This document shows positions 1-64,000 of a DNA stretch of 64,000 nt, in pieces (the first letter of the stretch is position 1; the number at the start of each line of letters is the position of its first letter). Location of the stretch: the NCBI RefSeq assembly GCF_015644585.1, contig NZ_JADOBI010000008.1, positions 124,001 through 188,000 of the forward strand. Reading direction: 5' to 3'. The position numbers and the translations under genes were made by a program. The notes under the pieces were generated by a model. It was not told the DNA's origin. It saw nothing but the letters and a program-made list of their open reading frames with translations, and ran no database searches. The DNA comes from Rahnella laticis. Its GTDB lineage: Bacteria; Pseudomonadota; Gammaproteobacteria; Enterobacterales; Enterobacteriaceae.

Positions 1-889
1 CGTGGTAAGGCATTTCGCCGTAACGCGAGAATTCGGCCAGCGCCAGACTGAGCGGGGTGTTATTAAAATTAATCCGCGACTGCCGCCAGTCGGCAATGGT
101 GTCCGGCGCGACAGACGCCTGACGCGTCAGTGTGCCGCTGGCATCGCTGGTCGCCCGCTGCGTGGCGCGAAGCACCATCAGGTGACGGTTTTGCGGATCC
201 TGCAGCAGCGTAGCCATCACGCGCCAGTGCATATTTTGCAGCCACGACCGCGGCCCGACACGCACCGCGCCGCTGCTTACGGCAACGTCTGTGCCATCAC
301 CGCTCATCGATTTCGGAATGTACCGTACGCTGAAATGAGTCCCCAAAACCGTCACGCGGGAAGGGCCGCTGAAAACGATAAACGGCTTATCTTCCAGATG
401 TTGCACCTGAAAATACGCCTGACCTTTGATAAGCGTGACTTCGCGGCGTTGCTCAAAATACGCAACCTGCAACTGCGTTTCGGCATCAAGGCTGACTAAC
501 GTGCCATCGGGCAACGTGAGTTGTTCTAATTCTCCGCGACCGGTATGAAACGCGGTGGTCATGACCGGCGGTGCAAACCACTGCCACGCGGGCCACATCA
601 GCATCACGCAAAGCAGCGCGGCAACCGGGGCGGCAAACCAGAAAGGACGACGCGCCTGCGGTTTTTCCACCGGCAGCGAAGCCCGCAACCGGGCAATATT
701 TTCCTGCGGCAAATCGCCGACGCGCTGCCACACGGCCTGCATCGCCTGAAATTCCCCGGCATTTTCGCCCTGCGAGAGCCACTCATCAAACTCGCGCTGT
801 TCGCGTGCCGACAAACCGGCCTGTTGCCGGCTCAGCCACCGCGCGGCCTGTTCGCTGGCGGACAACTGCGCATCGGAGATGTTATTCAT
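1..889 (-). CDS. FecR-type anti-sigma/regulatory protein (3' end outside window)
   Basis: Reading the minus strand from the ATG at 889 gives an open frame of 296 codons that runs off the window start. The N-terminus (about residues 12-53, with WLSRQQAGLSAREQREFDEWL) matches the DUF4880 domain that binds the sigma factor. A single membrane segment follows at about 78-98 and then a periplasmic FecR domain with LPDGTLVSLDAETQLQV and VTVLGTHFSVR. FecR proteins receive a signal from a TonB-dependent receptor and control a dedicated ECF sigma factor across the inner membrane. The start overlaps the end of the upstream sigma gene by 8 bp, which implies coupled translation. An in-frame ATG at 898 is an alternative start. 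The C-terminal part, and any receptor gene, lie outside the window. Confidence 0.88.
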   Translation of the reverse strand, partial: MNNISDAQLSASEQAARWLSRQQAGLSAREQREFDEWLSQGENAGEFQAMQAVWQRVGDLPQENIARLRASLPVEKPQARRPFWFAAPVAALLCVMLMWPAWQWFAPPVMTTAFHTGRGELEQLTLPDGTLVSLDAETQLQVAYFEQRREVTLIKGQAYFQVQHLEDKPFIVFSGPSRVTVLGTHFSVRYIPKSMSGDGTDVAVSSGAVRVGPRSWLQNMHWRVMATLLQDPQNRHLMVLRATQRATSDASGTLTRQASVAPDTIADWRQSRINFNNTPLSLALAEFSRYGEMPYH

Positions 890-1475
890 CGCGGGCATCC
901 TTTTCTGCGTGAGCGGCGGCTTTCGGGGTGTGATGTTCCTGCTGCCAGGCGTCATTGCTGTTCCGGCAGGCAATCATGGCGCGGATAATATGCTTCTCGA
1001 CCATATTGATGGATATTCCCATGTGGCTCGCGACATCCTTTTGCGACAATCCGTCAAAACGATGCAGGATAAAAGCTTCCCGGCATCGTGGCGGCAGGGC
1101 TTCGATGGTGCGGGTCATCAGCGCATTATACTGATTTTCTTCAATGAGTTCGTAAGGTTGCAGATGAGACGGTGCGGCAAAATGCGCGCCATCGGTTTCT
1201 TCAGACGCCTCATCCAGCGGAAGTTCGGGGCGGCGATAATGATCGACCAGCAGATTTCGCGCGATGCGATACAGCAAACTCCGGTGCGACCGGACCGGCT
1301 GAGTGACAGACAAAGCCCGGATAAACGTCTCCTGCGCTATGTCTTCTGCATGCTCGCGGTCACGAAGCTTACGGTTAATAAACCGATATAATTCAGTGTA
1401 ATATTTCTCGAAAGCCGGCACTGGATTCTCAGATAATGAAAGACAGGGAACTTCTGCGATGCCTATTTTAGACAT
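882..1475 (-). CDS. ECF sigma factor, FecI family
   Basis: A sigma-70 family protein of about 197 residues. Region 2 is visible in DREHAEDIAQETFIRAL and region 4 in LPPRCREAFILHRFDGLSQ, followed by a helix-turn-helix (KDVASHMGISINMVEKHI). FecI-type sigma factors direct RNA polymerase to an iron-uptake or other TonB-receptor operon when released by the partner FecR, which is the overlapping next gene. A Fur box lies just upstream, so iron repression is expected. The ATG at 1475 is preferred because a GGGA ribosome site precedes it; the in-frame ATG at 1490 would sit only 6 bp from the Fur box. The regulated receptor is not seen. Confidence 0.88.
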   Translation of the reverse strand: MSKIGIAEVPCLSLSENPVPAFEKYYTELYRFINRKLRDREHAEDIAQETFIRALSVTQPVRSHRSLLYRIARNLLVDHYRRPELPLDEASEETDGAHFAAPSHLQPYELIEENQYNALMTRTIEALPPRCREAFILHRFDGLSQKDVASHMGISINMVEKHIIRAMIACRNSNDAWQQEHHTPKAAAHAEKDARDE

Positions 1476-1496
1476 AAATCCCACAATCATTCATTC

Positions 1497-1515
1497 ACAA
1501 ATGATAATCATTCTC
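1497..1515. promoter_or_regulatory. Fur box
   Basis: The sequence ACAAATGATAATCATTCTC matches the 19-bp Fur consensus at 15 of 19 positions, including the whole central ATGATAATCATT core. It lies 22 bp upstream of the preferred sigma-factor start, so it should overlap the promoter and block transcription when iron is plentiful. Confidence 0.75.
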
Positions 1516-1635
1516 GAAATAAATTAACCTCAACCTTCCATTTGCCTTAAGTAAAAATTACGAAGTGATCTTTTAAGATGCCTGTTCGGAACCTGGGGTT
1601 GTGTAATTCGGAAGATTGATGCCGGGTGATTTTGA

Positions 1636-1680
1636 TTTGCTCCTTCCCCTCTCACGAGGGGAAGGACGGGATGGGGTGTT
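1636..1680. repeat. GC-rich hairpin repeat, copy 1 (inverted partner at 1702-1749)
   Basis: Contains CCTTCCCCT and AGGGGAAGG as hairpin arms, followed by CGGGATGGGG. Read on the plus strand it matches the reverse complement of the element at 1702-1749. Together they form an inverted pair filling the gap between the sigma gene and ydbK. A short frame of 73 codons across both copies looks like chance coding through the repeat. Confidence 0.75.
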
Positions 1681-1701
1681 GGTTTTAACGGCTCAGTGGC
1701 C

Positions 1702-1749
1702 TGCAAAACCCCCTCCCGACCTCCCCCTTCGCAGGGGGAGGAGCAAACC
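1702..1749. repeat. GC-rich hairpin repeat, copy 2; possible ydbK terminator
   Basis: Begins AAAACCCCCTCCC and continues into a hairpin with arms CCTCCCCCT and AGGGGGAGG separated by a short TCGC loop. A nearly identical copy is present at 62192-62236. It lies about 60 bp downstream of the ydbK stop codon. Read in the ydbK direction the stem is followed by a G-rich stretch and TTTT, so it could act as a weak terminator. Confidence 0.75.
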
Positions 1750-1805
1750 AATCCGTTGTTATTATTGAGAAAGGTAGGGTGGAGCCCACGACCTTGATTT
1801 AAATC

Positions 1806-4800
1806 TTACGACTCAGACTCGCTCTTCTTCCCCGCCAGCAGCGCCAGAAAGTCATATTTCTGCTGCAATTCCTTCTCCGCCGCCGCATACAACTGCGTCG
1901 CCACTTCCGGTTGTTGCGCATTCAGCCTTCTGAAACGCTGCTCATTATTGAGCGTATCGGTCAGCCCGCTGGAAGGCGGCCTTGAATCGAGCGCCAGCGC
2001 TGGTTTGCCTTCTTCCACGCGACGCGGATCAAACCGGTACAGCGGCCAGAAACCGGTGGTGGTCAGCTGCTTCATCTGATCATGGCTGAGCGCCAGATCG
2101 TAGCCGTGTTCTTCGCACGGGCTGTACGCGATGATAAGCGACGGCCCCGGATAGGCTTCGGCTTCCTGAATCGCCTTCACCGTCTGGTTGAGCTGCGCGC
2201 CGAGGGAGATTTGCGCCACATACACATGACCGTACATCATCATGCTCACACCCAGATCTTTACGCGATTTGCGCTTGCCCTGTTCGGCGAATTTCGTGAC
2301 CGCACCCAGCGGCGTGGCTTTCGACTGCTGCCCGCCGGTGTTGGAATAACACTGGGTATCGAGCACCAGCACGTTGACGTTTTCCGTCAGGCTCAGGACA
2401 TGATCCAGCCCGCCGAAACCGATGTCATACGCCCAGCCGTCGCCGCCGATCAGCCAGATGGATTTATCCACCAGATAATCCGCGTCGGTTGCCAGCTGGC
2501 GCGCGTCCGGTGTATCAATGTCGGCCAGAATCTTGCGCAGCGCGGTGACGTGCCCGCGTTTAACTTCCGGCGTAGACGTTTCATCGCGCAGGCCGCCCAG
2601 CACATCGGCCGGAATATGCGGCTCCAGCGATTCCACCAGACGCAGCACGCGGCGGCGATGCTGATCGACCGTCAGACGGAAGCCCAGCCCGAACTCGGCG
2701 TTGTCTTCAAACAAAGAGTTCGCCCACGCCGGACCACGGCCATCGGCGTTGGTGGTGTACGGCGTTGACGGTAAATTACCGCCGTAAATGGAAGAACAGC
2801 CGGTGGCGTTGGCAATCAGCAAACGGTCGCCGTACAGCTGCGTCAGCAGTTTGATGTAAGGCGTTTCGCCACAGCCGGAACAGGCACCGGAATACTCAAA
2901 CAGCGGCGTGATCAGCTGCGAAGTGCGGATATCAATGCGTTCCAGCGTGGTTTTATCGATTTCCGGCAGCTTAAGGAAGAAGTCATAGTTGGCGCGTTCT
3001 TCTTCCAGATGTTCGATGCGGTCGGCCATGTTAATGGCTTTGATGGACGGATCCTGACGGTCTTTCGCCGGGCAGACTTCCACGCACAAATTACACCCGG
3101 TGCAGTCTTCGGGCGCGACCTGCAACACGTATTTCTGGCCGCGCATGTCACGGGATTTAACGTCCAGCGATTGCAGTGCGGGAGGAGCGTTTTCCATGGC
3201 GTCCGGCTGAACCACTTTGGCGCGAATGGCCGAGTGCGGGCAGGCGGCGACGCAGTGGTTACACTGCGTACACAGATCCGGCTTCCAGATCGGCACTTCT
3301 TCAGCAATGTTACGTTTTTCCCACTGCGTGGTGCCGGTCGGCCAGGTGCCATCCGGCGGGAAGGCGGAAACCGGCAGGGCGTCGCCAAGCCCGGCCAGCA
3401 TGGTGGCGGTGACAGTTTTGACGAAATCCGGCGCGGCGTCCGAAACAATAGGCGGACGTTTACGCGGATTTTCCGGAATGGCCTGCAACGGGACGGCAAC
3501 CAGCTCTTCCAGCGTGGCGGCCAGCGCCATCCAGTTGCGCGTGACCACGTCCTCGCCTTTGCTGCTGTAACTGCGGGCAATCGCGCCCTGCAATTCTTTC
3601 AGCGCTTCGTCGCCCGGCAGGATTTGTGTCAGGTGGAAGAACGCCATCTGCATGACGGTGTTAATGCGCGCGCCGAGTTTGCACTCGCGGGCAATTTTCG
3701 CCGCGTTAATCACGTAGAAACGAGCTTCGCGCTGAATCAGCGTCGCTTGCACTTCCAGCGGTAACCGCGCCCAGACTTCACCGGCGCTGAACGGCGTGTT
3801 AAGCAGGAAAATCCCGCCATGACGCAGACGTTCTGCCATCTGATACAGATCGATAAACTGCCACTGGTGGCAGGCAACGAAATGCGCCTGACTGACCAGA
3901 TACGCGGATTTGATCGGCTTTTCACTGACGCGCAGATGCGAAACCGTCAAGCCACCGGCCTTTTTGGAGTCGTAGACGAAATAACCCTGCGCATACATCG
4001 GCGTGCTGTTACCGATGATCTTAATGTTGTTCTTGGTCGCTGATACAGAACCGTCACTGCCCAGCCCGTAGAACAGGGCTTCGAGTGAGGCGCGCTCAGG
4101 CAACTCTTCTTCAACCACCGGCAGGGAAAGCCCGGTGACGTCGTCATAAATGCCGACGGTAAAGCGCGGACGCGGTTTGCTGAGCGCCAGTTCGCGGAAC
4201 ACCGACAGTACGCAGTCCGGCCCGAATTCTTTTGACGATAATCCGTAACGGCCGCCGATCACTTTCGGCAGCGAATCGCGCTCGCCGCAGTTATAGGCTT
4301 CAGCCAGCGCGGTCATGATATCGAGATACAGCGGCTCGGCCAGCGCGCCCGGTTCTTTGGTGCGGTCCAGCACGGCAATGCTTTTCACGGATTGCGGCAG
4401 CACGGCCAGCAAATGTTCAGCGCTGAACGGACGGTATAAACGCACTTTCAGCACGCCGACCTTTTCGCCGCGTGCATTCAGGGTTTCGATGACTTCTTCG
4501 GCGGTGCCGATCCCGGAACCCATCAGCACGATCACGCGTTCTGCCTGCGGATCGCCGACGTATTCGAACGGCTTATATTCGCGGCCGGTGAGGGCGGCGA
4601 ACGCATTCATGGCGTCGATAACGTGCTGGCAGGTGGCGTTGTAATACGGATTGGTGGCTTCGCGGGACTGGAAATAAGTGTCCGGGTTGGCAGACGTGCC
4701 GCGGATCACCGGATGATCCGGTGACAAGGCGCGGGAGCGGTGTGCGTCAATCTGCGCCTGCGGCAGCATCTGCTGGAGGGTGTCGTCGCTCAGCGGTGCG

Positions 4801-5336
4801 ATTTTATTGATTTCATGCGAGGTCCGGAAACCGTCGAAGAAATGGATAAACGGCACGCGGCTGTTAAGGCTGGCGACCTGGGCGATCAGCGCGAAATCCT
4901 GCGCTTCCTGCACGCTGGCGGCAGAGAGCAGGGCGCAACCGGTCTGGCGCACGGCCATGACGTCGGAATGATCGCCGAAAATAGACAACGCGTGCGTCGC
5001 GACGGTACGCGCCGCAACGTGCAGGACAAACGGCGTCAGCTGACCGGCCAGTTTGTACAGCACCGGGATCATCAGCAACAGACCCTGCGACGAGGTGAAA
5101 GAGGTCGACAGTGCGCCGGTTTGTAATGCGCCGTGGACGGTGGAAATCGCGCCGGCCTCAGACTGCATTTCCATTACCGTCGGGACATCGCCCCATAAAT
5201 TTTTCTTCCCTTCGCCAGACCAGGCACCGGCAATTTCGGCCATGGTAGAACTGGGAGTGATCGGGTAGATGGCAATGACTTCGTTGGTGCGATAAGCCAC
5301 GGAAGCGACTGCGTTATTACCGTCAGTGGTGATCAT
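1806..5336 (-). CDS. ydbK: Pyruvate:flavodoxin/ferredoxin oxidoreductase (YdbK/NifJ family)
   Basis: Oxidatively decarboxylates pyruvate with CoA to acetyl-CoA and CO2 and passes electrons to flavodoxin or ferredoxin; cytoplasmic. At 1176 residues from the ATG at 5336 it has the length of E. coli YdbK and follows it closely throughout. The N-terminal pyruvate domain begins MITTDGNNAVASVAYRTNEV. Two 4Fe-4S motifs are visible around residues 680-770 (CTQCNHCVAACPH and CTGCNLCVEVCPAKD). The C-terminal thiamine-diphosphate domain contains SGACSGCGETPY and GGDGWAYDIGFGG. A start 19 codons upstream is also open but has no better ribosome site and lacks family similarity. No other nif gene is present, so the ydbK name is preferred over nifJ. 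ydbJ and hslJ, its E. coli neighbours, lie upstream. Confidence 0.96.
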   Translation of the reverse strand: MITTDGNNAVASVAYRTNEVIAIYPITPSSTMAEIAGAWSGEGKKNLWGDVPTVMEMQSEAGAISTVHGALQTGALSTSFTSSQGLLLMIPVLYKLAGQLTPFVLHVAARTVATHALSIFGDHSDVMAVRQTGCALLSAASVQEAQDFALIAQVASLNSRVPFIHFFDGFRTSHEINKIAPLSDDTLQQMLPQAQIDAHRSRALSPDHPVIRGTSANPDTYFQSREATNPYYNATCQHVIDAMNAFAALTGREYKPFEYVGDPQAERVIVLMGSGIGTAEEVIETLNARGEKVGVLKVRLYRPFSAEHLLAVLPQSVKSIAVLDRTKEPGALAEPLYLDIMTALAEAYNCGERDSLPKVIGGRYGLSSKEFGPDCVLSVFRELALSKPRPRFTVGIYDDVTGLSLPVVEEELPERASLEALFYGLGSDGSVSATKNNIKIIGNSTPMYAQGYFVYDSKKAGGLTVSHLRVSEKPIKSAYLVSQAHFVACHQWQFIDLYQMAERLRHGGIFLLNTPFSAGEVWARLPLEVQATLIQREARFYVINAAKIARECKLGARINTVMQMAFFHLTQILPGDEALKELQGAIARSYSSKGEDVVTRNWMALAATLEELVAVPLQAIPENPRKRPPIVSDAAPDFVKTVTATMLAGLGDALPVSAFPPDGTWPTGTTQWEKRNIAEEVPIWKPDLCTQCNHCVAACPHSAIRAKVVQPDAMENAPPALQSLDVKSRDMRGQKYVLQVAPEDCTGCNLCVEVCPAKDRQDPSIKAINMADRIEHLEEERANYDFFLKLPEIDKTTLERIDIRTSQLITPLFEYSGACSGCGETPYIKLLTQLYGDRLLIANATGCSSIYGGNLPSTPYTTNADGRGPAWANSLFEDNAEFGLGFRLTVDQHRRRVLRLVESLEPHIPADVLGGLRDETSTPEVKRGHVTALRKILADIDTPDARQLATDADYLVDKSIWLIGGDGWAYDIGFGGLDHVLSLTENVNVLVLDTQCYSNTGGQQSKATPLGAVTKFAEQGKRKSRKDLGVSMMMYGHVYVAQISLGAQLNQTVKAIQEAEAYPGPSLIIAYSPCEEHGYDLALSHDQMKQLTTTGFWPLYRFDPRRVEEGKPALALDSRPPSSGLTDTLNNEQRFRRLNAQQPEVATQLYAAAEKELQQKYDFLALLAGKKSESES

Positions 5337-5575
5337 GGAATACCCTTTGCTTTGCTCACAAAAAGGCCGGGAAACAGTAATTTTTACCGGCAATAATCAT
5401 AAAAGCTTAGCAGAGGGGGGATTAATCAATTTATCCTGATTGTGTGCAGGGCTTTTTCACCTGACATTTTAAGGGGTTATGCGCGGCGGAGCAGTTTCAG
5501 GAATAGTCGTAGCCGCTGGCAGGAATAACCTGTGCGTCAGCGGCGAAATAGGGGAATTCTCGCCGTAAGTGGCGA

Positions 5576-6232
5576 TTAATTAATATCGATGCGTTTTATT
5601 CCTTTCACTGACATCAGCGCTTCATAAAGTTTGTCGACACTTTGTTTGGGCCGCAGGATAACGTCCAGAATCAGTTCACATTTGCTTTCATCTTCATCGC
5701 GCTGATTGATTTTGATATGGCCGGGGCGAATACGCATTTTCTGTAATGCTAATAAAACCGATGGCACACTTTCCGGCAATAAACGTATTTCGATTAAATG
5801 GTGATGACCGACCCAGTGATTGCTGATCTGGCGAAAAACTTCCAGCACAATTAAGGTCATAAAAGCGCCATATATCCCGATCTCATACAGGCCGCTACCA
5901 ATCACCAGACCGATGGCGGCAGTGACCCATAATCCGGCGGCGGTGGTTAATCCCTTAACAATTTGTTTCTGGATAATGATGGTCCCGGCGCCGAGAAAGC
6001 CCATGCCGCTGACCACCTGCGCTGCCACGCGGCTGGGGTCAAAACTGACGTGTGTTTGCATCAGAATATCGGCGAAACCGTATTTCGACACAATCATAAA
6101 CATGGCGCTGCCAATCCCCACCAGAATATGGGTACGTAATCCGGCTTCTTTGGCGCGTAATTGACGTTCGATGCCAATCAATCCGCCCAAAGCACCGGCC
6201 AGGGCGATCCGCAGTAAGAAATCTGTCAGCAT
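5576..6232 (-). CDS. MgtC/SapB family inner-membrane protein
   Basis: 218 residues. The first 140 or so form four to five membrane segments with the family signatures GGLIGIERQLRAKEAGLRTH and GMGFLGAGTII. The C-terminal 75 residues (ESKCELILDVILRP and VKGIKRIDIN) form the soluble ACT-like domain of the MgtC/YhiD group. MgtC proteins inhibit F-type ATP synthase during magnesium starvation and macrophage survival in Salmonella; many homologues have no proven role. The gene lies between ydbK and ydbJ, where E. coli has none, and has its own upstream gap of about 250 bp. No mgtA or mgtB neighbour is present, so a link to magnesium is inferred from family only. Confidence 0.9.
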   Translation of the reverse strand: MLTDFLLRIALAGALGGLIGIERQLRAKEAGLRTHILVGIGSAMFMIVSKYGFADILMQTHVSFDPSRVAAQVVSGMGFLGAGTIIIQKQIVKGLTTAAGLWVTAAIGLVIGSGLYEIGIYGAFMTLIVLEVFRQISNHWVGHHHLIEIRLLPESVPSVLLALQKMRIRPGHIKINQRDEDESKCELILDVILRPKQSVDKLYEALMSVKGIKRIDIN

Positions 6233-6481
6233 GTATTGCTCCTTTATCGTTATATTTCCCGTTCTTATTCAGGAGGAAAAGCGGTTAATCACTCTCTATT
6301 TTATGAGTCAAAGAAATAACCATACGAAATAAAATGTGTCGGAGTGTTTAATTTTGGAATTATTTTAGGAAAAAGTTGATGTTATTTCGCCAACGGACTC
6401 GACGCAGGCGAAAAACCTCGGATATGATGGCGATTCGAAAAAATTCCCCGCATTACCCAAAATCATTCAGGAGCAGGACAG

Positions 6482-6766
6482 ATGATCACTGCGTTTCGCG
6501 TGTTACTGGCCGCCGGTGTACTGGTGTTAGCCGCATGCAGCAGCCACAACGATTCGGCTGACGTCCCCCAAAAAGGCAACAGCGTGAATGTCGGTCAGCG
6601 TACCGTCAACATGGACAGCCCGGCGTATGCAGCCTGTTCAATGGCAGGCGGGCAACTCAGATTAGCGCCACAGCTCGATGGCAGCCGCGTCGGCATGTGT
6701 TCGATGGCGAATGGTCGTCAGTGCTCTGAAGCCGCGTTGATGCAAGGGCGTTGTACTGCGGGTTAA
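6482..6766 (+). CDS. ydbJ: DUF333 lipoprotein, YdbJ-like
   Basis: 94 residues with a lipoprotein signal peptide: a hydrophobic stretch (VLLAAGVLVLAAC) ending in the lipobox Cys at about residue 19. The mature part is a DUF333 domain with paired Cys residues (YAACSMAGGQL and VGMCSMANGRQCSEAALMQGRC). The ribosome site CAGGAGCAGGA precedes the ATG. The gene is convergent with hslJ and near ydbK, as in E. coli. Function is unknown; an outer-membrane periplasmic-facing lipoprotein is expected. Confidence 0.87.
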   Translation: MITAFRVLLAAGVLVLAACSSHNDSADVPQKGNSVNVGQRTVNMDSPAYAACSMAGGQLRLAPQLDGSRVGMCSMANGRQCSEAALMQGRCTAG

Positions 6767-6793
6767 AAAAGCCAGACGGGTGTCTGGCTTTTT
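6764..6793. terminator. Bidirectional terminator between ydbJ and hslJ
   Basis: The stem AGCCAGAC/GTCTGGCT with a short loop is flanked by an A-run on the left and a T-run on the right. It can end transcription from both convergent genes. Confidence 0.9.
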
Positions 6794-6798
6794 CATGA

Positions 6799-7215
6799 TT
6801 ACATCCGGTCTTTCAGGCGGTAAACCAGCGTATGTTTACCCTGTTTCAGGACCATCTTGTTCTCATTCAGGGAAACGGCCGCGCCGTTATTGAGCACGTC
6901 GCTGATCACGTGATCCCATTTGTTCAGGTTCTCGTCCGGGCACAGCATCATGGTTGAGGCCAGGCCTTTCACCGTCAGCACGTTATTTTCCAGATTGCCC
7001 TGACCCATAAAGCGGTTACACATCTGACCGGAAACATGCAGGTTTGAGCCGAACTCAATTTCCGGAATACGGCCCTGTGCGGCCGGAACCGTCTGACCAT
7101 CCACACTCAGCAACTCGAAACGATGATGCTGCAAATCAGTTTGCTTCACGCCGGTCTGGCTGCTACATGCGCTGATAGTGATGGCGGCTGCCAGAACAAA
7201 CAGTGACTTCTTCAT
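6799..7215 (-). CDS. hslJ: Heat-shock lipoprotein HslJ (META domain)
   Basis: 138 residues, close to the 140 of E. coli HslJ. The start at 7215 is chosen because a good GGAGAG ribosome site precedes it and the signal peptide MKKSLFVLAAAITISAC then begins at residue 1; the frame opens 17 codons earlier without support. The META domain shows HRFELLSVDGQ, MCNRFMGQG and LASTMMLCPDE. HslJ is an outer-membrane or periplasmic lipoprotein linked to heat response and novobiocin resistance in E. coli. It shares a terminator with convergent ydbJ. Confidence 0.93.
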   Translation of the reverse strand: MKKSLFVLAAAITISACSSQTGVKQTDLQHHRFELLSVDGQTVPAAQGRIPEIEFGSNLHVSGQMCNRFMGQGNLENNVLTVKGLASTMMLCPDENLNKWDHVISDVLNNGAAVSLNENKMVLKQGKHTLVYRLKDRM

Positions 7216-7342
7216 GTTCTCTCCTGAGAAATATTCCATATGTGTCATACATATCGTTATATTCATCTTAATATATTACGTATTGCATCGCAATTATAGC
7301 GCAGGTGAATGCGTCGTCAGAACACCGCCCGATGCCCAAAAA

Positions 7343-7387
7343 AAAGCCTGCGACCTTCCTTTTCAGGATGATCACAGGCTTGGGCTT
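7343..7387 (-). terminator. Terminator of the pirin gene
   Basis: On the minus strand, AAGCCTGTGA and TCGCAGGCTT form a stem with an internal loop, followed by a run of eight T residues. It lies about 30 bp downstream of the pirin stop codon. Confidence 0.8.
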
Positions 7388-7417
7388 TTGCGTACTTTAC
7401 TCAGGCATTACGCCGTA

Positions 7418-8143
7418 TCAGCGTGACGGATGATTCACTTCAACCGGACGCAAATCAAACAGCAGGACTTCCGCCTGGTCGCCGTCGGTAAAGGTGACGC
7501 TATCTTCATTGCGGATACGCGCGCCGTCGCCGGTTCTGAATTCGACACCGTTCACCTTGATGCTGCCGCGGGCGACGTGGAGGTAAGCATAGCGATCCGC
7601 ATCGAGGGCAAACGTCGCCTGTTCCGCACCGTCGAAGAAACCGGCGTAGATTTTCATGTCCTGACGCACGGTCAGCGAACCGTCTGTGCCAGATGGTGAA
7701 ACAATCAGGCGGAATTTCCCGCGTTTTTCCGCTTCTGCGACGGACACCTGCTGGTATCCCGGTTCGGTGCCATTTTCTGACGGCACAATCCAGATTTGCA
7801 GGAAATGCACGTTTTCTTTACCGGAGTGGTTGAATTCACTGTGTGTCACACCGCTGCCTGCGCTCATCAGCTGAACATCGCCGGGGACAATCACGGAACC
7901 GGTGCCCATTGAATCTTTATGTTCCAGCGCGCCTTCGAGCACATAGGAGATAATTTCCATGTTGCTGTGCGGATGCGCCCCGAAGCCGCGACCCGGTGCG
8001 ACCTGATCATCGTTAATCACCAGCAGGTCTGAGAAACCGACCTGTTTTGGATCCCAGTAATTCGCGAAAGAAAATGTGTGACGGGAATGCAACCAGCCGT
8101 GGTCACCTAAGCCGCGTTGTTCAGAGAGACGTTGTTCGATCAT
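7418..8143 (-). CDS. yhhW: Pirin-family quercetin 2,3-dioxygenase (YhhW-like)
   Basis: 241 residues forming a bicupin. The four metal ligands known from E. coli YhhW are all present at the expected places: His57 and His59 in HPHSN, and His101 and Glu103 in THSEFNH. YhhW oxidises quercetin in vitro; the natural substrate is uncertain. The gene is divergent from a LysR regulator (start 8301), the usual layout for a regulator controlling its neighbour. It ends in its own terminator. Confidence 0.9.
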   Translation of the reverse strand: MIEQRLSEQRGLGDHGWLHSRHTFSFANYWDPKQVGFSDLLVINDDQVAPGRGFGAHPHSNMEIISYVLEGALEHKDSMGTGSVIVPGDVQLMSAGSGVTHSEFNHSGKENVHFLQIWIVPSENGTEPGYQQVSVAEAEKRGKFRLIVSPSGTDGSLTVRQDMKIYAGFFDGAEQATFALDADRYAYLHVARGSIKVNGVEFRTGDGARIRNEDSVTFTDGDQAEVLLFDLRPVEVNHPSR

Positions 8144-8300
8144 GGTGTACTCCTCAGTGTTGTCAGGGGGGAAGTGCGTTTGCGCTTCCGATGAACAGAG
8201 AATACACGTAAACTAATTTGCTCAACAATGAGGTGGATTGACTATCACTGTCACACTTTGGTTGACAATAACCGGGCGTATTCCTCAGGGCGAAACTGAC

Positions 8301-9191
8301 ATGCAGATTGAAGATCTCCGTATTTTTGTGGCGGTAGTGAAAGCCGGGAATTTCACCGCAGCGGCCGAACAGCTGCTGCTTTCCAAACAGTACGTCAGCC
8401 GCCGGATGGCCGCGCTGGAAGCGTCGCTGAGCGTCAGGCTGCTCAACCGCAATACGCGCAAACTGTCGGTGACCGAATCCGGCCAGCTTTTTGCACAACA
8501 CGCGCAGCGCATTCTCGACGATATCGAAGAAGCCGAAAGGGCCGTTTCGCCAAAACGACAGGCGTTGCAGGGCTCGTACCGCATCAGTATTCCGATGTCA
8601 TTTGGCATCAGTCATCTCTCGCCGCTGATTGCGGAGTTTTTGCAGCAAAACCCGGCGATTCAGTTCCAGGTGGAACTGGTGGACAGGTATGTCGATCTGG
8701 TGGGCGAAGGCTTTGATATCGCCATCCGTATTGGCAATCTGGCGGATTCCTCGCTGGTGGCGCGCCGTCTGGGGCAGCTTCAACGTATTATCTGCTGCAG
8801 CCCCGGTTATCTCGAACGGCGCGGCACGCCGGAAACGCCGGACGATTTACTCCGGCACGATTGCCTGCGATATGGCCGCGAAGGGCAAAACGGCTGGGAG
8901 CTGGAGCGCCACGGCAAACTGCGGATTTTCGACGTGCGCGGGCCGGTGCTGAGCAACAACGGCGAAGTGCTGCGCGACGCCGCCATTTCCGGGCTGGGCA
9001 TTGTATTGCTGCCTGAGTTTATCGTCGGTCCGGCGCTGGAAAACGGCTCGCTGGTACCCATCCTTGACGCCTTCCAGCCCGGCTCGCTCAGCCTGCATGC
9101 GCTCTATCCGCAGCACCGCCAGCGCAGCGAAGTCACCCGCGTGTTTCTCGATTTCTTACAGGAAAGGCTGAAAGCGCAGCGGGTGTCGTAA
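8301..9191 (+). CDS. LysR-family transcriptional regulator
   Basis: 296 residues from the ATG at 8301, which gives the standard LysR N-terminus MQIEDLRIFVAVVKAGNFTA. The frame is open 21 codons further upstream but that extension is not LysR-like. Winged helix-turn-helix at 1-60 (AAEQLLLSKQYVSRRMAALE), then an effector domain with the type common to the DmlR/YhaJ subgroup (LVDRYVDLVGEGFDIAIRIG). It is divergent from the pirin gene across 157 bp, so control of that gene, possibly in response to an aromatic compound, is inferred. Confidence 0.9.
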   Translation: MQIEDLRIFVAVVKAGNFTAAAEQLLLSKQYVSRRMAALEASLSVRLLNRNTRKLSVTESGQLFAQHAQRILDDIEEAERAVSPKRQALQGSYRISIPMSFGISHLSPLIAEFLQQNPAIQFQVELVDRYVDLVGEGFDIAIRIGNLADSSLVARRLGQLQRIICCSPGYLERRGTPETPDDLLRHDCLRYGREGQNGWELERHGKLRIFDVRGPVLSNNGEVLRDAAISGLGIVLLPEFIVGPALENGSLVPILDAFQPGSLSLHALYPQHRQRSEVTRVFLDFLQERLKAQRVS

Positions 9192-9322
9192 TCTTTGCCA
9201 CCCGCATCACATTCCCCTTCGGTTAACACAAATATCCAGCTCTTTGTAGGATTCGCATCGTTTTTTCCTATAAAAATTGCCGTACTTTTGTGTTGCACAA
9301 ACGTTAACTAAAGAGGTGGGAA

Positions 9323-10105
9323 ATGATAAATTCATCTGAGCAATACCTGGATGAGCAGTACCTGGACGCCCTCGGCGCAACGCAGTCGCTTACCGCAGAA
9401 CAGGCCGCTGAGCTGGAAACCCGGGGTTACGTTATTATTCATAACGTGATCGACAAAGACTGGCTGGAAGAAATGCGCGTGACCTTCGATGCGTTGGTGG
9501 AAAAAGAGGGTGACAATCTGGCCGTTGAGCATCATCAGGAAGCCACCGCGACGCGTATTGCGAACATGATTAACAAAGGTACGGTCTGGGAAAAAGTGTG
9601 GTCGCATCCGCTGATTCTGTCCGTTTGCCGCCACATTTTCCGCGGCGCGTTTAAGGTATCGAGCCTCAATGGCCGCGAAGCGCTGCACCGTGGCGGACAT
9701 CAGCCGCTGCATGCGGACTGGAAAAAGCCGCGTCCGGATTTTCCCAAAGTGCATCTGGTGAACTCCATCTGGGCGATTGACGATCTCAGCGCGGCAAACG
9801 GCGCACCGCGGATTATACCGGGCACGCATCACCGGCCGGAGCTGCCGGAAGATGTCCTGGCAGACGTCGGATTACCGCATCCCGACGAAGTGGTTTTCGA
9901 AGCGCCGGCCGGAAGCGTGATGATTTACGACGCGCACGCCTGGCACGGCGGCACCAACAATACCGTCGGTACACGCCGCCGCGTGCTGCACAGTTTGTAC
10001 ATCGATCGTGAAGATGCGCAGCAGCAGGACCAGCGCAAATGGCTTAAACCGGAAACCGCCAGCCGACTAACCCCGGCGCAAAAATGGCTGCTGGATGTGG
10101 TGTGA
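9323..10105 (+). CDS. PhyH-family Fe(II)/2-oxoglutarate dioxygenase
   Basis: 260 residues of the phytanoyl-CoA dioxygenase superfamily. The metal triad is visible as His130-x-Asp132 (QPLHADW) and His208 (AWHGGTNN), with Arg218 available for 2-oxoglutarate. Such enzymes hydroxylate small molecules using O2 and 2-oxoglutarate; the substrate cannot be told from sequence. The ribosome site GAGGTGGGAA precedes the ATG. Near the N-terminus the peptide EQYLD is directly repeated, reflecting a 15-bp tandem duplication. The stop codon is immediately followed by the composite repeat locus. Confidence 0.85.
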   Translation: MINSSEQYLDEQYLDALGATQSLTAEQAAELETRGYVIIHNVIDKDWLEEMRVTFDALVEKEGDNLAVEHHQEATATRIANMINKGTVWEKVWSHPLILSVCRHIFRGAFKVSSLNGREALHRGGHQPLHADWKKPRPDFPKVHLVNSIWAIDDLSAANGAPRIIPGTHHRPELPEDVLADVGLPHPDEVVFEAPAGSVMIYDAHAWHGGTNNTVGTRRRVLHSLYIDREDAQQQDQRKWLKPETASRLTPAQKWLLDVV

Positions 10106-10112
10106 ATGAAAC

Positions 10113-10415
10113 CGTGGGCGTCGGCTAACACAGGTCAAGACCTTGGGCGTCGCCTAACACAGGTCAAGACCTTGGGCTCGCCGCCCAAACGGGCCTTAAG
10201 TTCAAAGTCGTGGGCGTCGGCCCACACCGACCAAAGACCCGGTAACGCGCGGGTCTCTGGACTCTGCGCTTTTTTAACTGCGCGCTACCGCTCGCTGGCA
10301 CTATTTCAGGTATAACAGCTATTGCCGCGAAAACTTGCCGCTGCGCGGTGCCTTCATTTCGGTGTTCGAGCCCACGGTCTCGAAACTCTCACTCAGCAAG
10401 CTTTCTGAAAGCGGC
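10113..10415 (-). repeat. Composite intergenic repeat, arm A-left
   Basis: Read on the minus strand the arm runs: a CCGCTTTC block, GCACCGCGCAGCGGC, a GTGCCAGCGAGCGGTAGCGC block, a hairpin at 10231-10260 (arms CCAAAGACCCG and CGGGTCTCTGG on the plus strand), then tandem units containing GTTTGGG and CCCAAGGTCTTGA. The last two units are near-identical (AACACAGGTCAAGACCTTGG on the plus strand). It faces arm A-right in inverted orientation. No gene is seen in it. Confidence 0.85.
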
Positions 10416-10489
10416 TGGAGGCTCTATAAAAGATAAAGTCGTTGTCTATTTTTTAGATCAAAATCAGTGAGGTTGTGAATTAAAAGGTC

Positions 10490-10773
10490 TGTGGCCGCTT
10501 TCGAAACGACGTCGAATGAATGGTGAGAAACAGCGAGAGTCTTTTTTCGAGCAGGTTCGAACCTGAAATGAGAGCACCGCGCAGCGGCGGCGTTTGCGGC
10601 ACTAGCCGGAGTTGCTGAAACAGTGCCAGCGAGCGGTAGCGCGCAGTGAAAGAGCCGGAGATTCTAAAGAGGCGCGGCGACAGGCGCCTCTTTAGGCCAG
10701 TTTGGGTGGCAACCCAAGGTCTTGATTTTGACCCGAGGCCAGTTTGGGTGGCAACCCAAGGTCTTGATTTTGA
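10490..10773 (+). repeat. Composite intergenic repeat, arm A-right
   Basis: Same order of blocks as the other arms: GGCCGCTTTC, GCACCGCGCAGCGGC, GCCAGCGAGCGGTAGCGCGC, then a perfect 12-bp hairpin at 10664-10695 (CTAAAGAGGCGC / GCGCCTCTTTAG). Two identical 37-bp units follow at 10695-10731 and 10737-10773, each with a TTGGGT-GGCA-ACCCAA hairpin followed by GGTCTTGATTTTGA. The arm ends 39 bp before the araC-type gene. Confidence 0.9.
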
Positions 10774-10812
10774 TGGCAAGATTCAATGCAATTGAAAAAC
10801 TGAGAGAACACC

Positions 10813-11655
10813 ATGCTGCCCGTTGTGATAGACACACTTTTCCGATCGTTTTGTGGCGGTGAAGCGCAGGCCGTGCGCTTTCCGGATAACACACAACCCA
10901 TGCCCGAACTGGCGTTGCTGGTCAGTTTCCCGCGCATCGAATTTGTGGTCAGAGGCCACGTTCATGACCGCAGTCTCCCGGCTGAAAAGGGCTTACTGAA
11001 AGAGGGCGAAGCGCTGTATATCCCCGGCGGTAAATGGAATCTCACTCAGTGGAGCGCGCCCGCCGTGCTGCTGAGCATATTGTTCAGCAAAGAAAAACTC
11101 GGTTTCAGCCTGCAATCCTGGGACGGCAACCGGTTTTCCGCAACGGACAAACAAAGCGTTGCCCGGCTGGGGCCGCGCGTCGGTTCGTTTTTATTGCAGG
11201 CGATGAATGAAATCGTTTCAAACCCGGATGACCAGCAAACCGCCCGCTGCGTGGTCGCCGGTTTACTGAGCCATTGTCAGGAACAGCTGGCGAACCGCAC
11301 ACAAATTCTGACCCGCAGCGGCGCGCTGTTTGAAGTGATGAAGAAATACATCGAGGAAAATGCCTCGCTGCCGCTGACCCGCGAAAACGTGGCGAAACGG
11401 TTCCATATCACGCCGAACTACCTGTCACATCTTTTCCGAAAATCCGGCGATACCGGTTTCAGCGAATACCTCAACCATGTCCGGCTGGAACGGGCAAAAC
11501 TGCTGCTGAAAGGCTATGAACTGAAGATTAAAGAAGTGGCGAGCAGCTGCGGATTTACCGACAGCAATTATTTTTGCCGCGTGTTCCGTAAAAGCACCGC
11601 GCGATCGCCTTCGCAATACCGCAGCCAGTGGCTGAGCCAGCATCCCGAAAAGTAA
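10813..11655 (+). CDS. AraC-family transcriptional regulator
   Basis: 280 residues. The N-terminal ~165 residues form a cupin-like sensor domain (ELALLVSFPRIEFVVRGHV, GEALYIPGGKWN). The C-terminal ~100 residues hold two helix-turn-helix motifs (LTRENVAKRFHITPNYLSHL and IKEVASSCGFTDSNYFCRVF). The target is unknown; the alcohol dehydrogenase 99 bp downstream, with an operator-like palindrome, is one candidate. The upstream side is fully occupied by the composite repeat, so its promoter must lie in or next to that repeat. Confidence 0.88.
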   Translation: MLPVVIDTLFRSFCGGEAQAVRFPDNTQPMPELALLVSFPRIEFVVRGHVHDRSLPAEKGLLKEGEALYIPGGKWNLTQWSAPAVLLSILFSKEKLGFSLQSWDGNRFSATDKQSVARLGPRVGSFLLQAMNEIVSNPDDQQTARCVVAGLLSHCQEQLANRTQILTRSGALFEVMKKYIEENASLPLTRENVAKRFHITPNYLSHLFRKSGDTGFSEYLNHVRLERAKLLLKGYELKIKEVASSCGFTDSNYFCRVFRKSTARSPSQYRSQWLSQHPEK

Positions 11656-11694
11656 ACTGAACAGGATCAGGCAAGGATTCTGGAGAACTGTGGC

Positions 11695-11736
11695 TTGTGG
11701 CTTCGAGGGTAAATTCTATAGTGAAGGGGTCACTAT
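11695..11736 (+). promoter_or_regulatory. Promoter and operator of the alcohol dehydrogenase gene
   Basis: A -35-like TTGTGG (11695-11700) and a -10-like TATAGT (11717-11722) are 16 bp apart. The inverted repeat ATAGTGA-AGGGG-TCACTAT at 11718-11736 overlaps the -10 element, as expected for a repressor or activator site. The protein that binds is unknown. Confidence 0.5.
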
Positions 11737-11754
11737 CAACTCAGGAGTTTACCG

Positions 11755-12813
11755 ATGAAAACTGTTGGATTTGCAGCGTACGATCCGAAAAAACCGCTGG
11801 CACCTTACGCATTTGAACGTCGCGGCCTGCGTGAAAATGATGTTGCAATGGAAATTTTGTATTGCGGCGTCTGCCATTCTGATTTGCATACTGCCCGTAA
11901 TGACTGGGGCTGGAGCTATTATCCGATAGTTCCCGGCCATGAAATCGTCGGGCGCGTAACGCAGGTGGGCAATCAGGTTTCCCGCTACAAAGTGGGCGAC
12001 CATGTCGCCGTCGGTTGTATGGTGGACAGTTGTCAGGAATGTGACCAGTGTAAAAAGGGCGAAGAACAGCTGTGCCGCGAAGGCAATACCGGCACGTATG
12101 CGGGTTACGACCGTTTCACCAAAGAGCCGACGCAGGGCGGATATTCCAAGCATTTAGTGGTGCGCGAAGAGTTTTGCCTGCGGATGCCGGAAGGGTTAGA
12201 TCTCTCCAAAGCCGCGCCGCTGCTGTGCGCCGGTATCACCACCTGGTCGCCGCTGAAAACCTGGAATGTCGGGCCGGGCAGCCGCGTAGGCGTTATTGGT
12301 CTGGGCGGGCTGGGCCATATGGCCGTTAAACTGGCCGCCGGGCTGGGCGCGGATGTCACCGTGCTGAGCCGTTCCAATGCCAAAGAAGCCGATGCACTGG
12401 CGCTGGGCGCGAGCCGTTTGCTGGTCAGCGCAGACAGCGATGCCATGGCGCAGGCGCACGATCACTTCGATTTGATTATCGATACCGTACCGGTCAAACA
12501 CGACATCACGCCATACATGCCGCTGCTGGATGTGGACGCAACGCTGGTGCTGGTCGGGCAGGTCGGGCCAATGGAAGAGTTCAATACCGTGCCGCTGCTG
12601 CTGGGCCGTCGCCGTGTGGCGGGTTCACCAATCGGCGGGATCCGCGAAACGCAGGAAATGCTCGATTTCTGCGCTGAGAAAAACATTCTGCCGGACTGCG
12701 AGATGATCCGTATGGATGAAATCAACGCGGCATTCGAACGTATGGAAAAAGCAGATGTTCGCTACCGTTTTGTCATTGATATGGCCTCGCTGGAAGCTCC
12801 TGCGGCGGTGTAA
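11755..12813 (+). CDS. Zinc-dependent NAD(P) alcohol/aldehyde dehydrogenase, YahK-like
   Basis: 352 residues of the cinnamyl-alcohol-dehydrogenase class of medium-chain dehydrogenases, similar to E. coli YahK. Catalytic zinc ligands are Cys40 (CGVCHSD), His62 (GHEIVG) and Cys158 (LLCAG). Structural zinc ligands are Cys93, 96, 99 and 107. The nucleotide fold begins at GLGGLGH (182-188). The likely reaction is reduction of aldehydes to alcohols with NADPH; the substrate is not predictable. Ribosome site CTCAGGAG. A strong terminator follows, so it is a single-gene unit. Confidence 0.92.
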   Translation: MKTVGFAAYDPKKPLAPYAFERRGLRENDVAMEILYCGVCHSDLHTARNDWGWSYYPIVPGHEIVGRVTQVGNQVSRYKVGDHVAVGCMVDSCQECDQCKKGEEQLCREGNTGTYAGYDRFTKEPTQGGYSKHLVVREEFCLRMPEGLDLSKAAPLLCAGITTWSPLKTWNVGPGSRVGVIGLGGLGHMAVKLAAGLGADVTVLSRSNAKEADALALGASRLLVSADSDAMAQAHDHFDLIIDTVPVKHDITPYMPLLDVDATLVLVGQVGPMEEFNTVPLLLGRRRVAGSPIGGIRETQEMLDFCAEKNILPDCEMIRMDEINAAFERMEKADVRYRFVIDMASLEAPAAV

Positions 12814-12830
12814 GAACGTGTGATTTTCGC

Positions 12831-12869
12831 AAAAAAAAAGCCAGTCAGTTATGTCACTGACTGGTTTTT
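12831..12869 (+). terminator. Rho-independent terminator after the alcohol dehydrogenase
   Basis: The stem CCAGTCAGT/ACTGACTGG with a 6-base loop is preceded by nine A residues and followed by TTTTT. The A-run means it can also serve the convergent VOC gene. Confidence 0.88.
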
Positions 12870-12936
12870 GCAGAGCTTTTGGATCGTTCTGCGGATCGTT
12901 AACTGTCCGGCATTACCCAACGAGTGGTCATTTATC

Positions 12937-13383
12937 TTACAACTTTTGTGCAATATCCCAGATAAAGCCAAAAGGATCTTTTACACGCGCTTTTAAATCG
13001 CCCCAGAACATTTCAGCGGGTTCATTCACCATTGTTGCACCTGCCTGCACCATTTCATTTACCAGCGCAATTGTGTCATCAACGTACATATAGAAAATGA
13101 ACGGTGTCTGAGAGCCGGATGTTTGCGGGCTGCTCAGGTCTGAGTCCCATCCTTCCTTGTTAATCGTGAAATTGGTGCCGCGATAGCGAATACGGGCGAA
13201 GAGTATTTCACCATCATCACCTTCAAGCTCTGCAATCGCGACCATACTCATCGCGCCGGTATAGAAATCAACGGCGTCCCTGACATTGGGTACGTTTAAT
13301 GCAGTTGTCAGCCAGGTGAGTCCCAGGCCTTCCCACGGGTGCGTGCGGTTTTCAACATTGCTGAACCAGTCCAGTTTTTTCAT
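12937..13383 (-). CDS. VOC-family (glyoxalase/PhnB-like) protein
   Basis: 148 residues with the beta-alpha-beta-beta-beta fold signatures of vicinal-oxygen-chelate proteins (LNVPNVRDAVDFYTGAM, YVDDTIALVNEMVQAGATMV, ARVKDPFGFIWDIAQ). Members include glyoxalases, dioxygenases and antibiotic-binding proteins, and this sequence does not separate them. It is divergent from an AraC-type regulator 85 bp away, which probably controls it. Confidence 0.8.
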   Translation of the reverse strand: MKKLDWFSNVENRTHPWEGLGLTWLTTALNVPNVRDAVDFYTGAMSMVAIAELEGDDGEILFARIRYRGTNFTINKEGWDSDLSSPQTSGSQTPFIFYMYVDDTIALVNEMVQAGATMVNEPAEMFWGDLKARVKDPFGFIWDIAQKL

Positions 13384-13468
13384 TTCAGTTCCCTCCGGGT
13401 ATCATTCAGTGAATGAGGTAATATTATGCCATATGCCTGAGGCGATAACGGTAGTTAAGGGAGTAAAA

Positions 13469-14404
13469 ATGGTGAAAAACGGACATTTCGACAAGAATGC
13501 TTCTGCGGAACCGGATGTTATTAATCTGGATTATCGTCCTGCCGGTACCTATTCACTGGATATTGAGATTTTCTCGGTATCAAGCCTGAAAAAAAGATTG
13601 GGTCAGCGGCAGGAACAGATGCAGCTTGCGCATCAATATAGTTTTGGAATGCTGCTTTTTATCACTGAAGGTGAATGTACGCAGTGGATTGATTTCATCC
13701 CGGTTAACTGCAAAGTGGGTTCGCTTGTGATGCTATCGCCCGGACAGGCTCATCGGTTTGGGGACGAGACTCAGTGGGATGGATGGATAATGATGCTCCG
13801 GCCAAAGTTAATTTCGGCTCCTGGCCTGGCCCGGTCTCCTGCCTTTAATTTCAGAGTGAAAGAGCTCACCCGGAGAATTCCTGATCATCTTATGTTGAAC
13901 GAACACGAGCAGGGCATTGTGGCGCAGGCCATTGAACAAATGAGAGAAGACTCGGCCATTACATCGTCGGGTGACAGCAGTGAGATCAACACATTGTTGC
14001 ATCACCAGTTTTTCGCGCTTTTACTGCGCCTGTCTGTCACATATGGCCAGAATGGTGCGGACGGTTCGCCGGGTTCAACGAAGCGTTTTAAAGCTTTTAA
14101 AGATCTGGTTGAGGAAAACTATGCCCGCTGGCATCAGGTCGCCCAGTATGCCAGTCATCTCGGGTGTTCAGAGAAAAGCCTGACCCGCGCCGCCGTTCAG
14201 CTAACGGGCATGACGGCAAAAAATATCATTGCCTCGCGGATCAATCTTGAAGCTAAAAGGCTGCTGGCCAACTCCACAACGCCGGTTGCGCTTATCGCAG
14301 AACAACTCGGTTTTGAAGAGCCCACCAATTTTGTTAAATTTTTCAAACGCCAGGTGACCTGCACGCCTGGCGAGTTCAGAAGGAATCAGTGGGAACGAAA
14401 TTAG
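13469..14404 (+). CDS. AraC-family transcriptional regulator
   Basis: 311 residues from the ATG at 13469, preceded by AAGGGAG. The frame stays open upstream to 13286 but that part overlaps the divergent VOC gene. The N-terminal ligand-binding cupin shows VGSLVMLSPGQAHRF. The C-terminal double helix-turn-helix shows VAQYASHLGCSEKSLTRA and VALIAEQLGFEEPTNFVKFF. The arrangement points to control of the VOC gene. Confidence 0.85.
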   Translation: MVKNGHFDKNASAEPDVINLDYRPAGTYSLDIEIFSVSSLKKRLGQRQEQMQLAHQYSFGMLLFITEGECTQWIDFIPVNCKVGSLVMLSPGQAHRFGDETQWDGWIMMLRPKLISAPGLARSPAFNFRVKELTRRIPDHLMLNEHEQGIVAQAIEQMREDSAITSSGDSSEINTLLHHQFFALLLRLSVTYGQNGADGSPGSTKRFKAFKDLVEENYARWHQVAQYASHLGCSEKSLTRAAVQLTGMTAKNIIASRINLEAKRLLANSTTPVALIAEQLGFEEPTNFVKFFKRQVTCTPGEFRRNQWERN

Positions 14405-14443
14405 CCTGATGACGGCGTCACCCGGCAAACGCCCATTCTTCTT

Positions 14444-15367
14444 TCAGGCCGACTTCAGCACCGGCCTTCTTCTCAGCGGAACGGTGATGAAAATCAGGCA
14501 GGCGACGACCAGCCCGATGCCGGTCCAGCCCATTGCGGGCAGGCGTTCGCCGACAATCAGCACCGCCAGAACCGCTGCCACCGCAGGCTCGAGCAGCGTG
14601 ATGGTGGTTGCCAGGCTGGCGGGAATGCGTGCCAGCGCATAACCAAAACACACATAACCGGTAAACATCGGGATCAGCGCCATGTAAGCGCCGACGGCGG
14701 CGTTATTCCACGACGCCAGCAACGGTGCGCCGGTCACGAATAACACCGGCATCAGTAACAGGCCGCCGAGGCCAAACGTTGCGCCCATCGACACACGCGA
14801 AGGGACGCCGCGCTGCATCAGCTGGCGTGCCGCCCACGCATAGAGGGCATAAGTCAGCCCGGCAACCAGACCGAGCGCCATGCCCGCCAGCGCGTGCGGT
14901 TGCTGCCCGGAAAGGGCGTGCGAGCTGCTTTCCGCCAGACATAACAACACCATTCCGGCCACACCAATGGCCGCGCCCGTCATCCAGCGGCGGGTCAGGC
15001 GCTGGCCCTCGAGCCAGTATTCAATCAGCGCAGAAAGCAGCGGGGCGGAACCGATGGAAATCACCGTGCCCACCGTCACGCCAGCAAGATGCATCGAGGC
15101 ATAAAAAGCCAGCGGATAGATGCCGACGGACAGGCCGCCGGTCAGTAAAATCCGCCAGTGTAAAGTGAGTGCACGGCGGTGTCTGAGAATGCCGCGTGCG
15201 GCGATGACCGCCTGCAAAAGGCCGCCGATGCCCATTGCCACTGCGCCAATCGCCAGCGGGCTGACCTGCGGGGCGAACGTGGCCGCCGTGCCCGTGGAGC
15301 CCCATAACACCGAGGCAAAAACCACGGCCAGAATGCCGAGTAGACGTTCTGCGGGCGAGCTTGTCAC
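14444..15367 (-). CDS. EamA/DMT-family exporter
   Basis: 307 residues with about ten membrane helices in two EamA repeats (ASVLWGSTGTAATFAP begins the first, LGLVAGLTYALYAWAARQL the second). DMT proteins of this kind export amino acids, metabolites or toxic compounds. Its start overlaps the end of the TetR gene by 4 bp, so the two form an operon in which the TetR protein most likely represses the exporter until an inducer appears. Confidence 0.9.
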   Translation of the reverse strand: MTSSPAERLLGILAVVFASVLWGSTGTAATFAPQVSPLAIGAVAMGIGGLLQAVIAARGILRHRRALTLHWRILLTGGLSVGIYPLAFYASMHLAGVTVGTVISIGSAPLLSALIEYWLEGQRLTRRWMTGAAIGVAGMVLLCLAESSSHALSGQQPHALAGMALGLVAGLTYALYAWAARQLMQRGVPSRVSMGATFGLGGLLLMPVLFVTGAPLLASWNNAAVGAYMALIPMFTGYVCFGYALARIPASLATTITLLEPAVAAVLAVLIVGERLPAMGWTGIGLVVACLIFITVPLRRRPVLKSA

Positions 15368-15963
15368 GGCGCCTCCATCATGGCTTCGGCCATCGCCATC
15401 GCCTGACGCACGCAGGCACCGTTGCCTTCCAGCCCGGCGCGGGAAATCGCTCCTTCGAGCAGGAATGAAAAGTGCCGTGCCAGTAATTGCGCTTTTGATT
15501 CATCGCCGGCAAACAGCTCCAGCAAATGGGTGGTGACGATGGATTCCACCTGTTCTTTGTGGCCGCGCACCGCCAGCCTGCCGGGCGCACCGGCCGGGAG
15601 TTCGGCGGCGGCATTAAGCAGCCCGCAGCCACGAAATCCGCGTTCGTAAGAAAACTCCGCGTGATCGTCATACGCGCGGAAAACTGCCAGCACTTTTTCC
15701 TTCGGGCCGGAGGCTTCCTGTTCGCGGCGTGCATACAGCGCCAGCCATTCGTCGTGGCGGACGGTGATGTACGTCGCGACCAGTTCTGCTTTGGATTCAA
15801 AATTGTTGTAGAGGCTTTTCTTCGCGACACCCGCTCTTTTCACGATGGCGTCAATGCCCGTGGCGGCGATGCCGTCGTTATAAAACAGGACACGGGCTGC
15901 GCCGAGCAGGCGGTCGCGGGCGCTTTCCGGTGGCGTTTCAGGTTGTGACATAACGTCGCTCAT
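15364..15963 (-). CDS. TetR-family repressor
   Basis: 199 residues. N-terminal helix-turn-helix at about 28-58 (ATGIDAIVKRAGVAKKSLYNNF), then a helical ligand domain. An inverted repeat just upstream of its start is the probable operator, giving autorepression and control of the overlapping EamA exporter. An alternative start 4 codons downstream (15951) exists. Confidence 0.9.
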   Translation of the reverse strand: MSDVMSQPETPPESARDRLLGAARVLFYNDGIAATGIDAIVKRAGVAKKSLYNNFESKAELVATYITVRHDEWLALYARREQEASGPKEKVLAVFRAYDDHAEFSYERGFRGCGLLNAAAELPAGAPGRLAVRGHKEQVESIVTTHLLELFAGDESKAQLLARHFSFLLEGAISRAGLEGNGACVRQAMAMAEAMMEAP

Positions 15964-15977
15964 TTTGGTTTGTTATT

Positions 15978-16003
15978 GAGTAGGTAGCCCAGTCTACCTA
16001 CTC
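15978..16003. promoter_or_regulatory. TetR-type operator
   Basis: A perfect inverted repeat GAGTAGGTAG-N6-CTACCTACTC lies 14 bp upstream of the TetR start codon. The position and symmetry fit an autoregulatory TetR operator. Confidence 0.75.
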
Positions 16004-16171
16004 AGTTTCCAAAAAGAAAGAAAACAGAAAGCCTGACGTTGCGAAAACGCGCAGACATTACCCGTGCCTTTATCAGGGGAAAAGGACATAATCCGGTAAA
16101 AGCCGTGAAGAGACAGCAGGTTGAAGTTGTCCGGCGTACCGCATTGTCGTTAACTTTAGAAGGAATAAAAC

Positions 16172-16603
16172 ATGCTTCATGAGTGGCTGAATGCCCTGCA
16201 CATTATCGCAGGGATATTGTGGATCGGCGGAATGCTGGCGATGGCGCTGGTTTCCATCACGTTTTCTAAAACCGCCGGAATGCAGGATAACGCGGGCAAA
16301 GCGGCGTTGCTCGACACCGTCCGCCAGTGGAACCGCTGCGTCACCAGCCCGGCGATGATTGTGCTGTGGATTGCCGGGATTGTGATGATTGTCAGCCACG
16401 GCCAGATCCCGCATGCGTGGCTGCTGATTAAGATCCTCGTGGTGTTCTTCCTTTCCGCGCTGCACGGGCTGCTTTCCGGCGATTTACGTAAACGCGCCAC
16501 CGGACAGCCCGCAAAAAATTACGCATTACTGCGTAATGCCGCGGGAATTATCGCTCTTTGCGTCATCATTATCGGGATTCTGGCGATCATCCGTCCTTTC
16601 TGA
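16172..16603 (+). CDS. CopD/HemJ-like small membrane protein
   Basis: 143 residues with four membrane helices and conserved His residues near the start (ALHIIAGILWIGGML), in the third helix region (HGQIPHAWLLIKILVVFFLS) and in ALHGLLSGDLRK. It resembles the CopD/HemJ superfamily; HemJ is a haem-binding protoporphyrinogen IX oxidase, CopD a copper-related permease domain. No cop or hem genes are near, so the exact role is open. Ribosome site AGAAGGAA. A terminator follows at 16625. Confidence 0.75.
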   Translation: MLHEWLNALHIIAGILWIGGMLAMALVSITFSKTAGMQDNAGKAALLDTVRQWNRCVTSPAMIVLWIAGIVMIVSHGQIPHAWLLIKILVVFFLSALHGLLSGDLRKRATGQPAKNYALLRNAAGIIALCVIIIGILAIIRPF

Positions 16604-16624
16604 ATCACCGACATCGTTACCCCG

Positions 16625-16651
16625 ATCCACGCCGCGGCGTGGATTTTTTTT
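16625..16651 (+). terminator. Rho-independent terminator after the CopD/HemJ-like gene
   Basis: ATCCACGCC and GGCGTGGAT form a 9-bp stem with a two-base centre, followed by eight T residues. Confidence 0.88.
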
Positions 16652-16799
16652 GCCTGACGGAAGCGGAAAGCGAGCGCGGGAGGCAATTTTGTAAGGTGAC
16701 TAATAGTTTCGTATGTTTTGTTACACTCTTCAAAAGGGCGCAATCTTCCGCGCAGGCTAAAATACTGTTTTTAAAATACGCTGAGCTGTTGATTTAAAA

Positions 16800-18854
16800 A
16801 TGAAATGGTTAACAAAAAATGCGCTCTTGTTCTCCGTCAAAACCTGTATAGCGGCATTTTTAGCCTTATATATCGCGCTTGAACTCAATCTTGATAAACC
16901 TGCCTGGTCAATGGTTTCGGTTTATGTCATTTCCCAGCTCTATTCTGCCTCGACGCTTTCTAAAGCCACGTACCGTTTTCTGGGCACGGTGCTCGGCGGG
17001 ATTTTCATCTTTCTGGTGTATCCGTTTACGGTCACCGATCCGGTGCTTTTCAGCCTGAGCGTGTCGCTGTGGGTGGCTTTCTGCCTGTATCTTTCGCTGC
17101 ATGACCGCACGCCGAAGGGGTACATTTTTATGCTGGCCGGATACAGCGCGGCGATCATGGGATTTGCCGACGTCGATACGCCGCTTTCCATCACTTATAC
17201 CGTGATTTCGCGAGTCGAAGAGATCACGGTGGCGATTGTCTGTAGTTCGCTGATCCACATGCTGGTGTTCCCGGTGCGCATGCGCAATCTGCTGGAGAAC
17301 AGCGTCAGTAACTGGTACGACAGTGCCAAAAAACTCTGTGCTGAGTTGCTGACCGTTACGCCAAAAGAGACGTCGCCTGAGCGCGAACACATTCTGGTGC
17401 AGATGGCGAACTATCCCATCAGCGTGGAAGCGCTGATTACGCACTGCGTGTTTGAAGGCGATTCCGCGCGCCGCCTGATTCGCCTGGTGACCGCGCAGTA
17501 TCAGCATTTGTCGTATCTGATCCCGACCCTGACGGCGATTGAAAAACGTCTGAGCCTGCTGGGCGAGCAGGGCATTGCGTTCCCGGATTTTGTCTCCGCG
17601 ACCTTCAGTCAGTTTTTGCTGTGGCTGAACAGCCCGGAGCAAAGCGGCAATGCGAAGGCGATTCAGGACGACATCCGCGCGTCGCAGGAAAGAATTAAAG
17701 CGTGCTACGACCGGGGCGAAATGACGCCGGAGGAAGGGCTGTTGTTTATCGGTTTGCTGGAACGTTTGCAGAATTTCATTCACATTGCGGAATCGTACTT
17801 TGGCGTGACCGAACGCGTCAGCCAGTTCAGCAAAGAGAAAAAGCGCAGCAAACTCAGGCTATTGAGAAAGCATAAAGATGAAGGGATGATCCTGTTGTCG
17901 GCCTTCAGCGCCTTTGCCGCCACCATGGTCGGCTGTCTGTTCTGGATCGGTACCGGCTGGCGCGACGGGGCTTCCGCGCCGATGATGGCGGCGGTCATCT
18001 GTTCGTTCTTCGCCTCACTCGATAGCCCGATTGCCTCGATCCACGTCTTTCTCAAAGGCGTGCTGATTGCGATTCTGATCAGTATTGTTTATGCCGCCGT
18101 GTTTATTCCGCTGACAGTGACGTTTGAATCCCTGATTATCTGCCTCGCGCCGGGCCTGCTGGCGCTGGGGCTGGTGATTGCCAATCCTTCCACCAACTTT
18201 ATCGGCCTGATTATCGCCACGCAGATCCCCGGTTTTATCGGCATGAGCCATGATTTCAAACCTGACCTGCTGGTGATTGTTAACGCGGCGATATCCACGC
18301 TGGTGGGGATTGCAATTGCGTTACTGACCACGGCGCTTATCCGCAATAAACGGCCTTCGTGGACGGCAAAACGCGCATTGCGTAAAGGCATTAAAGAGTT
18401 ATTGCAGTTTACCAATGAGATCAAAATTAACGCGTCGTCACTGCGCGGGCGTCAACAGTATGTCGCGAGTATGCTCGATAAAGTGAATATTATTTTGCCG
18501 CGTAATAAAGTTGATCCGGTGCCGAATGTCGCGCTGGGCGGAAATTTGATCACGGAAATCTGGCTGGGCGTGAATTGCTATGATTTTTATGCCCGCCATC
18601 AGGCTATTTTAAAAAGCTATACGCTGGAAACGGACGCGCTGATGTTTGAAATTAATCAGTACATCAAAAAACGGCTGAAAAATATTTATATCGCGCCGCC
18701 GCAATCGCTGCTTGAGGAATTAAACCGCGTGTTGTTAAACCTCGAAGCGCTGTGCCGTTCGGACATGACGCTATTTAAACCGCTGTTCCATCTGTTCAAT
18801 ATCCGTATGGCGTTGTACCCGACGGAACGCTGGCCGGAAGGGCTTGCTGCCTGA
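16800..18854 (+). CDS. FUSC-family inner-membrane exporter (AaeB/YccS-like)
   Basis: 684 residues. Two blocks of about five to six membrane helices (residues ~10-160 and ~360-520) are separated and followed by cytoplasmic helical regions, the fusaric-acid-resistance layout. Motif-like stretches include MKWLTKNALLFSVKTCIAAF and GTGWRDGASAPMMAAV. AaeB exports p-hydroxybenzoate and related aromatic acids with the adaptor AaeA; no adaptor or outer-membrane partner gene is next to this one. The upstream ribosome site is weak. A terminator follows. Confidence 0.87.
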   Translation: MKWLTKNALLFSVKTCIAAFLALYIALELNLDKPAWSMVSVYVISQLYSASTLSKATYRFLGTVLGGIFIFLVYPFTVTDPVLFSLSVSLWVAFCLYLSLHDRTPKGYIFMLAGYSAAIMGFADVDTPLSITYTVISRVEEITVAIVCSSLIHMLVFPVRMRNLLENSVSNWYDSAKKLCAELLTVTPKETSPEREHILVQMANYPISVEALITHCVFEGDSARRLIRLVTAQYQHLSYLIPTLTAIEKRLSLLGEQGIAFPDFVSATFSQFLLWLNSPEQSGNAKAIQDDIRASQERIKACYDRGEMTPEEGLLFIGLLERLQNFIHIAESYFGVTERVSQFSKEKKRSKLRLLRKHKDEGMILLSAFSAFAATMVGCLFWIGTGWRDGASAPMMAAVICSFFASLDSPIASIHVFLKGVLIAILISIVYAAVFIPLTVTFESLIICLAPGLLALGLVIANPSTNFIGLIIATQIPGFIGMSHDFKPDLLVIVNAAISTLVGIAIALLTTALIRNKRPSWTAKRALRKGIKELLQFTNEIKINASSLRGRQQYVASMLDKVNIILPRNKVDPVPNVALGGNLITEIWLGVNCYDFYARHQAILKSYTLETDALMFEINQYIKKRLKNIYIAPPQSLLEELNRVLLNLEALCRSDMTLFKPLFHLFNIRMALYPTERWPEGLAA

Positions 18855-18875
18855 AAATCGCCTTTCTTGCTGCAT

Positions 18876-18905
18876 AAAAAAACCACGCCTCGGCGTGGTT
18901 TTTTT
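18876..18905. terminator. Bidirectional terminator
   Basis: AAAACCACGCC and GGCGTGGTTTT pair around a TC centre, with an A-run before and T-run after. It serves the FUSC gene and the convergent DUF1471 gene. Confidence 0.9.
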
Positions 18906-18922
18906 ACGATCACATTTTGGAC

Positions 18923-19201
18923 TTATTTTTTCTTATACACGTCAGCGGTACCGTGGATTTTATTATTGGTATTGCCGGACGTTAATACAAAGACGTCGCC
19001 GCCTTTTTTATCGGCCTTCTTGGACAAATCTTCAATCGCGCCTGACTGGGAAGTTTTATTCGATGTGGTGACCGATCCGACTTTGGTGTATTCGGAAGCG
19101 ACTTTTTCAAAATCGACTTTCTTCATGAGCTGAGCGGAAAAAGCGCTAAAGGACAAACCCGCAGTTAACGCCACAGCCAACAACGCGTGAGATATTTTCA
19201 T
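18923..19201 (-). CDS. DUF1471 (YhcN/BhsA-type) periplasmic protein
   Basis: 92 residues: a signal peptide cleaved after about residue 22 ([12 protein letters not shown]) and one DUF1471 domain ([36 protein letters not shown]). Small proteins of this family (BhsA, McbA, YhcN) influence biofilm, acid and peroxide stress in E. coli. The specific role here is unknown. The start follows TGAGGCAAAA. Confidence 0.87.
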
Positions 19202-19435
19202 TTTTGCCTCAGAAGTATGAGTACCGGAAACCCGGCGGAAGAACTTCGGGATACGCCTGTTTTAATTACCCTGTTAAGTAATAACTCGATGCAAAAACAG
19301 CGGTTTATTACGTGATTTAAGTAATAGACAAGGAACGTGATTATTACAAGGTGGAATCAATATTCTTTGCTGAGTCCGATGCTGTGTTATTCACCTGTTA
19401 ATAACCCCACCCAAAATGTTTCATTGCTAATAGTT

Positions 19436-19457
19436 AACTTTGAACCCGATCACATTT
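19436..19457. promoter_or_regulatory. CRP-like site of the gnt operon
   Basis: TTTGA-N6-TCACA centred near 19447 matches the CRP half-sites TGTGA/TCACA at 9 of 10 positions. It lies about 55 bp upstream of the first GntR operator, fitting catabolite activation of gluconate genes. Confidence 0.55.
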
Positions 19458-19508
19458 ATGGTTTTCACCCGCCGCCACCGATTGTCAGACGCCAAAATCC
19501 CTCTGATA

Positions 19509-19538
19509 ATGTTACCGATAACATGTTACCGGTAACAT
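19509..19538. promoter_or_regulatory. Two GntR operators
   Basis: ATGTTACCGATAACAT (19509-19524) and ATGTTACCGGTAACAT (19523-19538) are two 16-bp palindromes that share two bases. They match the GntR operator of the E. coli gnt genes and lie 34 bp upstream of gntK, so gluconate-dependent repression of the whole gntK-gntU-edd-eda operon is expected. Confidence 0.85.
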
Positions 19539-19571
19539 TCTTAATAAAGATCCCGTGCCAGGAGCTAAATC

Positions 19572-20129
19572 GTGAGCCAGACCCAAAACAACAATCAGAA
19601 TAACAACCGTATTTATATTTTCATGGGCGTGTCCGGCAGCGGGAAATCCGCCGTCGCCAATGCCGTGTCACACCAGTTGTCCGCCGGTTTTCTTGACGGC
19701 GATTTTCTGCACCCGCGCAGCAATATTTCCAAAATGGCCGCAGGCGAGGCGTTAAACGATGACGACCGCGCGCCGTGGCTGGCCGCACTCAACGACGCGG
19801 CGTTCGCGATGCAGCGAACCAATAACGTCTCGATCATCGTCTGTTCCGCGCTGAAAAAACGCTACCGCGACCGTCTGCGGGCAGGGAACGGCAATCTGTC
19901 GTTTATCTATCTGCAAGGCGATTTCCCGGTGATCGAGGAGCGCATGGCGGCGCGGAAAGGCCACTTCTTTAAATCACAAATGCTGATTTCTCAGTTCGCC
20001 GCGCTGGAGCAACCCGGGGTTGAAGAGAGCGATGTCATCACCATCAATATCAATCAGCCGCTTGACGGTGTGATCGCAGAAACCCTGCAACATATTCAAA
20101 GTTTCCAGCAACAGGAGCACTGCGCGTGA
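19572..20129 (+). CDS. gntK: Gluconokinase
   Basis: Phosphorylates D-gluconate to 6-phosphogluconate with ATP. 185 residues with the P-loop GVSGSGKSAV near residue 19, LDGDFLHPRSNI and ICSALKKRYRDRLR typical of GntK. It starts with GTG at 19572, 7 bp after GGAG. Its stop overlaps the gntU start by 4 bp. Two GntR operators lie just upstream. The N-terminal extension SQTQNNNQNNN is rich in Asn and Gln and precedes the kinase fold. Confidence 0.95.
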   Translation: MSQTQNNNQNNNRIYIFMGVSGSGKSAVANAVSHQLSAGFLDGDFLHPRSNISKMAAGEALNDDDRAPWLAALNDAAFAMQRTNNVSIIVCSALKKRYRDRLRAGNGNLSFIYLQGDFPVIEERMAARKGHFFKSQMLISQFAALEQPGVEESDVITININQPLDGVIAETLQHIQSFQQQEHCA

Positions 20130-21463
20130 ATACAGTTACTTTAGTCGGGACAGCGGTCGGGTCAGTTTTACTGCTCCTATTCCTGGTCATGAAAGTCCGC
20201 ATGCACGCCTTTGTGGCGCTGATGCTGGTCTCCATCGCCGCCGGGATTTTCTCCGGTATGCCCATTGATACGATTGCCGACACCATGCAAAAAGGCATGG
20301 GCAGCACGCTCGGCTTTCTGGCGATCGTGGTGGCGCTGGGCGCGATGTTTGGCAAGATCCTGCATGAAGTCGGCGCGCTCGATCAAATTGCGGCCCATTT
20401 ACTGAATCGTTTCGGCAAAAACAAAGCTAATTACGCGCTCGGGATTGCCGGGCTGGTATGCGCATTGCCGCTGTTTTTCGACGTCGCGATTGTCCTGCTG
20501 ATCGGCATTGTGTTTGCCGTTGCGCGCCGTACAGACGGCAACATTGTCAGGCTGGCGATCCCGCTGTTTGCCGGTGTTGCCGCGGCCGCCTGTTTCCTGC
20601 TTCCGGGGCCGGTACCGATGCTTCTCGCGTCACAACTTAATGCGGATTTTGGCTGGATGATTGCCATCGGTCTGGTCGCCGCCATTGTCGGTATGCTGAT
20701 TGCCGGGCCGCTGTACGGTAATTTCATCAGCCGCTATGTGAACTGGCCGATGCCGGTGGAAGAAAATGCGCCGACGCTGAACAAAGACAATCTGCCGTCT
20801 TTCGGTTTCAGTCTGGCACTGATCTTATGCCCGCTGGTGCTGGTGGGGATGAAAACCATCGGCGCGCGTTTTGTTACCCAGGGTTCTCATTTGCAGCAAT
20901 GGCTGGAATTTATCGGCCATCCGTTCACCGCCATTCTGATTGCCTGCCTGATTGTGATTTACGGTCTGGCTAAACCGCGCGGCATGACCAACGAACAAAC
21001 GCTCGCCATCTGTTCTGCTGCCGTACAACCGGCCGGGATCATCCTGCTGATGACCGGTGCGGGCGGCGTGTTCAAACAAATCCTGGTGGATTCCGGCGTC
21101 GGCCCGGCCATCGGTGACGCCATGATTGGCACCGGTTTGCCTATCGCCGTGGCCTGTTTTGCGCTGGCCGCCGTGGTGCGTGTGATTCAGGGTTCGGCGA
21201 CCGTCGCCTGCCTGACCACCGTCGGCCTGGTTCTGCCGGTGACGCATCAGCTCGGGCTGAACGGCGGGCAACTCGCGGCGCTGGCAATCTGTATCACCGG
21301 CGGTTCCATCGTGCTGAGCCACGTGAACGACGCCGGTTTCTGGCTGTTCGGTAAATTCACCGGTGCCAGTGAACTGCAAACGCTGAAAACCTGGACCGTG
21401 ATGGAAACCCTGCTGGGCACCACCGGCGGGATAATCGGCATGATTGCTTTCACGATGCTTTAA
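20126..21463 (+). CDS. gntU: Gluconate transporter, GntP family (GntU-like)
   Basis: 445 residues and about twelve to fourteen membrane helices of the GntP family; closest in look and setting to GntU. Imports gluconate with protons. Starts with GTG overlapping the gntK stop. Signatures include FFDVAIVLLIG, LSHVNDAGFWLFGKF and RVIQGSATVA. Fused by operon to the kinase and to edd-eda, so import, phosphorylation and cleavage are made together. Confidence 0.93.
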   Translation: MNTVTLVGTAVGSVLLLLFLVMKVRMHAFVALMLVSIAAGIFSGMPIDTIADTMQKGMGSTLGFLAIVVALGAMFGKILHEVGALDQIAAHLLNRFGKNKANYALGIAGLVCALPLFFDVAIVLLIGIVFAVARRTDGNIVRLAIPLFAGVAAAACFLLPGPVPMLLASQLNADFGWMIAIGLVAAIVGMLIAGPLYGNFISRYVNWPMPVEENAPTLNKDNLPSFGFSLALILCPLVLVGMKTIGARFVTQGSHLQQWLEFIGHPFTAILIACLIVIYGLAKPRGMTNEQTLAICSAAVQPAGIILLMTGAGGVFKQILVDSGVGPAIGDAMIGTGLPIAVACFALAAVVRVIQGSATVACLTTVGLVLPVTHQLGLNGGQLAALAICITGGSIVLSHVNDAGFWLFGKFTGASELQTLKTWTVMETLLGTTGGIIGMIAFTML

Positions 21464-21478
21464 GAAAAGGAGAACGAA

Positions 21479-23293
21479 ATGATTAACGAAACAGTCTCGC
21501 GCGTCACGCAGCGGATCATTGAACGCTCCAGCCCGACCCGCGAAGCCTATCTGGCGCGCATGGAATCTGCCCGTTCGAAAACGGTTCACCGCGCGCAGCT
21601 GGCCTGCGGCAATCTGGCGCACGGCTTTGCGGCCTGTCAGCCGGATGACAAAAACGCCCTGAAAAATATGGTGCGCAGCGACATCGCGATTATCACCGCT
21701 TACAACGATATGCTCTCCGCGCATCAGCCTTACGAGCATTACCCGCAGCGCCTGAAAGAGGCGCTGAAATCCGTCGGTGCCGTCGGGCAGGTGGCGGGCG
21801 GCGTGCCGGCAATGTGTGACGGTGTCACGCAGGGGCAGGACGGCATGGAGCTGTCGCTGATGAGCCGCGATGTGATTGCCATGTCCGCCGCAATAGGCTT
21901 GTCGCACAACATGTTCGACGGCGCGTTGTACCTCGGAATTTGCGACAAAATCGTGCCGGGATTAGTCATGGCGGCGCTGTCATTCGGGCATCTTCCGGCG
22001 GTCTTTATTCCGGCCGGGCCGATGAGCACCGGTTTGCCGAACAAAGAAAAAGTGCGCGTTCGCCAGCTTTACACCGAAGGCAAAGTCGATCGTCAGGCGC
22101 TGCTGGAAGCGGAAGCCGCGTCGTATCACGGCATCGGCACCTGCACGTTTTACGGCACGGCCAACACCAACCAGATGGTGATGGAAGTGATGGGCCTGCA
22201 TCTGCCGGGTTCGTCATTTGTGCCGCCGGACACCGCATTGCGCGGCGCGCTGACCGATTCGGCGGCGCGTCAGGTGACGCGTCTGACCGAAACCAGCGGT
22301 AACTATCAGCCGCTCGGGCAGATGGTGAACGAGAAAACCGTGGTGAACGGGATTGTTTCGCTGCTGGCGACCGGCGGTTCCACCAATCTGACCATGCACA
22401 TGGTGGCGATGGCGCGTGCGGCGGGCATCATTATTAACTGGGATGATTTCTCTGAACTGTCCGACGCCGTGCCGTTGCTGTGCCGCATTTACCCGAACGG
22501 CCCGGCGGATATTAACCAGTTCCAGGCTGCCGGTGGCGTGCAGCTGGTGGTGCGTGAACTGCTTAATCATGGCCTGTTGCATCAGGACGTCAGCACCGTC
22601 GCCGGTTTCGGGCTGGAGCGTTACACGCAGGAACCGTGGCTCGATAACGGCGAACTGGCCTGGCGCGAAGGGGCGCAAAGCTCGCTGGATACAAACGTGA
22701 TCGCCAGCGTTTCTGCGCCATTTGAACATCACGGCGGCACCAAAGTGTTGTCCGGCAATCTGGGGCGCGCGGTGATGAAAACCTCGGCGGTTCCTGCAGA
22801 TAATCAGATTATCGAAGCGCCTGCCGTCGTCTTTGAAAGCCAGCATGACATCGTACCTGCGTTCGAGGCCGGAAAACTTAACCGCGATTGCGTGGTGGTG
22901 GTGCGTTTTCAGGGGCCGCAGGCCAACGGCATGCCGGAGTTACACAAATTAATGCCGCCGCTCGGCGTGTTAATGGATCGCGGATTTAAAGTGGCGCTGG
23001 TCACCGATGGCCGTTTGTCCGGCGCATCCGGCAAAGTGCCGTCTGCCATCCACGTTACGCCGGAAGCGTATACCGGCGGCATGCTGGCGAAAGTGCAGGA
23101 CGGCGATATCATCCGCGTGAATGGCCGCACCGGCGAGCTGGCGTTACTGGTGGATGACGCTGAGCTGGCGAAACGCACCGCGTACCAGCCGGATCTGAGT
23201 GCCGAACATACCGGCTGTGGCCGTGAGCTTTTCGGTGCCCTGCGCAGCCAGCTTTCCGGCGCGGAACAGGGCGCGTGCTGCATCAAATTTTAA
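21479..23293 (+). CDS. edd: 6-phosphogluconate dehydratase
   Basis: Converts 6-phosphogluconate to 2-keto-3-deoxy-6-phosphogluconate, the first step of the Entner-Doudoroff pathway. 604 residues of the IlvD/Edd family, with iron-sulfur Cys in [13 protein letters not shown] and the TCTFYG region near the middle ([15 protein letters not shown]), and [16 protein letters not shown] near the end. Length and order match E. coli Edd. The ribosome site AAAAGGAG lies 9 bp before the ATG, 15 bp after gntU. Confidence 0.97.
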
Positions 23294-23324
23294 TGTCGAA
23301 GACGTGAGATAAGAGAAAACGAAC

Positions 23325-23966
23325 ATGAAAAACTGGAAAACAAGCGCTGAACAAATCCTGACATCTGGCCCGGTTGTGCCGGTGATTGTTATCAATAAAC
23401 TCGAACACGCCGTGCCGCTGGCAAAAGCGCTGGTCGCAGGGGGCGTTCGCGTTCTGGAAGTGACGCTGCGCACCGCCTGCGCGATGGACGCGATCCGTGC
23501 AATTGCCCGCGAAGTGCCGGACGCAATTATCGGCGCGGGCACTGTGCTGAATGCGCAACAGCTGAAAGACGTCACCGACGCAGGGGCACAGTTTGCAATC
23601 AGTCCGGGTCTGACGGATGACCTGCTGAAGGCCGCAACGGCGGGAACCATTCCGCTGATCCCGGGGATTTCTACCGTGTCCGAACTCATGCTGGGGCTGG
23701 ATCACGGTTTGCGTGAATTCAAGTTCTTCCCGGCAGAAGCCAGCGGCGGCGTGAAAGCGTTGCAGGCGATTGGCGGCCCGTTCCCGCAGGTGCGTTTCTG
23801 CCCGACCGGCGGCATTTCACCGGCGAACTACCGGGATTATCTGGCGCTGAAAAGCGTGCTGTGCATCGGCGGTTCATGGCTGGTTCCGGCTGATGCGCTG
23901 GAAAGCGGCGATTACGCGCGCATTACCCAGCTGGCGAAAGAAGCCGTTGCCGGTGCAAAAGCGTAA
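23325..23966 (+). CDS. eda: KHG/KDPG aldolase
   Basis: Splits KDPG into pyruvate and glyceraldehyde 3-phosphate, and also handles 2-keto-4-hydroxyglutarate. 213 residues. The catalytic Glu lies in LEVTLRT and the Schiff-base Lys in [18 protein letters not shown] binds phosphate. Last gene of the gnt-edd-eda operon, followed by a duplicated ACGCAGCAATAAA stretch and a strong terminator. Confidence 0.97.
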
Positions 23967-24010
23967 CGAATAAACGCAGCAATAAAACGCAGCAATAAAA
24001 CGTCAATAGA

Positions 24011-24057
24011 AAAGCAGGCCCGCAGGGAATCATTTCTGCGGGCCTGTTTTTTATTTT
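24011..24057 (+). terminator. Terminator of the gntK-gntU-edd-eda operon
   Basis: An 11-bp stem CAGGCCCGCAG/CTGCGGGCCTG with a 10-base loop is followed by TTTTTTATTTT. Confidence 0.93.
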
Positions 24058-24653
24058 ATAACGCACTTATTGTTAAAGCTGCTTTGCTGATACTAAAGAA
24101 CAGAGCAGTGAGTTCTTATTTATGCAGAAATAAACAGGGCTAACGTTGTTCTCTGAAAGGGGAATCACACATCGTCAATGAATACGGGTTAATGAAGGCA
24201 ATTATAAAGTAAAGTTTCTGATTGCCCATTGTGCAACTGACCGGCTTTGCACGATGAATGCCGGAAGTTTTCTGGCATATGAAATATGAACTGTGACTTG
24301 CATCACTCTTTTTAAGGCGTGGCCGGTTAGCGATAAAAGAGTGTTATTTCAACGTTATCGTAATGTGAGAGTGCAAAGTAAAATAAGAAAATTCCCCGCA
24401 GATCCTTGGGCGTCTGCACAGTGTTATTTCTATTTCCCTTTCTTATACTGATTCAACCCTCTGAAGGTAGCCTTAAATCACAATCATTGCGTCAACAATA
24501 CGGGTGAATTAAGGGCGTTATTTACCAAAAAAAATGCCAAATGGATTTTTTATTTTAACAGGGATAGCAAACCTCCGGTTTCTGCATTTCACACTTTGAC
24601 TGAGATTGTTTCAAAGCGTGCTGACGCCGGAAAATGTTACAGAGAGGGATAAC
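24058..24653. promoter_or_regulatory. Long leader/promoter region of the sugar-acid transporter
   Basis: Nearly 600 bp without a gene. It holds a good CRP site at 24292-24307 (TGTGA-CTTGCA-TCACT) and an imperfect direct repeat sharing CGTCAA and AATACGGGT (near 24175 and 24488) that could bind a regulator. The final 60 bp contain an AT-rich promoter-like stretch and the GAGAGGGA ribosome site of the transporter. No RNA gene is recognised. Confidence 0.5.
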
Positions 24654-25988
24654 ATGAGTGTTGAATCTGTGGCGTCAGGAAATAAAAAGACGCATGTCCG
24701 TTACATTATTCTGCTGATTATTTTCGTTATTACTGCCGTTAATTATGCCGACCGCGTGACGTTATCTATTGCCGGAACAGAAGTGTCTAAAAATCTGGGA
24801 TTAGACGTTGTCGATCTGGGGAAGATATTCTCAGCATTTGGTATCTCTTATCTGCTGATGCAGCTGCCCGGCGGCTGGCTGCTTGACCGTTTTGGTACCA
24901 TCAAAGTCTATACCTACAGCCTGTTTTTCTGGTCGTTCTTTACGCTGGTGCAGGGCTTTGTCGGCTGGTTCCCGGTGGCGTACGCCGTGGGGTCGTTGTT
25001 CCTGCTGCAATTCCTGTTAGGTTTTGCCGAAGCCCCGGCGTTTCCGGCCAACGCCCGCATGGTGGCAGCCTGGTTCCCGACGCGGGAACGTGCCACGTCC
25101 TCTTCCATCTTCAATGCGGCGCAGTATTTCTCGCTGGCCATTTTCTCGCCTTTCCTCGGCTGGTTGACCTACGCCTGGGGCTGGGAAAACGTGTTTGTGG
25201 TGATGGGCGTGATTGGTTTTATCCTGACGCTGTTCTGGGTGAAGTTTGTCCGTAACCCGCTTGACCATCCGGGTGTTTCAGCCAGCGAGCTGGACTATAT
25301 CGAGCAGGGCGGTGCGGTGGTGAATATGGATCAGGCGAAATCCAGACAGGGCAAACAGGGCCCGAAATGGAATTACGTTCGCCAGCTTCTGAGCAGCAGA
25401 ATGATGTTAGGCATTTTCTTCGGCCAGTATTTCCTCAACACCATTACCTGGTTTTTCCTGACCTGGTTCCCGATTTATCTGGTGCAGGAAAAAGGCATGT
25501 CGATTCTGAAAGTCGGCCTGATTGCCTCAATTCCGGCTCTGTGCGGTTTCTGCGGCGGCATTCTGGGCGGCGTGGTGTCGGATAATCTGCTCAAACGCGG
25601 CTTCTCATTAACCGCCGCGCGGAAAATCCCGATTGTCTGCGGCATGATCCTGGCGTCCGGAATTATTCTGTGTAACTACACCGACAATAATGTTGTGGTG
25701 GTCGGGCTGATGGCGCTGGCCTTCTTCGGCAAAGGCTTCGGGGCGCTGGGCTGGCCGGTGATTGCCGATACCGCACCGAAAGAAATGATTGGTATGTGCG
25801 GTGCGATATTTAATATCTTCGGTAACGTCGCTTCTATCGTCACGCCGCTGCTGATTGGTTATCTGGTGAAAAACCTGCATTCATTCAACAGTGCGCTGAT
25901 CTTCGTCGGCTGTTCTGCGCTGATGTCCATGCTCTGCTATCTGCTGGTGGTCGGCGAAATCAAACGTCTCGAATTTAAGAAAGTGTAA
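24654..25988 (+). CDS. MFS sugar-acid transporter (GudP/ExuT group)
   Basis: 444 residues from the ATG at 24654 with GAGAGGGA upstream; the open frame 16 codons earlier is not needed. Twelve membrane helices of the anion:cation symporter family. Close to E. coli GudP in NYADRVTLSIAGTE, QLPGGWLLDRFGT, LGFAEAPAFPANARMVAAWF and MADTAPKE-like GWPVIADTAPKEMIG. Probable substrates are hexarates or hexuronates such as glucarate or galactarate. This fits the talarate/galactarate dehydratase at 37343, though the two are not neighbours. A CRP-like site is in the leader. Confidence 0.88.
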   Translation: MSVESVASGNKKTHVRYIILLIIFVITAVNYADRVTLSIAGTEVSKNLGLDVVDLGKIFSAFGISYLLMQLPGGWLLDRFGTIKVYTYSLFFWSFFTLVQGFVGWFPVAYAVGSLFLLQFLLGFAEAPAFPANARMVAAWFPTRERATSSSIFNAAQYFSLAIFSPFLGWLTYAWGWENVFVVMGVIGFILTLFWVKFVRNPLDHPGVSASELDYIEQGGAVVNMDQAKSRQGKQGPKWNYVRQLLSSRMMLGIFFGQYFLNTITWFFLTWFPIYLVQEKGMSILKVGLIASIPALCGFCGGILGGVVSDNLLKRGFSLTAARKIPIVCGMILASGIILCNYTDNNVVVVGLMALAFFGKGFGALGWPVIADTAPKEMIGMCGAIFNIFGNVASIVTPLLIGYLVKNLHSFNSALIFVGCSALMSMLCYLLVVGEIKRLEFKKV

Positions 25989-25992
25989 GGCC

Positions 25993-26034
25993 AAAAAAAA
26001 GGTGAATGCAGGCTGTCTGCATTCACGCTTTTAT
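25993..26034. terminator. Terminator between the transporter and the diguanylate cyclase
   Basis: GTGAATGCAG and CTGCATTCAC form a 10-bp stem with a short GCTGT loop, flanked by an A-run and by GCTTTTAT. It can serve both convergent units. Confidence 0.88.
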
Positions 26035-26053
26035 CTGCAATCCCGCGCCCTGA

Positions 26054-26743
26054 CTATCCGCAATGCACCCGGTTTCTGCCGCGTCGTTTCGCTTCATACA
26101 TGGCGGCGTCGGCGTCGTTGTATAACGTATCAAAGCTGCTGTTCTGCTTTCCCCAGCTTACGCCCAGGCTCGCCGTCACTAGCTGATTTGGCAGTAAATC
26201 CAGCGGCGATGCGTTGAGCAGCGCGTGAATATAACCGGCGACAATCACCGACTGCGCTTTGGTGTAACGCGGCAGCAGGATGGTGAACTCCTCGCCACCG
26301 ACGCGCCCGATACTGCCCAGCTCCGGCACAGATTGTTCAATGCGCCGGATCAGCCCGCAAATCACCGCATCGCCAGCCGGATGTCCGTACTGGTCGTTGA
26401 TCGCCTTAAAGTGATCGATATCGAGCAAAATCAGCCCGGCTTCTCCCGCGTTCAGCGCTTTCGTAATCTGATCAATGATGGCGCTGCGGTTATAGACCCG
26501 GGTCAGCGGGTCGTGCGTGGCCTCATACTCCAGCCGTTCATTGAGCTGGTTCAGATCCCGCTCGGCGCGGTCGCTGCGGCGGATCAGGCGGTAAGATTCA
26601 TTCATGATCTTCTGATAATGCGCGGTCAGCTTGATCAGCGCGTCGCGGTAAACCTCCGCGTCCAGCCCCTGTGTCTCCGCCAGTTCGCGGTTGTCTTGCA
26701 GGATGGCGCTTTCTGCCGTGAATAACTCATCTAAGCTCGTCAT
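26054..26743 (-). CDS. siaD: Diguanylate cyclase, SiaD-like
   Basis: Makes cyclic di-GMP from two GTP. 229 residues from the ATG at 26743, which has GGAAAG upstream; the frame opens 15 codons earlier. A helical N-terminus (to about 70) is followed by a GGDEF domain with the active-site GGEEF (RVGGEEFTILLPRY) and LDIDHFKAINDQYGHPAGD. The RxxD product-inhibition site before GGEEF is absent. Last gene of a four-gene Sia-like operon and overlapping siaC by 17 bp. In Pseudomonas SiaD is activated by unphosphorylated SiaC, and the same is inferred here. Confidence 0.9.
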   Translation of the reverse strand: MTSLDELFTAESAILQDNRELAETQGLDAEVYRDALIKLTAHYQKIMNESYRLIRRSDRAERDLNQLNERLEYEATHDPLTRVYNRSAIIDQITKALNAGEAGLILLDIDHFKAINDQYGHPAGDAVICGLIRRIEQSVPELGSIGRVGGEEFTILLPRYTKAQSVIVAGYIHALLNASPLDLLPNQLVTASLGVSWGKQNSSFDTLYNDADAAMYEAKRRGRNRVHCG

Positions 26744-27137
26744 GGTAGCTTTCCGCGTGGAGGTGGAAGGCGATGGCGGGGAAATCAAGGCTCAGTTCCT
26801 GGCCGAATTCTTCGGAAATATCATCCTCAGGATCGTAATACCAGTGCAGCGTGGTGGCGATCCCGGCGGCAGCGGCGTTATTCACCGCACTTAACAGGCT
26901 GAAAAGCATTTTGGTGCTGGAGCTGTTGAAGTAACTCAGCGCGACGTGCAGCGTCAGCGGCGAGCCGGTGCCCTGAGGTTGCGCGGGCACAAAGTTTTCC
27001 AGGGCGGTGATCAGGGGACGATAAAAAGCCGCCGCATTTTCCGGATAAGATTCTCCGGCCAGCGACAGAGTTCGGCCATCAAAATCAAATTCAACTTCCG
27101 GCGTGCAGGAAGTCGCAGGGATGCTGATATTGTTCAT
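26727..27137 (-). CDS. siaC: SiaC-family signalling protein (DUF1987)
   Basis: 136 residues, the whole length being a SiaC domain. The conserved SYFNSSSTKMLFSLL segment contains the Ser/Thr cluster where Pseudomonas SiaC is phosphorylated, and LHWYYDPEDD is the family's second signature. In the known pathway SiaB phosphorylates SiaC, SiaA removes the phosphate, and only unphosphorylated SiaC binds and activates the diguanylate cyclase. It lies between kinase and cyclase genes, as in that system. Confidence 0.9.
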   Translation of the reverse strand: MNNISIPATSCTPEVEFDFDGRTLSLAGESYPENAAAFYRPLITALENFVPAQPQGTGSPLTLHVALSYFNSSSTKMLFSLLSAVNNAAAAGIATTLHWYYDPEDDISEEFGQELSLDFPAIAFHLHAESYHDELR

Positions 27138-27152
27138 AGTGATGCGCTCTTT

Positions 27153-27707
27153 TTAGATTATGGCTTTCAGATGAAAAGTGGACAGTTCAGAGGCTTCCAC
27201 CTGATGAAAAGTAAATTCCAGCGGTTCACTGGCATCGCGGGCGAGGGTGAGCAGGCCGATGTTGGCCCCTTTACTCCACACCGGGCTTTCCGCACGCAGC
27301 GACGCTTTATAGGTGAGTTTAATTTCGTCGGCGCTCATGGTTCTGATCGTCTCCAGATAGTCGCGCAGCCGCACAATATCTTCCGGGCGGATCAGGTTGG
27401 TGCTTTCGCACACGTACCGGCCATTATCGATGCCCAGCGTGACGGATCCGAAACGCATTTCGTCGTCAGCACGCGCCAGCGCCCGGCTGTCCGAGGAGTA
27501 ACGCAGGATGTTTTGCACCATCTCAATAAAGGTGGAAAACAGTTTGCGGCGGGTGCTGGAAGACGCTTCATGCTGTTCCAGATACAAACGGATCACTTCG
27601 CCCATCGCGGTAATATTGTTTTGCGAGAAAAATCCGGTGTACTGCAATGCCACCACGTCATAATGCGGCGCACTGAACGGTCCGGTGAAAACGGGTTCGT
27701 TTGTCAT
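27153..27707 (-). CDS. siaB: SiaB-family protein kinase
   Basis: 184 residues of the SiaB family (formerly DUF6272), related to histidine-kinase-type ATPases. STRRKLFSTFIEMVQNILRY carries the Glu/Asn of the ATP-binding N-box; later MSADEIKLTYKASLR and NIGLLTLARDASEP follow the family. It should phosphorylate SiaC. It is 15 bp upstream of siaC and 9 bp downstream of the phosphatase gene. Confidence 0.87.
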   Translation of the reverse strand: MTNEPVFTGPFSAPHYDVVALQYTGFFSQNNITAMGEVIRLYLEQHEASSSTRRKLFSTFIEMVQNILRYSSDSRALARADDEMRFGSVTLGIDNGRYVCESTNLIRPEDIVRLRDYLETIRTMSADEIKLTYKASLRAESPVWSKGANIGLLTLARDASEPLEFTFHQVEASELSTFHLKAII

Positions 27708-27716
27708 AAATAAACT

Positions 27717-28973
27717 CTACGGTTGCCGGCCCCTGAGGCCACAATAACGAAAACCTAAAAAGGTCATATCATCGCGGCGTTGCTGATTGCCCTGCCAGTC
27801 GAGATAGGCCTGCATCATCGCTGCCGAGAGTTCGGGCACGGGCGCTGAACGGTGCTGTTCGAGCAGCGTTTTCACCTTTTTCTTCCCGAACATGATGTTG
27901 CGTTTACCGCCAACCTGATCGGTCAGGCCATCGGTATAAATAAACAGTAAATCCTGCGGATTGAGCGGGGTTTCATGCAGCGTCCAGCGATAATCAGCGG
28001 GCGTTTCCGTATACCCCACGCCCATCCGGTCGGCACTGAGCGCCACCGCTTCTTCACTTTCAGCCGGTAACAGGAAACCGGAAAGACGCGCACCGGCCCA
28101 GATCAGCCGCGGATCCTGCGGGTCGATAAACGCCGCCATCGCATCGCAGCCGTCGTTGGATGTGGAGGTCTGATTCGACTGTTCGGATTGCCCGAGCGTC
28201 TGTTTGATAAACTGATTCACGTGGCCGAGCAGCAAATCCGGGCGGTTGGCCGGGCATTCCTGCAAGGATTTATCCAGCGCCGACGACAGAATCACGGTCA
28301 TGAACGCGCCCGGCACGCCGTGGCCGGTGCAGTCGGCGACAAACAGCAGCCACCCGCCGTCAACTTCATGAAACGCATAGAAATCGCCTCCCACGCAGTC
28401 TCTCGGCTGCCACACCAGGCTCCAGTCTCTGAGCTGCGCCGTCAGCGTTTTATGCGACTTGTTCAGCATCGATTCCTGGATCACGCGCGCGTATTCAATG
28501 CTTTGCATGATTTGCTGATGCTGCTGCGTCTGGACGTTCGACACGGTTTTGATGACGTCGATCCCCAGTCCCATGCCGATGTAATGGCCGCCGGTGGTCA
28601 GAATAAATCCGTCAGTGACCGAACGGTCGCCGGACTCCACCATTTTCTGCGCCAGTTCATCGAGCGTACTTTCTGAATCAATCACCAGCGGATGCTTATC
28701 CATAAACGCAATACAACTTTTCCGGTCATACAGTTCGCGAAAATAGGGGCGGGCCATCTGGGACAGAAAGATATGGCGGTTGATCAGCCCGAACGGACGG
28801 TTGTCCTCAACGACGGGCAGGCTGATCAGCGAATGGTGCCGGGTGAATAATTCCATCACTTTCAGGTTGTCACTTTCCGGGGTGACAAAAGGGACATCAA
28901 TACACAATTCCCGGGCAGTTAAAGAACGGGAGCTGGGCGTAAATTGTCTTTGCAAATAGCCTGAGCGTTCCAT
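27717..28973 (-). CDS. CBS-domain PP2C/SpoIIE-type phosphatase (SiaA counterpart)
   Basis: 418 residues from the ATG at 28973; a start at 29075 (452 residues) is also possible but adds a segment without family character. Residues ~15-150 look like a CBS-domain pair (VTPESDNLKVMELFTRHHSL, LVIDSESTLDELAQKMVESG). The C-terminal ~230 residues are a SpoIIE/PP2C phosphatase with VGGDFYAFHEV, VADCTGHGVPGAFMT, YTDGLTDQVGG and RRDDMTFLGF, so the metal-binding Asp residues are present. It should dephosphorylate SiaC. The Pseudomonas SiaA has membrane and HAMP regions instead, so the input signal here is probably cytoplasmic, perhaps an adenylate or nucleotide sensed by CBS. First gene of the operon. 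Confidence 0.85.
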   Translation of the reverse strand: MERSGYLQRQFTPSSRSLTARELCIDVPFVTPESDNLKVMELFTRHHSLISLPVVEDNRPFGLINRHIFLSQMARPYFRELYDRKSCIAFMDKHPLVIDSESTLDELAQKMVESGDRSVTDGFILTTGGHYIGMGLGIDVIKTVSNVQTQQHQQIMQSIEYARVIQESMLNKSHKTLTAQLRDWSLVWQPRDCVGGDFYAFHEVDGGWLLFVADCTGHGVPGAFMTVILSSALDKSLQECPANRPDLLLGHVNQFIKQTLGQSEQSNQTSTSNDGCDAMAAFIDPQDPRLIWAGARLSGFLLPAESEEAVALSADRMGVGYTETPADYRWTLHETPLNPQDLLFIYTDGLTDQVGGKRNIMFGKKKVKTLLEQHRSAPVPELSAAMMQAYLDWQGNQQRRDDMTFLGFRYCGLRGRQP

Positions 28974-29254
28974 GTTGACAGATCCGGTCACGATAAAGAT
29001 GAACAGATTACTGCGGAAATATTTCAGTTTATCGGTGCCATTAAGAAAATTCCGAATAACAGATAATAAAAACATTTCCTTACGGCAAACGCCAACATTT
29101 ATGCGCCCCGAAAGCCTGCTTTAAGAAAACCTTAATGAAACGTCTCTAGGATGATTATTACCTCGTAATCGTTTTGCCTGTTTTCTCACGATGCTGACCG
29201 CCGGAAATCACCGGCCACATCACGCCAGCGCTTAAAAAATGAAGGGGCATCATC

Positions 29255-30454
29255 ATGGCTTTAAGCACCGCATTAACCGCCACTTTTGGCGGTTTCCTGA
29301 TTACGCTGCAATTCACCTCTCTGGCGATCGCTTACTGGCGAATGCGGCGGGGCGTCCGGCGGGATGAAACGCAGGAAACGTCAGAATTTATCGCACTGGT
29401 GCGGCCGCTGTGCGGGCTTAACGCCTTTGAAGAGGAAACGCTGCGTTCCAGCTTTCATCAGGATTATCCCGGTTACGAAATTGTGTTCTGCGTCGCATCG
29501 CGCTTTGATCCGGTGATCCCGCTGGTGGAAAAACTGATGGCTGAATATCCGCATCAGCGTGCGCGTTTACTGACCGGAAATGACAAAATATCGGCGAACC
29601 CGAAAGTGAACAATCTCAATAAAGCGTGGAAAAACACCACTGCCGGTATTGTGGCGATGGCGGACAGCAACCTGCTTTTACCGCCGGATTATCTGCGTTC
29701 GCTGGTGAATACTTTTGACGCGGAAACCGGGATGGTAAGTTCGCCTGCGATCGGCATTCGTCCGGAAAATATCTGGGGCGCGGTGGAAGCCGCAATGCTG
29801 AACACGCATCAGGCACGCTGGCAGTATCTGTCTGATTTTCTCGGTAACGGTTTTGCGCAGGGGAAAACGCTGTGCTGGCGGCGCGAGGTGCTCGATAATG
29901 GCGGCGGCATGGTGGCGCTGGGCAGTGAACTGGCGGAAGACGTGGCGTCGACCAAACTGGTGCGCCGCGCCGGGCTGAAAGTGCGTTTACCGGCGCAACC
30001 TTTTGCGCAGCCCGTCGGGCATCGCACGCTGGACGCGGTCTGGAGCAGGCAGCTGCGCTGGGCGCGTATCCGCCGTGCCGGGTTTTTCTGGCTGTTCGTG
30101 CCCGAAATTATTATGGGTTTTCTGCCTGCGCTGGCGGCCGTTACCTGGCTGACCGCCGCCGGTGATTTGCCGCTGTTCGCACCGGCTGCGCTGTTTGTGT
30201 TGTGGTTTGGCGGTGAATGGGCGCTGGCAAAAGCGCTCGGCTGGCCGCATCAGCTGAGGGATATTCTGGCGATGTGCCTGCGCGATATCATGATGCCCGC
30301 GCTGTGGTTAGGGTGCTGGGCAGGGCGCGGATTTACCTGGCGCGGCCATACTTCAGGCGAAAAAAGCCTTTCGGGCAAAATAAAGCTAACCGGTAAAATA
30401 AAACTATCAGGTAAAAAACAACCCGTGCCTGTGAGTCAGTCGCCGGGAAAATAA
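29255..30454 (+). CDS. GT2/GT21 (ceramide-glucosyltransferase-like) glycosyltransferase
   Basis: 399 residues. One N-terminal membrane helix, then a GT-A domain with the GT21 pattern: VRPLCGLNAFEEETLRSSF, NPKVNNLNKAWKN, MADSNLLLPPDYL (the D1/D2 region), LAEDVASTKLV and RQLRWARIRRAGFF (the QxxRW motif in the form RQLRW). Two or three membrane helices follow. Such enzymes transfer a sugar to a lipid in the inner membrane. The C-terminal tail is Lys-rich with near repeats (SGKIKLTGKIKLSGKK). First gene of a three-gene operon. Confidence 0.85.
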   Translation: MALSTALTATFGGFLITLQFTSLAIAYWRMRRGVRRDETQETSEFIALVRPLCGLNAFEEETLRSSFHQDYPGYEIVFCVASRFDPVIPLVEKLMAEYPHQRARLLTGNDKISANPKVNNLNKAWKNTTAGIVAMADSNLLLPPDYLRSLVNTFDAETGMVSSPAIGIRPENIWGAVEAAMLNTHQARWQYLSDFLGNGFAQGKTLCWRREVLDNGGGMVALGSELAEDVASTKLVRRAGLKVRLPAQPFAQPVGHRTLDAVWSRQLRWARIRRAGFFWLFVPEIIMGFLPALAAVTWLTAAGDLPLFAPAALFVLWFGGEWALAKALGWPHQLRDILAMCLRDIMMPALWLGCWAGRGFTWRGHTSGEKSLSGKIKLTGKIKLSGKKQPVPVSQSPGK

Positions 30455-30461
30455 GGACCGT

Positions 30462-31031
30462 ATGTTTGCTCTTGAAACCATTGAATCACTGATTAAAGCG
30501 CACGGATTGCTGTTTCTGACCCCGCTGGCCATTATCGAAGGGCCGGTGGTGACGGTGCTTGCCGGTTATTTTGTCCGCCTCAACTATTTCAGTTTATCCG
30601 TCATCTTCGCCGTGGTGATGGCGGGAGAAATTCTCGGGGATATTCTTTTTTATTCCCTCGGGCGCTGGGTTATCGGGCCGGACGGACAACCGCCCGGCTG
30701 GCTGGCGCGTCTGGGGCTGACGCAGCCCAGACTGGAAAAAATGGTGCGCAGCTTTGACCGCAAAGGCGGGCGGTTGCTGGTGTTAGCCAAGCTGACCCAT
30801 TCCGCCGGTGCGCTGGTGCTGACCGGCGCGGGCATGGCGCGAATGCCGCTCATCCCGTTTCTGTTCTACAACATTATCGCTGCCATTCCCAAAAGCCTGT
30901 TTCTGCTGGCGATCGGCTGGATGTTCGGCGACATCATCGCGCAGGTGAACAACTGGATCCTGTACGTCTCGCTCGGATTGCTTATCGTGCTGGTCGCCGC
31001 AGGCGTCATGTGGCTGAGGAGCAAAGAATGA
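30462..31031 (+). CDS. DedA/VTT-family membrane protein
   Basis: 189 residues with four to five membrane segments. The VTT (DedA) signatures are visible: EGPVVTVLAGYFVRL, GEILGDILFYSLGRW and the Arg-containing loop GGRLLVLAKLTHSAGALVLTGAG. DedA proteins move lipid carriers or phospholipids across the membrane. It is placed 7 bp after one glycosyltransferase and overlaps another by 4 bp, which suggests flipping of a lipid intermediate made by those enzymes. Confidence 0.88.
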   Translation: MFALETIESLIKAHGLLFLTPLAIIEGPVVTVLAGYFVRLNYFSLSVIFAVVMAGEILGDILFYSLGRWVIGPDGQPPGWLARLGLTQPRLEKMVRSFDRKGGRLLVLAKLTHSAGALVLTGAGMARMPLIPFLFYNIIAAIPKSLFLLAIGWMFGDIIAQVNNWILYVSLGLLIVLVAAGVMWLRSKE

Positions 31032-31705
31032 TCACCGTCAGTTGCATTATCCCGGCGTGTAATGAAGCGGCGCGGATCGGCAAAGTGCTGGATGTCGTGC
31101 GCAACCATCCCTTGCTGTTTGAGATTATCGTGGTGGATGACGGTTCAGCGGATAACACCGCAGACGTGGCACGGGAAAAGGGCGTTCGCGTGGTCAGGCT
31201 GGCGACAAATCAGGGTAAAAGCCACGCGGTGGCGGAAGGCATTGCGGCCGCAACGGGCAGCCATCTGCTGATGCTGGACGCCGATCTGCTGGGGCTGAAC
31301 GGGCGCGATATCACCCGGCTGGTTCAGCCGGTAATACAAAATCAGGCGGATGTGACTATCAGTCTGAGGCGCAACAGCCCGTGGATCTGGCGGTGTATCG
31401 GGCTGGATTATATTTCCGGCGAGCGGGTGTTTGCGCGCGAACTGCTGGCAACACGGCTGGACGAAATCCGCGCTTTGCCGAATTTCGGGCTGGAAGTCTG
31501 GATCAACCGGTTGTGGATCGCCGCCGGATCTCGCGTGCGGGTGGTGAGCTGGCAGGGCGTGATCAGCCCGTACAAAGCCGCCAAAATGGGCTGGCTGCGC
31601 GGGTTAATGGCGGATATGTCGATGATGCGGGATATCTTTCGCACCATTTCGTTGCGGGAATCTGTACAACAAATCATCCGCCTCAGACGCCGCAGTCAGG
31701 CATGA
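31028..31705 (+). CDS. GT2-family glycosyltransferase
   Basis: 225 residues starting at the ATG that overlaps the DedA stop (ATGA). A GT-A fold of the dolichyl-phosphate-mannose-synthase type: SCIIPACNEAARIGKVL, VVDDGSADNTADVA and LMLDADLLGLNG (the DxD). No membrane helices are evident, so it may act at the membrane surface, transferring a sugar to a polyprenyl or lipid acceptor. A frame open 6 codons upstream is rejected in favour of the overlap start. Confidence 0.88.
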   Translation: MITVSCIIPACNEAARIGKVLDVVRNHPLLFEIIVVDDGSADNTADVAREKGVRVVRLATNQGKSHAVAEGIAAATGSHLLMLDADLLGLNGRDITRLVQPVIQNQADVTISLRRNSPWIWRCIGLDYISGERVFARELLATRLDEIRALPNFGLEVWINRLWIAAGSRVRVVSWQGVISPYKAAKMGWLRGLMADMSMMRDIFRTISLRESVQQIIRLRRRSQA

Positions 31706-31881
31706 TGTTGGCCGGAATGTGAACGATAATTTTCTGCGCTGCGACCTTCACTTTGGCATTTTTATTCTCTGTTTATTATTTGGTTACAAATAAAGCACTC
31801 TTTACACCATATTCTTAATTTCACATCACTCTGTTGCAAATCCTCATACTCCATTTCTTCCTTCCCGTTCGGGCAACTGAT

Positions 31882-31904
31882 ATCAATTATCATTAATAAT
31901 TGAT
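31882..31904. promoter_or_regulatory. Fur-like operator upstream of efeUOB
   Basis: A perfect inverted repeat ATCAATTAT-CATTA-ATAATTGAT, followed by GATAATG, contains several GATAAT-like hexamers as in Fur sites. It is about 30 bp upstream of the efeU start, and efe operons are Fur-regulated in E. coli. Confidence 0.6.
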
Positions 31905-31934
31905 AATGCTTCTTGTTGCCACGGAGTCAGCCCT

Positions 31935-33560
31935 TTGTTAGCCACTTTTATTATCGGACTTCGTGAAGGTTTAGAAGCCGCGCTTATCGTCGGGATTATT
32001 GCGGCGTTTCTCCGTAAGAATGGCAAAAGTCTGACCGCGATGTGGGTCGGCGTGGTGCTTGCCGTGGTGCTTTCTGTCGCGGTCGGTGTGGCGCTGGATC
32101 TGACCGAACGCGCGCTGCCGCAGGCGGAGCAGGAAGGGATGGAATCGGTGATTGGCGGCGTCGCCGTCTTCTTCGTCACCGGCATGATTTTGTGGATGAA
32201 CACCCATGCCCACAACATGAAGAAAGAGCTGGAAAGCGAGGCCGCGCAGGCGATCAGCCAGTCGGGCGCCTGGGCGCTGGCGAGCATGGCATTTCTGGCC
32301 GTGCTTAAAGAAGGTTTTGAAACCAGCGTCTTCCTGCTGGCCACTTTCTCGGTGGCGCAGTCGGCGGCCTGGGCTGCCGCCGGGGCGGTTATCGGCCTGC
32401 TGGTGGCGGTATTTATCGGCTGCGGGATTTATTACGGTGGCATCCGCATTAACCTTTCCCGCTTCTTCCGCTTCACCGGCCTGTTCCTGATTTTCGTCGC
32501 CGGTGGCCTGATTATTACCTCACTGATGACCGCGCACGAAGCGGGCTGGCTCAACATCGGGCAGCAGCGCGTTGCCGATCTCTCCTGGCTGGTGCCGCCG
32601 GGCACGGTCCGTTCGGCGCTGATCACCGGCGTTCTGGGGATCCCTGCCGATCCGAACCTGATTGAAACTTTCGGCTGGGTGCTCTACATCGCGATTGTCA
32701 CGGTGATGATCTACTGGCCCGCGAACCGTCGTCCTTCTGCAAAAGTTGCTGCCCGCGCCATGCTGGCGTCCGCCGCCGTTCTGGCGCTGGCGGCCCTTTC
32801 GCTGTTCCTGTTTTATCCCGCGTTTACGCTTCAGGTGCCGGACACCGCGCCGCTGGTCAGCAATGACGCGCAAGACGCCGCGGGGCAGCTACAGCTTCTG
32901 CCGGTGGCCGGAAACGGTTATCAGCTGAGTGTGAAAACGGCCAGCGGCGGTGCCACTGTGATTAACCTGCCTGCGGATGCGGCAACGGCGAGCAGCCAGG
33001 CCGGAATGCCAGCGGATGAGTGGACGGTTAAAAGTACGTATTCGCCGCCAGGCGCACCGGCGATTCTGGATCTCGATGCGGTGGTGGCGTTGTACGGCAA
33101 CCGTATTCCCATCGGGCTGGATCCGGCGCAGCATCCGGGGCCGTATCAGGCGGCGTGGACACTTCACTGCAACGTTCAGGTTTCCGTGGCGCAGGGCGTT
33201 TTGCTGGGGGCCAGCGCGCAGGCCGACGAAGTGATCACGCTTTCGGGCAGCGGCCTGCAATCTCCGCGCACCGTCACGGCGCGCAATCCTACGGCTGCGG
33301 CGTCCGACTGTAACTGGCAGGTGAGCGGCGCGTATCAGCAGAGCGTTTCTGACGCGCTGCAACAGATGCAAACTTATCAGGATACATACCGTTTTTGGGC
33401 TGTCATGTTGCCTGTTCTTCTGGCGGCGCTGGCCCTTATTTTTGTCATCTCTGCATTACGGGTTCTCTTGAAACTCCGCAATGAACGGCTTTCTGTTTCG
33501 GGTAAAGACGGCCTGTCATTCGGTTCTCCATTACACACTGGCTTGCCAAAAAATAAATAA
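31935..33560 (+). CDS. efeU: FTR1-family iron permease EfeU with long C-terminal domain
   Basis: 541 residues, about twice the 276 of E. coli EfeU. Residues 1-285 hold seven membrane helices with the iron motif REGLE (10-14); the second motif reads KEGFE (125-129) instead of REGLE. Residues ~300-500 are a non-membrane, probably periplasmic domain rich in Ala, Gly and Val, with two Cys (LHCNVQ and SDCNWQ). One more membrane helix follows near 505. The start is TTG at 31935, after CACGGAG. It moves ferrous or ferric iron into the cytoplasm with EfeO and EfeB, which follow directly. Confidence 0.9.
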   Translation: MLATFIIGLREGLEAALIVGIIAAFLRKNGKSLTAMWVGVVLAVVLSVAVGVALDLTERALPQAEQEGMESVIGGVAVFFVTGMILWMNTHAHNMKKELESEAAQAISQSGAWALASMAFLAVLKEGFETSVFLLATFSVAQSAAWAAAGAVIGLLVAVFIGCGIYYGGIRINLSRFFRFTGLFLIFVAGGLIITSLMTAHEAGWLNIGQQRVADLSWLVPPGTVRSALITGVLGIPADPNLIETFGWVLYIAIVTVMIYWPANRRPSAKVAARAMLASAAVLALAALSLFLFYPAFTLQVPDTAPLVSNDAQDAAGQLQLLPVAGNGYQLSVKTASGGATVINLPADAATASSQAGMPADEWTVKSTYSPPGAPAILDLDAVVALYGNRIPIGLDPAQHPGPYQAAWTLHCNVQVSVAQGVLLGASAQADEVITLSGSGLQSPRTVTARNPTAAASDCNWQVSGAYQQSVSDALQQMQTYQDTYRFWAVMLPVLLAALALIFVISALRVLLKLRNERLSVSGKDGLSFGSPLHTGLPKNK

Positions 33561-33574
33561 AGGATAGGAAACTT

Positions 33575-34801
33575 ATGCGCATAAAGACGTTTAAGAAAAA
33601 AGAATCTCTGATGACGGCCGCGGGTCTGACGGCATTGCTGATGTTCTCCGTGGAAGCGCCTGCCAATGCGGCATCAGTGGCTCCGGTGAAAAACGGCGTT
33701 TCTGAAGTGAATATCACCATGACCAGCGCCGCAGACGGCACCTGCGTGGTCGACCACGATTCTGCGAAAGCCGGTCCGGTGACGTTTAACGTGGTGAACA
33801 AAACCGCGACGGCGATTACCGAATTAGAGCTTTTGAGCAACAACCGTATTCTGGGCGAAAAAGAGAACCTCGCGCCGGGGCTGCCAGCGGTGAAATTCAC
33901 CCTGACGCTCGATGGCGGCAAATACCAAATCTATTGCCCGGGCGCGAAACGTGAACTGATCGACTTCACCGTGACCGGCAAAAGCGCCGCGCAGCCGCAG
34001 GGCAGCACCGCCACCATTCTGGCGCAGGGCACCAAAGATTACGCGACTTATGTGAATGGCGTGGTGGACGCGATGGTCGTGGCCGTTAACCGCCTGAAAG
34101 CGGATATCGATGCCGGCGACCTGGCAACGGCCAAGGCCGATTACGCCAAAGCGCGTCCGTTCTACGAACGTATCGAATCTGACGTGAACGGTTTTATTCT
34201 GCCGGGCTTCAAGGCGACCGATAACGCCGGGAATCTGGATTACCTGATCGACATGCGTGCCTCCAATCTGGATCCGAAAGCGGGCTGGCACGGCTTCCAC
34301 GCCATCGAACGTGACCTGTTCGGTCAGGGCAAAATCACCGCAGAAACCAAACAAACGGCCACCGAATTGCAGCAGAACGTGGTGCGTCTGGACGCACTGA
34401 CCAAAGCGCTGACTTACAAACCGGAAGATCTGGCTAACGGCGCTGCCGATCTGCTGGAAGAAGTGCAAAACACTAAAATCAACGGGGAAGAAGAGGCATT
34501 CAGTCACTTCGATCTGGTGGATTTCGCCGGTAACGTCGAAGGCGCGCAGCAGGCATTTGCTTACCTGCAACCGGGTCTGGAAAAAATTGATCCTGAGCTG
34601 ACTAAACAGGTTGCCGCGCAGTTCGCTGCCGTTCACGACATGCTGGAAACCTATCGTGATCCTAAAGTCCCGGGCGGATACAAATACTACACGGCTGAAC
34701 TGAAAGCGTCTGATGCCGCCAAACTGAGCCGCACTATTCAGGCGTTGCAGGAACCTCTGTCTAAAATCGCTGAGAAAGTGGCGGCGAATAAAGGAGCCTG
34801 A
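33575..34801 (+). CDS. efeO: Iron-uptake periplasmic protein EfeO
   Basis: 408 residues: signal peptide (cleavage near ANAAS, residue 33), a cupredoxin-like domain (~40-136, with Cys57 and Cys121), and an M75 imelysin domain with the metal motif HAIE (242-245) in GWHGFHAIERDLFG. EfeO is thought to bind iron and hand it to EfeU. It starts 14 bp after efeU with GATAGGAA upstream; the stop overlaps no gene but efeB begins 3 bp later. Confidence 0.94.
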   Translation: MRIKTFKKKESLMTAAGLTALLMFSVEAPANAASVAPVKNGVSEVNITMTSAADGTCVVDHDSAKAGPVTFNVVNKTATAITELELLSNNRILGEKENLAPGLPAVKFTLTLDGGKYQIYCPGAKRELIDFTVTGKSAAQPQGSTATILAQGTKDYATYVNGVVDAMVVAVNRLKADIDAGDLATAKADYAKARPFYERIESDVNGFILPGFKATDNAGNLDYLIDMRASNLDPKAGWHGFHAIERDLFGQGKITAETKQTATELQQNVVRLDALTKALTYKPEDLANGAADLLEEVQNTKINGEEEAFSHFDLVDFAGNVEGAQQAFAYLQPGLEKIDPELTKQVAAQFAAVHDMLETYRDPKVPGGYKYYTAELKASDAAKLSRTIQALQEPLSKIAEKVAANKGA

Positions 34802-34804
34802 TGA

Positions 34805-36079
34805 ATGAGCGACAAACTCCATCCGGCCAGGGAGGCCGGTAAGTTTTCTCGTCGTGAATTGCTGAAAGGAGCAGTGGCAGGCGCCAGTGCTCTGGCTATT
34901 CCAACGGTCAGCTATGCGCACGGGCAGGCGACGGCCGCCCGCGACCCGGAAGATAAAATTGACCTTTCCCGTCAGTATTCTTTTTACGGTCACGAAGGAC
35001 AGGCAGGGATCAGCACGCCGCCGCAGCGTCACATCATGTTTATGACGTTTGATCTGACGACCACCACGCGGCAGAACTTGCAGGTTCTGCTGGCGCGCTG
35101 GTCGTCGGCGATTGCGCAGCTCATGAAAGGCGGCACCATCGGACAGGTTGAACCTGCCCGTGACAGCGGCGTCGGGATGGATACCGGTGAAGCGATGGAT
35201 CTCGGCCCGGCGTCACTGACGGTGACCGTCGGTCTGGGGCCGCGCGTCTTCACGGACACATTCGGGCTGACGCAGCACAAACCGGTGCTGATGCGTAACC
35301 TGATGCAGTTGCCAAGTGACGACATGCAGCCGGAACTGACCGGCGGTGATTTGTCATTGCAGGCCTGTGCGGACGATCCGCAGGTGGCGTATCACGCCAT
35401 CCGCGATCTGGCGCGTATCGCCAAAAGCACCGGCGCAGCCCAAACCCGCTGGACGGTCATGGGCTTTGGTCGTGCGTCCGCCGGAAAAGGGCAGTCCACG
35501 CCGCGCAATCTGTTCGGCTTCAAAGACGGCACGCGCAACATCACCGAAAAAGCGGATTTCGACAAATATGTCTGGATCAAAGACGGTGGTCCGGCGTGGC
35601 AGCAAAACGGCAGTTATCAGGTTGTGCGCAAAATCAAAATTCACATTGAAAGCTGGGACACTGACCGTGTCAGTGATCAGAACAATGTGTTCGGCCGTCA
35701 CAAAGTGTCCGGCGCGCCGTTAACCGGCACAAAGGAATTTGATACGCCTGATTTTAAGAAGAAGGATGCCGACGGTAACCTGATCATTCCGGCGACCGCG
35801 CACATCAGTCTGGCGTCGCATGAAAATAATCAGGGCATTAAGATTTTACGCCGCTCTTACAACTACACGGACGGTCTGAATAACATGGCGCAGCTGGATG
35901 CCGGCCTGTTGTTTATCAGTTATCAGAAAGACCCCGCGCAGTTTGAAGCGCTGCAAACCCGCCTGGGTTCTTCCGATGCGCTGAACGAATACATTTCCCA
36001 CATCGGTTCGGGGATCTTCTTTGTGCCGCCTGCGCCGAAAGAAGGGTCGTATATCGGCGCGGAAATGTTCGAAGCCTGA
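34805..36079 (+). CDS. efeB: Dye-decolourising peroxidase EfeB, Tat-exported
   Basis: 424 residues with a twin-arginine signal (SRRELLKG at 15-22, then a hydrophobic stretch to the SYAHGQA region). The DyP haem peroxidase domain contains the GxxDG motif in LFGFKDGTRNI and the distal/proximal region SLASHENNQGIKILRRSYNY. EfeB oxidises ferrous iron or helps iron release in the periplasm. Third gene of efeUOB; its 3' end is convergent with a LacI-type gene 18 bp away. Confidence 0.95.
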   Translation: MSDKLHPAREAGKFSRRELLKGAVAGASALAIPTVSYAHGQATAARDPEDKIDLSRQYSFYGHEGQAGISTPPQRHIMFMTFDLTTTTRQNLQVLLARWSSAIAQLMKGGTIGQVEPARDSGVGMDTGEAMDLGPASLTVTVGLGPRVFTDTFGLTQHKPVLMRNLMQLPSDDMQPELTGGDLSLQACADDPQVAYHAIRDLARIAKSTGAAQTRWTVMGFGRASAGKGQSTPRNLFGFKDGTRNITEKADFDKYVWIKDGGPAWQQNGSYQVVRKIKIHIESWDTDRVSDQNNVFGRHKVSGAPLTGTKEFDTPDFKKKDADGNLIIPATAHISLASHENNQGIKILRRSYNYTDGLNNMAQLDAGLLFISYQKDPAQFEALQTRLGSSDALNEYISHIGSGIFFVPPAPKEGSYIGAEMFEA

Positions 36080-36093
36080 AAATTTGCCTCAAC

Positions 36094-36130
36094 GGTTTTA
36101 CGCTGAACCTCTTTCAATCAGCGTAAAACC
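36094..36130. terminator. Long hairpin spanning the convergent efeB/lacI-type 3' ends
   Basis: GGTTTTACGCTGA and TCAGCGTAAAACC form a perfect 13-bp stem with an 11-base loop. The stop codon and last ten codons of the LacI-type gene lie inside it. There is no clear T-run after the stem on either strand, so it may be a weak terminator or a barrier to convergent transcripts. Confidence 0.5.
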
Positions 36131-37120
36131 GATATCCACCACGCTTTCTGCCACCGGCAATCCTTCAATTTTATCTGCCAGCAACGTGGCGGCCTGTTGT
36201 CCGATTTTCCAGCGGTCAACTTTCACCGTCGTCAGCGGCGGCAGCGTGCATTGCGCAAAGTCCAGATCGCCAAAACCTATCACCGCAACATCCTCAGGAA
36301 CCCGCAATCCGCGGCTTTGCGCCTCAAAAATGGCACCCTGCGCCAGCGTATCGGAGCTGCAAATTATCGCACTGTACTGTTCACCTCTGTCCAGAAGTTG
36401 CGCCATTGCCTCACGCCCGCGCGCAATGGTCGCGGGTAACGGCACGTGACTGTCGGTAAACGTCAGACCGGTGTGCGTGGCGAACACATCCAAAATGCCT
36501 TTATGACGAAGTGCGGCACGCTGGTCGGGCGTCCAGATCAGCCCGAAGCGCTGATGCCCTTTACCGAGCATGAAACGGGCGAGGGCATTGCCGATTTTCT
36601 CGTGCGAAAAGCCGATCAGCATGTCGAGCGGCGTCGGCGTCAGATCCCAGATTTCCACCACCGGAATAGCGGCATTCAGCACGCATTTTTTCAGCTCGCT
36701 GCTGTGGTGGATCCCGGTCAGCACAATGCCGTCCGGCCTGCGGGAAAGCAGCGTTGAGACAATATCCGCTTCCGTTTCCGGGCTGTAGCCCGACACGCAC
36801 AGCAGCATGTGGTAATTGCGCAGCGCCAGCTCGTCGCTGATGGCCTGAATCGTGTCGATAAACATGCTGTTATTGATTTGTGGCACCACCACGGCAATCA
36901 GTTTGCTGCGTCGCGACGCCAGCCCGCCTGCCAGCATATTGGGAATATAGCCGGTCAGCTGCACCGCCTCTTTCACCTTAGCGACCGTTTTCGGGCGCAC
37001 GATATCCGGCGTATTCAGCGCGCGGCTTACGGTGATCGGCGAAAGCCCCGCCGCGCGTGCGACATCTTCCAGCGTCGGTGGCCGGGCGGGACTTTTTTTA
37101 GCGTCAGAAGCGTTTTTCAC
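36098..37120 (-). CDS. LacI-family repressor, GntR-like
   Basis: 340 residues. Helix-turn-helix near the start (PTLEDVARAAGLSPITVSRAL) and hinge helix (NMLAGGLASRRSKLI), then a periplasmic-binding-protein-like sugar domain. The body follows GntR of E. coli more than LacI (for example FGDLDFAQCTLPPLTTVKVDR and VDIGFTLI). It is divergent from L-talarate/galactarate dehydratase, with matching palindromes next to each start, so repression of both and relief by a sugar acid are inferred. Confidence 0.88.
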   Translation of the reverse strand: MKNASDAKKSPARPPTLEDVARAAGLSPITVSRALNTPDIVRPKTVAKVKEAVQLTGYIPNMLAGGLASRRSKLIAVVVPQINNSMFIDTIQAISDELALRNYHMLLCVSGYSPETEADIVSTLLSRRPDGIVLTGIHHSSELKKCVLNAAIPVVEIWDLTPTPLDMLIGFSHEKIGNALARFMLGKGHQRFGLIWTPDQRAALRHKGILDVFATHTGLTFTDSHVPLPATIARGREAMAQLLDRGEQYSAIICSSDTLAQGAIFEAQSRGLRVPEDVAVIGFGDLDFAQCTLPPLTTVKVDRWKIGQQAATLLADKIEGLPVAESVVDIGFTLIERGSA

Positions 37121-37137
37121 AGGCGGAACCTTGTATT

Positions 37138-37155
37138 AATGATTGCGATATCATT
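37138..37155. promoter_or_regulatory. LacI-type operator 1
   Basis: AATGATTGCGATATCATT, 17 bp upstream of the LacI-type start codon. It differs at only two positions from the perfect palindrome at 37293-37310, which makes a specific operator pair likely. Confidence 0.65.
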
Positions 37156-37230
37156 ACGCGTAAACAGCAGGGAAGCAGTATCTCAGGGATCAAAATACAA
37201 ATCATGCTTACTTCCGGATATGTCAACATT

Positions 37231-37248
37231 TTTGTGACCGGTAACAAA
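37231..37248. promoter_or_regulatory. GntR-operator-like palindrome
   Basis: TTTGTGACCGGTAACAAA is palindromic except for one base pair and contains GACCGGTAAC, close to the GTTACCGGTAAC core of the gnt operators at 19509-19538. It lies between the two other palindromes and may let a gluconate-type repressor act here too. Confidence 0.45.
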
Positions 37249-37292
37249 TTTACCTGCCTTATTTATAGCCAGCGTTAAGGCGCGGGTGTATC

Positions 37293-37310
37293 AATGATTG
37301 CGCAATCATT
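37293..37310. promoter_or_regulatory. LacI-type operator 2
   Basis: AATGATTGCGCAATCATT is a perfect 18-bp palindrome, 32 bp upstream of the dehydratase start. Its centre is 155 bp from that of operator 1, close to a whole number of helical turns, so looping by one repressor tetramer is possible. Confidence 0.7.
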
Positions 37311-37342
37311 TTGAATATTCCCTTAACGTGGAGGTTTAGCAG

Positions 37343-38539
37343 ATGGTTTCCGGAACAAATTCTCAGGCAGTGACTTACGCAAAAGCGACAGACACCAAAA
37401 CGGCGGCAGAAACCGGTGACAGAATTGCGTGGGTGAAAATCTCGCTGTCCATTTTGCCGCTGGCGACGCCCGTCAGTGACGCAAAAGTGCTTACCGGGCG
37501 GCAAAAACCGCTGACCGAAGTGGCGATTATTTTCGCCGAAATCCGCACGCGTGACGGCTTTGAAGGCGTCGGGTTCAGCTATTCCAAACGGGCTGGCGGA
37601 CAGGGGATTTATGCTCACGCAAAAGAAATCGCCGACAATCTGCTGGGTGAAGATCCGAACGATATCGACAAGATTTATACCAAACTGCTGTGGGCGGGCG
37701 CATCGGTCGGGCGCAGCGGCATGGCCGTTCAGGCGATTTCGCCAATCGACATCGCGCTGTGGGATCTTAAGGCCAAACGCGCCGGACTGCCGCTGGCGAA
37801 ACTGCTCGGCGCACACCGCGATTCCGTGCAGTGCTACAACACCTCCGGTGGTTTCCTGCATACTCCGCTGGAGCAGGTCATCAAAAATGTCGCGATTTCA
37901 CGCGAAAGCGGCATTGGTGGCATCAAGATAAAAGTCGGCCAGCCGGATACCCGCGAAGACATCCGCCGCCTGACCGCCGTGCGTCAGGAACTGGGCGATG
38001 ATTTTCCGCTGATGGTCGATGCCAACCAGCAATGGGATCGCGAAACCGCCATCCGCATGGGCCGGAAAATGGAAGCATTTAATCTGGTATGGATTGAAGA
38101 ACCGCTGGATGCTTATGACGTGGAAGGCCACGCCGCGCTGGCCGCCGCGCTCGATACGCCGATCGCCACCGGAGAAATGCTCACCAGCTACCGCGAGCAT
38201 GAACAGCTGATCCTCGGCAATGCCAGCGATTATGTGCAGCCGGATGCGCCACGCGTGGGCGGCATCACGCCCTTCCTGAAAATTATGGATCTGGCCGCGC
38301 GGCACGGTAAAAAACTGGCTCCGCATTTTGCGATGGAAGTGCATCTGCATCTTTCCGCCGCCTATCCGCTGGAACCCTGGCTCGAGCATTTCGAGTGGCT
38401 GAACCCGCTCTTTAACGAACAGCTGGAACTGCGTGATGGCCGGATGTGGATATCAGACCGGCCGGGGCTGGGGTTCACGCTGAGCGAACAGGCCCGCAAA
38501 TGGACGCAGCGGGAGTGCGAGTTTGGAAAACGTCCGTAA
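37343..38539 (+). CDS. L-talarate/galactarate dehydratase
   Basis: 398 residues of the enolase superfamily, nearly the same as the Salmonella talarate/galactarate dehydratase across its length. The catalytic and metal residues are in place: Lys197 (GIKIKVG), Asp226, Glu252 and Glu278 as magnesium ligands, and His328 (LAPHFAME). It dehydrates L-talarate or galactarate to a 2-keto-3-deoxy sugar acid. It is divergent from a GntR-like LacI repressor with paired operators. Ribosome site is a modest GTGGAGG. The next aldolase and kinase steps are not in the window. Confidence 0.95.
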   Translation: MVSGTNSQAVTYAKATDTKTAAETGDRIAWVKISLSILPLATPVSDAKVLTGRQKPLTEVAIIFAEIRTRDGFEGVGFSYSKRAGGQGIYAHAKEIADNLLGEDPNDIDKIYTKLLWAGASVGRSGMAVQAISPIDIALWDLKAKRAGLPLAKLLGAHRDSVQCYNTSGGFLHTPLEQVIKNVAISRESGIGGIKIKVGQPDTREDIRRLTAVRQELGDDFPLMVDANQQWDRETAIRMGRKMEAFNLVWIEEPLDAYDVEGHAALAAALDTPIATGEMLTSYREHEQLILGNASDYVQPDAPRVGGITPFLKIMDLAARHGKKLAPHFAMEVHLHLSAAYPLEPWLEHFEWLNPLFNEQLELRDGRMWISDRPGLGFTLSEQARKWTQRECEFGKRP

Positions 38540-38554
38540 CGGTAAACCCGTTTT

Positions 38555-39481
38555 TCAGCTCTGAATTGCTGGCAATTGACCGCTGACTTTTTGCGGAAAG
38601 GTTTCCACCAGCCAGTCGATGAAGACGCGCAGGCGATGCGGAACGTGGCGGTTTTGCGGGTAGACCACATGGAACGGATAGGGCGCAGGCCGCCATTCTC
38701 TCAGAATTTCCACCAGCGTTCCGCGTTGCAGCGCGTCGCAAATGGAATAGCTGAACGTCTGGATAATCCCCAGACCGGCCATTCCGGCCGCCAGATGGGC
38801 GTTGCTTTCATTCACGCCAATACGGTGATCGACTTTAATTTCCGTTTTCCCGCCATCGCGTTCAAAACGAAACGGAAAAGCCCGGCCATTCTGCGGTGAA
38901 AGATAACTCACCAGCCGGTGGCCATTTTTCAGTTCATCGGGATAGGCCGGTGTGCCGAAGGCTTTCAGATAGGCCGGTGTCGCGCAGGTGATAAGCGTCG
39001 CATGGCCGATATTGCGGGCAATCAGCGAAGAGTTGTCCAGCGGCCCGCCGCGTATCACGCAGTCCACATTGTCACTGATGAGATCCACAGGACGGTCAGA
39101 GACGCCCAGATCCAGACGGATTTCGGGATAACGCGTCATAAAATCAGCCAGTGCCGGGATCAGCACATCGCGCGCCGTCGAGCCGCCGACGTCAATGCGC
39201 AACAGCCCGCGTGGCTTGCTGCGCACGGCGTTAAACGACGTATCGACATCTTCCAGATCGCGCAGGATACGTGCCGTTTTCTCATAATATTCGCTGCCTT
39301 CCGGCGTCACCGTCACGCGCCGCGTGGTGCGCTGCAACAACCGCACGCCGAGATGCGCCTCCAGTTCCTGCACCATTTTGCTCAGCGTCGCATTGGGCAT
39401 ATCCAGAGAATCCGCCGCGCGGGTGAAATTCCCCGCCTCAACCACCCGGGCAAACGCCCGTATTGCCGTTAACTGATCCAC
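38555..39481 (-). CDS. LysR-family transcriptional regulator
   Basis: 308 residues from the GTG at 39481, which has GGGA upstream and gives the usual LysR start DQLTAIRAFARVVEAGNF; an ATG 14 codons earlier (39523) is possible. Helix-turn-helix AADSLDMPNATLSKMVQELE, then an effector domain with LGVSDRPVDLISDNVDCVIRGG, typical of the DmlR/AaeR-like group. Divergent from an SDR gene 184 bp away, its probable target. Confidence 0.88.
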   Translation of the reverse strand: MDQLTAIRAFARVVEAGNFTRAADSLDMPNATLSKMVQELEAHLGVRLLQRTTRRVTVTPEGSEYYEKTARILRDLEDVDTSFNAVRSKPRGLLRIDVGGSTARDVLIPALADFMTRYPEIRLDLGVSDRPVDLISDNVDCVIRGGPLDNSSLIARNIGHATLITCATPAYLKAFGTPAYPDELKNGHRLVSYLSPQNGRAFPFRFERDGGKTEIKVDHRIGVNESNAHLAAGMAGLGIIQTFSYSICDALQRGTLVEILREWRPAPYPFHVVYPQNRHVPHRLRVFIDWLVETFPQKVSGQLPAIQS

Positions 39482-39664
39482 ACGCTTTTCCCGCCGGTTA
39501 TCCGATGCTTTGATTATACACACACAGGAATAGTCTTTTTCATTTTTCGCTATTTTTCAATAAACCGTCAGGCGCTAAATTACCCCCCATGCCTGAGGCG
39601 GCAGACAACGGTCACCGACCTCAGGCAACTTTACTTAACCTGAACTGACTTTGAGGAATGAAAA

Positions 39665-40414
39665 ATGACAACTCCACTGAACGGTAAAATTGCACTGGTC
39701 ACCGGCGGGACAAGCGGCATCGGTCTGGGTACAGCGAAAGAGCTGGCGGAACAGGGCGCGCAGGTCTTTATCACCGGCCGCCGTCAGGCAGAACTGGACG
39801 CCGCCGTCGCTGAAATCGGCGCTGCGGCAACGGGTATCCGCGCCGACGCTTCCGTTCTGGCCGACCTTGATGCGGTTTATGCACAAATCGCCAAAACCGC
39901 CGGGCGCCTGGACATTCTCTTCGCGAACGCCGGTGGCGGTGACATGCAACCGCTGGGCGGCATCACGGAAGAACACTTCGACCGTATTTTTGGCACCAAC
40001 GTCCGCGGCGTATTGTTCACGGTTCAGAAAGCTTTACCGTTACTGACCGATGGCGCATCGATCATTCTGACCGGCTCCACCACTTCAGTGCTGGGCACGG
40101 CGAGTTTCAGCGTGTACAGCGCCAGTAAGGCTGCCGTGCGTAACTTTGCCCGCTCATGGGCGCTGGATCTGAAAGACCGCGGCATCCGCGTCAACGTCGT
40201 CAGCCCGGGCCCGATCCGCACACCGGGCTTAGGCGATCTGGTTCCGGAAGAACACCGTCAGGGCCTGTTCGATGCACTGGCCGCACAAGTCCCGTTAGGC
40301 CGCCTGGGTGAACCGAAAGAAATCGGCAAAACCGTCGCATTCCTGGCCTCCGATGCCGCCAGCTTCATCAACGGCGTCGAACTCTTCGTCGACGGCGGAA
40401 TGGCGCAGGTCTGA
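39665..40414 (+). CDS. Short-chain dehydrogenase/reductase
   Basis: 249 residues, a classical SDR. NAD(P)-binding TGGTSGIG near residue 14, NAG motif (FANAGGGD), catalytic Ser in GSTTSVLG and YxxxK as YSASK, and a C-terminal [13 protein letters not shown]. The Arg run after beta-2 (ITGRRQ) favours NADP(H). The substrate cannot be told. Preceded by TGAGGAATGAAAA and followed by a terminator; divergent from a LysR regulator. Confidence 0.92.
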
Positions 40415-40437
40415 GTATTAAAACAAGAGCGAAAATG

Positions 40438-40467
40438 AACCGGCGGAACAGTGCCGGTTTTTTTTGT
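40438..40467 (+). terminator. Terminator after the SDR gene
   Basis: AACCGGC and GCCGGTT form a 7-bp stem around an 8-base loop, followed by a run of T residues. Confidence 0.85.
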
Positions 40468-40545
40468 GTCCATCCGCTAACCAAACCGGCATAACCCCGC
40501 ACAAAACCATCTAACCCGCTGCCTGCATTCGGGTTGTCACTTAAA

Positions 40546-40560
40546 GATATACGATATATT
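40546..40560. promoter_or_regulatory. GntR/FCD operator candidate, ATPase side
   Basis: GATATA-CGA-TATATT, with the same half-sites and spacing as the core of the longer operator at 49862-49888. It lies 31 bp upstream of the ABC ATPase gene, where it would overlap a promoter. Confidence 0.5.
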
Positions 40561-40591
40561 CTCTAAGTTCATTTCTTCGCCGGATTTGCCC

Positions 40592-42220
40592 ATGACAACC
40601 GCCAGACCGCTTCTTGATGTCCGCTCTCTCGCCATTCATACCGCCGCCGGTTTTCCGCTGGTGAAGCCGGTTTCGTTGCAGGTGAACCGCCGTGAAATTG
40701 TGGCGCTGGTCGGTGAGTCCGGTTCGGGGAAAACCCTGAGCTCGCTGGCGCTGATGGGGCTGTTGCCGCACGGCGTGAATATGACCGGTGGCGAAATCTG
40801 GCTCGATGATCAGAGGATTGCCAGCCCGCAGATGCCTTTTGACGCGCCGGTGCGCGGGAAACGGATCGCGATGATTTTTCAGGAACCGATGACCAGCATG
40901 AATCCGGTGCTGAAAGTCGGGGAGCAGATTGCCGAGGTGCTGGTTCGCCATCAGCAGCTGAGCTGGAAACAGGCGCACCGCGAAGCGGTGGCATTGCTCG
41001 GTCGCGTCGGGATTGTGAACCCGGAACAACGGGCGAAGCAGTATATTCATCAGCTTTCAGGCGGGATGCGCCAGCGGGTGATGATCGCCAGCGCCATCAG
41101 CTGTAAACCGGCGTTGCTGATTGCCGATGAGCCGACGACCGCGCTGGATGTCACCATTCAGGCACAAATTCTGACGTTGTTGCAGGAACTGCAACAGGAA
41201 ATGGACATGGGCATTTTGCTGATTACGCATGACCTGAGCGTGGTGGCGCGTTACGCCGACCGCGCTTACGTGATGCATCAGGGAAATCTGGTCGAGCAGG
41301 GGCCGGTGGCGCAGTTGCTGACGGATCCGCAGGAGCCGTATACCCGCAAACTGATTGGCGCGTCGCAGCCGGAGCCTCGGGAAAAGACCGGTGAAATCAG
41401 CGCGGATTCGCCGCTGGTGCGGCTGCGCGGGCTGACCAAAAGTTATCCGCAGGCGCAGCGTCTTCCCTTTGTTCCGGCAAAGCGTCAGACGGTGCTTTTC
41501 CCGACCACGCTGGATATCCGCCGGGGTGAAATTCTCGGGCTAATCGGTGAATCCGGTTCCGGCAAAACCACGCTCGGGCGCGCCATAATTGGCCTGACGG
41601 ACACCGACAGCGGCGATATCGAATTTGACGGCGTCTCGCTGACACAAGCCCGCCACGGAACGCGGCAGAAAATGCGCCGCCGTGCGCAGATTATCTTTCA
41701 GGACCCTTACGCCAGCCTGAATCCGAAAATCACTATCGGCGAGCAGATTGCCGAACCGCTGCATGTGTATAAACTGCGGCCTGCGGCGCAGATTCAGGCG
41801 CGGGTGGAAGAATTACTGAAACTCGTCGGGCTGGAAGCGCATCACGCCAGTCGTCTGCCCGGCGAGTTTTCCGGCGGCCAGCGCCAGCGTGTGGCCATCG
41901 CCCGTGCGCTGGCGCTGGAACCTGAATTACTGGTGGCGGATGAAGCGGTTTCGGCGCTGGATCTGTCGGTACGCGGGCAGATTCTGGCGCTGCTGGATCA
42001 GTTACGCCAGCAGCTGGGGCTGACGGTGCTGTTTATCAGTCACGATCTGGCGGCGGTGAAACAGGTGTGCGATCGCGTGGTGGTGCTGTATCACGGGAAA
42101 ATCGTGGAAAGCGGCGATACGGCGCGGGTTCTGCGTGCGCCGCAACATCCTTATACGCAAACCTTACTGGCCGCCGCGCCCGATATCACGCGGGCGCTGC
42201 AACTGCGTCGGGCGGGTTAA
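40592..42220 (+). CDS. Dual ABC ATPase of a peptide-type importer
   Basis: 542 residues with two full ATPase domains fused, as in GsiA or a DppD-DppF fusion. Domain 1: Walker A GESGSGKT, signature LSGGMRQRV, Walker B LLIADEP. Domain 2: [27 protein letters not shown]. The linker carries the oligopeptide ABC C-terminal extension. It powers the permeases at 46514-48275, which are encoded on the other strand. The start is the ATG at 40592 rather than the TTG two codons earlier. Its stop codon overlaps that of the convergent rhodanese gene. Confidence 0.92.
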
Positions 42221-43083
42221 CCGCCTGTCAGCATCGGCAGTTCGCGATGTTCTGCCCATTCATGCCATGACCCTACATACACCGCCAGCTGGCGATAACC
42301 GGCCAGCTGAAGCGCGGTGTACACCGTAGCTGCCCGCGCGCCGCGATGACAATAAATGATCACCCGCCGGTCAGGCGATAAGCCCGCGGCTTCTGCCCGC
42401 TGACGGATTTCCTCTGCGCTGAGAAATGCGCCGTTCTGCACCACATCTTCCCAGAAAAGCAGTTTCGCGCCGGGGATCCGGCCTGCGCGATGACAGCATT
42501 CATGCGCAAATTCACCGCAAAATTCCGTCGGGCGGCGTGCATCCAGAATTTGCGCGCCATTGGCCTGCGCGTTCAGCACTTCATCGCGGGTGGCAGTCAG
42601 GTCTTTCAGAAAAACGGAGGAGTTTAACGCGTTCGGGCTGTCCGGGCTGACCACCGCGCTGCGTCCGGTGCCGGGCTGCAATTTGCCGCCTGCCTCTACC
42701 CAGGCGTCCAGTCCGCCGTCCAGTATCAGCGCTTTTTCGATGCCGCCGAACTGAGCAAACCATGCGCCGCGCGGGGAACGCATGCCGACCTGTTGTTCGA
42801 AAAATACTGGTGTGACGTTGTCACTGATAGCCAGTTGTTGCCATGCCCGGTGAAAGGCATCCGCCATGCCCCGGATGCCTGCAACGGTGCTGTCGGGAAT
42901 AAAATAATCGTACACGTTGAGATGAAGCGCATCGGGCAACGTTTCTGCCTGCCACTGTGAGAACTCACGGACGTCAATCAGGGCAAATTCCTGCCCAAGC
43001 TGGCGGCGCGATAACAGCTCTGCGGCACCGATCAGCAGCCGGTGATTGAGAACATTTTGTGCGGGTAAAGGATAAACAGCCAA
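42217..43083 (-). CDS. Two-domain rhodanese-type sulfurtransferase
   Basis: 288 residues with two rhodanese domains. The C-terminal domain has the active-site Cys in a YCHRGARA loop; the N-terminal copy (FALIDVREFSQWQAETLPDA) has no Cys at that place and is structural. Rhodaneses move sulfane sulfur from thiosulfate or persulfides to an acceptor. It is the last gene of the seven-gene operon running from the solute-binding protein, 4 bp after the OCD-like gene, so it probably handles sulfur released by the desulfhydrase. Confidence 0.9.
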   Translation of the reverse strand: MAVYPLPAQNVLNHRLLIGAAELLSRRQLGQEFALIDVREFSQWQAETLPDALHLNVYDYFIPDSTVAGIRGMADAFHRAWQQLAISDNVTPVFFEQQVGMRSPRGAWFAQFGGIEKALILDGGLDAWVEAGGKLQPGTGRSAVVSPDSPNALNSSVFLKDLTATRDEVLNAQANGAQILDARRPTEFCGEFAHECCHRAGRIPGAKLLFWEDVVQNGAFLSAEEIRQRAEAAGLSPDRRVIIYCHRGARAATVYTALQLAGYRQLAVYVGSWHEWAEHRELPMLTGG

Positions 43084-43087
43084 AGTC

Positions 43088-44071
43088 TTACTCCGGGAAA
43101 AGCGGTAAAAGCGTGCCCGTTCCGCGTTCGGCGGCGAGTTTTAGTACGCGCGATGCGAGGGCGATGTCAAAAACGTTGAGGCCGAACGAGGAGAAATACA
43201 CGCTGTCATCAGCCGCCGGTCGCCAGCCGTCGAGCAGCAGATTGCCTAAATCGGCGTCCACGTGTTCGGGCAGGAATTTTCCGGCGCGGTACATCTGGAA
43301 CAGGCTTTTGGCACTGGTTTCACAGAAATCTCCCCATAAATCAACCAGCACGCGCGTCGAGCGGTTAATCGCTGCAAAGGACACTTCGTGATAGCCAACC
43401 TGAATCACCAAACGACCGGCGCGGACAGCTTCCGGCCCGAGCAGCGGTTCGGCGGCGCTGGTACAGGTGATCACGGCGTCAGCGTCCTGTGCCAGCGCAT
43501 TGTGAAGATCGGGAACCCGAATCAGCGGCCAGGGGAATTGCGCGATATCCACCGGCAACGCAATGGCACTGCGATCCCACCAGCTGACCTGGTGCAAATC
43601 GGGGAAAAGCTGGCGAAGCATGTCGAGATGCGCCAGTGCCTGAACACCCGCACCGAGCAGTAACACGCGCTGAACCGGACGCGGCGCGGCATGGCGCAGT
43701 GCAAGGGCCGACACCGCTGCGGTGCGCGTGGCGGTCAGCGCGCCGCTCTCCACCAGCCCGAGCGGCTGGCCGTTATCGGCGCGGTTAATCAGCGTCAGCG
43801 CCATCGCCTGCGGGAGCTTGTCCTGCGCGTCCGGGCGATGTGCGGTCCATTTCACCCCGGCGGCGTTAAACCGCCCGCCAACGCTGGCGGGCAGCGCATA
43901 CGCTTTGCCGCGCGGCGTGCCTAAACTGACGTGGGTTTCCGCAGGCATCTGCGCCGCATTCTGGCGCATCAGCGTGACAACGTCACAGATATCTTCCAGC
44001 GCGGCCTGCGGATCGGTGCCGCCCAGCGCCACCACGTCCGCGCGGCTCAGTGTGCGAAAACCGGATGTCAT
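43088..44071 (-). CDS. Ornithine cyclodeaminase/mu-crystallin family enzyme
   Basis: 327 residues. The substrate-binding part shows KAYALPASVGGRFNAAGVKW and ESGALTATRTAAVSALALRH; the NAD(P) site is LLLGAGVQALAHL. Family members include ornithine cyclodeaminase, alanine dehydrogenase, ketimine reductase and SbnB. The exact reaction is open; a role on an imino or amino acid intermediate made by the neighbouring PLP enzyme is inferred. It lies 2 bp after that gene and 4 bp before the rhodanese. Confidence 0.85.
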   Translation of the reverse strand: MTSGFRTLSRADVVALGGTDPQAALEDICDVVTLMRQNAAQMPAETHVSLGTPRGKAYALPASVGGRFNAAGVKWTAHRPDAQDKLPQAMALTLINRADNGQPLGLVESGALTATRTAAVSALALRHAAPRPVQRVLLLGAGVQALAHLDMLRQLFPDLHQVSWWDRSAIALPVDIAQFPWPLIRVPDLHNALAQDADAVITCTSAAEPLLGPEAVRAGRLVIQVGYHEVSFAAINRSTRVLVDLWGDFCETSAKSLFQMYRAGKFLPEHVDADLGNLLLDGWRPAADDSVYFSSFGLNVFDIALASRVLKLAAERGTGTLLPLFPE

Positions 44072-44073
44072 AT

Positions 44074-45072
44074 TCAGTGCTCCAGCAACGTTTGTGCGAA
44101 AGGATAAAGCGCCGGTGAACCGCCGCAGTGCACGAAAATCACCCGCGAACCGGCGCTGATTTTGCCTTGCTCAGTCAGGCTGATTAAGCCGTGCATCGCT
44201 TTGCCGGTGTAAACCGGATCCAGCAGCACCCCTTCAGCCTGTGCAACGCGGTAAATGGCGTCGATGCCGCCGTCAGAAGGCACACCGTAGGCGGTGCCGA
44301 CAAAACCGTCCTCAATCCAGATATCTTCCGGCGTCCAGCTTTGCGGCCATTCGAGCAGGTCAGCGCAATCCTGCGCCATGGCTGAAATGCGGGTCTGGAA
44401 CCAGTCGGCTTTAGCGCTGACGCTGATACCGATAATTTTGGTGTCCGGCCAGTAACGGCGCGCACCGACGTACAACCCGGCCAGCGTGCCGCCGGAGCCG
44501 GTTGGGGCTACGATGACGTCCGGCGCAGGTTCGCCGCGTGTTTTCAGCTGAGCGTCCATTTCTTCGATGGCGCGGACATAACCCAGTGCGCCAAGCGGCG
44601 TGGCACCGCCCAGCGGGATAATCAGCGCTTTTTCGCCCCGCGCCTGTGCGGCGTCAGCATGGGCGTTCATCGCGCCTTCAATCTGGGTGAAATAGCCGTC
44701 CGGGTCGAGAAACTCCAGCTCCGCGCCAAAGAGTTTGTCGAGCAGCAGGTTGCCCTGATACGTCTCAGGCTGATTGCCACGCAGCACCAGCACCGGTTTC
44801 ATGCCGAACTTACGCGCGGCGGCGGAGACCATGCGCGCGTGGTTTGACTGATGTCCGCCGGTGGTGATCACCACATCCACGTTTTTGCGGCAGGCGTCGG
44901 CCATCAGATATTCCAGCTTACGGACCTTATTGCCGCCGCCGCCGAAACCGGTGTAATCATCGCGTTTGATGTCCAGCGTGACGCCAAGTGAGTCGCCCAG
45001 AGTGGTCAGGCGCTCAAGCGGCGTGGGGAAGAACCCCAGTGAAACTCTTTCAAAATCATCGGACTGTTTCAT
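44074..45072 (-). CDS. D-cysteine desulfhydrase-like PLP enzyme
   Basis: 332 residues of the ACC-deaminase/D-cysteine-desulfhydrase family (fold type II). The PLP Lys is in FGGGGNKVRKLEYL and the next helix has TTGGHQSNHARMV. The position that is Glu in true ACC deaminase is Thr here (DPVYTGKAMHG), and the Leu of the HLGG motif is Cys (HCGGSPA), which favours D-cysteine desulfhydrase. The reaction would give pyruvate, ammonia and sulfide. It follows the M20-like gene by 62 bp, the only real gap in the operon. Confidence 0.87.
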   Translation of the reverse strand: MKQSDDFERVSLGFFPTPLERLTTLGDSLGVTLDIKRDDYTGFGGGGNKVRKLEYLMADACRKNVDVVITTGGHQSNHARMVSAAARKFGMKPVLVLRGNQPETYQGNLLLDKLFGAELEFLDPDGYFTQIEGAMNAHADAAQARGEKALIIPLGGATPLGALGYVRAIEEMDAQLKTRGEPAPDVIVAPTGSGGTLAGLYVGARRYWPDTKIIGISVSAKADWFQTRISAMAQDCADLLEWPQSWTPEDIWIEDGFVGTAYGVPSDGGIDAIYRVAQAEGVLLDPVYTGKAMHGLISLTEQGKISAGSRVIFVHCGGSPALYPFAQTLLEH

Positions 45073-45134
45073 GGTAAATATCCTGCTGGTTTATTTTTAA
45101 AACTTCCCCGGGAGCTGACGCAAAACACCGGCGG

Positions 45135-46517
45135 CTAAACCGCCGGTGCAGAAAAAGGGGGTTCCTCACTGAACAGGGTGATCCATTCAGTGACTGACTG
45201 CTGAAAACGTTCCAGCCCGCGCAGGGTGACGAATTCGTTCACGCCGTGCGCGTTGCCGCCGTGGCCGAGCCCGCCAATCAGGAAGGCCGGTGCCACGCGC
45301 GCGAAAATGTAAGCCGGTGCGCAGCCGGGTGCCCACGGCCAGATCTGCGGTTTCGCACCCTGCATTTCATAGCTGGTGAGCAGGGCGCAGACGCCGGGGC
45401 TGTGACGGGCAAAACGGTGGCCGGGATAACTGTCGTCGAGTTCCAGTTCCACGCCGTCGAATTCCGGGCGGGCGAGCGTCTGGCGGATCACCGCCAGCAG
45501 GCTTTCACCGTCGATGCCCGGCGGAACGCGCAACGCAATCTCGGCGCTGGCGCTGCGGGGAATGACACCGCGTGACTCCAGCGGGTCGCTGCGGATTTCC
45601 GAAATATTCAGCACCGCGCCGTTGATCAGCTGTTGCAGGCAGGCCAGCGTATCGCCGCTGACGGATAAGGTTTCGCTGCGGCGAAATGTCAATTCATCGG
45701 CGATGCTGAACTGCGCGGCGAGCGCACACAGCAGCCGGTTGACCTCTTCATCAATCACCTGCCGGGCAATCACGCCGCTGTTATGCGCGGGCGCGATGGC
45801 GTTCAGCGCGGCAACCAGCCGCCATACGGGGTTGGCGATCCAGTTAGCGTTACTGGCGTGAATAGCCGCAGACGGGCCGCCCCATTTGCCGCCGCTGACT
45901 TTTAAGCGGCCTCCGCTCAGCCCGCTGAATCCGAGATAAACGCGCGGCTCGCCGCCGCCGTATTCGCACAGTGACGGGAAAAAGACCGCGCTGGCGGCTG
46001 AAACCGGGCAGGGATCCTGCGCCAGATAACGGCGCAGCTCGCCGCTGCCCGTTTCTTCTTCGCCTTCCAGAATAATTTCAATATTGACGCTGAGTTTTCC
46101 GCTGTCGCACAGCGATTTCAGCGCCATCAGCATGCCCGCCAGCGGGCCTTTGTTGTTCTCGGCACCGCGCGCAATAAATACTTCGCCGACGCCCGGCCAT
46201 TCAGACACGCCGCCGCTGAACGGCGGAAATTCCCAGCCCGCGTCATCTGCGGGCATCACGTCATACATGTTGTAAAGCACCAGCGTTTTTTCCGCCTGCC
46301 GGTCAATGCGCATATGCACCAGCGGTGGGGCGTTTTGCACGGTTTGTTCACTTACCGCCAGCACCGGAATGCCGCCCAGTTCGCTACGGATCCAGTCTTC
46401 CAGCCACTGCGCCAGTGCGCGTTGCTGATCAATCTGGCCGGAAACGCTGGCAAACGGCGTGATGGCAGACAGCAAATCCAGCGTCGGGTAAATCGCGGGC
46501 GTAATGGAAATACTCAC
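45135..46517 (-). CDS. M20-family peptidase-like protein with altered metal ligands
   Basis: 460 residues, closest to M20 (CPG2/carnosinase) hydrolases. The catalytic Glu pair is kept (EGEEETGS) and the final His is kept (NAHGVNEF). The usual first ligand His (GHxD) is Met here (YNMYDVMP), the bridging Asp of RGxxDxKG is Asn (RGAENNKG), and the Asp that follows the Glu pair by about 28 residues is not seen (SAVFFPSLCE). The enzyme may be inactive as a metallopeptidase or do a different reaction. It overlaps the upstream permease gene by 4 bp, so a role on imported peptides or conjugates is expected. Confidence 0.8.
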   Translation of the reverse strand: MSISITPAIYPTLDLLSAITPFASVSGQIDQQRALAQWLEDWIRSELGGIPVLAVSEQTVQNAPPLVHMRIDRQAEKTLVLYNMYDVMPADDAGWEFPPFSGGVSEWPGVGEVFIARGAENNKGPLAGMLMALKSLCDSGKLSVNIEIILEGEEETGSGELRRYLAQDPCPVSAASAVFFPSLCEYGGGEPRVYLGFSGLSGGRLKVSGGKWGGPSAAIHASNANWIANPVWRLVAALNAIAPAHNSGVIARQVIDEEVNRLLCALAAQFSIADELTFRRSETLSVSGDTLACLQQLINGAVLNISEIRSDPLESRGVIPRSASAEIALRVPPGIDGESLLAVIRQTLARPEFDGVELELDDSYPGHRFARHSPGVCALLTSYEMQGAKPQIWPWAPGCAPAYIFARVAPAFLIGGLGHGGNAHGVNEFVTLRGLERFQQSVTEWITLFSEEPPFSAPAV

Positions 46518-47428
46518 AGGCGGATCCTCGGGTTCAGTACCCCATAGAGCAGGTCGATAATCAGGTTGATGCCGACAAACACCAGCGCGGCCAGCAGCAC
46601 AATGGCCTGCACCAGCGGGAAATCACGGTTCTGAATGGCCTGCACGGCGAGGCGGCCAATGCCCGGCCAGGCAAAAATGATTTCCGTCACCAGCGCGCCG
46701 CCGAGCAGCGAGGCGAAATACATTCCCTGCACGGTAATGACCGGGATCAGCGCATTGCGTAATCCATGGCGCACCACAATCCGCCAGGCACTCAGCCCTT
46801 TGGCGCGCGCGGTGCGGATGTAATCCTGCTGCATCACGTCAATCAGGCTGGCGCGGATCAGGCGCGCAATCGCGCTCATGTAATACGCGCCGAGGCTCAG
46901 TGCGGGCATGATGAGCTGGCTGGCGCTGCCATAACCGCCGGACGGGAGCCAGCGCAGATTGAGGCTGAACACGATAATCAGCAGCAGCCCGAGCCAGAAA
47001 ACCGGGATTGCCTGACCGCTGAACGCCAGCAAACGCGAGAGCAAATCCCACGCGGTGTTCTGGTAAAGCGCGCTGACGATGCCGAGCAGCAAACCGGCCA
47101 GCGTGCTCCAGAGCAGGGCGCTGACAGCGAGCAGCAGCGTGGCGGGAACGCGCTGACCAATTAACTCCGTAACCGGCTGGCTGTAGCGCAGGGATTCGCC
47201 GAGATCGCCGTGTAAAACGCCGGTGAGATAATGTCCGTATTGCCAGATAAGTGAACGGTCAAAGCCCATGCTGTGGCGGAAATTCTCGATTTCCTGCTGG
47301 CTCGAACCAGGCGGCATCATGACCGCCGCCGGATCGCCGGTAAGATGCAAACTGTAGAAAATCAGCAGGGAAACGCCGAACATCACCAGCACGGATTGCC
47401 CGAGGCGTTGCAGGATATAACGCAGCAT
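46514..47428 (-). CDS. ABC importer permease (DppB type)
   Basis: 304 residues with six membrane helices. N-terminal MLRYILQRLGQSVLVMFGVS and the EAA-type loop near the C-terminus (RTARAKGLSAWRIVVRHGLRNALIP) mark the DppB/OppB group. Partner of the DppC-type protein encoded 1 bp upstream. Imports peptides or related compounds, powered by the fused ATPase at 40592. Confidence 0.93.
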   Translation of the reverse strand: MLRYILQRLGQSVLVMFGVSLLIFYSLHLTGDPAAVMMPPGSSQQEIENFRHSMGFDRSLIWQYGHYLTGVLHGDLGESLRYSQPVTELIGQRVPATLLLAVSALLWSTLAGLLLGIVSALYQNTAWDLLSRLLAFSGQAIPVFWLGLLLIIVFSLNLRWLPSGGYGSASQLIMPALSLGAYYMSAIARLIRASLIDVMQQDYIRTARAKGLSAWRIVVRHGLRNALIPVITVQGMYFASLLGGALVTEIIFAWPGIGRLAVQAIQNRDFPLVQAIVLLAALVFVGINLIIDLLYGVLNPRIRL

Positions 47429-47429
47429 G

Positions 47430-48275
47430 TCAGTCGAGCCTCGTGTGGGTTTTGCGCAGCAGGCTGTCGCCGAGCAGGTTGCAGCCGATCACCAGCGCGG
47501 CAATCACCAGCCCCGGATACAGCACCAGCCACTGCGCGAGCAGCATGTAAGAACGGCCTTCGCCGATCAGGTTCCCCAGCGTCGGCGTCGGCGGCTGAAT
47601 GCCCATGCCGAGAAAACCAATCGACGCTTCAAGCACGATAAGCCGCGGAATATCCAGCGTCAGCAGGACAATCAGCGGCGTCATCAGGTTCGGTAAAACG
47701 TGGCGCAGCAAAATGCGCGGCGTCGAAAAGCCCATGGCTTTGACGGATTCGATGTATTCCAGCTCGCGGATTTCCAGCGTTTTGGCGCGTGCCACGCGGG
47801 CGTAAATCGCCCAGCTGGTGACACCCATAATCAGGATAATGTTGGTCAGCGACGCGCCGAACAGCGCCATCACCAGTAAGATCAGCAGGATAAACGGCAC
47901 TGCCAGCTGGATGTCCATCAGGCGCATGATCAGCGCGTCCAGCCAGCCGCCCGTGTATCCGGCAATCATGCCCAGCACCGAACCGATCACCGCCGCAATC
48001 ACCGCCGCCAGCAATACCACCATCAGCGAAAGGCGGGTGCCTGCCAGAATACGTGACAATAAATCGCGCCCCAGCTGATCTGTGCCAAGCAGATGCTGAC
48101 CGCCGGGGGCAGAAAATGCCGCGACCAGATCGTTCTTCAGCGGATCCGGCAGCGGTAACCACGGCGCAAGAAGCGCCGGGATGATGACCAGCAACAGCAA
48201 AAGGCCGCCGAGAATACCGTCGCCATAAAAGCGACGACGGGGTTTTCTCTGCAAAACCGAACGCAGTGAAATCAT
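47430..48275 (-). CDS. ABC importer permease (DppC type)
   Basis: 281 residues with six membrane helices. The N-terminal cytoplasmic tail is Arg-rich, LLGTDQLGRDLLSRI is the DppC/OppC signature, and the EAA loop is KAMGFSTPRILLRHVLPNLMTPL. The gene overlaps the solute-binding protein gene by 4 bp and is followed 1 bp later by the DppB-type permease. Confidence 0.93.
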   Translation of the reverse strand: MISLRSVLQRKPRRRFYGDGILGGLLLLLVIIPALLAPWLPLPDPLKNDLVAAFSAPGGQHLLGTDQLGRDLLSRILAGTRLSLMVVLLAAVIAAVIGSVLGMIAGYTGGWLDALIMRLMDIQLAVPFILLILLVMALFGASLTNIILIMGVTSWAIYARVARAKTLEIRELEYIESVKAMGFSTPRILLRHVLPNLMTPLIVLLTLDIPRLIVLEASIGFLGMGIQPPTPTLGNLIGEGRSYMLLAQWLVLYPGLVIAALVIGCNLLGDSLLRKTHTRLD

Positions 48276-49765
48276 TTAAGCCTCAGGTCGAACAGCGGAA
48301 TGCGGGAGTCTGCGCGGCCTTTGAAGGTCACGTTATCCGCGCTGGCGTACAGTGAATCTTCCTTGTAAAGCGGGATCAGCGGTTGCTGTACCGCCACAAC
48401 CTGCTGGATTTGCTGCAAAATCTTCTCGCGTTTTGCCGGGTCCACCGTGGTGCGGCTGCTGTTAAGCAGGGCGTCCAGCTCCGGAGAATTCACCGTAGAA
48501 TACGGTTCGCCGGAATGCAGGATCGGATACAGCGCGGCATCGGCGTCCAGCGTCTGGGTGGAACCCCACGCCAGCATGTACAGCGGAGCCTGTTTCTGCG
48601 CCGCCACCTGCTGGGTATAAACCGACCATTCCGGGACTTCCAGCTCGGCTTTCACGCCGATCGCCGCCAGATCCTGCACGATCGCCTGTGCCACATCGGC
48701 GCTGGCGATATAACGGCGCGGTGCCTGGAATTTCAGGGTGAAGCCCTGCGGATAACCGGCTTCCGCCAGCAGGGATTTCGCTTTTGCGACGTCCTGCGCC
48801 GGTGCCGGGATCGCGTCATAGCCAAAATCTTTCGGCCCGGCCATCGTGCCGGTTGGCGTCCCGAAACCGTGGAGCAAATCGCGGGTATACGCCGTGCGGT
48901 TCAGTGCCAGAGAAAGCGCCTGACGCACGCGCACGTCGTTCAGCGGTTTCTGGTCATTCTTCAGCCCGAGGTAAATCGTCAGGCCGCCGTTTTCGACCTG
49001 CTCAAGATGCACGCCCGGTTTGTTTTTCAGCGCCGGAACCAGATCGGCCGGAACGCCATCCACCAGCTGAACTTCACTGGTCAGCAGGGCGGTAATACGT
49101 GCAGTGGCTTCAGGAATTGGCCGCCAGGTGACGGTATCGATTGCGGGCTTACCACGCCAGTAATTCGGATTGGCCTGCATCACCACTTTTTCGTCGGGGA
49201 TAAACGTCTGCAAGGTATACGCTCCGGACCCGACCGGTTTACGCGCAAATTCAGCCGCGCCCACTTTGGTGACATAGGCCGGTGGCACAATGTATGTCGG
49301 GTAACGGCTCATGCGCGTGGGCAACAGCGGATCCGGGCCGCTGGTATGAATTTTCACCTGATAATCACCGGTGACTTCCACTGATTTAATTGTGCGGATA
49401 TAAGAGATGGTCGGCGCGTGGTTTGCGGGATCAAGAATACGGTCGAGAGAGAATTTGACGGCCTGCGCATTGACCGGCTCGCCGTCGCTGAATTTAACGC
49501 CCTGACGTAACGTGAATTCCCAGGTGGTGTCGTCGAGCGACTTCCAGCCGGTTGCCAGCCCCGGCTGCAACTGCATATTGGCATCGCGCAGCACCAGCGT
49601 ATCAAAGAGGTTGTCCACCAGCGTGGCGGATTCTTTCAGGAAACCCGGATCCATTGCCGTGGCAGAAGTGGTTTGCGCGATCACCAGTTCAGAAGCGAAA
49701 GCGGCGGGTGTTGCCAGGCCAGTCAGCAAAGCCAGTGACGCCAGTTTGAAGGCAGGTATTCTCAT
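48272..49765 (-). CDS. Periplasmic solute-binding protein, family 5
   Basis: 497 residues from the ATG at 49765, giving a normal signal peptide (MRIPAFKLASLALLTGLATP, cleaved near FASE) and a GGGA ribosome site 9 bp upstream. The frame opens 26 codons earlier without a signal. SBP_bac_5 features include LRQGVKFSDGEPVNAQAVKF and KPVGSGAYTLQ. It binds peptides or another substrate for the permeases that follow. First gene of the operon, divergent from the GntR regulator. Confidence 0.93.
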   Translation of the reverse strand: MRIPAFKLASLALLTGLATPAAFASELVIAQTTSATAMDPGFLKESATLVDNLFDTLVLRDANMQLQPGLATGWKSLDDTTWEFTLRQGVKFSDGEPVNAQAVKFSLDRILDPANHAPTISYIRTIKSVEVTGDYQVKIHTSGPDPLLPTRMSRYPTYIVPPAYVTKVGAAEFARKPVGSGAYTLQTFIPDEKVVMQANPNYWRGKPAIDTVTWRPIPEATARITALLTSEVQLVDGVPADLVPALKNKPGVHLEQVENGGLTIYLGLKNDQKPLNDVRVRQALSLALNRTAYTRDLLHGFGTPTGTMAGPKDFGYDAIPAPAQDVAKAKSLLAEAGYPQGFTLKFQAPRRYIASADVAQAIVQDLAAIGVKAELEVPEWSVYTQQVAAQKQAPLYMLAWGSTQTLDADAALYPILHSGEPYSTVNSPELDALLNSSRTTVDPAKREKILQQIQQVVAVQQPLIPLYKEDSLYASADNVTFKGRADSRIPLFDLRLK

Positions 49766-49861
49766 TACGGTCATTCCCAAAGTGAAGCCGCCAGAAAGGT
49801 TGACGGAATTAAATGAAGTCGGTGCGTTAGAAAAAACGTTCAATCAATGTTCAATTCCTTA

Positions 49862-49888
49862 ATACATGATATATCCTATATAATGTAT
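49862..49888. promoter_or_regulatory. GntR/FCD operator between the solute-binding protein and its regulator
   Basis: The inverted repeat ATACATGATATA-TCC-TATATAATGTAT matches between arms at 11 of 12 positions. It lies in the divergent promoter region, 63 bp from the regulator start and about 97 bp from the binding-protein start. The core GATATA-N3-TATATA recurs upstream of the ATPase gene at 40546. Confidence 0.7.
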
Positions 49889-49950
49889 TTTTGGCAAGCC
49901 AGAGTTTAAACTGCAAAAGCAAATCGATAATTTTGCTAAAGGAAAGTCAC

Positions 49951-50616
49951 ATGTTTGAGATGGAAAAAGCGCAGCGAGTCAGCCTGACGATGCAGGTTGA
50001 AGCGAAGCTGAAAGGAGCGCTGATTGTCGGTGTACTCAAGCCGGGCGCGCGACTGGTCACGAAAGAGATTGCAGAAAAACTGGGAACCAGCGTCACACCG
50101 GTGCGCGAAGCGTTATTGCGGCTGGTCTCTGCCGGTGCGCTGGATGCCACGCCCGCGCAGGCGTTTCTGGTGCCAAAAATTCCCCAGTCGCGCTATCAGG
50201 AAATCACGCTGATCCGCAAAAATCTGGAAGGGCTGGCGGTGTCGCAGGCCTGTGAGCGGGTGACCGCAGATCACATCGCGCTGCTGAAAAATCTGAACGC
50301 AAAATTCCTGGCCGCCAAAAGAGAGAACAAGGTGGAAGAGGCGCTCGAGGCCAACCGCGAGTTCCGCTTTACGCTGTATGAGATGGCCGGAATGCCGACG
50401 CTGATGGCGCTGATCGAGCAACTCTGGGTGCAGATCGGCCCGTGCTTTAATTACCTCTATCCGCAATCTTCGCCGATGACGCAGGGCAAGCACAATTATG
50501 ATCAGCTGCTGCTGGCGCTGGAAGCCGGCGACAGCAAACGCTGCGTGAAGCTGGTCCACAAAGCGATTGATGACGGCGCGGCTATTCTGGTGGAACACTA
50601 TTTTTCACAGGAATAA
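49951..50616 (+). CDS. GntR-family regulator, FCD type
   Basis: 221 residues from the ATG at 49951, which has AAAGGAAA upstream; the open frame 20 codons earlier is not needed. Winged helix LVTKEIAEKLGTSVTPVREAL, then an all-helical FCD-type effector domain with metal-binding His residues (HNYDQLLLALEAGD). It is divergent from the importer operon with a palindrome between, so it probably represses the importer and releases on binding a substrate. Confidence 0.88.
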   Translation: MFEMEKAQRVSLTMQVEAKLKGALIVGVLKPGARLVTKEIAEKLGTSVTPVREALLRLVSAGALDATPAQAFLVPKIPQSRYQEITLIRKNLEGLAVSQACERVTADHIALLKNLNAKFLAAKRENKVEEALEANREFRFTLYEMAGMPTLMALIEQLWVQIGPCFNYLYPQSSPMTQGKHNYDQLLLALEAGDSKRCVKLVHKAIDDGAAILVEHYFSQE

Positions 50617-50647
50617 TTCAGCGCTGTGCCGGACGGATCCCGCCCAT

Positions 50648-50677
50648 AAAAAAGGTGCACAAATGTGCACCTTTTTG
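50648..50677. terminator. Bidirectional terminator
   Basis: AAAAAGGTGCAC and GTGCACCTTTTT form a 12-bp stem with an AAAT loop. It lies between the convergent GntR and DASS genes. Confidence 0.93.
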
Positions 50678-50698
50678 CTTATAACGCCGTGGCGTTTA

Positions 50699-52210
50699 TC
50701 AGAACATCAGAACCATCCACGGATAGGCAATCAGCATCATCCCGCCGAGGAAGATGGCACCGAAAATGGTGCCCAGACGCCAGTAATCTTTGGTTGGCAG
50801 ATAGCCGCTGCCGTAATAAATCGGGCTCGGGCCGGTGCCGTACGGCGTGATAATCCCCATCACACCCAGCGATGTCACCATCATCAGGCAGTAAACCGGC
50901 ATGTTGATGCCCGGAATGGCGGCGGCAATAGTCAGCATTGCCGGTAACAGCGCGGTGGTGTGCGCCGTGGTACTGGCGAACAGATAGTGCAGCAGGAAGA
51001 ACGCAATCAGCAGCATCACAGCGGCGACCTGCGGGTCGAAACCGTTGAGCAACTGACCGCCTTCTTTACCCAGCCAGGCGATGAAACCGACGCGCGCAAG
51101 GCCATCCGCCAGCGCGACCAGCGTGGCAAACCAGGCGAAAGTATTCCAGGCCGGTTTGTTGCTGGTAATGTCGTTCCAGTTCAGTACGCCGGTCCACAGC
51201 ATCAGAACCACCACCAGCAATGCGGCCAGCGCCGGTTCAATCCAGGCGGCGGCAAAAATCCACATCAGCAGGGCGGAACACACGAAGATCAGCAGCAGGA
51301 TTTCGTTACGCGACAGCTTGCCCAGTTTCTCCAGTTCAGCCTTCGCCCATTTCGGCACTTCATCGTTAATTTTGACTTCCGGCGGATAGAACCAGTACGC
51401 CAGCAGCGGCATGGTCAGGATCAGAATCACGCCCAGCGGCAGGAAGGCGAGGAACCACATGCCCCACGAAATGTTGAAACCGATGATGCTTTTTACCAGT
51501 GCCAGCGCCAGCAGGTTCGGGGCCAGCGCGGAGAGGAACATCGAACTGGTGATACAGGCCGCGGTGATCGCCACCCACATCAGATAGGAACCGATTTTAC
51601 GTGCGCTCGGGTCGTTCGGTTTGGAACCGTACAGCGGCGGCAGGTTGGCGATGATCGGGTAAATGGTCCCGCCGCTGCGCGCGGTGTTAGAAGGCGTGAA
51701 GGGCGCGAGCAACAGGTCGGCGAAGGTGATGGCGTAACCGAGCGTCAGGCTGCGACGACCCAGATATTTCACCAGAATCAGCGCCAGACGGCGGCCAAAC
51801 TGCGTTTTGTCATAACCGGCGGCAAACATGAAGGCACCGAAAATCAGCCAGACCGTGGAATTACCAAAGCCGCTGACCGCCCATTTAAAGGCTTCGGTCG
51901 GCATTTTAAACTTCGGATCTGCCAGTTCTGCCGGGCTGAACAACAGCCACTGGCCGAACAGCGCGATGACTACCACGCCGGTCAGGCCGATCACCGCACC
52001 GGGCAACGGCTCGAAGATCAGACCGACAATCACCCCGACGAAGACGGCGAAGAAATGCCAGGCATAAGGTTGTAATCCGGCGGGAACCGGCGTCAGCAGC
52101 AACAGCACTGCTACCAGAACTGGCAGGAATAGCATGATCAGACGTTTTTTTTGCCCCGCAGAGGCCGGAGCGGCCTTGTTGGGGTCATTCAAAGTCGTTG
52201 TGGGTTTCAT
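50699..52210 (-). CDS. DASS-family dicarboxylate/anion transporter
   Basis: 503 residues and about twelve to fourteen membrane segments. The paired DASS motifs are visible: FTPSNTARSGGTIYP and ITPYGTGPSPIYYGSG. It resembles CitT, TtdT and the 2-oxoglutarate/malate translocators. These exchange or import C4 and C5 dicarboxylates. It is divergent from the NADH:fumarate-reductase-like gene, so uptake of fumarate, malate or a related acid, with succinate going out, is inferred. Confidence 0.9.
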   Translation of the reverse strand: MKPTTTLNDPNKAAPASAGQKKRLIMLFLPVLVAVLLLLTPVPAGLQPYAWHFFAVFVGVIVGLIFEPLPGAVIGLTGVVVIALFGQWLLFSPAELADPKFKMPTEAFKWAVSGFGNSTVWLIFGAFMFAAGYDKTQFGRRLALILVKYLGRRSLTLGYAITFADLLLAPFTPSNTARSGGTIYPIIANLPPLYGSKPNDPSARKIGSYLMWVAITAACITSSMFLSALAPNLLALALVKSIIGFNISWGMWFLAFLPLGVILILTMPLLAYWFYPPEVKINDEVPKWAKAELEKLGKLSRNEILLLIFVCSALLMWIFAAAWIEPALAALLVVVLMLWTGVLNWNDITSNKPAWNTFAWFATLVALADGLARVGFIAWLGKEGGQLLNGFDPQVAAVMLLIAFFLLHYLFASTTAHTTALLPAMLTIAAAIPGINMPVYCLMMVTSLGVMGIITPYGTGPSPIYYGSGYLPTKDYWRLGTIFGAIFLGGMMLIAYPWMVLMF

Positions 52211-52845
52211 AGTTTGGTCTGCCCGTGATTGAAAGTGAGCGTTACGCCCTGGTTGTCCATGCGTGATTTCATGTTCGAAAAAGTCATTTTGCTATTTCAC
52301 TTTGACATCTTAAATCCATGAATTTTTCTTTATCAGAAGCTTGTCACGTATTACAAAAAGATGATGATTTGAGTGAGAGATGATTAAAAACTAAATATAA
52401 TCTGCAGCCTGCATGACCCCGCGAAGTCATTATTATTTAAATAAAATACCACTGTAAGTTGTGTGGTTATTTTTTGGCAAAAAGTCCTGCTAATGAGAAT
52501 GTAGAGTAAAATTTCACAAAATCCAGTTTCCAGACTCAACCTGCTGATTTATCAGGTGAGATTTTTTATGTTAATCAAAAGTTGATTTTTGTCAATCGCT
52601 CGATAACAATTGGAGATGGTATTTGGTTTAATGTCGGGTAAATAAACAACTCCTGTTCCCTCGAACGTTATAACGACCCACATCGCCCTTTTCTTTATTC
52701 GCACAAACAGAAAAGTAAACACAAAAGTAAACAGAAAATCAGACCGATTTTTTTAAATTCATCACCTGCATCGGATTGCTTAATTTAACGGTAAGTAATG
52801 CGGCCACGGAAAATTCAAGACTTTTAAATTGCGGAGTTGATCAAC
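52211..52845. promoter_or_regulatory. Divergent promoter region with FNR-like site
   Basis: 635 AT-rich bases without a gene. TTGAT-TTTT-GTCAA at 52582-52595 matches the FNR consensus TTGAT-N4-ATCAA at 9 of 10 positions and lies 250 bp upstream of the flavoprotein start. It would fit anaerobic activation. No RNA gene or other structure is recognised. Confidence 0.45.
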
Positions 52846-55623
52846 ATGAATAAGCTCACCCCGGTCCTTAAGCCACTGACGCTGCCGAACGGCGCGGTGC
52901 TGAAAAACCGCCTGCTCATGGCGCCAATGACCACCTGTACGGGCTTTTACGACGGTACAGTCACCAGCGAACTGGTGGAATATTACCGCGACCGCGCCGG
53001 CAGCATCGGGACCGTCATCGTTGAGTGTTGCTTCATTGATCGTTTAGGCCCGGCGTTTCCGGGCGCGATTGCCATCGACAGCGACAACAAAATTCCCGGC
53101 CTGAAAAAAATTGCGGACGCCATCAAATCCAAAGGGTCGAAAGCGATTCTGCAGATTTATCACGGCGGACGTATGGTCGAACCTGAACTGATCGGTGGCC
53201 GTACGCCGGTTGCGCCGAGTGCTATCGCCGCGCCGCGTGAAGGTGCTACCACACCGAAAGAACTGACCGGCGAAGAAGTGGAAACCATGATCACCAAATT
53301 TGGTGATGCCGTGAACCGTGCGATTAAAGCCGGATTCGACGGCGTGGAAATTCACGGCGCGAACACGTATCTGATTCAGCAGTTCTATTCCCCGAACTCC
53401 AACCAGCGCACTGATAAATGGGGCGGCGACCGCGACAAACGCGCGCTGTTCCCGATGGAAGTGCTGGAAATCACCCATAAAATGGCGAAACGCTTCGCCG
53501 ACGCCTCCTTTATTATCGGCTACCGTTTCTCGCCGGAAGAGCTGGAAGTGCCCGGCATCCGTTTCGACGACACGATGTACTTGCTGGAAAAACTCGCCGC
53601 GCGCGGGCTGGATTACGTGCATTTCTCCGTCGGCCAGCTGCTGCGTCCTTCTATTGTCGATACTCAGGACCCGACGCCGCTTATCACGAAATTCCGCGCC
53701 ATGCGTTCTGAGACGCTGGCCAAAGTGCCGGTGATTGGTGTCGGCGGTGTGGTGAATAAATCCGATGCCGAAAGCGCTCTGGAGCACGGCTTTGATCTTG
53801 TGGCGGTGGGCAAAGCCTGCATCGCGTACCCGGACTGGGCTGACCGCATCATCAATAACGATCACCTTGAGCTGTACATCGACAGCCACAAACGTGAAGA
53901 GCTGAATATTCCGGAACCGCTGTGGCGCTTCTCGCTGGTCGACGCCATGATCCGCGACACCAGCGTCACTGGCCGTAAATATAAGGCCGGTGTTTATCAG
54001 GAGAAAGTCGAAGCCGAAGCGCTGAAACTGAAAATCAACGTGGTGCTCGACACCGACCGTATTACCGATATTCAGCTGGTCAAAGACGACTCGCTGGACG
54101 TCGATTTCACCACCACGTTTGAAAGCCTGCGTACCCGCATGCTGGTTGCCAACAGCCCGCACGTTGATGCGATTACCGGCGCAACCACGCAGAGTGAGGC
54201 ACTGAAAAAAGCCGTTTCACGCGCCATGACGACCTCGAACAAAGAACACGTCATTGATGAAGGCGGCAACCCGCAGGCACCGCAAAACTTTGATGTTGTG
54301 GTCATCGGCAGCGGCGGCGCAGGGCTGGCGGCAGCAATTCAGGCACACGACGACGGCGCGCATGTGGTGATTATCGAAAAAATGCCAACCATTGGCGGCA
54401 ACACCATCAAGGCCTCCGTCGGGATGAACGCGGCAGAAACCCGCTTCCAGAAACTCAAAGGTATCGAAGACAGCAAAGACCTGTTCTATGACGAAACGCT
54501 GAAAGGCGGGAAGTTTAAAAACAATCCGGTCCTGCTGCGCGAATTTGTTGAACTGGCACCGGAAGCCATCGAATGGCTGGCGGCGAAAGAGATCGAACTT
54601 AACGATATCACCATCACCGGCGGGATGAGCATCGACCGCACGCACCGTCCGGCGGACCGTTCTGCGGTGGGCGGATTCCTCATCAGCGGTCTGGTGAAAA
54701 ACATCAACAAACGCGAAATCGAAGTCCTGCTGGAAACGTCTGTTTCGGAAATCCTGTTCGAAAACGGCGCTGTCTCCGGCGTGCAGGTGGTCGATGAATA
54801 CAACGACACCCGCATCCTGAATGCGAAAAGCGTGATCGTTGCCACCGGTGGGTTCAGCGCCAACCGTAATATGGTGGTGAGCTACCGTCCGGATCTCGAC
54901 GGTTTCGTGACGACCAACCACGCAGGCGCCACCGGCAGCGGCATCGCGATGCTGCAAAAACTGGGCGCAGATACCGTGGACATGGGCGAAATCCAGATCC
55001 ACCCGACGGTTGAACAAACCACGTCGTACCTGATTTCCGAAGCCATTCGCGGCGGCGGGGCGATTCTGGTCAGTCAGGGGGGTCACCGTTTCTACAATGA
55101 AATGGAAACCCGCGACAAAGTCTCCGCCGAAATTATTGCTCTGCCGGAGAAAAGCGCGTGGATTATCTTCGATGAGCAGGTGCGGGCAAATAACAAAGCG
55201 GCGGATGAATACATCGCTAAAGGGTTTGTGCTCAGCGCGCCGACACCGCAGGAACTGGCCGTCAAACTGAACATGGATCCTCAGGTACTGGCCGACACGC
55301 TGGAACGCTACAACCTGTTCGTGGTCGCGAAAAAAGACGAAGACTTTGGCCGTACGACTGCGCTGCGTCACCCGCTCAATCAGGGGCCGTTCTTTGCGAT
55401 CCGCATCGCACCGGGCGTTCACCACACCATGGGCGGCGTCACCATCAACCCGGACACCGCGGTTCTGGATGCCCAGAAACAAATCATCCCGGGCGCCTGG
55501 GCCGCCGGTGAAGTCGTGGGCGGTATCCACGGCGCAAACCGGATTGGCGGTAACGCTGTGGCCGATATCATCATCTTTGGCACCCTGGCGGGGAGGAAGG
55601 CGACGGCGTTTTCAAAAGGATAA
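52846..55623 (+). CDS. Soluble NADH:fumarate reductase-like flavoprotein
   Basis: 925 residues from the ATG at 52846 (GGAG 9 bp upstream; the TTG three codons earlier is rejected). No signal peptide, so cytoplasmic. Three domains in order: an OYE-like NADH:flavin oxidoreductase (1 to ~370), an FMN_bind domain with the flavin-attachment motif DAITGAT (Thr447 as probable acceptor for FMN linked by ApbE), and a FAD_binding_2 fumarate-reductase domain from ~480 (DVVVIGSGGAGLAAAIQAH, with HHTMGGVTI and ANRIGGNAVAD near the active site). The same layout is known from a Klebsiella cytoplasmic NADH:fumarate reductase. Electrons would go from NADH to fumarate or a related enoate. ApbE is not in the window. 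Confidence 0.92.
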   Translation: MNKLTPVLKPLTLPNGAVLKNRLLMAPMTTCTGFYDGTVTSELVEYYRDRAGSIGTVIVECCFIDRLGPAFPGAIAIDSDNKIPGLKKIADAIKSKGSKAILQIYHGGRMVEPELIGGRTPVAPSAIAAPREGATTPKELTGEEVETMITKFGDAVNRAIKAGFDGVEIHGANTYLIQQFYSPNSNQRTDKWGGDRDKRALFPMEVLEITHKMAKRFADASFIIGYRFSPEELEVPGIRFDDTMYLLEKLAARGLDYVHFSVGQLLRPSIVDTQDPTPLITKFRAMRSETLAKVPVIGVGGVVNKSDAESALEHGFDLVAVGKACIAYPDWADRIINNDHLELYIDSHKREELNIPEPLWRFSLVDAMIRDTSVTGRKYKAGVYQEKVEAEALKLKINVVLDTDRITDIQLVKDDSLDVDFTTTFESLRTRMLVANSPHVDAITGATTQSEALKKAVSRAMTTSNKEHVIDEGGNPQAPQNFDVVVIGSGGAGLAAAIQAHDDGAHVVIIEKMPTIGGNTIKASVGMNAAETRFQKLKGIEDSKDLFYDETLKGGKFKNNPVLLREFVELAPEAIEWLAAKEIELNDITITGGMSIDRTHRPADRSAVGGFLISGLVKNINKREIEVLLETSVSEILFENGAVSGVQVVDEYNDTRILNAKSVIVATGGFSANRNMVVSYRPDLDGFVTTNHAGATGSGIAMLQKLGADTVDMGEIQIHPTVEQTTSYLISEAIRGGGAILVSQGGHRFYNEMETRDKVSAEIIALPEKSAWIIFDEQVRANNKAADEYIAKGFVLSAPTPQELAVKLNMDPQVLADTLERYNLFVVAKKDEDFGRTTALRHPLNQGPFFAIRIAPGVHHTMGGVTINPDTAVLDAQKQIIPGAWAAGEVVGGIHGANRIGGNAVADIIIFGTLAGRKATAFSKG

Positions 55624-55689
55624 ACATCGCGCTGTGCGCATAAGCGTGGGACTGACCGAGAAAATTTCGGTTTCTCAATTGCAGTGATC

Positions 55690-55905
55690 GCTCAGCGGCT
55701 GACGCCGAAACCGACCAAAGAGGCCCAGGACGGGGCCTCTTTGGAATCTCCACGTCTTTTCAACACGCGCTATCGCTGGGTCGATGGACATGTTCTGACG
55801 CACCGACGCGTGGCGCGAAATCTTGCCGCTACGCGGTGCCTTCATTTCGGTCTTCGAGCCATAGGTCTCGAAACGCTCATTCAGCAAAATTTTTGAGCGC
55901 GCCAG
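55690..55905 (-). repeat. Composite intergenic repeat, arm B-left
   Basis: On the minus strand it has GGCACCGCGTAGCGGC and a perfect 12-bp hairpin at 55715-55744 (CCAAAGAGGCCC / GGGCCTCTTTGG). It lacks the tandem TTTGGG-CCCAA units that end the other arms, so it looks truncated. It faces B-right in inverted orientation. No gene is seen. Confidence 0.8.
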
Positions 55906-55959
55906 TTCACCTTTTTAGAAGATTAAAACCAGTCTGCATTTGAATTTAGATAAGCCATT

Positions 55960-56240
55960 GGCCGCTTTCAAAAATCACGCTGGAAGGAGAGGTGGAAAAC
56001 CGCGTATTTTTTTCGCGCGGTTTGTAATCCGACTGGAAGGCACCGCGCAGCGGCGGGATTTTGCGGCACTAGCCGTAGTTACTGAAACATAGCCAGCGAG
56101 CGATAGCGCGCAGTAAAAGAGCCGGAGATTCTTAAGAGGCGCGGCGACAGGCGCCTCTTAAGGCCAGTTTGGGTGGCAACCCAAGGTCTTGATTTTGACC
56201 TGAAGCCAGTTTGGGTGGCAACCCAAGGTCTTGATGTTCG
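55960..56240 (+). repeat. Composite intergenic repeat, arm B-right
   Basis: Starts GGCCGCTTTC, then GGCACCGCGCAGCGGCGGGA, ATAGCCAGCGAGCGATAGC, and a perfect 12-bp hairpin at 56131-56162 (CTTAAGAGGCGC / GCGCCTCTTAAG). Two units of TTTGGGTGGCAACCCAAGG followed by TCTTGAT repeat with a 42-bp period at 56162-56240. Very close to A-right, but the hairpin differs by compensated changes. Confidence 0.9.
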
Positions 56241-56397
56241 GGTCGCAGACCCAAAACCCCACCCCACGCCCAGCCAACTCCCTCATAACGTTATGATAAA
56301 AATAGCATTAACACCGATCGCGTAGCGAACACGTTACCGGCATGTTAATGTGCGTTTTTGCCTGCCAATTTTTGCCAATAATAAAAGCCTGCTAATA

Positions 56398-58713
56398 ATG
56401 AAAAACAATCACGATCTGGCCGTTATGCACTGGGGGACGTACCGCGTCACCACCGATGACGGTGTTTTGAAATCTGTTAAACCGGTGGAATGGGATCGCA
56501 ACCCATCCGAAATCGGCCAGTCGCTGGTCGGTGGCGTCGACGGTGAAAGCCGTATCCGCCGCCCCGCGGTGCGCCTCGGCTATTTACAACACGGCGCGGC
56601 CTCACGTGAAGGGCGCGGGAAAGAGCCGTTTGTGGAAGTCAGCTGGGACACCGCGTTATCGCTTATCGCAGGCGAGCTTCAGCGGGTGAAAACCGAACAC
56701 GGCAATTCCGCGTTTTATGCCGGTTCCTACGGCTGGTCGAGCGCCGGGCGTTTCCATCACGCACAAAGCCAGATGCACCGGTTCTTCAACCAGTTTGGCG
56801 GCTACACCGGCAGCACCAATACATACAGCCTGGCCGCTGCCGAGCGTTTGTTACCGCACATCATCGGCGATCTGGATGTCCTGCAAAAACAACACACGCA
56901 CTGGTCGGTTCTGGCCGGAAACTGCGAGCTGTTTGTCGCCTTTGGCGGCCTGCCGTGGCGCAATGCACAGGTTAACGGCGGCGGCGCGAACGATCACTCC
57001 CTGAAATACTGGCTCCAGACCATGGAGCAAACGGGTACGCGCTTTATCAACGTCAGCCCGGTGAAAAACGATCTGTCATCTGTGAAATCCGCGCAGTGGA
57101 TCTCCCTCAAACCGGGCAGCGATACCGCGCTGCTGCTGGCGCTGAGCTACGTTCTGATCGACGAATCCCGCTATAACGCCGGTTTTGTTGCCAGCCATAC
57201 CGTCGGATTTGACACCTGGCGCGACTACCTGACCGGCGCGAAAGACGGCAAAGCCAAAACGCCGGAATGGGCAGAATCCCTGACCGGTATGAGCGCGGAA
57301 AGCATCCGTGCGCTGGCGCGGGAGATGTCGGAAAAGCGCACGATGATCAACATCGCGTGGTCATTGCAGCGGGCAAGGCAGGGCGAACAGACCTTCTGGG
57401 CGACGGTGGCGCTGGCGTCACTGCTCGGGCAAATCGGTACGCCGGGCGGCGGGCTGGGTTTTGCCTATGCCTCGACCAATCTCGCCGGTTCCGACCGCCG
57501 CACCTTCTCCGGCCCGCGTTTGCCGATGGGCAAAAATGCGGTGAGCGAACATATTCCGGTTGCACGGCTTTCCGACATGCTGCTCAGTCCGGGCGCGGAA
57601 TATCAGTTTGACGGCAAAAATTGCCGGTATCCGCATATCCGCGTGGTGTACTGGGCGGGCGGCAATGCGTTTCACCATCATCAGGACATCAACCGGCTGA
57701 TCAACGCCTGGCGTAAACCGGACACCGTCGTGGTTCACGAACAGTACTGGACGGCGCAGGCGAAATTCGCAGATATCGTGTTGCCAGTGACGACATCGCT
57801 TGAACGTGAAGACATCGGCAGCGCCAGCAATGACGGCTTTATGATTGCCATGCGTCAGCATATTCCGCCGTTTGCAGAGGCAAAAAGTGACTACGGAATT
57901 TTAGCCGAACTGGCCGCAAAAATGGGCTTTGGCGAGGAGTTCAGCGAAGGGCGCGACCCGGCACAATGGCTGCGCCATATCTATGAAATTTCGCGTCCGC
58001 GTGCCGAAGCTGACGGCATCGAACTGCCTGACTTTGAAGATTTCTGGCAGCAGGGAAAAATGGAATATGCCCGCCCGGACACACCGCAGATCTTCCTGAA
58101 AGCGTTCCGCGATAACCCGCAAGGCGCGCCACTCGCCACGCCATCGGGCAAAATCGAACTGTTTTCGCAGACCGTCGCCGACTTTGATTACGAAGAATGT
58201 CCCGGTTTTCCGTTCTGGTTTGAACAGGATGCGCAGGAACAGCAGGCCTTCAGCGCCCGCTGGCCGCTGCATCTGCTTTCCAGCCAGCCACGCACGCGTC
58301 TGCACAGCCAGTACGATCACGGTGCCGTCAGCCGCAGTACCAAAGTGCAGGATCGCGAACCCTTGTGGTTACACCCGCAGGACGCCGCTGCGCGCGGCAT
58401 CACAGAAGGCAGCATCGTGCGCGTCTTTAACGATCGCGGGGCGATTTTAGCGGGCGTGCATATCACGGAAGATTTACGTCCCGGCGTGGTGCAGATGTCC
58501 ACGGGGGCCTGGTATGACCCGCAGGATCCGACGCAGCCGGATTCAATCGATAAGCACGGCAATCCTAACGTTCTGACAGAAGATCGCGGGAGTTCGCGCC
58601 TCGGTCAGGGGTGTACCGCGCAAAGTTGCTGGATAGAGATCGAGCGATGGGATGTGCCACTGCCGGATGTGACGGCGTTTCAGCCCCCGGCTTTTGTCGC
58701 GGCGGATTCGTAA
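56398..58713 (+). CDS. BisC/TorZ-type molybdopterin oxidoreductase
   Basis: 771 residues from the ATG at 56398; a GTG at 56350 would add 16 residues. No Tat signal, so cytoplasmic, like BisC. The DMSO-reductase type III family is indicated by GSYGWSSAGRFHHAQ, where the Ser after the Trp is the molybdenum ligand, and by FGGYTGSTNTYSLAAA, LLGQIGTPGGGLGF, YWAGGNAFHHHQD and SSQPRTRLHSQYDHG. Such enzymes reduce biotin sulfoxide, methionine sulfoxide or N- and S-oxides. There is no cytochrome partner next to it. It is convergent with a LysR gene 17 bp away. Confidence 0.9.
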   Translation: MKNNHDLAVMHWGTYRVTTDDGVLKSVKPVEWDRNPSEIGQSLVGGVDGESRIRRPAVRLGYLQHGAASREGRGKEPFVEVSWDTALSLIAGELQRVKTEHGNSAFYAGSYGWSSAGRFHHAQSQMHRFFNQFGGYTGSTNTYSLAAAERLLPHIIGDLDVLQKQHTHWSVLAGNCELFVAFGGLPWRNAQVNGGGANDHSLKYWLQTMEQTGTRFINVSPVKNDLSSVKSAQWISLKPGSDTALLLALSYVLIDESRYNAGFVASHTVGFDTWRDYLTGAKDGKAKTPEWAESLTGMSAESIRALAREMSEKRTMINIAWSLQRARQGEQTFWATVALASLLGQIGTPGGGLGFAYASTNLAGSDRRTFSGPRLPMGKNAVSEHIPVARLSDMLLSPGAEYQFDGKNCRYPHIRVVYWAGGNAFHHHQDINRLINAWRKPDTVVVHEQYWTAQAKFADIVLPVTTSLEREDIGSASNDGFMIAMRQHIPPFAEAKSDYGILAELAAKMGFGEEFSEGRDPAQWLRHIYEISRPRAEADGIELPDFEDFWQQGKMEYARPDTPQIFLKAFRDNPQGAPLATPSGKIELFSQTVADFDYEECPGFPFWFEQDAQEQQAFSARWPLHLLSSQPRTRLHSQYDHGAVSRSTKVQDREPLWLHPQDAAARGITEGSIVRVFNDRGAILAGVHITEDLRPGVVQMSTGAWYDPQDPTQPDSIDKHGNPNVLTEDRGSSRLGQGCTAQSCWIEIERWDVPLPDVTAFQPPAFVAADS

Positions 58714-58730
58714 AGCGGTAAAGGCGCGGT

Positions 58731-59618
58731 TCAGCCAAATGCCTCTTTAATCGCATTAATAAAGCAGCGGATTTTCACAGTTTGCCGCAGCCCGGCCGGT
58801 GTCAGAACATGCATCGGCCGGGAAGGGCCGGTGTAATCCGGCAAAATCTGCACCAGCCGTCCTTGCGTAATTTCCTCATTGAGCACATCTTCCGGCCCCA
58901 GCGTCACGCCGTAACCTTTGACTGCCGCATGCAACAAGGCCCGCCAGTCATTGGCGCGTAAACGCCCGGTGGGGTGGACTTCATGGGTTTTTCCGTCCTT
59001 GCTGAATATCCAGCGGCACGGATCCTGTGGCGGCCAGATCCCGTAAACCAGACACGAATGCTGCGCCAGACTGGCAGGCGTATCCGGCACACCGTGTTGC
59101 GCCAGATAGCCCGGCGAAGCGCAGGCAATCAGCCGGTAGGGCCGCAGCGGGCTGGCAATCATCGGGCCGTCGCTGAGTTCGCCAATGCGCAAAATCACCT
59201 CATAACCTTCCTCGACCGGATCGACCATCCGGTCGGTCAGCGTCAGCTCGACCTGCGTTTCCGGGAATTTATCCAGATATTGCGTAATAAAAGGCGCGAG
59301 CGCAGAAGACCCGAACGTCACCGGCGCATTCACGCGGATAACGCCGGACGGTGTGGCTTTCATCTCCAGCGCAATCGCATCGGCGGCTTCCGCCTCGGCC
59401 AGCACCAGTTTGCAGCGTTCATAATAGCTTCGGCCAATATCGGTGAGATGCTGACGGCGCGTGGTCCGGTTGATCAGCACGGTGCCCAGCCGCGTTTCGA
59501 GCCGGGCAATGTGCTTCGCCACCATCTGCGGAGAGATCCGTAATGCCTCCGCAGCGGCGGCAAAAGAGCCCAGTTCGGACGTCCTGACGAACACATTCAT
59601 GCTGGTTAACCGGTCCAT
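58731..59618 (-). CDS. LysR-family transcriptional regulator
   Basis: 295 residues. Helix-turn-helix AAAEALRISPQMVAKHIARLE, effector domain with LTLTDRMVDPVEEGYEVILRIG of the DmlR-like group. Divergent from an NAD(P)-binding protein gene 104 bp away, which it probably controls. The start at 59618 gives the normal MDRLTSMNVFVRT start. Confidence 0.9.
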   Translation of the reverse strand: MDRLTSMNVFVRTSELGSFAAAAEALRISPQMVAKHIARLETRLGTVLINRTTRRQHLTDIGRSYYERCKLVLAEAEAADAIALEMKATPSGVIRVNAPVTFGSSALAPFITQYLDKFPETQVELTLTDRMVDPVEEGYEVILRIGELSDGPMIASPLRPYRLIACASPGYLAQHGVPDTPASLAQHSCLVYGIWPPQDPCRWIFSKDGKTHEVHPTGRLRANDWRALLHAAVKGYGVTLGPEDVLNEEITQGRLVQILPDYTGPSRPMHVLTPAGLRQTVKIRCFINAIKEAFG

Positions 59619-59722
59619 GATTCGCTCCTTTTTGTTGTTTGTTTGTGTCGAAGACGACGATTTATCAACGCTGAGTATCGAATTATTCTTTATCTTTCTG
59701 CAACGAAATGAAAGGTGAAATC

Positions 59723-60355
59723 GTGAAAATAGGCATTATTGGCGCGGGGTTTGTCGGCCGCGCAGTCGCCAGACTGGCACTCAAAGCGGGGCATCAGGTG
59801 ATGCTGAGTAATTCACGCGGGCCGCAGACATTGTTCAGCCTGAAACCTATGATTGGTTGTGAAATCGGGACTGCCACGGAAGCCGCCATTTTCGGTGATA
59901 TCGTGGTGATTGCCGTGCCGCTGACCGCCATCGGGCAATTACCGGCCGCCGAACTCACCGGAAAGCAGGTTATCGACGCCGTAAATTACTACCCTGATCG
60001 CGACGGTCAGGTGCCCGAACTGGATAACCACACGACAACCACCAGCGAATATCTCGCCGGTTTCCTGCCGGGCGCGACCATCACCAAAGCGTTTAACTCG
60101 ATTCGGATGACCGATCTTGAAAACGAAGGCTTACTCGCCAGAGACCCGCAACGCCGTGCACTGCCGCTGGCCGGTGACAACACCGAAACGAAAAAACTTG
60201 TGGCCGGTTTGTACGATGCCTTTGGTTTCGACGCCGTCGATGCCGGTTCGCTCTCCGAAGGCTGGCGCTTCGAACGCGGCACGCCGACGTATTGTGTGCT
60301 GATGTCGAAAGAAGAACTGAAGGTTGGGCTGGAGGGGACGAGGAGGGACGTGTAG
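59723..60355 (+). CDS. NADPH-dependent F420-reductase-like NAD(P)-binding protein
   Basis: 210 residues from the GTG at 59723, which has AAAGGTG upstream; an ATG 5 codons earlier (59708) is also possible. N-terminal Rossmann motif KIGIIGAGFVGRAVA, then the family stretch VIDAVNYYPDRDG and KAFNSIRMTDL. Related proteins bind NADP(H) and reduce F420 or act on other substrates; enterobacteria lack F420, so a different redox role is likely. Divergent from a LysR regulator. Confidence 0.83.
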   Translation: MKIGIIGAGFVGRAVARLALKAGHQVMLSNSRGPQTLFSLKPMIGCEIGTATEAAIFGDIVVIAVPLTAIGQLPAAELTGKQVIDAVNYYPDRDGQVPELDNHTTTTSEYLAGFLPGATITKAFNSIRMTDLENEGLLARDPQRRALPLAGDNTETKKLVAGLYDAFGFDAVDAGSLSEGWRFERGTPTYCVLMSKEELKVGLEGTRRDV

Positions 60356-60441
60356 TAATACAGATATTAAAGCCCGGATGGATGGCCGGGCTTTGATTAT
60401 CTGAGTGAGGTAGCCATATCTTTTTTTGAATAACTTTTTGT

Positions 60442-60921
60442 CTATACGGTTGTATGTCCATTCCAAGAATCTTTGTGTATTATATTACCGTTACAATGTT
60501 TCCATGTAATTGATTCATAACGTAATTGAATGTTTTCTAAATGTGTTCCTGTCATTCCACCGGGGAACAGATTCGGAGTAATTGCTGTTAATTTTATATT
60601 TTCCAAAATAATATTGAAGTATTCGCTTTCTATCCCGGCATCCATGATTTGATACATTTTAAGAATTGCTGATTTGAGCGTTAACCCATTCGTTAAGGCC
60701 CGATACAGAAAAGGAGTTACTCTGTCAAATTCCTTTTGTAGTGTAATCGGTTCATGAACTCGGGTGCCTGTTAATCTTCCTGTGTGCGCATCCGCAGGAA
60801 TATGCATATTATGACTCAGCGACTTTATCTCAATTGAGCCAATTCTCCCTGTCACTAACGACTCTCCCACAATTGGAGAACCATTTTCGTCATTTAACCA
60901 AAGATAAACTGGATTTGACAT
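60442..60921 (-). CDS. hcp: Hcp-family type VI secretion tube protein (orphan)
   Basis: 159 residues with the HcpA signatures: PVYLWLNDENGSPIVGESLV, IPADAHTGRLTGTRVHEPI, LENIQLRYESITWKHCNGNI. Hcp forms the hexameric tube of type VI secretion and carries small effectors. No other T6SS gene is in the window, so this is an orphan copy. It is the third gene of an AT-rich three-gene unit; 33 bp separate it from the gene upstream, with AAAAAGG as ribosome site. Confidence 0.92.
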   Translation of the reverse strand: MSNPVYLWLNDENGSPIVGESLVTGRIGSIEIKSLSHNMHIPADAHTGRLTGTRVHEPITLQKEFDRVTPFLYRALTNGLTLKSAILKMYQIMDAGIESEYFNIILENIKLTAITPNLFPGGMTGTHLENIQLRYESITWKHCNGNIIHKDSWNGHTTV

Positions 60922-60954
60922 GCGAGAACCTTTTTAAGTGAATTGTGATGTTTT

Positions 60955-61197
60955 TCAATTTTTCCCGAAAGACCTATCAATGATATTATATAATCCGTAT
61001 AGAAAGACTAGCCAAAGAGCCATGCCAATAAACTTCGCAGGCCATGGTTCTAGCTTCATAATGCACAGTAGCGAACCTATTATTACCAGCAAGGGATATA
61101 AAAACTCCAGAGCGTAGTAAACTAAAAACGCCAAAATTTTTTTGAATGCGTTAAGCACGATTTTGGCAGTTTTAAAAAATGGCTGATTATTATGCAT
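60955..61197 (-). CDS. Small two-helix membrane protein of unknown function (candidate immunity)
   Basis: 80 residues. After a basic N-terminus there are two hydrophobic segments (about 20-45 and 52-72) and a short charged end (DRSFGKN). No family is recognised. Its start overlaps the end of the 217-residue gene by 8 bp, so the two are translated together, and the orphan Hcp follows. A role as an inner-membrane immunity protein to the upstream product is inferred from size, location and overlap only. Confidence 0.6.
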   Translation of the reverse strand: MHNNQPFFKTAKIVLNAFKKILAFLVYYALEFLYPLLVIIGSLLCIMKLEPWPAKFIGMALWLVFLYGLYNIIDRSFGKN

Positions 61198-61843
61198 CCA
61201 GTTTTATCCTCAATTTTTCCATTATTTTTCTGAATGCAGGCGCTCCCTGTGTAACGCGAACTTGTATCGCATCAACGAAGGGTTGTGTAGAGGCTTCGAA
61301 CAGGAAATAAAGAAGATCGTAATTTCTTAGCCTTAGCGTTTTGTATACGTCAGGGCTCTGTTGCTCCAGTCTTTCTGACGTTCGTATCGAACGTTCCATC
61401 ATGCCGCCGATGAGCAGAACACCGGTCAGCGCGGCTATGGGTCTTGATTTAAAAGTAGCTGTTATAAAAGAAACTCGCTCCAGTACGGCGGCGGCTATAA
61501 TCGATATTATTGTATTGGTTCCCATCCTCCCAATGATTGAAGCGATGACATTACGATACACTTTATCTTGCTCTGATTCAGAGAGATATTTATTGAATGA
61601 ATTAAATATCATGCTTACAGCATTGATTATGTTTTCATAATTCAGAATGTCATTTTTAATGGCATCAGCCATTCTTATTCTGGTGGTTTCGTGTTTGTAG
61701 CGGGAATCTGTATCAAAAACCCCATACACCAGATACCCGAAATCGAGAGGGACAGTAAGTACACCATGCACTAACCCCGTGATAGTTTCTGGAGATAAAA
61801 TAATTTCCGCTATCCGATCTGCTATATCATCAGTATCTGTCAT
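61190..61843 (-). CDS. Membrane-active protein of unknown function (candidate Hcp-linked effector)
   Basis: 217 residues, not recognised by family. No signal peptide. The middle has a hydrophobic hairpin-like stretch (NTIISIIAAAVLERV then AALTGVLLIGGMM), with mostly polar helices before and after. Codons and base composition are AT-rich compared with the neighbours, which suggests horizontal gain. It is followed by an overlapping two-helix protein and an orphan hcp gene. This layout resembles small pore-forming T6SS effectors with membrane immunity proteins; that is an inference and not a match. Confidence 0.6.
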   Translation of the reverse strand: MTDTDDIADRIAEIILSPETITGLVHGVLTVPLDFGYLVYGVFDTDSRYKHETTRIRMADAIKNDILNYENIINAVSMIFNSFNKYLSESEQDKVYRNVIASIIGRMGTNTIISIIAAAVLERVSFITATFKSRPIAALTGVLLIGGMMERSIRTSERLEQQSPDVYKTLRLRNYDLLYFLFEASTQPFVDAIQVRVTQGAPAFRKIMEKLRIKLDA

Positions 61844-62191
61844 GTTAGTCCATTAAACAGTAAGTTATTACATTCTTTTCTAAGCTTTCTATCGCCATTC
61901 TTTAGCACTTTCTAATACCCGCTAATATACTCCCGTGGCTAGCGTGGGTATAATGCAAAGAATCCATGCATTATGGATGATGTATAGATTTGAAAAATTA
62001 TCTGTTCTTCTTAATTATGTGAGTATATATGAGGGTTTGTGCAGCGCCTGAATACAATGTCATTTTAAAGGGATTAATCTCCTCAAATCTTTATTCAATG
62101 AATTCAGAAATAAACCTTCTGATTTGAAATGCAAGCTTCATGAGTAAAGTTACAATGAGTTGATGCAAAAAAATGATATCTTGTAGTCGTT
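61844..62191. other. AT-rich gap upstream of the Hcp unit
   Basis: About 350 AT-rich bases with no supported gene. It must hold the promoter for the three-gene unit, and a weak inverted TATAC...GTATA stem near 61926-61951. Nothing else is recognised. Confidence 0.4.
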
Positions 62192-62236
62192 GTAAAACCC
62201 CCTCCCAGCCTCCCCCTTCGCAGGGGGAGGTGCAAA
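62192..62236. repeat. GC-rich hairpin repeat, copy 3
   Basis: Nearly the same as the element at 1702-1749: AAAACCCCCTCCC, then the hairpin CCTCCCCCTTCGCAGGGGG. It sits inside an otherwise AT-rich stretch, 80 bp before composite repeat C. Confidence 0.8.
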
Positions 62237-62315
62237 TAAATATACAATTATTAAATTGTATTCCGAAAAATAACTGGCAAAAACCCCAAGCAGATCTTCC
62301 GAATTACATAGCCTC

Positions 62316-62590
62316 TAGCCGCTTTCAAAAATCACGCTGAAAGGAGAGGTGGAAAACCGCGACTCTTTTCGCGCGGTTTGAAACCCGAGTGAAGGGAACC
62401 GCGCAGCGGCGGGATTTTGCGGCAATAGCAGAAGTTACTGAAACATAGCCAGCAAGCGGTAGCGCGCAGTTAAAAGCGTGGGTGTCCAGAGGGCGCGCGC
62501 GTTAACGCGCCCTTTGGGCCAGTTTGGGCGGCGAGACCAAGGTCTTGATTTTGGCCTGAAGCCAGTTTGGGTGGCAACCCAGATTGTTGC
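62316..62590 (+). repeat. Composite intergenic repeat, single arm C
   Basis: Same blocks as B-right: GCCGCTTTCAAAAATCACGC, AACCGCGCAGCGGCGGGA, ATAGCCAGCAAGCGGTAGCG, a hairpin at 62486-62517 (CCAGAGGGCGCG / CGCGCCCTTTGG, with one G-T pair), then two tandem units containing CAGTTTGGG. No inverted partner is present. It ends about 17 bp from the DUF1989 stop codon. Confidence 0.85.
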
Positions 62591-62606
62591 CCTAATGTTT
62601 GATACC

Positions 62607-63284
62607 TCAAACCCCCTCCGGTACCCACGCTCCCTGTAATTTCACCTGCGGGAATCCCGCTGTCAGAATTCGCAGTTCAGCGTCGCGCGGCGTGTTATCG
62701 CCTTGCCCCTGAATGCTGACGATATCCTGCGGGCAGGCGGAGAAGGCGACATAGCAATCCATCTCAGCGCGCAGAATGATGTAATCGCCCGGACGCGTGA
62801 CAACCGGCAGGGTTTTCAGCGTGCGGCCATCGGGCTGAACCTGAATATTCATGAAGATGTTAAACGACGCCAGATTGCCGTGCGGCAAATGTACGCCGAG
62901 TTCCGCCATGCCTTCGAACAGATTGTCGTGGCAGTTGCGGTGCGGTTCGGTGCAGCCGAGCAGTTCATAACGGCGTGCGTCGCAGGCGGCCATAAACGTG
63001 TCGTGGACGCCCGGCGACGTGTCGGCTACCAGCGTGAGAATCGGGTGGCGCTGGCTGGTGATAAAGCTGTCGCCGACCTGCGGATTCAGCCGCTGATTCC
63101 ACACCCGCGTGGCTTCCATGCACATATATTCGCTGACATCCGCCGCGTTATACGCCCAGCAATCGACCACCTGCGTCCCGTGTAAATTCACCACCTGCAC
63201 CGCTTCGCCCTTTTTCAGATGCACCGCTTTGCCGTGGCGCGCCGGAATAAGCTGGACGTCGCGATGCTCAAGATCAGCTGACAT
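62607..63284 (-). CDS. DUF1989 (urea-carboxylase-associated) family protein
   Basis: 225 residues with the family's conserved Cys and His residues (VVDCWAYNAADVSEYMCMEATR, CTEPHRNCHDNL). Members near urea carboxylase include the carboxyguanidine deiminase subunits; others have no proven role. There is no urea carboxylase or allophanate hydrolase gene here. It follows an amino-acid-type ABC permease by 14 bp, so a metabolic role on the imported substrate is inferred. Confidence 0.82.
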   Translation of the reverse strand: MSADLEHRDVQLIPARHGKAVHLKKGEAVQVVNLHGTQVVDCWAYNAADVSEYMCMEATRVWNQRLNPQVGDSFITSQRHPILTLVADTSPGVHDTFMAACDARRYELLGCTEPHRNCHDNLFEGMAELGVHLPHGNLASFNIFMNIQVQPDGRTLKTLPVVTRPGDYIILRAEMDCYVAFSACPQDIVSIQGQGDNTPRDAELRILTAGFPQVKLQGAWVPEGV

Positions 63285-63298
63285 GTTTTTTCTCCTGG

Positions 63299-63964
63299 TT
63301 AATGTTGCATGCCGCGACGATAGCGCGTCATGCGAAATTCAATATGGCGCGCCAGCCAGTCAATCAGGCTGTTCAGCACCCAGTAACACAGCGCCACCGT
63401 GAGATAGATTTCCAGCGGCGCGTAAGTATCAGAAATCGCCTGTTTGGCGGCGTACATAAATTCCTGTACCGAAACAATCGAAAGCAGCGCCGAATCTTTA
63501 ATCAGACCGATCATCAGCCCGACCAGCGGCGACAACATCTGCGGCAGCGTCTGAGGTAACACTACATCGCGCAACTGTTCGGTGCGGCTCAGCCCCAGAA
63601 CCCGGCAGGCTTCCCACTGGCCGCGCGGCAACGCCTCAACGGCAGAGCGGATCACCTGAGCGATATACGGCGCGTAATACAACGTCAGCGCCAGTACGCC
63701 CACCTGAGGCGAAGTGAACGTGATGTCATATTCCGGCAACACGAAATAGAGCAGGTAAATGACGATCAACAGCGGCAGCGCCAGCGTCAGGCTGGTGTAA
63801 ATACGCAGGACCCGCTGCCAGAACGGCGGGGCGCGCATTAACGCGGTTGCCATCAGCGTGCCCCACAGCAATGAACAAAATGCCGCGATGGCGCAAAGTT
63901 TGAGGGTGGCCGCCATGCCTTCGCCCAGCGACGGCAATGAGCTGAGAATCGCCTGCCAGTCCAT
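63299..63964 (-). CDS. Polar amino acid ABC permease (HisM/GlnP type)
   Basis: 221 residues with five membrane helices. EAA-type loop: LPRGQWEACRVLGLSRTEQL with VVLPQTLPQMLSPL. It would import a polar amino acid or a related nitrogen compound with a partner permease, of which only the last codons are seen just upstream. The start overlaps that gene's stop (TAATG). Confidence 0.92.
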   Translation of the reverse strand: MDWQAILSSLPSLGEGMAATLKLCAIAAFCSLLWGTLMATALMRAPPFWQRVLRIYTSLTLALPLLIVIYLLYFVLPEYDITFTSPQVGVLALTLYYAPYIAQVIRSAVEALPRGQWEACRVLGLSRTEQLRDVVLPQTLPQMLSPLVGLMIGLIKDSALLSIVSVQEFMYAAKQAISDTYAPLEIYLTVALCYWVLNSLIDWLARHIEFRMTRYRRGMQH

Positions 63965-64000
63965 TACGCAACCCTCCGTTTCGCTTCCAGATGGCGCACT
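63964..64000 (-). CDS. 3' end of an upstream gene, probably the partner permease
   Basis: On the minus strand the last 37 bases read as RHLEAKRRVA followed by TAA. A short basic tail of this kind is common at the end of amino-acid ABC permeases, and these usually come in pairs. The rest is outside the window, so the product is a guess from position. Confidence 0.45.
   Translation of the reverse strand, partial: VRHLEAKRRVA

What the first reader, a model, noticed from the sequence alone, without database searches (positions are those of the whole stretch)
10113..10773. Inverted pair of composite intergenic repeats with hairpins that change together
Two arms of about 300 bp face each other between the PhyH gene and the araC-type gene. 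Both hold the same order of blocks, and each has a hairpin in the same place. The hairpin sequence differs (AAGACCCG/CGGGTCT in one, CTAAAGAGGCGC/GCGCCTCTTTAG in the other), yet pairing is kept. The same is true of the arms at 55.7-56.2 and 62.3 kb (five arms in all). Small hairpins in the tail units change the same way (TTGGGT/ACCCAA and TTGGGC/GCCCAA). Change with kept pairing points to selection on an RNA or single-stranded DNA structure. The arms are far longer than REP or ERIC units and I do not recognise the family.
Basis: seen in the sequence. Interest (0 to 1): 0.78.

Follow-up and report, generated by a model that had tools for sequence, protein, structure and literature searches.

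The report
Paired gene-end repeats with triplex signature
A family of paired repeats at gene ends in the bacterium Rahnella carries hairpins whose two strands, plus a third stretch beside them, change together as if they fold into a three-stranded DNA structure; this suggests, though it does not prove, that evolution preserves such a structure in living cells.

Summary
In detail: all five arms are there, and inverted arm pairs of this kind recur at 54 or more loci of this Rahnella genome and in all 14 Rahnella genomes searched. Hairpin covariation is massive: 87 distinct stems among 264 hairpins, 2-4 Watson-Crick types at each of the 11 inner pairs. The new finding is that the ~8 nt just 5' of each stem mirrors the stem's purine strand and changes with it (416 of 656 identities against 288, sd 10, permuted): the signature of a class I purine-motif intrastrand triplex. 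The best subfamily (loop AGCAC) matches 146 of 192 stem differences in the third strand (permuted mean 40, maximum 98); one subfamily shows no effect. G.T (129) against A.C (3) names the folding strand, the one running outward from each core. Purine-motif triplexes are reported not to form in RNA, so single-stranded DNA is favoured. None of 92 classed loci lies between divergent genes; the elements cluster at the replication terminus in the one chromosome examined; hairpins differ between species at shared sites; one element is inverted. Function is inferred. Nearest known are BoxC/PIT/TM triplex repeats, differing in class, size and sequence freedom.

The parts
10203..10358 (-). element 1, left arm, profile match (core to first tail unit; arm strand is minus)
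   Evidence: L062 1004-1159
10231..10260 (-). stem-loop of left arm, CCAGAGACCCG-cgcgttac-CGGGTCTTTGG on the arm strand
10261..10268 (-). putative third strand, CGCAGAGT on the arm strand, mirror of stem AGAGAC
10421..10545 (.). middle segment between the two arms
10567..10724 (+). element 1, right arm, profile match
   Evidence: L062 1368-1525
10656..10663 (+). putative third strand of right arm, CGGAGATT
10664..10695 (+). stem-loop of right arm, CTAAAGAGGCGC-ggcgacag-GCGCCTCTTTAG
10696..10773 (+). right tail: two units with TTGGGT/ACCCAA hairpins
55693..55847 (-). element 2, left arm, profile match
   Evidence: L065 894-1048
55715..55744 (-). element 2, left stem-loop, CCAAAGAGGCCC/GGGCCTCTTTGG
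55745..55752 (-). element 2, left putative third strand
56034..56191 (+). element 2, right arm, profile match
   Evidence: L065 1235-1392
56123..56130 (+). element 2, right putative third strand, CGGAGATT
56131..56162 (+). element 2, right stem-loop, CTTAAGAGGCGC/GCGCCTCTTAAG
62391..62547 (+). element 3, single arm, profile match
   Evidence: L093 1092-1248
62478..62485 (+). element 3, putative third strand
62486..62517 (+). element 3, stem-loop, CCAGAGGGCGCG/CGCGCCCTTTGG

Best explanation
Each element is a dispersed intergenic repeat of two arms facing each other (452-659 bp between the outer ends of the two profile matches in the own genome, plus tails). Each arm holds, on the strand running from its core outward to its tail, an A-tract, an ~8 nt purine-rich third strand, a stem-loop of 9-15 pairs with a purine-rich 5' strand, and tail hairpins. 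When that strand is single, the stem-loop forms and the 5' purine stretch folds back antiparallel into its major groove (G*G.C, A*A.T, T*A.T triads): a class I purine-motif intrastrand DNA triplex. Selection acts on the ability to form this structure, not on its sequence. SHOWN from sequence: stem covariation, third-strand covariation, strand bias, arm pairing, gene-end location, sites shared between species, hairpin replacement at shared sites, one in-place inversion, and clustering at the terminus in one chromosome. INFERRED: that the structure forms in single-stranded DNA at the replication fork, hinders polymerase and invites recombination, so that hairpins are exchanged and the elements spread; and that the family persists either as a selfish, structure-dependent repeat or because fork pausing or recombination near the terminus is useful.
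For: Third strand: with the register taken from the stem search alone, 416 of 656 mirror identities over 82 distinct combinations against 288 (sd 10.3) permuted, z 12.4. With +-2 register freedom in data and null alike, 270 of 376 against 207 (sd 6.3) in the own genome, z 10. Mirror z 12.6 against direct repeat z 6.4 over 103 distinct junctions. Stem differences matched in the third strand, register from the stem alone: loop AGCAC 146 of 192 (permuted mean 40, maximum 98), C 193 of 277 (maximum 161), A/F 203 of 580 (maximum 144), none of 1000 permutations reaching these; G 32 of 67 (3 of 1000 reach it). Seen in combinations absent from the own genome: G108/G104 91 of 128 against 53.7 (sd 6.0); another genus, G024, 73 of 112 against 52.2 (sd 3.6). 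The rival outer stem shows no excess, z 1.0. G.T 129 against A.C 3 over four genome sets, both scored alike (sum tested). The arm strand has the lower RNA folding energy in 75 of 77 distinct segments. Purine-motif triplexes are stated not to form in RNA (PMC4666352, introduction). Instability: of 59 orthologous arm comparisons (31 locus pairs) 23 are identical in third strand and hairpin and up to 21 differ in type; 8 of 31 with core identity of 0.9 or more have hairpin identity under 0.8; one element inverted in place, L086/L241. Terminus: 31 of 52 G108 chromosomal loci within 464 kb of dif, 10.4 expected.
Against: No biophysical or in vivo data. For the related TM motif, in vivo DMS footprinting did not show the triplex (PMC4666352, discussion). 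Loop class B/E shows no third-strand effect with the register from the stem alone (9 of 54 matched, 304 of 1000 permutations reach it). In the large class A/F only 203 of 580 stem differences are matched, and mirror and direct repeat are not distinguished there (z 4.2 and 4.6); in class C with free register neither is significant (z 0.9 and 0.5). New combinations of G035/G118/G100 give only z 2.8 (54 of 80 against 44.2). Tests, and the change counts, used a register chosen per arm for the best mirror match and are inflated. The outer-stem test let 25 registers compete and is nearly saturated (318 of 392 against 315), so it is a weak negative. Permutation does not remove shared descent or exchange of whole hairpins. 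Over all 59 comparisons the hairpin is not more divergent than core or tail (0.85, 0.87, 0.86). Location at gene 3' ends does not follow from a DNA-only model. Terminus clustering was measured in one chromosome and could reflect weaker constraint there.
Confidence: 0.6

Rival explanations
1. RNA element at gene 3' ends: transcripts running into the element from the flanking genes fold into hairpins that end transcription or protect the mRNA, and the third stretch is incidental.
For: Two-arm loci lie between convergent genes in 25 of 40 (own), 25 of 39 (G108) and 8 of 13 (G104) and between divergent genes in none; among the window's ORFs 4 of 31 adjacent pairs are convergent and 9 divergent. 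At the window site the five congeners read by eye (of nine without the element) and at the L068 site eight congeners have short intergenic sequence with a hairpin or terminator-like stretch instead. On the gene-sense strand a T-tract follows the hairpin. Element 1 holds more terminator-like matches than shuffles (5 against 1.7, sd 1.2), two of them in the arm cores facing inward.
Against: On the gene-sense strand the wobbles become A.C mismatches (129 against 3). The T-tract starts a median 12 nt (8-13) beyond the stem in the 86 of 96 arms that have one within 26 nt, far for a classical terminator; of the five matches only one, of 5 pairs, overlaps a main hairpin. It does not explain third-strand covariation.
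Confidence: 0.2
2. Outward RNA: promoters in the middle segment drive transcripts along the arm strand, antisense to the flanking genes, and the hairpin works as RNA.
For: Strand bias and fold energies favour the arm strand; G.U pairs are natural in RNA. The two tail hairpins of the right arm of element 1 are terminator-like in the outward direction.
Against: Only one promoter-like match in 10000-10900, on the minus strand in the right tail (0.4 expected; sigma-70 consensus only). Purine-motif third strands are reported not to bind in RNA (PMC4666352, introduction).
Confidence: 0.1
3. No selection: hairpins are rewritten by template switching (quasi-palindrome correction, recalled) and exchanged as blocks by gene conversion, so covariation is a by-product of mutation.
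For: Whole hairpins differ between orthologous elements; template switching can make perfect stems.
Against: Template switching copies complement, so it makes inverted or direct repeats, not mirror repeats, and gives no reason for G.T without A.C. Loop family AGCAC shows nine purine patterns, each matched on the three strands.
Confidence: 0.1

Closest known systems
BoxC / PIT / TM_ECO intrastrand triplex repeats (Hoyne 2000 as cited in Holder 2015, PMC4666352)
   Same: Intergenic, dispersed, purine-motif intrastrand triplex potential; in E. coli five inverted pairs, always one type A with one type B; here same-type partners are also rare (2 of 43 pairs, 8.2 expected, P 0.004). Of 46 listed TM copies on the G108 chromosome 15 lie within 1.2 kb of an arm locus.
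   Different: TM is about 37 nt, class II (Y-R-R), with very uniform sequence; here the triplex would be class I (R-R-Y), its sequence is free, and it sits in long arms with a conserved core and tails. The paper reports TM more often upstream than downstream of ORFs; none of 92 classed loci here lies between divergent genes.
REP / BIME / REPIN elements with RAYT transposase
   Same: Imperfect palindromes in inverted pairs in intergenic DNA, mosaic composition.
   Different: Far longer arms, variable stem sequence, no conserved tag at the hairpin foot; the only RAYT-like match in the genome is broken.
Enterobacterial small repeats RU-1 (ERIC), RU-2, RU-3, YPAL
   Same: Dispersed intergenic repeats in Enterobacterales.
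   Different: RU units are 103-168 bp (abstract start in the listing; that RU-1 is ERIC and all about YPAL is recalled). No direct sequence comparison with them was made; the window has no Rfam match at gathering score.
Integron attC sites (recalled)
   Same: Single-stranded DNA hairpins in which structure is kept while sequence varies.
   Different: No integrase or cassette array was looked for; here a third strand is involved.

Membership tests
Class I purine-motif intrastrand triplex | order reverse-Hoogsteen strand, purine strand, pyrimidine strand on one DNA strand | tested here: met
   not evident in loop class B/E
Class I purine-motif intrastrand triplex | G*G.C, A*A.T or T*A.T triads | tested here: met
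   436 of 525 in the first seven positions over 75 distinct combinations, registers chosen for best mirror match; weaker in A/F
Class I purine-motif intrastrand triplex | forms a triplex physically | not testable with these tools
   needs CD/NMR/footprinting
BoxC/PIT/TM_ECO | Y-R-R order with pattern CCCTCNCCC...GGGNGAGGG...GGGNGAGGG | tested here: not met
   arm hairpins are R-R-Y with other sequences (by eye; pattern read in section 16 of PMC4666352)
REP/BIME | 20-40 bp palindrome with a GTAG or CGTC tag at its foot | tested here: not met
   arms of about 150 bp; a GTAG varies to ATAG and GCAG and lies some 25-30 nt before the stem (alignment, by eye)
REP/BIME | RAYT (Y1) transposase in the genome | tested here: inconclusive
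   one Pfam match with three stops
MITE | terminal inverted repeats and target-site duplication at a clean empty site | tested here: inconclusive
   inverted arms yes; eight congeners have 72-81 bp at the L068 site, replaced rather than duplicated in the own genome, but flanks are only 81-85% identical
Intrinsic terminator | G+C-rich stem directly followed by a U-tract on the gene-sense strand | tested here: not met
   for the main hairpin: U-tract a median 12 nt away in 86 of 96 arms; core hairpins do score as terminator-like
Rfam families | covariance-model match at gathering score | tested here: not met
   none in the window

The most novel reading that the evidence does not exclude
A natural DNA triple helix for which comparative sequence evidence shows selection on all three strands: a repeat family that keeps its triplex-forming ability while its sequence turns over, sits at gene ends, gathers around the replication terminus and behaves as a recombination module.
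Probability: 0.5. Interest if true: 0.9.

Novelty: new variant of a known kind. Interest (0 to 1): 0.78.

Why it matters
Whether intrastrand DNA triplexes form and matter in living cells is open; the paper read here found the TM triplex stable in vitro but its in vivo footprinting did not support stable formation. Uniform TM sequences leave little room for covariation. This family offers dozens of naturally varied three-strand combinations, so the question becomes testable by comparison and by simple oligonucleotide and reporter experiments. It also gives a concrete case of hairpin-sized sequence replacement at shared sites and of an inverted intergenic repeat.

Tried and rejected
Arm-to-arm pairing as the selected feature: rejected; partner cores are 72.3% alike against 75.5% (sd 1.0) for shuffled partners, z -3.2, and same-type partners are avoided. 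Outer stem between the third-strand stretch and the sequence after the hairpin: no excess, in a weak test. Intrinsic terminator: see rival 1. RAYT mobilisation: only a broken match. Viral or broad plasmid carriage: no viral contig holds the exact core pattern; 8 plasmid records, all Rahnella. Seven searches of the open-licence library found no account of this family; apart from PMC4666352 only listings were seen. Of PMC4666352 I saw the abstract, sections 14, 15, 16 and 18, the first of two parts of sections 3 and 20, and passages. The MAFFT alignments A1 and A2 misalign the stem registers of different hairpin types by 1-2 columns, so pair counts were made by script and no R-scape-like test was run on them.

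Rows dropped: arm L070- was left out of third-strand tests because the script picked a tail hairpin. No stem of 9 or more was found in 1 of 118 arms of G108/G104, 5 of 34 of G024 and 2 of 24 of G035/G118/G100. Two arms (L194+ and L194-) were fitted in a wrong register and kept. In one search five of the 21 'different type' cases involve a hairpin that my labels left as '?', so 21 is an upper figure; three comparisons were missing, and five own loci were compared with two relatives each. Gene contexts rest on ORFs of 120 aa or more chosen by length, not on annotation.

Full report
OBSERVATION. The window contains five arms. I take the genome it lies in (G000, 5.73 Mb, 23 contigs) to be a Rahnella: four same-genus genomes have contigs of exactly the length of named records (G104 and Rahnella sp. 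AA; G108 C2 and a R. sikkimica plasmid; G035 and R. inusitata; G118 and R. rivi). An exact core pattern, scanned over one genome for each of 84,980 species, returned 35 stretches, 34 of Rahnella records and one of Hafnia psychrotolerans; an exact pattern misses diverged arms. Two searches of the own genome gave 54 loci (each scored 40 first-look candidates), fetched as L062-L114. A profile built from them finds 97 near-full arms: 43 facing pairs and 11 single arms. A sequence-only profile finds 119 arm matches in the own genome and 12 to 99 in each of the other 13 Rahnella genomes (150 candidates scored in each). In the family, 4 of 99 genomes match: the own and one other Rahnella, G024 of another genus with 31 (all 31 scored), and one weak match in G080; BLAST with one arm had given the first three and a 28-base match in G011. 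No viral contig carries the exact core pattern.

ANATOMY. Going outward from the middle, each arm has a conserved core (with a small hairpin that changes from CCGC/GCGG to GCAC/GTGC in 2 of the 47 aligned arms, by eye), an A-tract, the ~8 nt third-strand stretch, the main stem-loop, and tail units with small hairpins. My script sorts the hairpins into seven types by loop; partners of one element are rarely of the same type (2 of 43, 8.2 expected, P 0.004) and A-A never occurs (3.8 expected, P 0.004). Partner cores are less alike than those of shuffled partners (z -3.2). The arms of element 1 form a huge joint hairpin on paper, but nothing shows that joint pairing is maintained.

STEM COVARIATION AND STRAND. 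Scoring G.T and A.C alike, stems hold 1114 Watson-Crick, 59 G.T, 2 A.C and 3 other pairs in the own genome (97 arms); 1365, 59, 1 and 2 in G108 and G104 (117 of 118 arms); 335, 6, 0 and 1 in G024 (29 of 34 arms) and 249, 5, 0 and 3 in G035, G118 and G100 (22 of 24 arms). So G.T outnumbers A.C 129 to 3 when read on the strand that runs from core to tail. These counts include copies related by descent; among the 49 distinct own hairpins it is 21 to 2. Stems were found by a best-hairpin search, so high pairing is partly by construction; shuffled segments reach a mean score of 9.7 against 22.4. Of 87 distinct stems, each of the inner 11 pairs shows 2-4 Watson-Crick types.

THE THIRD STRAND. The stretch just 5' of the stem reads as the mirror image of the stem's purine strand. 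Examples with the same loop AGCAC, third strand read backwards: AAAGGGG, GAGGAGG, GAGAGGA, AGAGAGG, AAGGAGG, AAAGAGG, AGGGAGG, AAGGGGG, AGAGGGA, each facing the identical stem sequence. The cleanest test takes the register from the stem search alone: 416 of 656 identities over 82 distinct combinations of all genomes against 288 (sd 10.3, maximum of 5000 permutations 329). By loop family, stem differences matched in the third strand were 146 of 192 (AGCAC; permuted maximum 98), 193 of 277 (C; 161), 203 of 580 (A/F; 144), 32 of 67 (G; maximum 34, reached by 3 of 1000) and 9 of 54 (B/E; reached by 304 of 1000). So four families show it and B/E does not. With +-2 register freedom in data and null the own genome gives 270 of 376 against 207 (sd 6.3). 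Against a direct repeat, which would let the stretch pair with the pyrimidine strand instead: over 103 distinct junctions mirror z 12.6, direct z 6.4; by family AGCAC 7.0 and 3.2, A/F 4.2 and 4.6, C 0.9 and 0.5. Mirror is thus clearly preferred overall and in AGCAC, undecided in A/F and C. Tests with the register chosen per arm for the best mirror match are inflated; they show the effect in combinations absent from the own genome (G108/G104 z 6.2, G024 z 5.7, the other three Rahnella z 2.8). The competing outer stem shows no excess (z 1.0; a nearly saturated test).

WHY DNA. A purine third strand antiparallel to the stem purine strand is the purine motif; order third strand, purine, pyrimidine is class I (PMC4666352, introduction). 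That paper states that purine-motif triplexes cannot form in RNA. Together with the G.T strand bias this points to the single-stranded arm strand of DNA. It is an inference from sequence; nothing was measured.

SURROUNDINGS AND HISTORY. Two-arm loci are convergent in 25 of 40 (own), 25 of 39 (G108) and 8 of 13 (G104) cases and divergent in none; many loci are shared, so these are not independent. In 31 locus pairs both flanks of an own element match those of a G108 or G104 element, mostly at 88-97% identity. Nine congeners lack element 1 at the window site (I read the intergenic sequence of five). At the L068 site the own genome and G104 have an element and eight others have 72-81 bp with a short hairpin, so arrival replaced sequence. 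At the L089 site 2 of 12 congeners carry arms (L298 two, L303 one). At shared sites hairpins turn over: of 59 arm comparisons 23 are identical in third strand and hairpin and up to 21 differ in type. In 8 of 31 with core identity of 0.9 or more the hairpin is under 0.8; in the right arm of L103/L230 the change is confined to the A-tract and hairpin between nearly identical sequence. On average over all 59 the hairpin is not more divergent than core or tail (0.85, 0.87, 0.86), so replacement affects whole arms as well. L086/L241 is an in-place inversion: flanks align in one orientation, the element interior in the other at 85-96%.

TERMINUS. A dif-like site occurs once in each of four Rahnella genomes searched (consensus recalled, up to 3 mismatches). 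In G108, 31 of 52 chromosomal loci lie within 464 kb of it (10.4 expected, P 5e-10) and 22 within 232 kb (5.2 expected) (chromosome length as printed, rounded). Of 46 TM copies on that chromosome typed from the listing, 15 lie within 1.2 kb of an arm locus; of the 31 others 9 are within 464 kb (Fisher against arms P 0.012). One chromosome only.

MECHANISM AND VERDICT. The best reading is a repeat family selected for, or propagated through, a class I triplex in single-stranded DNA, with fork hindrance and recombination as the likely consequence. A 3'-end RNA role is the main rival: location and some terminator-like matches favour it, strand bias, U-tract distance and third-strand evidence oppose it. 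The family is not BoxC/PIT/TM or REP by the tests listed and the window matches no Rfam family; it would work like the first. Novelty: new variant of a known kind.

Noticed in passing
window 1702-1752 and 62191-62241: Two copies of a BoxC/PIT/TM-like element (CCTCCCCCTTCGCAGGGGGAGG core), one directly beside the single arm at 62.3 kb; the pattern (up to 3 mismatches) matches 46 times forward and 45 reverse in the own genome (near-palindrome, so most copies count twice).
   Followed up: partly
G000:C21:250093-250392 (L061): The only Y1/RAYT-type transposase match of the genome is broken by three stops.
   Followed up: no
L103, L230, L101, L220 outside the tails: Beyond C/D-type tails, tandem units of about 40 bp with a GAGAA...TTTCTC hairpin vary in copy number between species (by eye).
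   Followed up: no
L288-L295, intergenic 72-81 bp: Short hairpins at the empty site differ between species yet mostly stay paired (CCTCCCC...GGGGAGG variants, by eye).
   Followed up: no
middle segments, e.g. L195, L102, L086, L101: TM elements, sometimes two facing ones, are present in the middle segment of one species' element and absent from the ortholog (by eye).
   Followed up: partly
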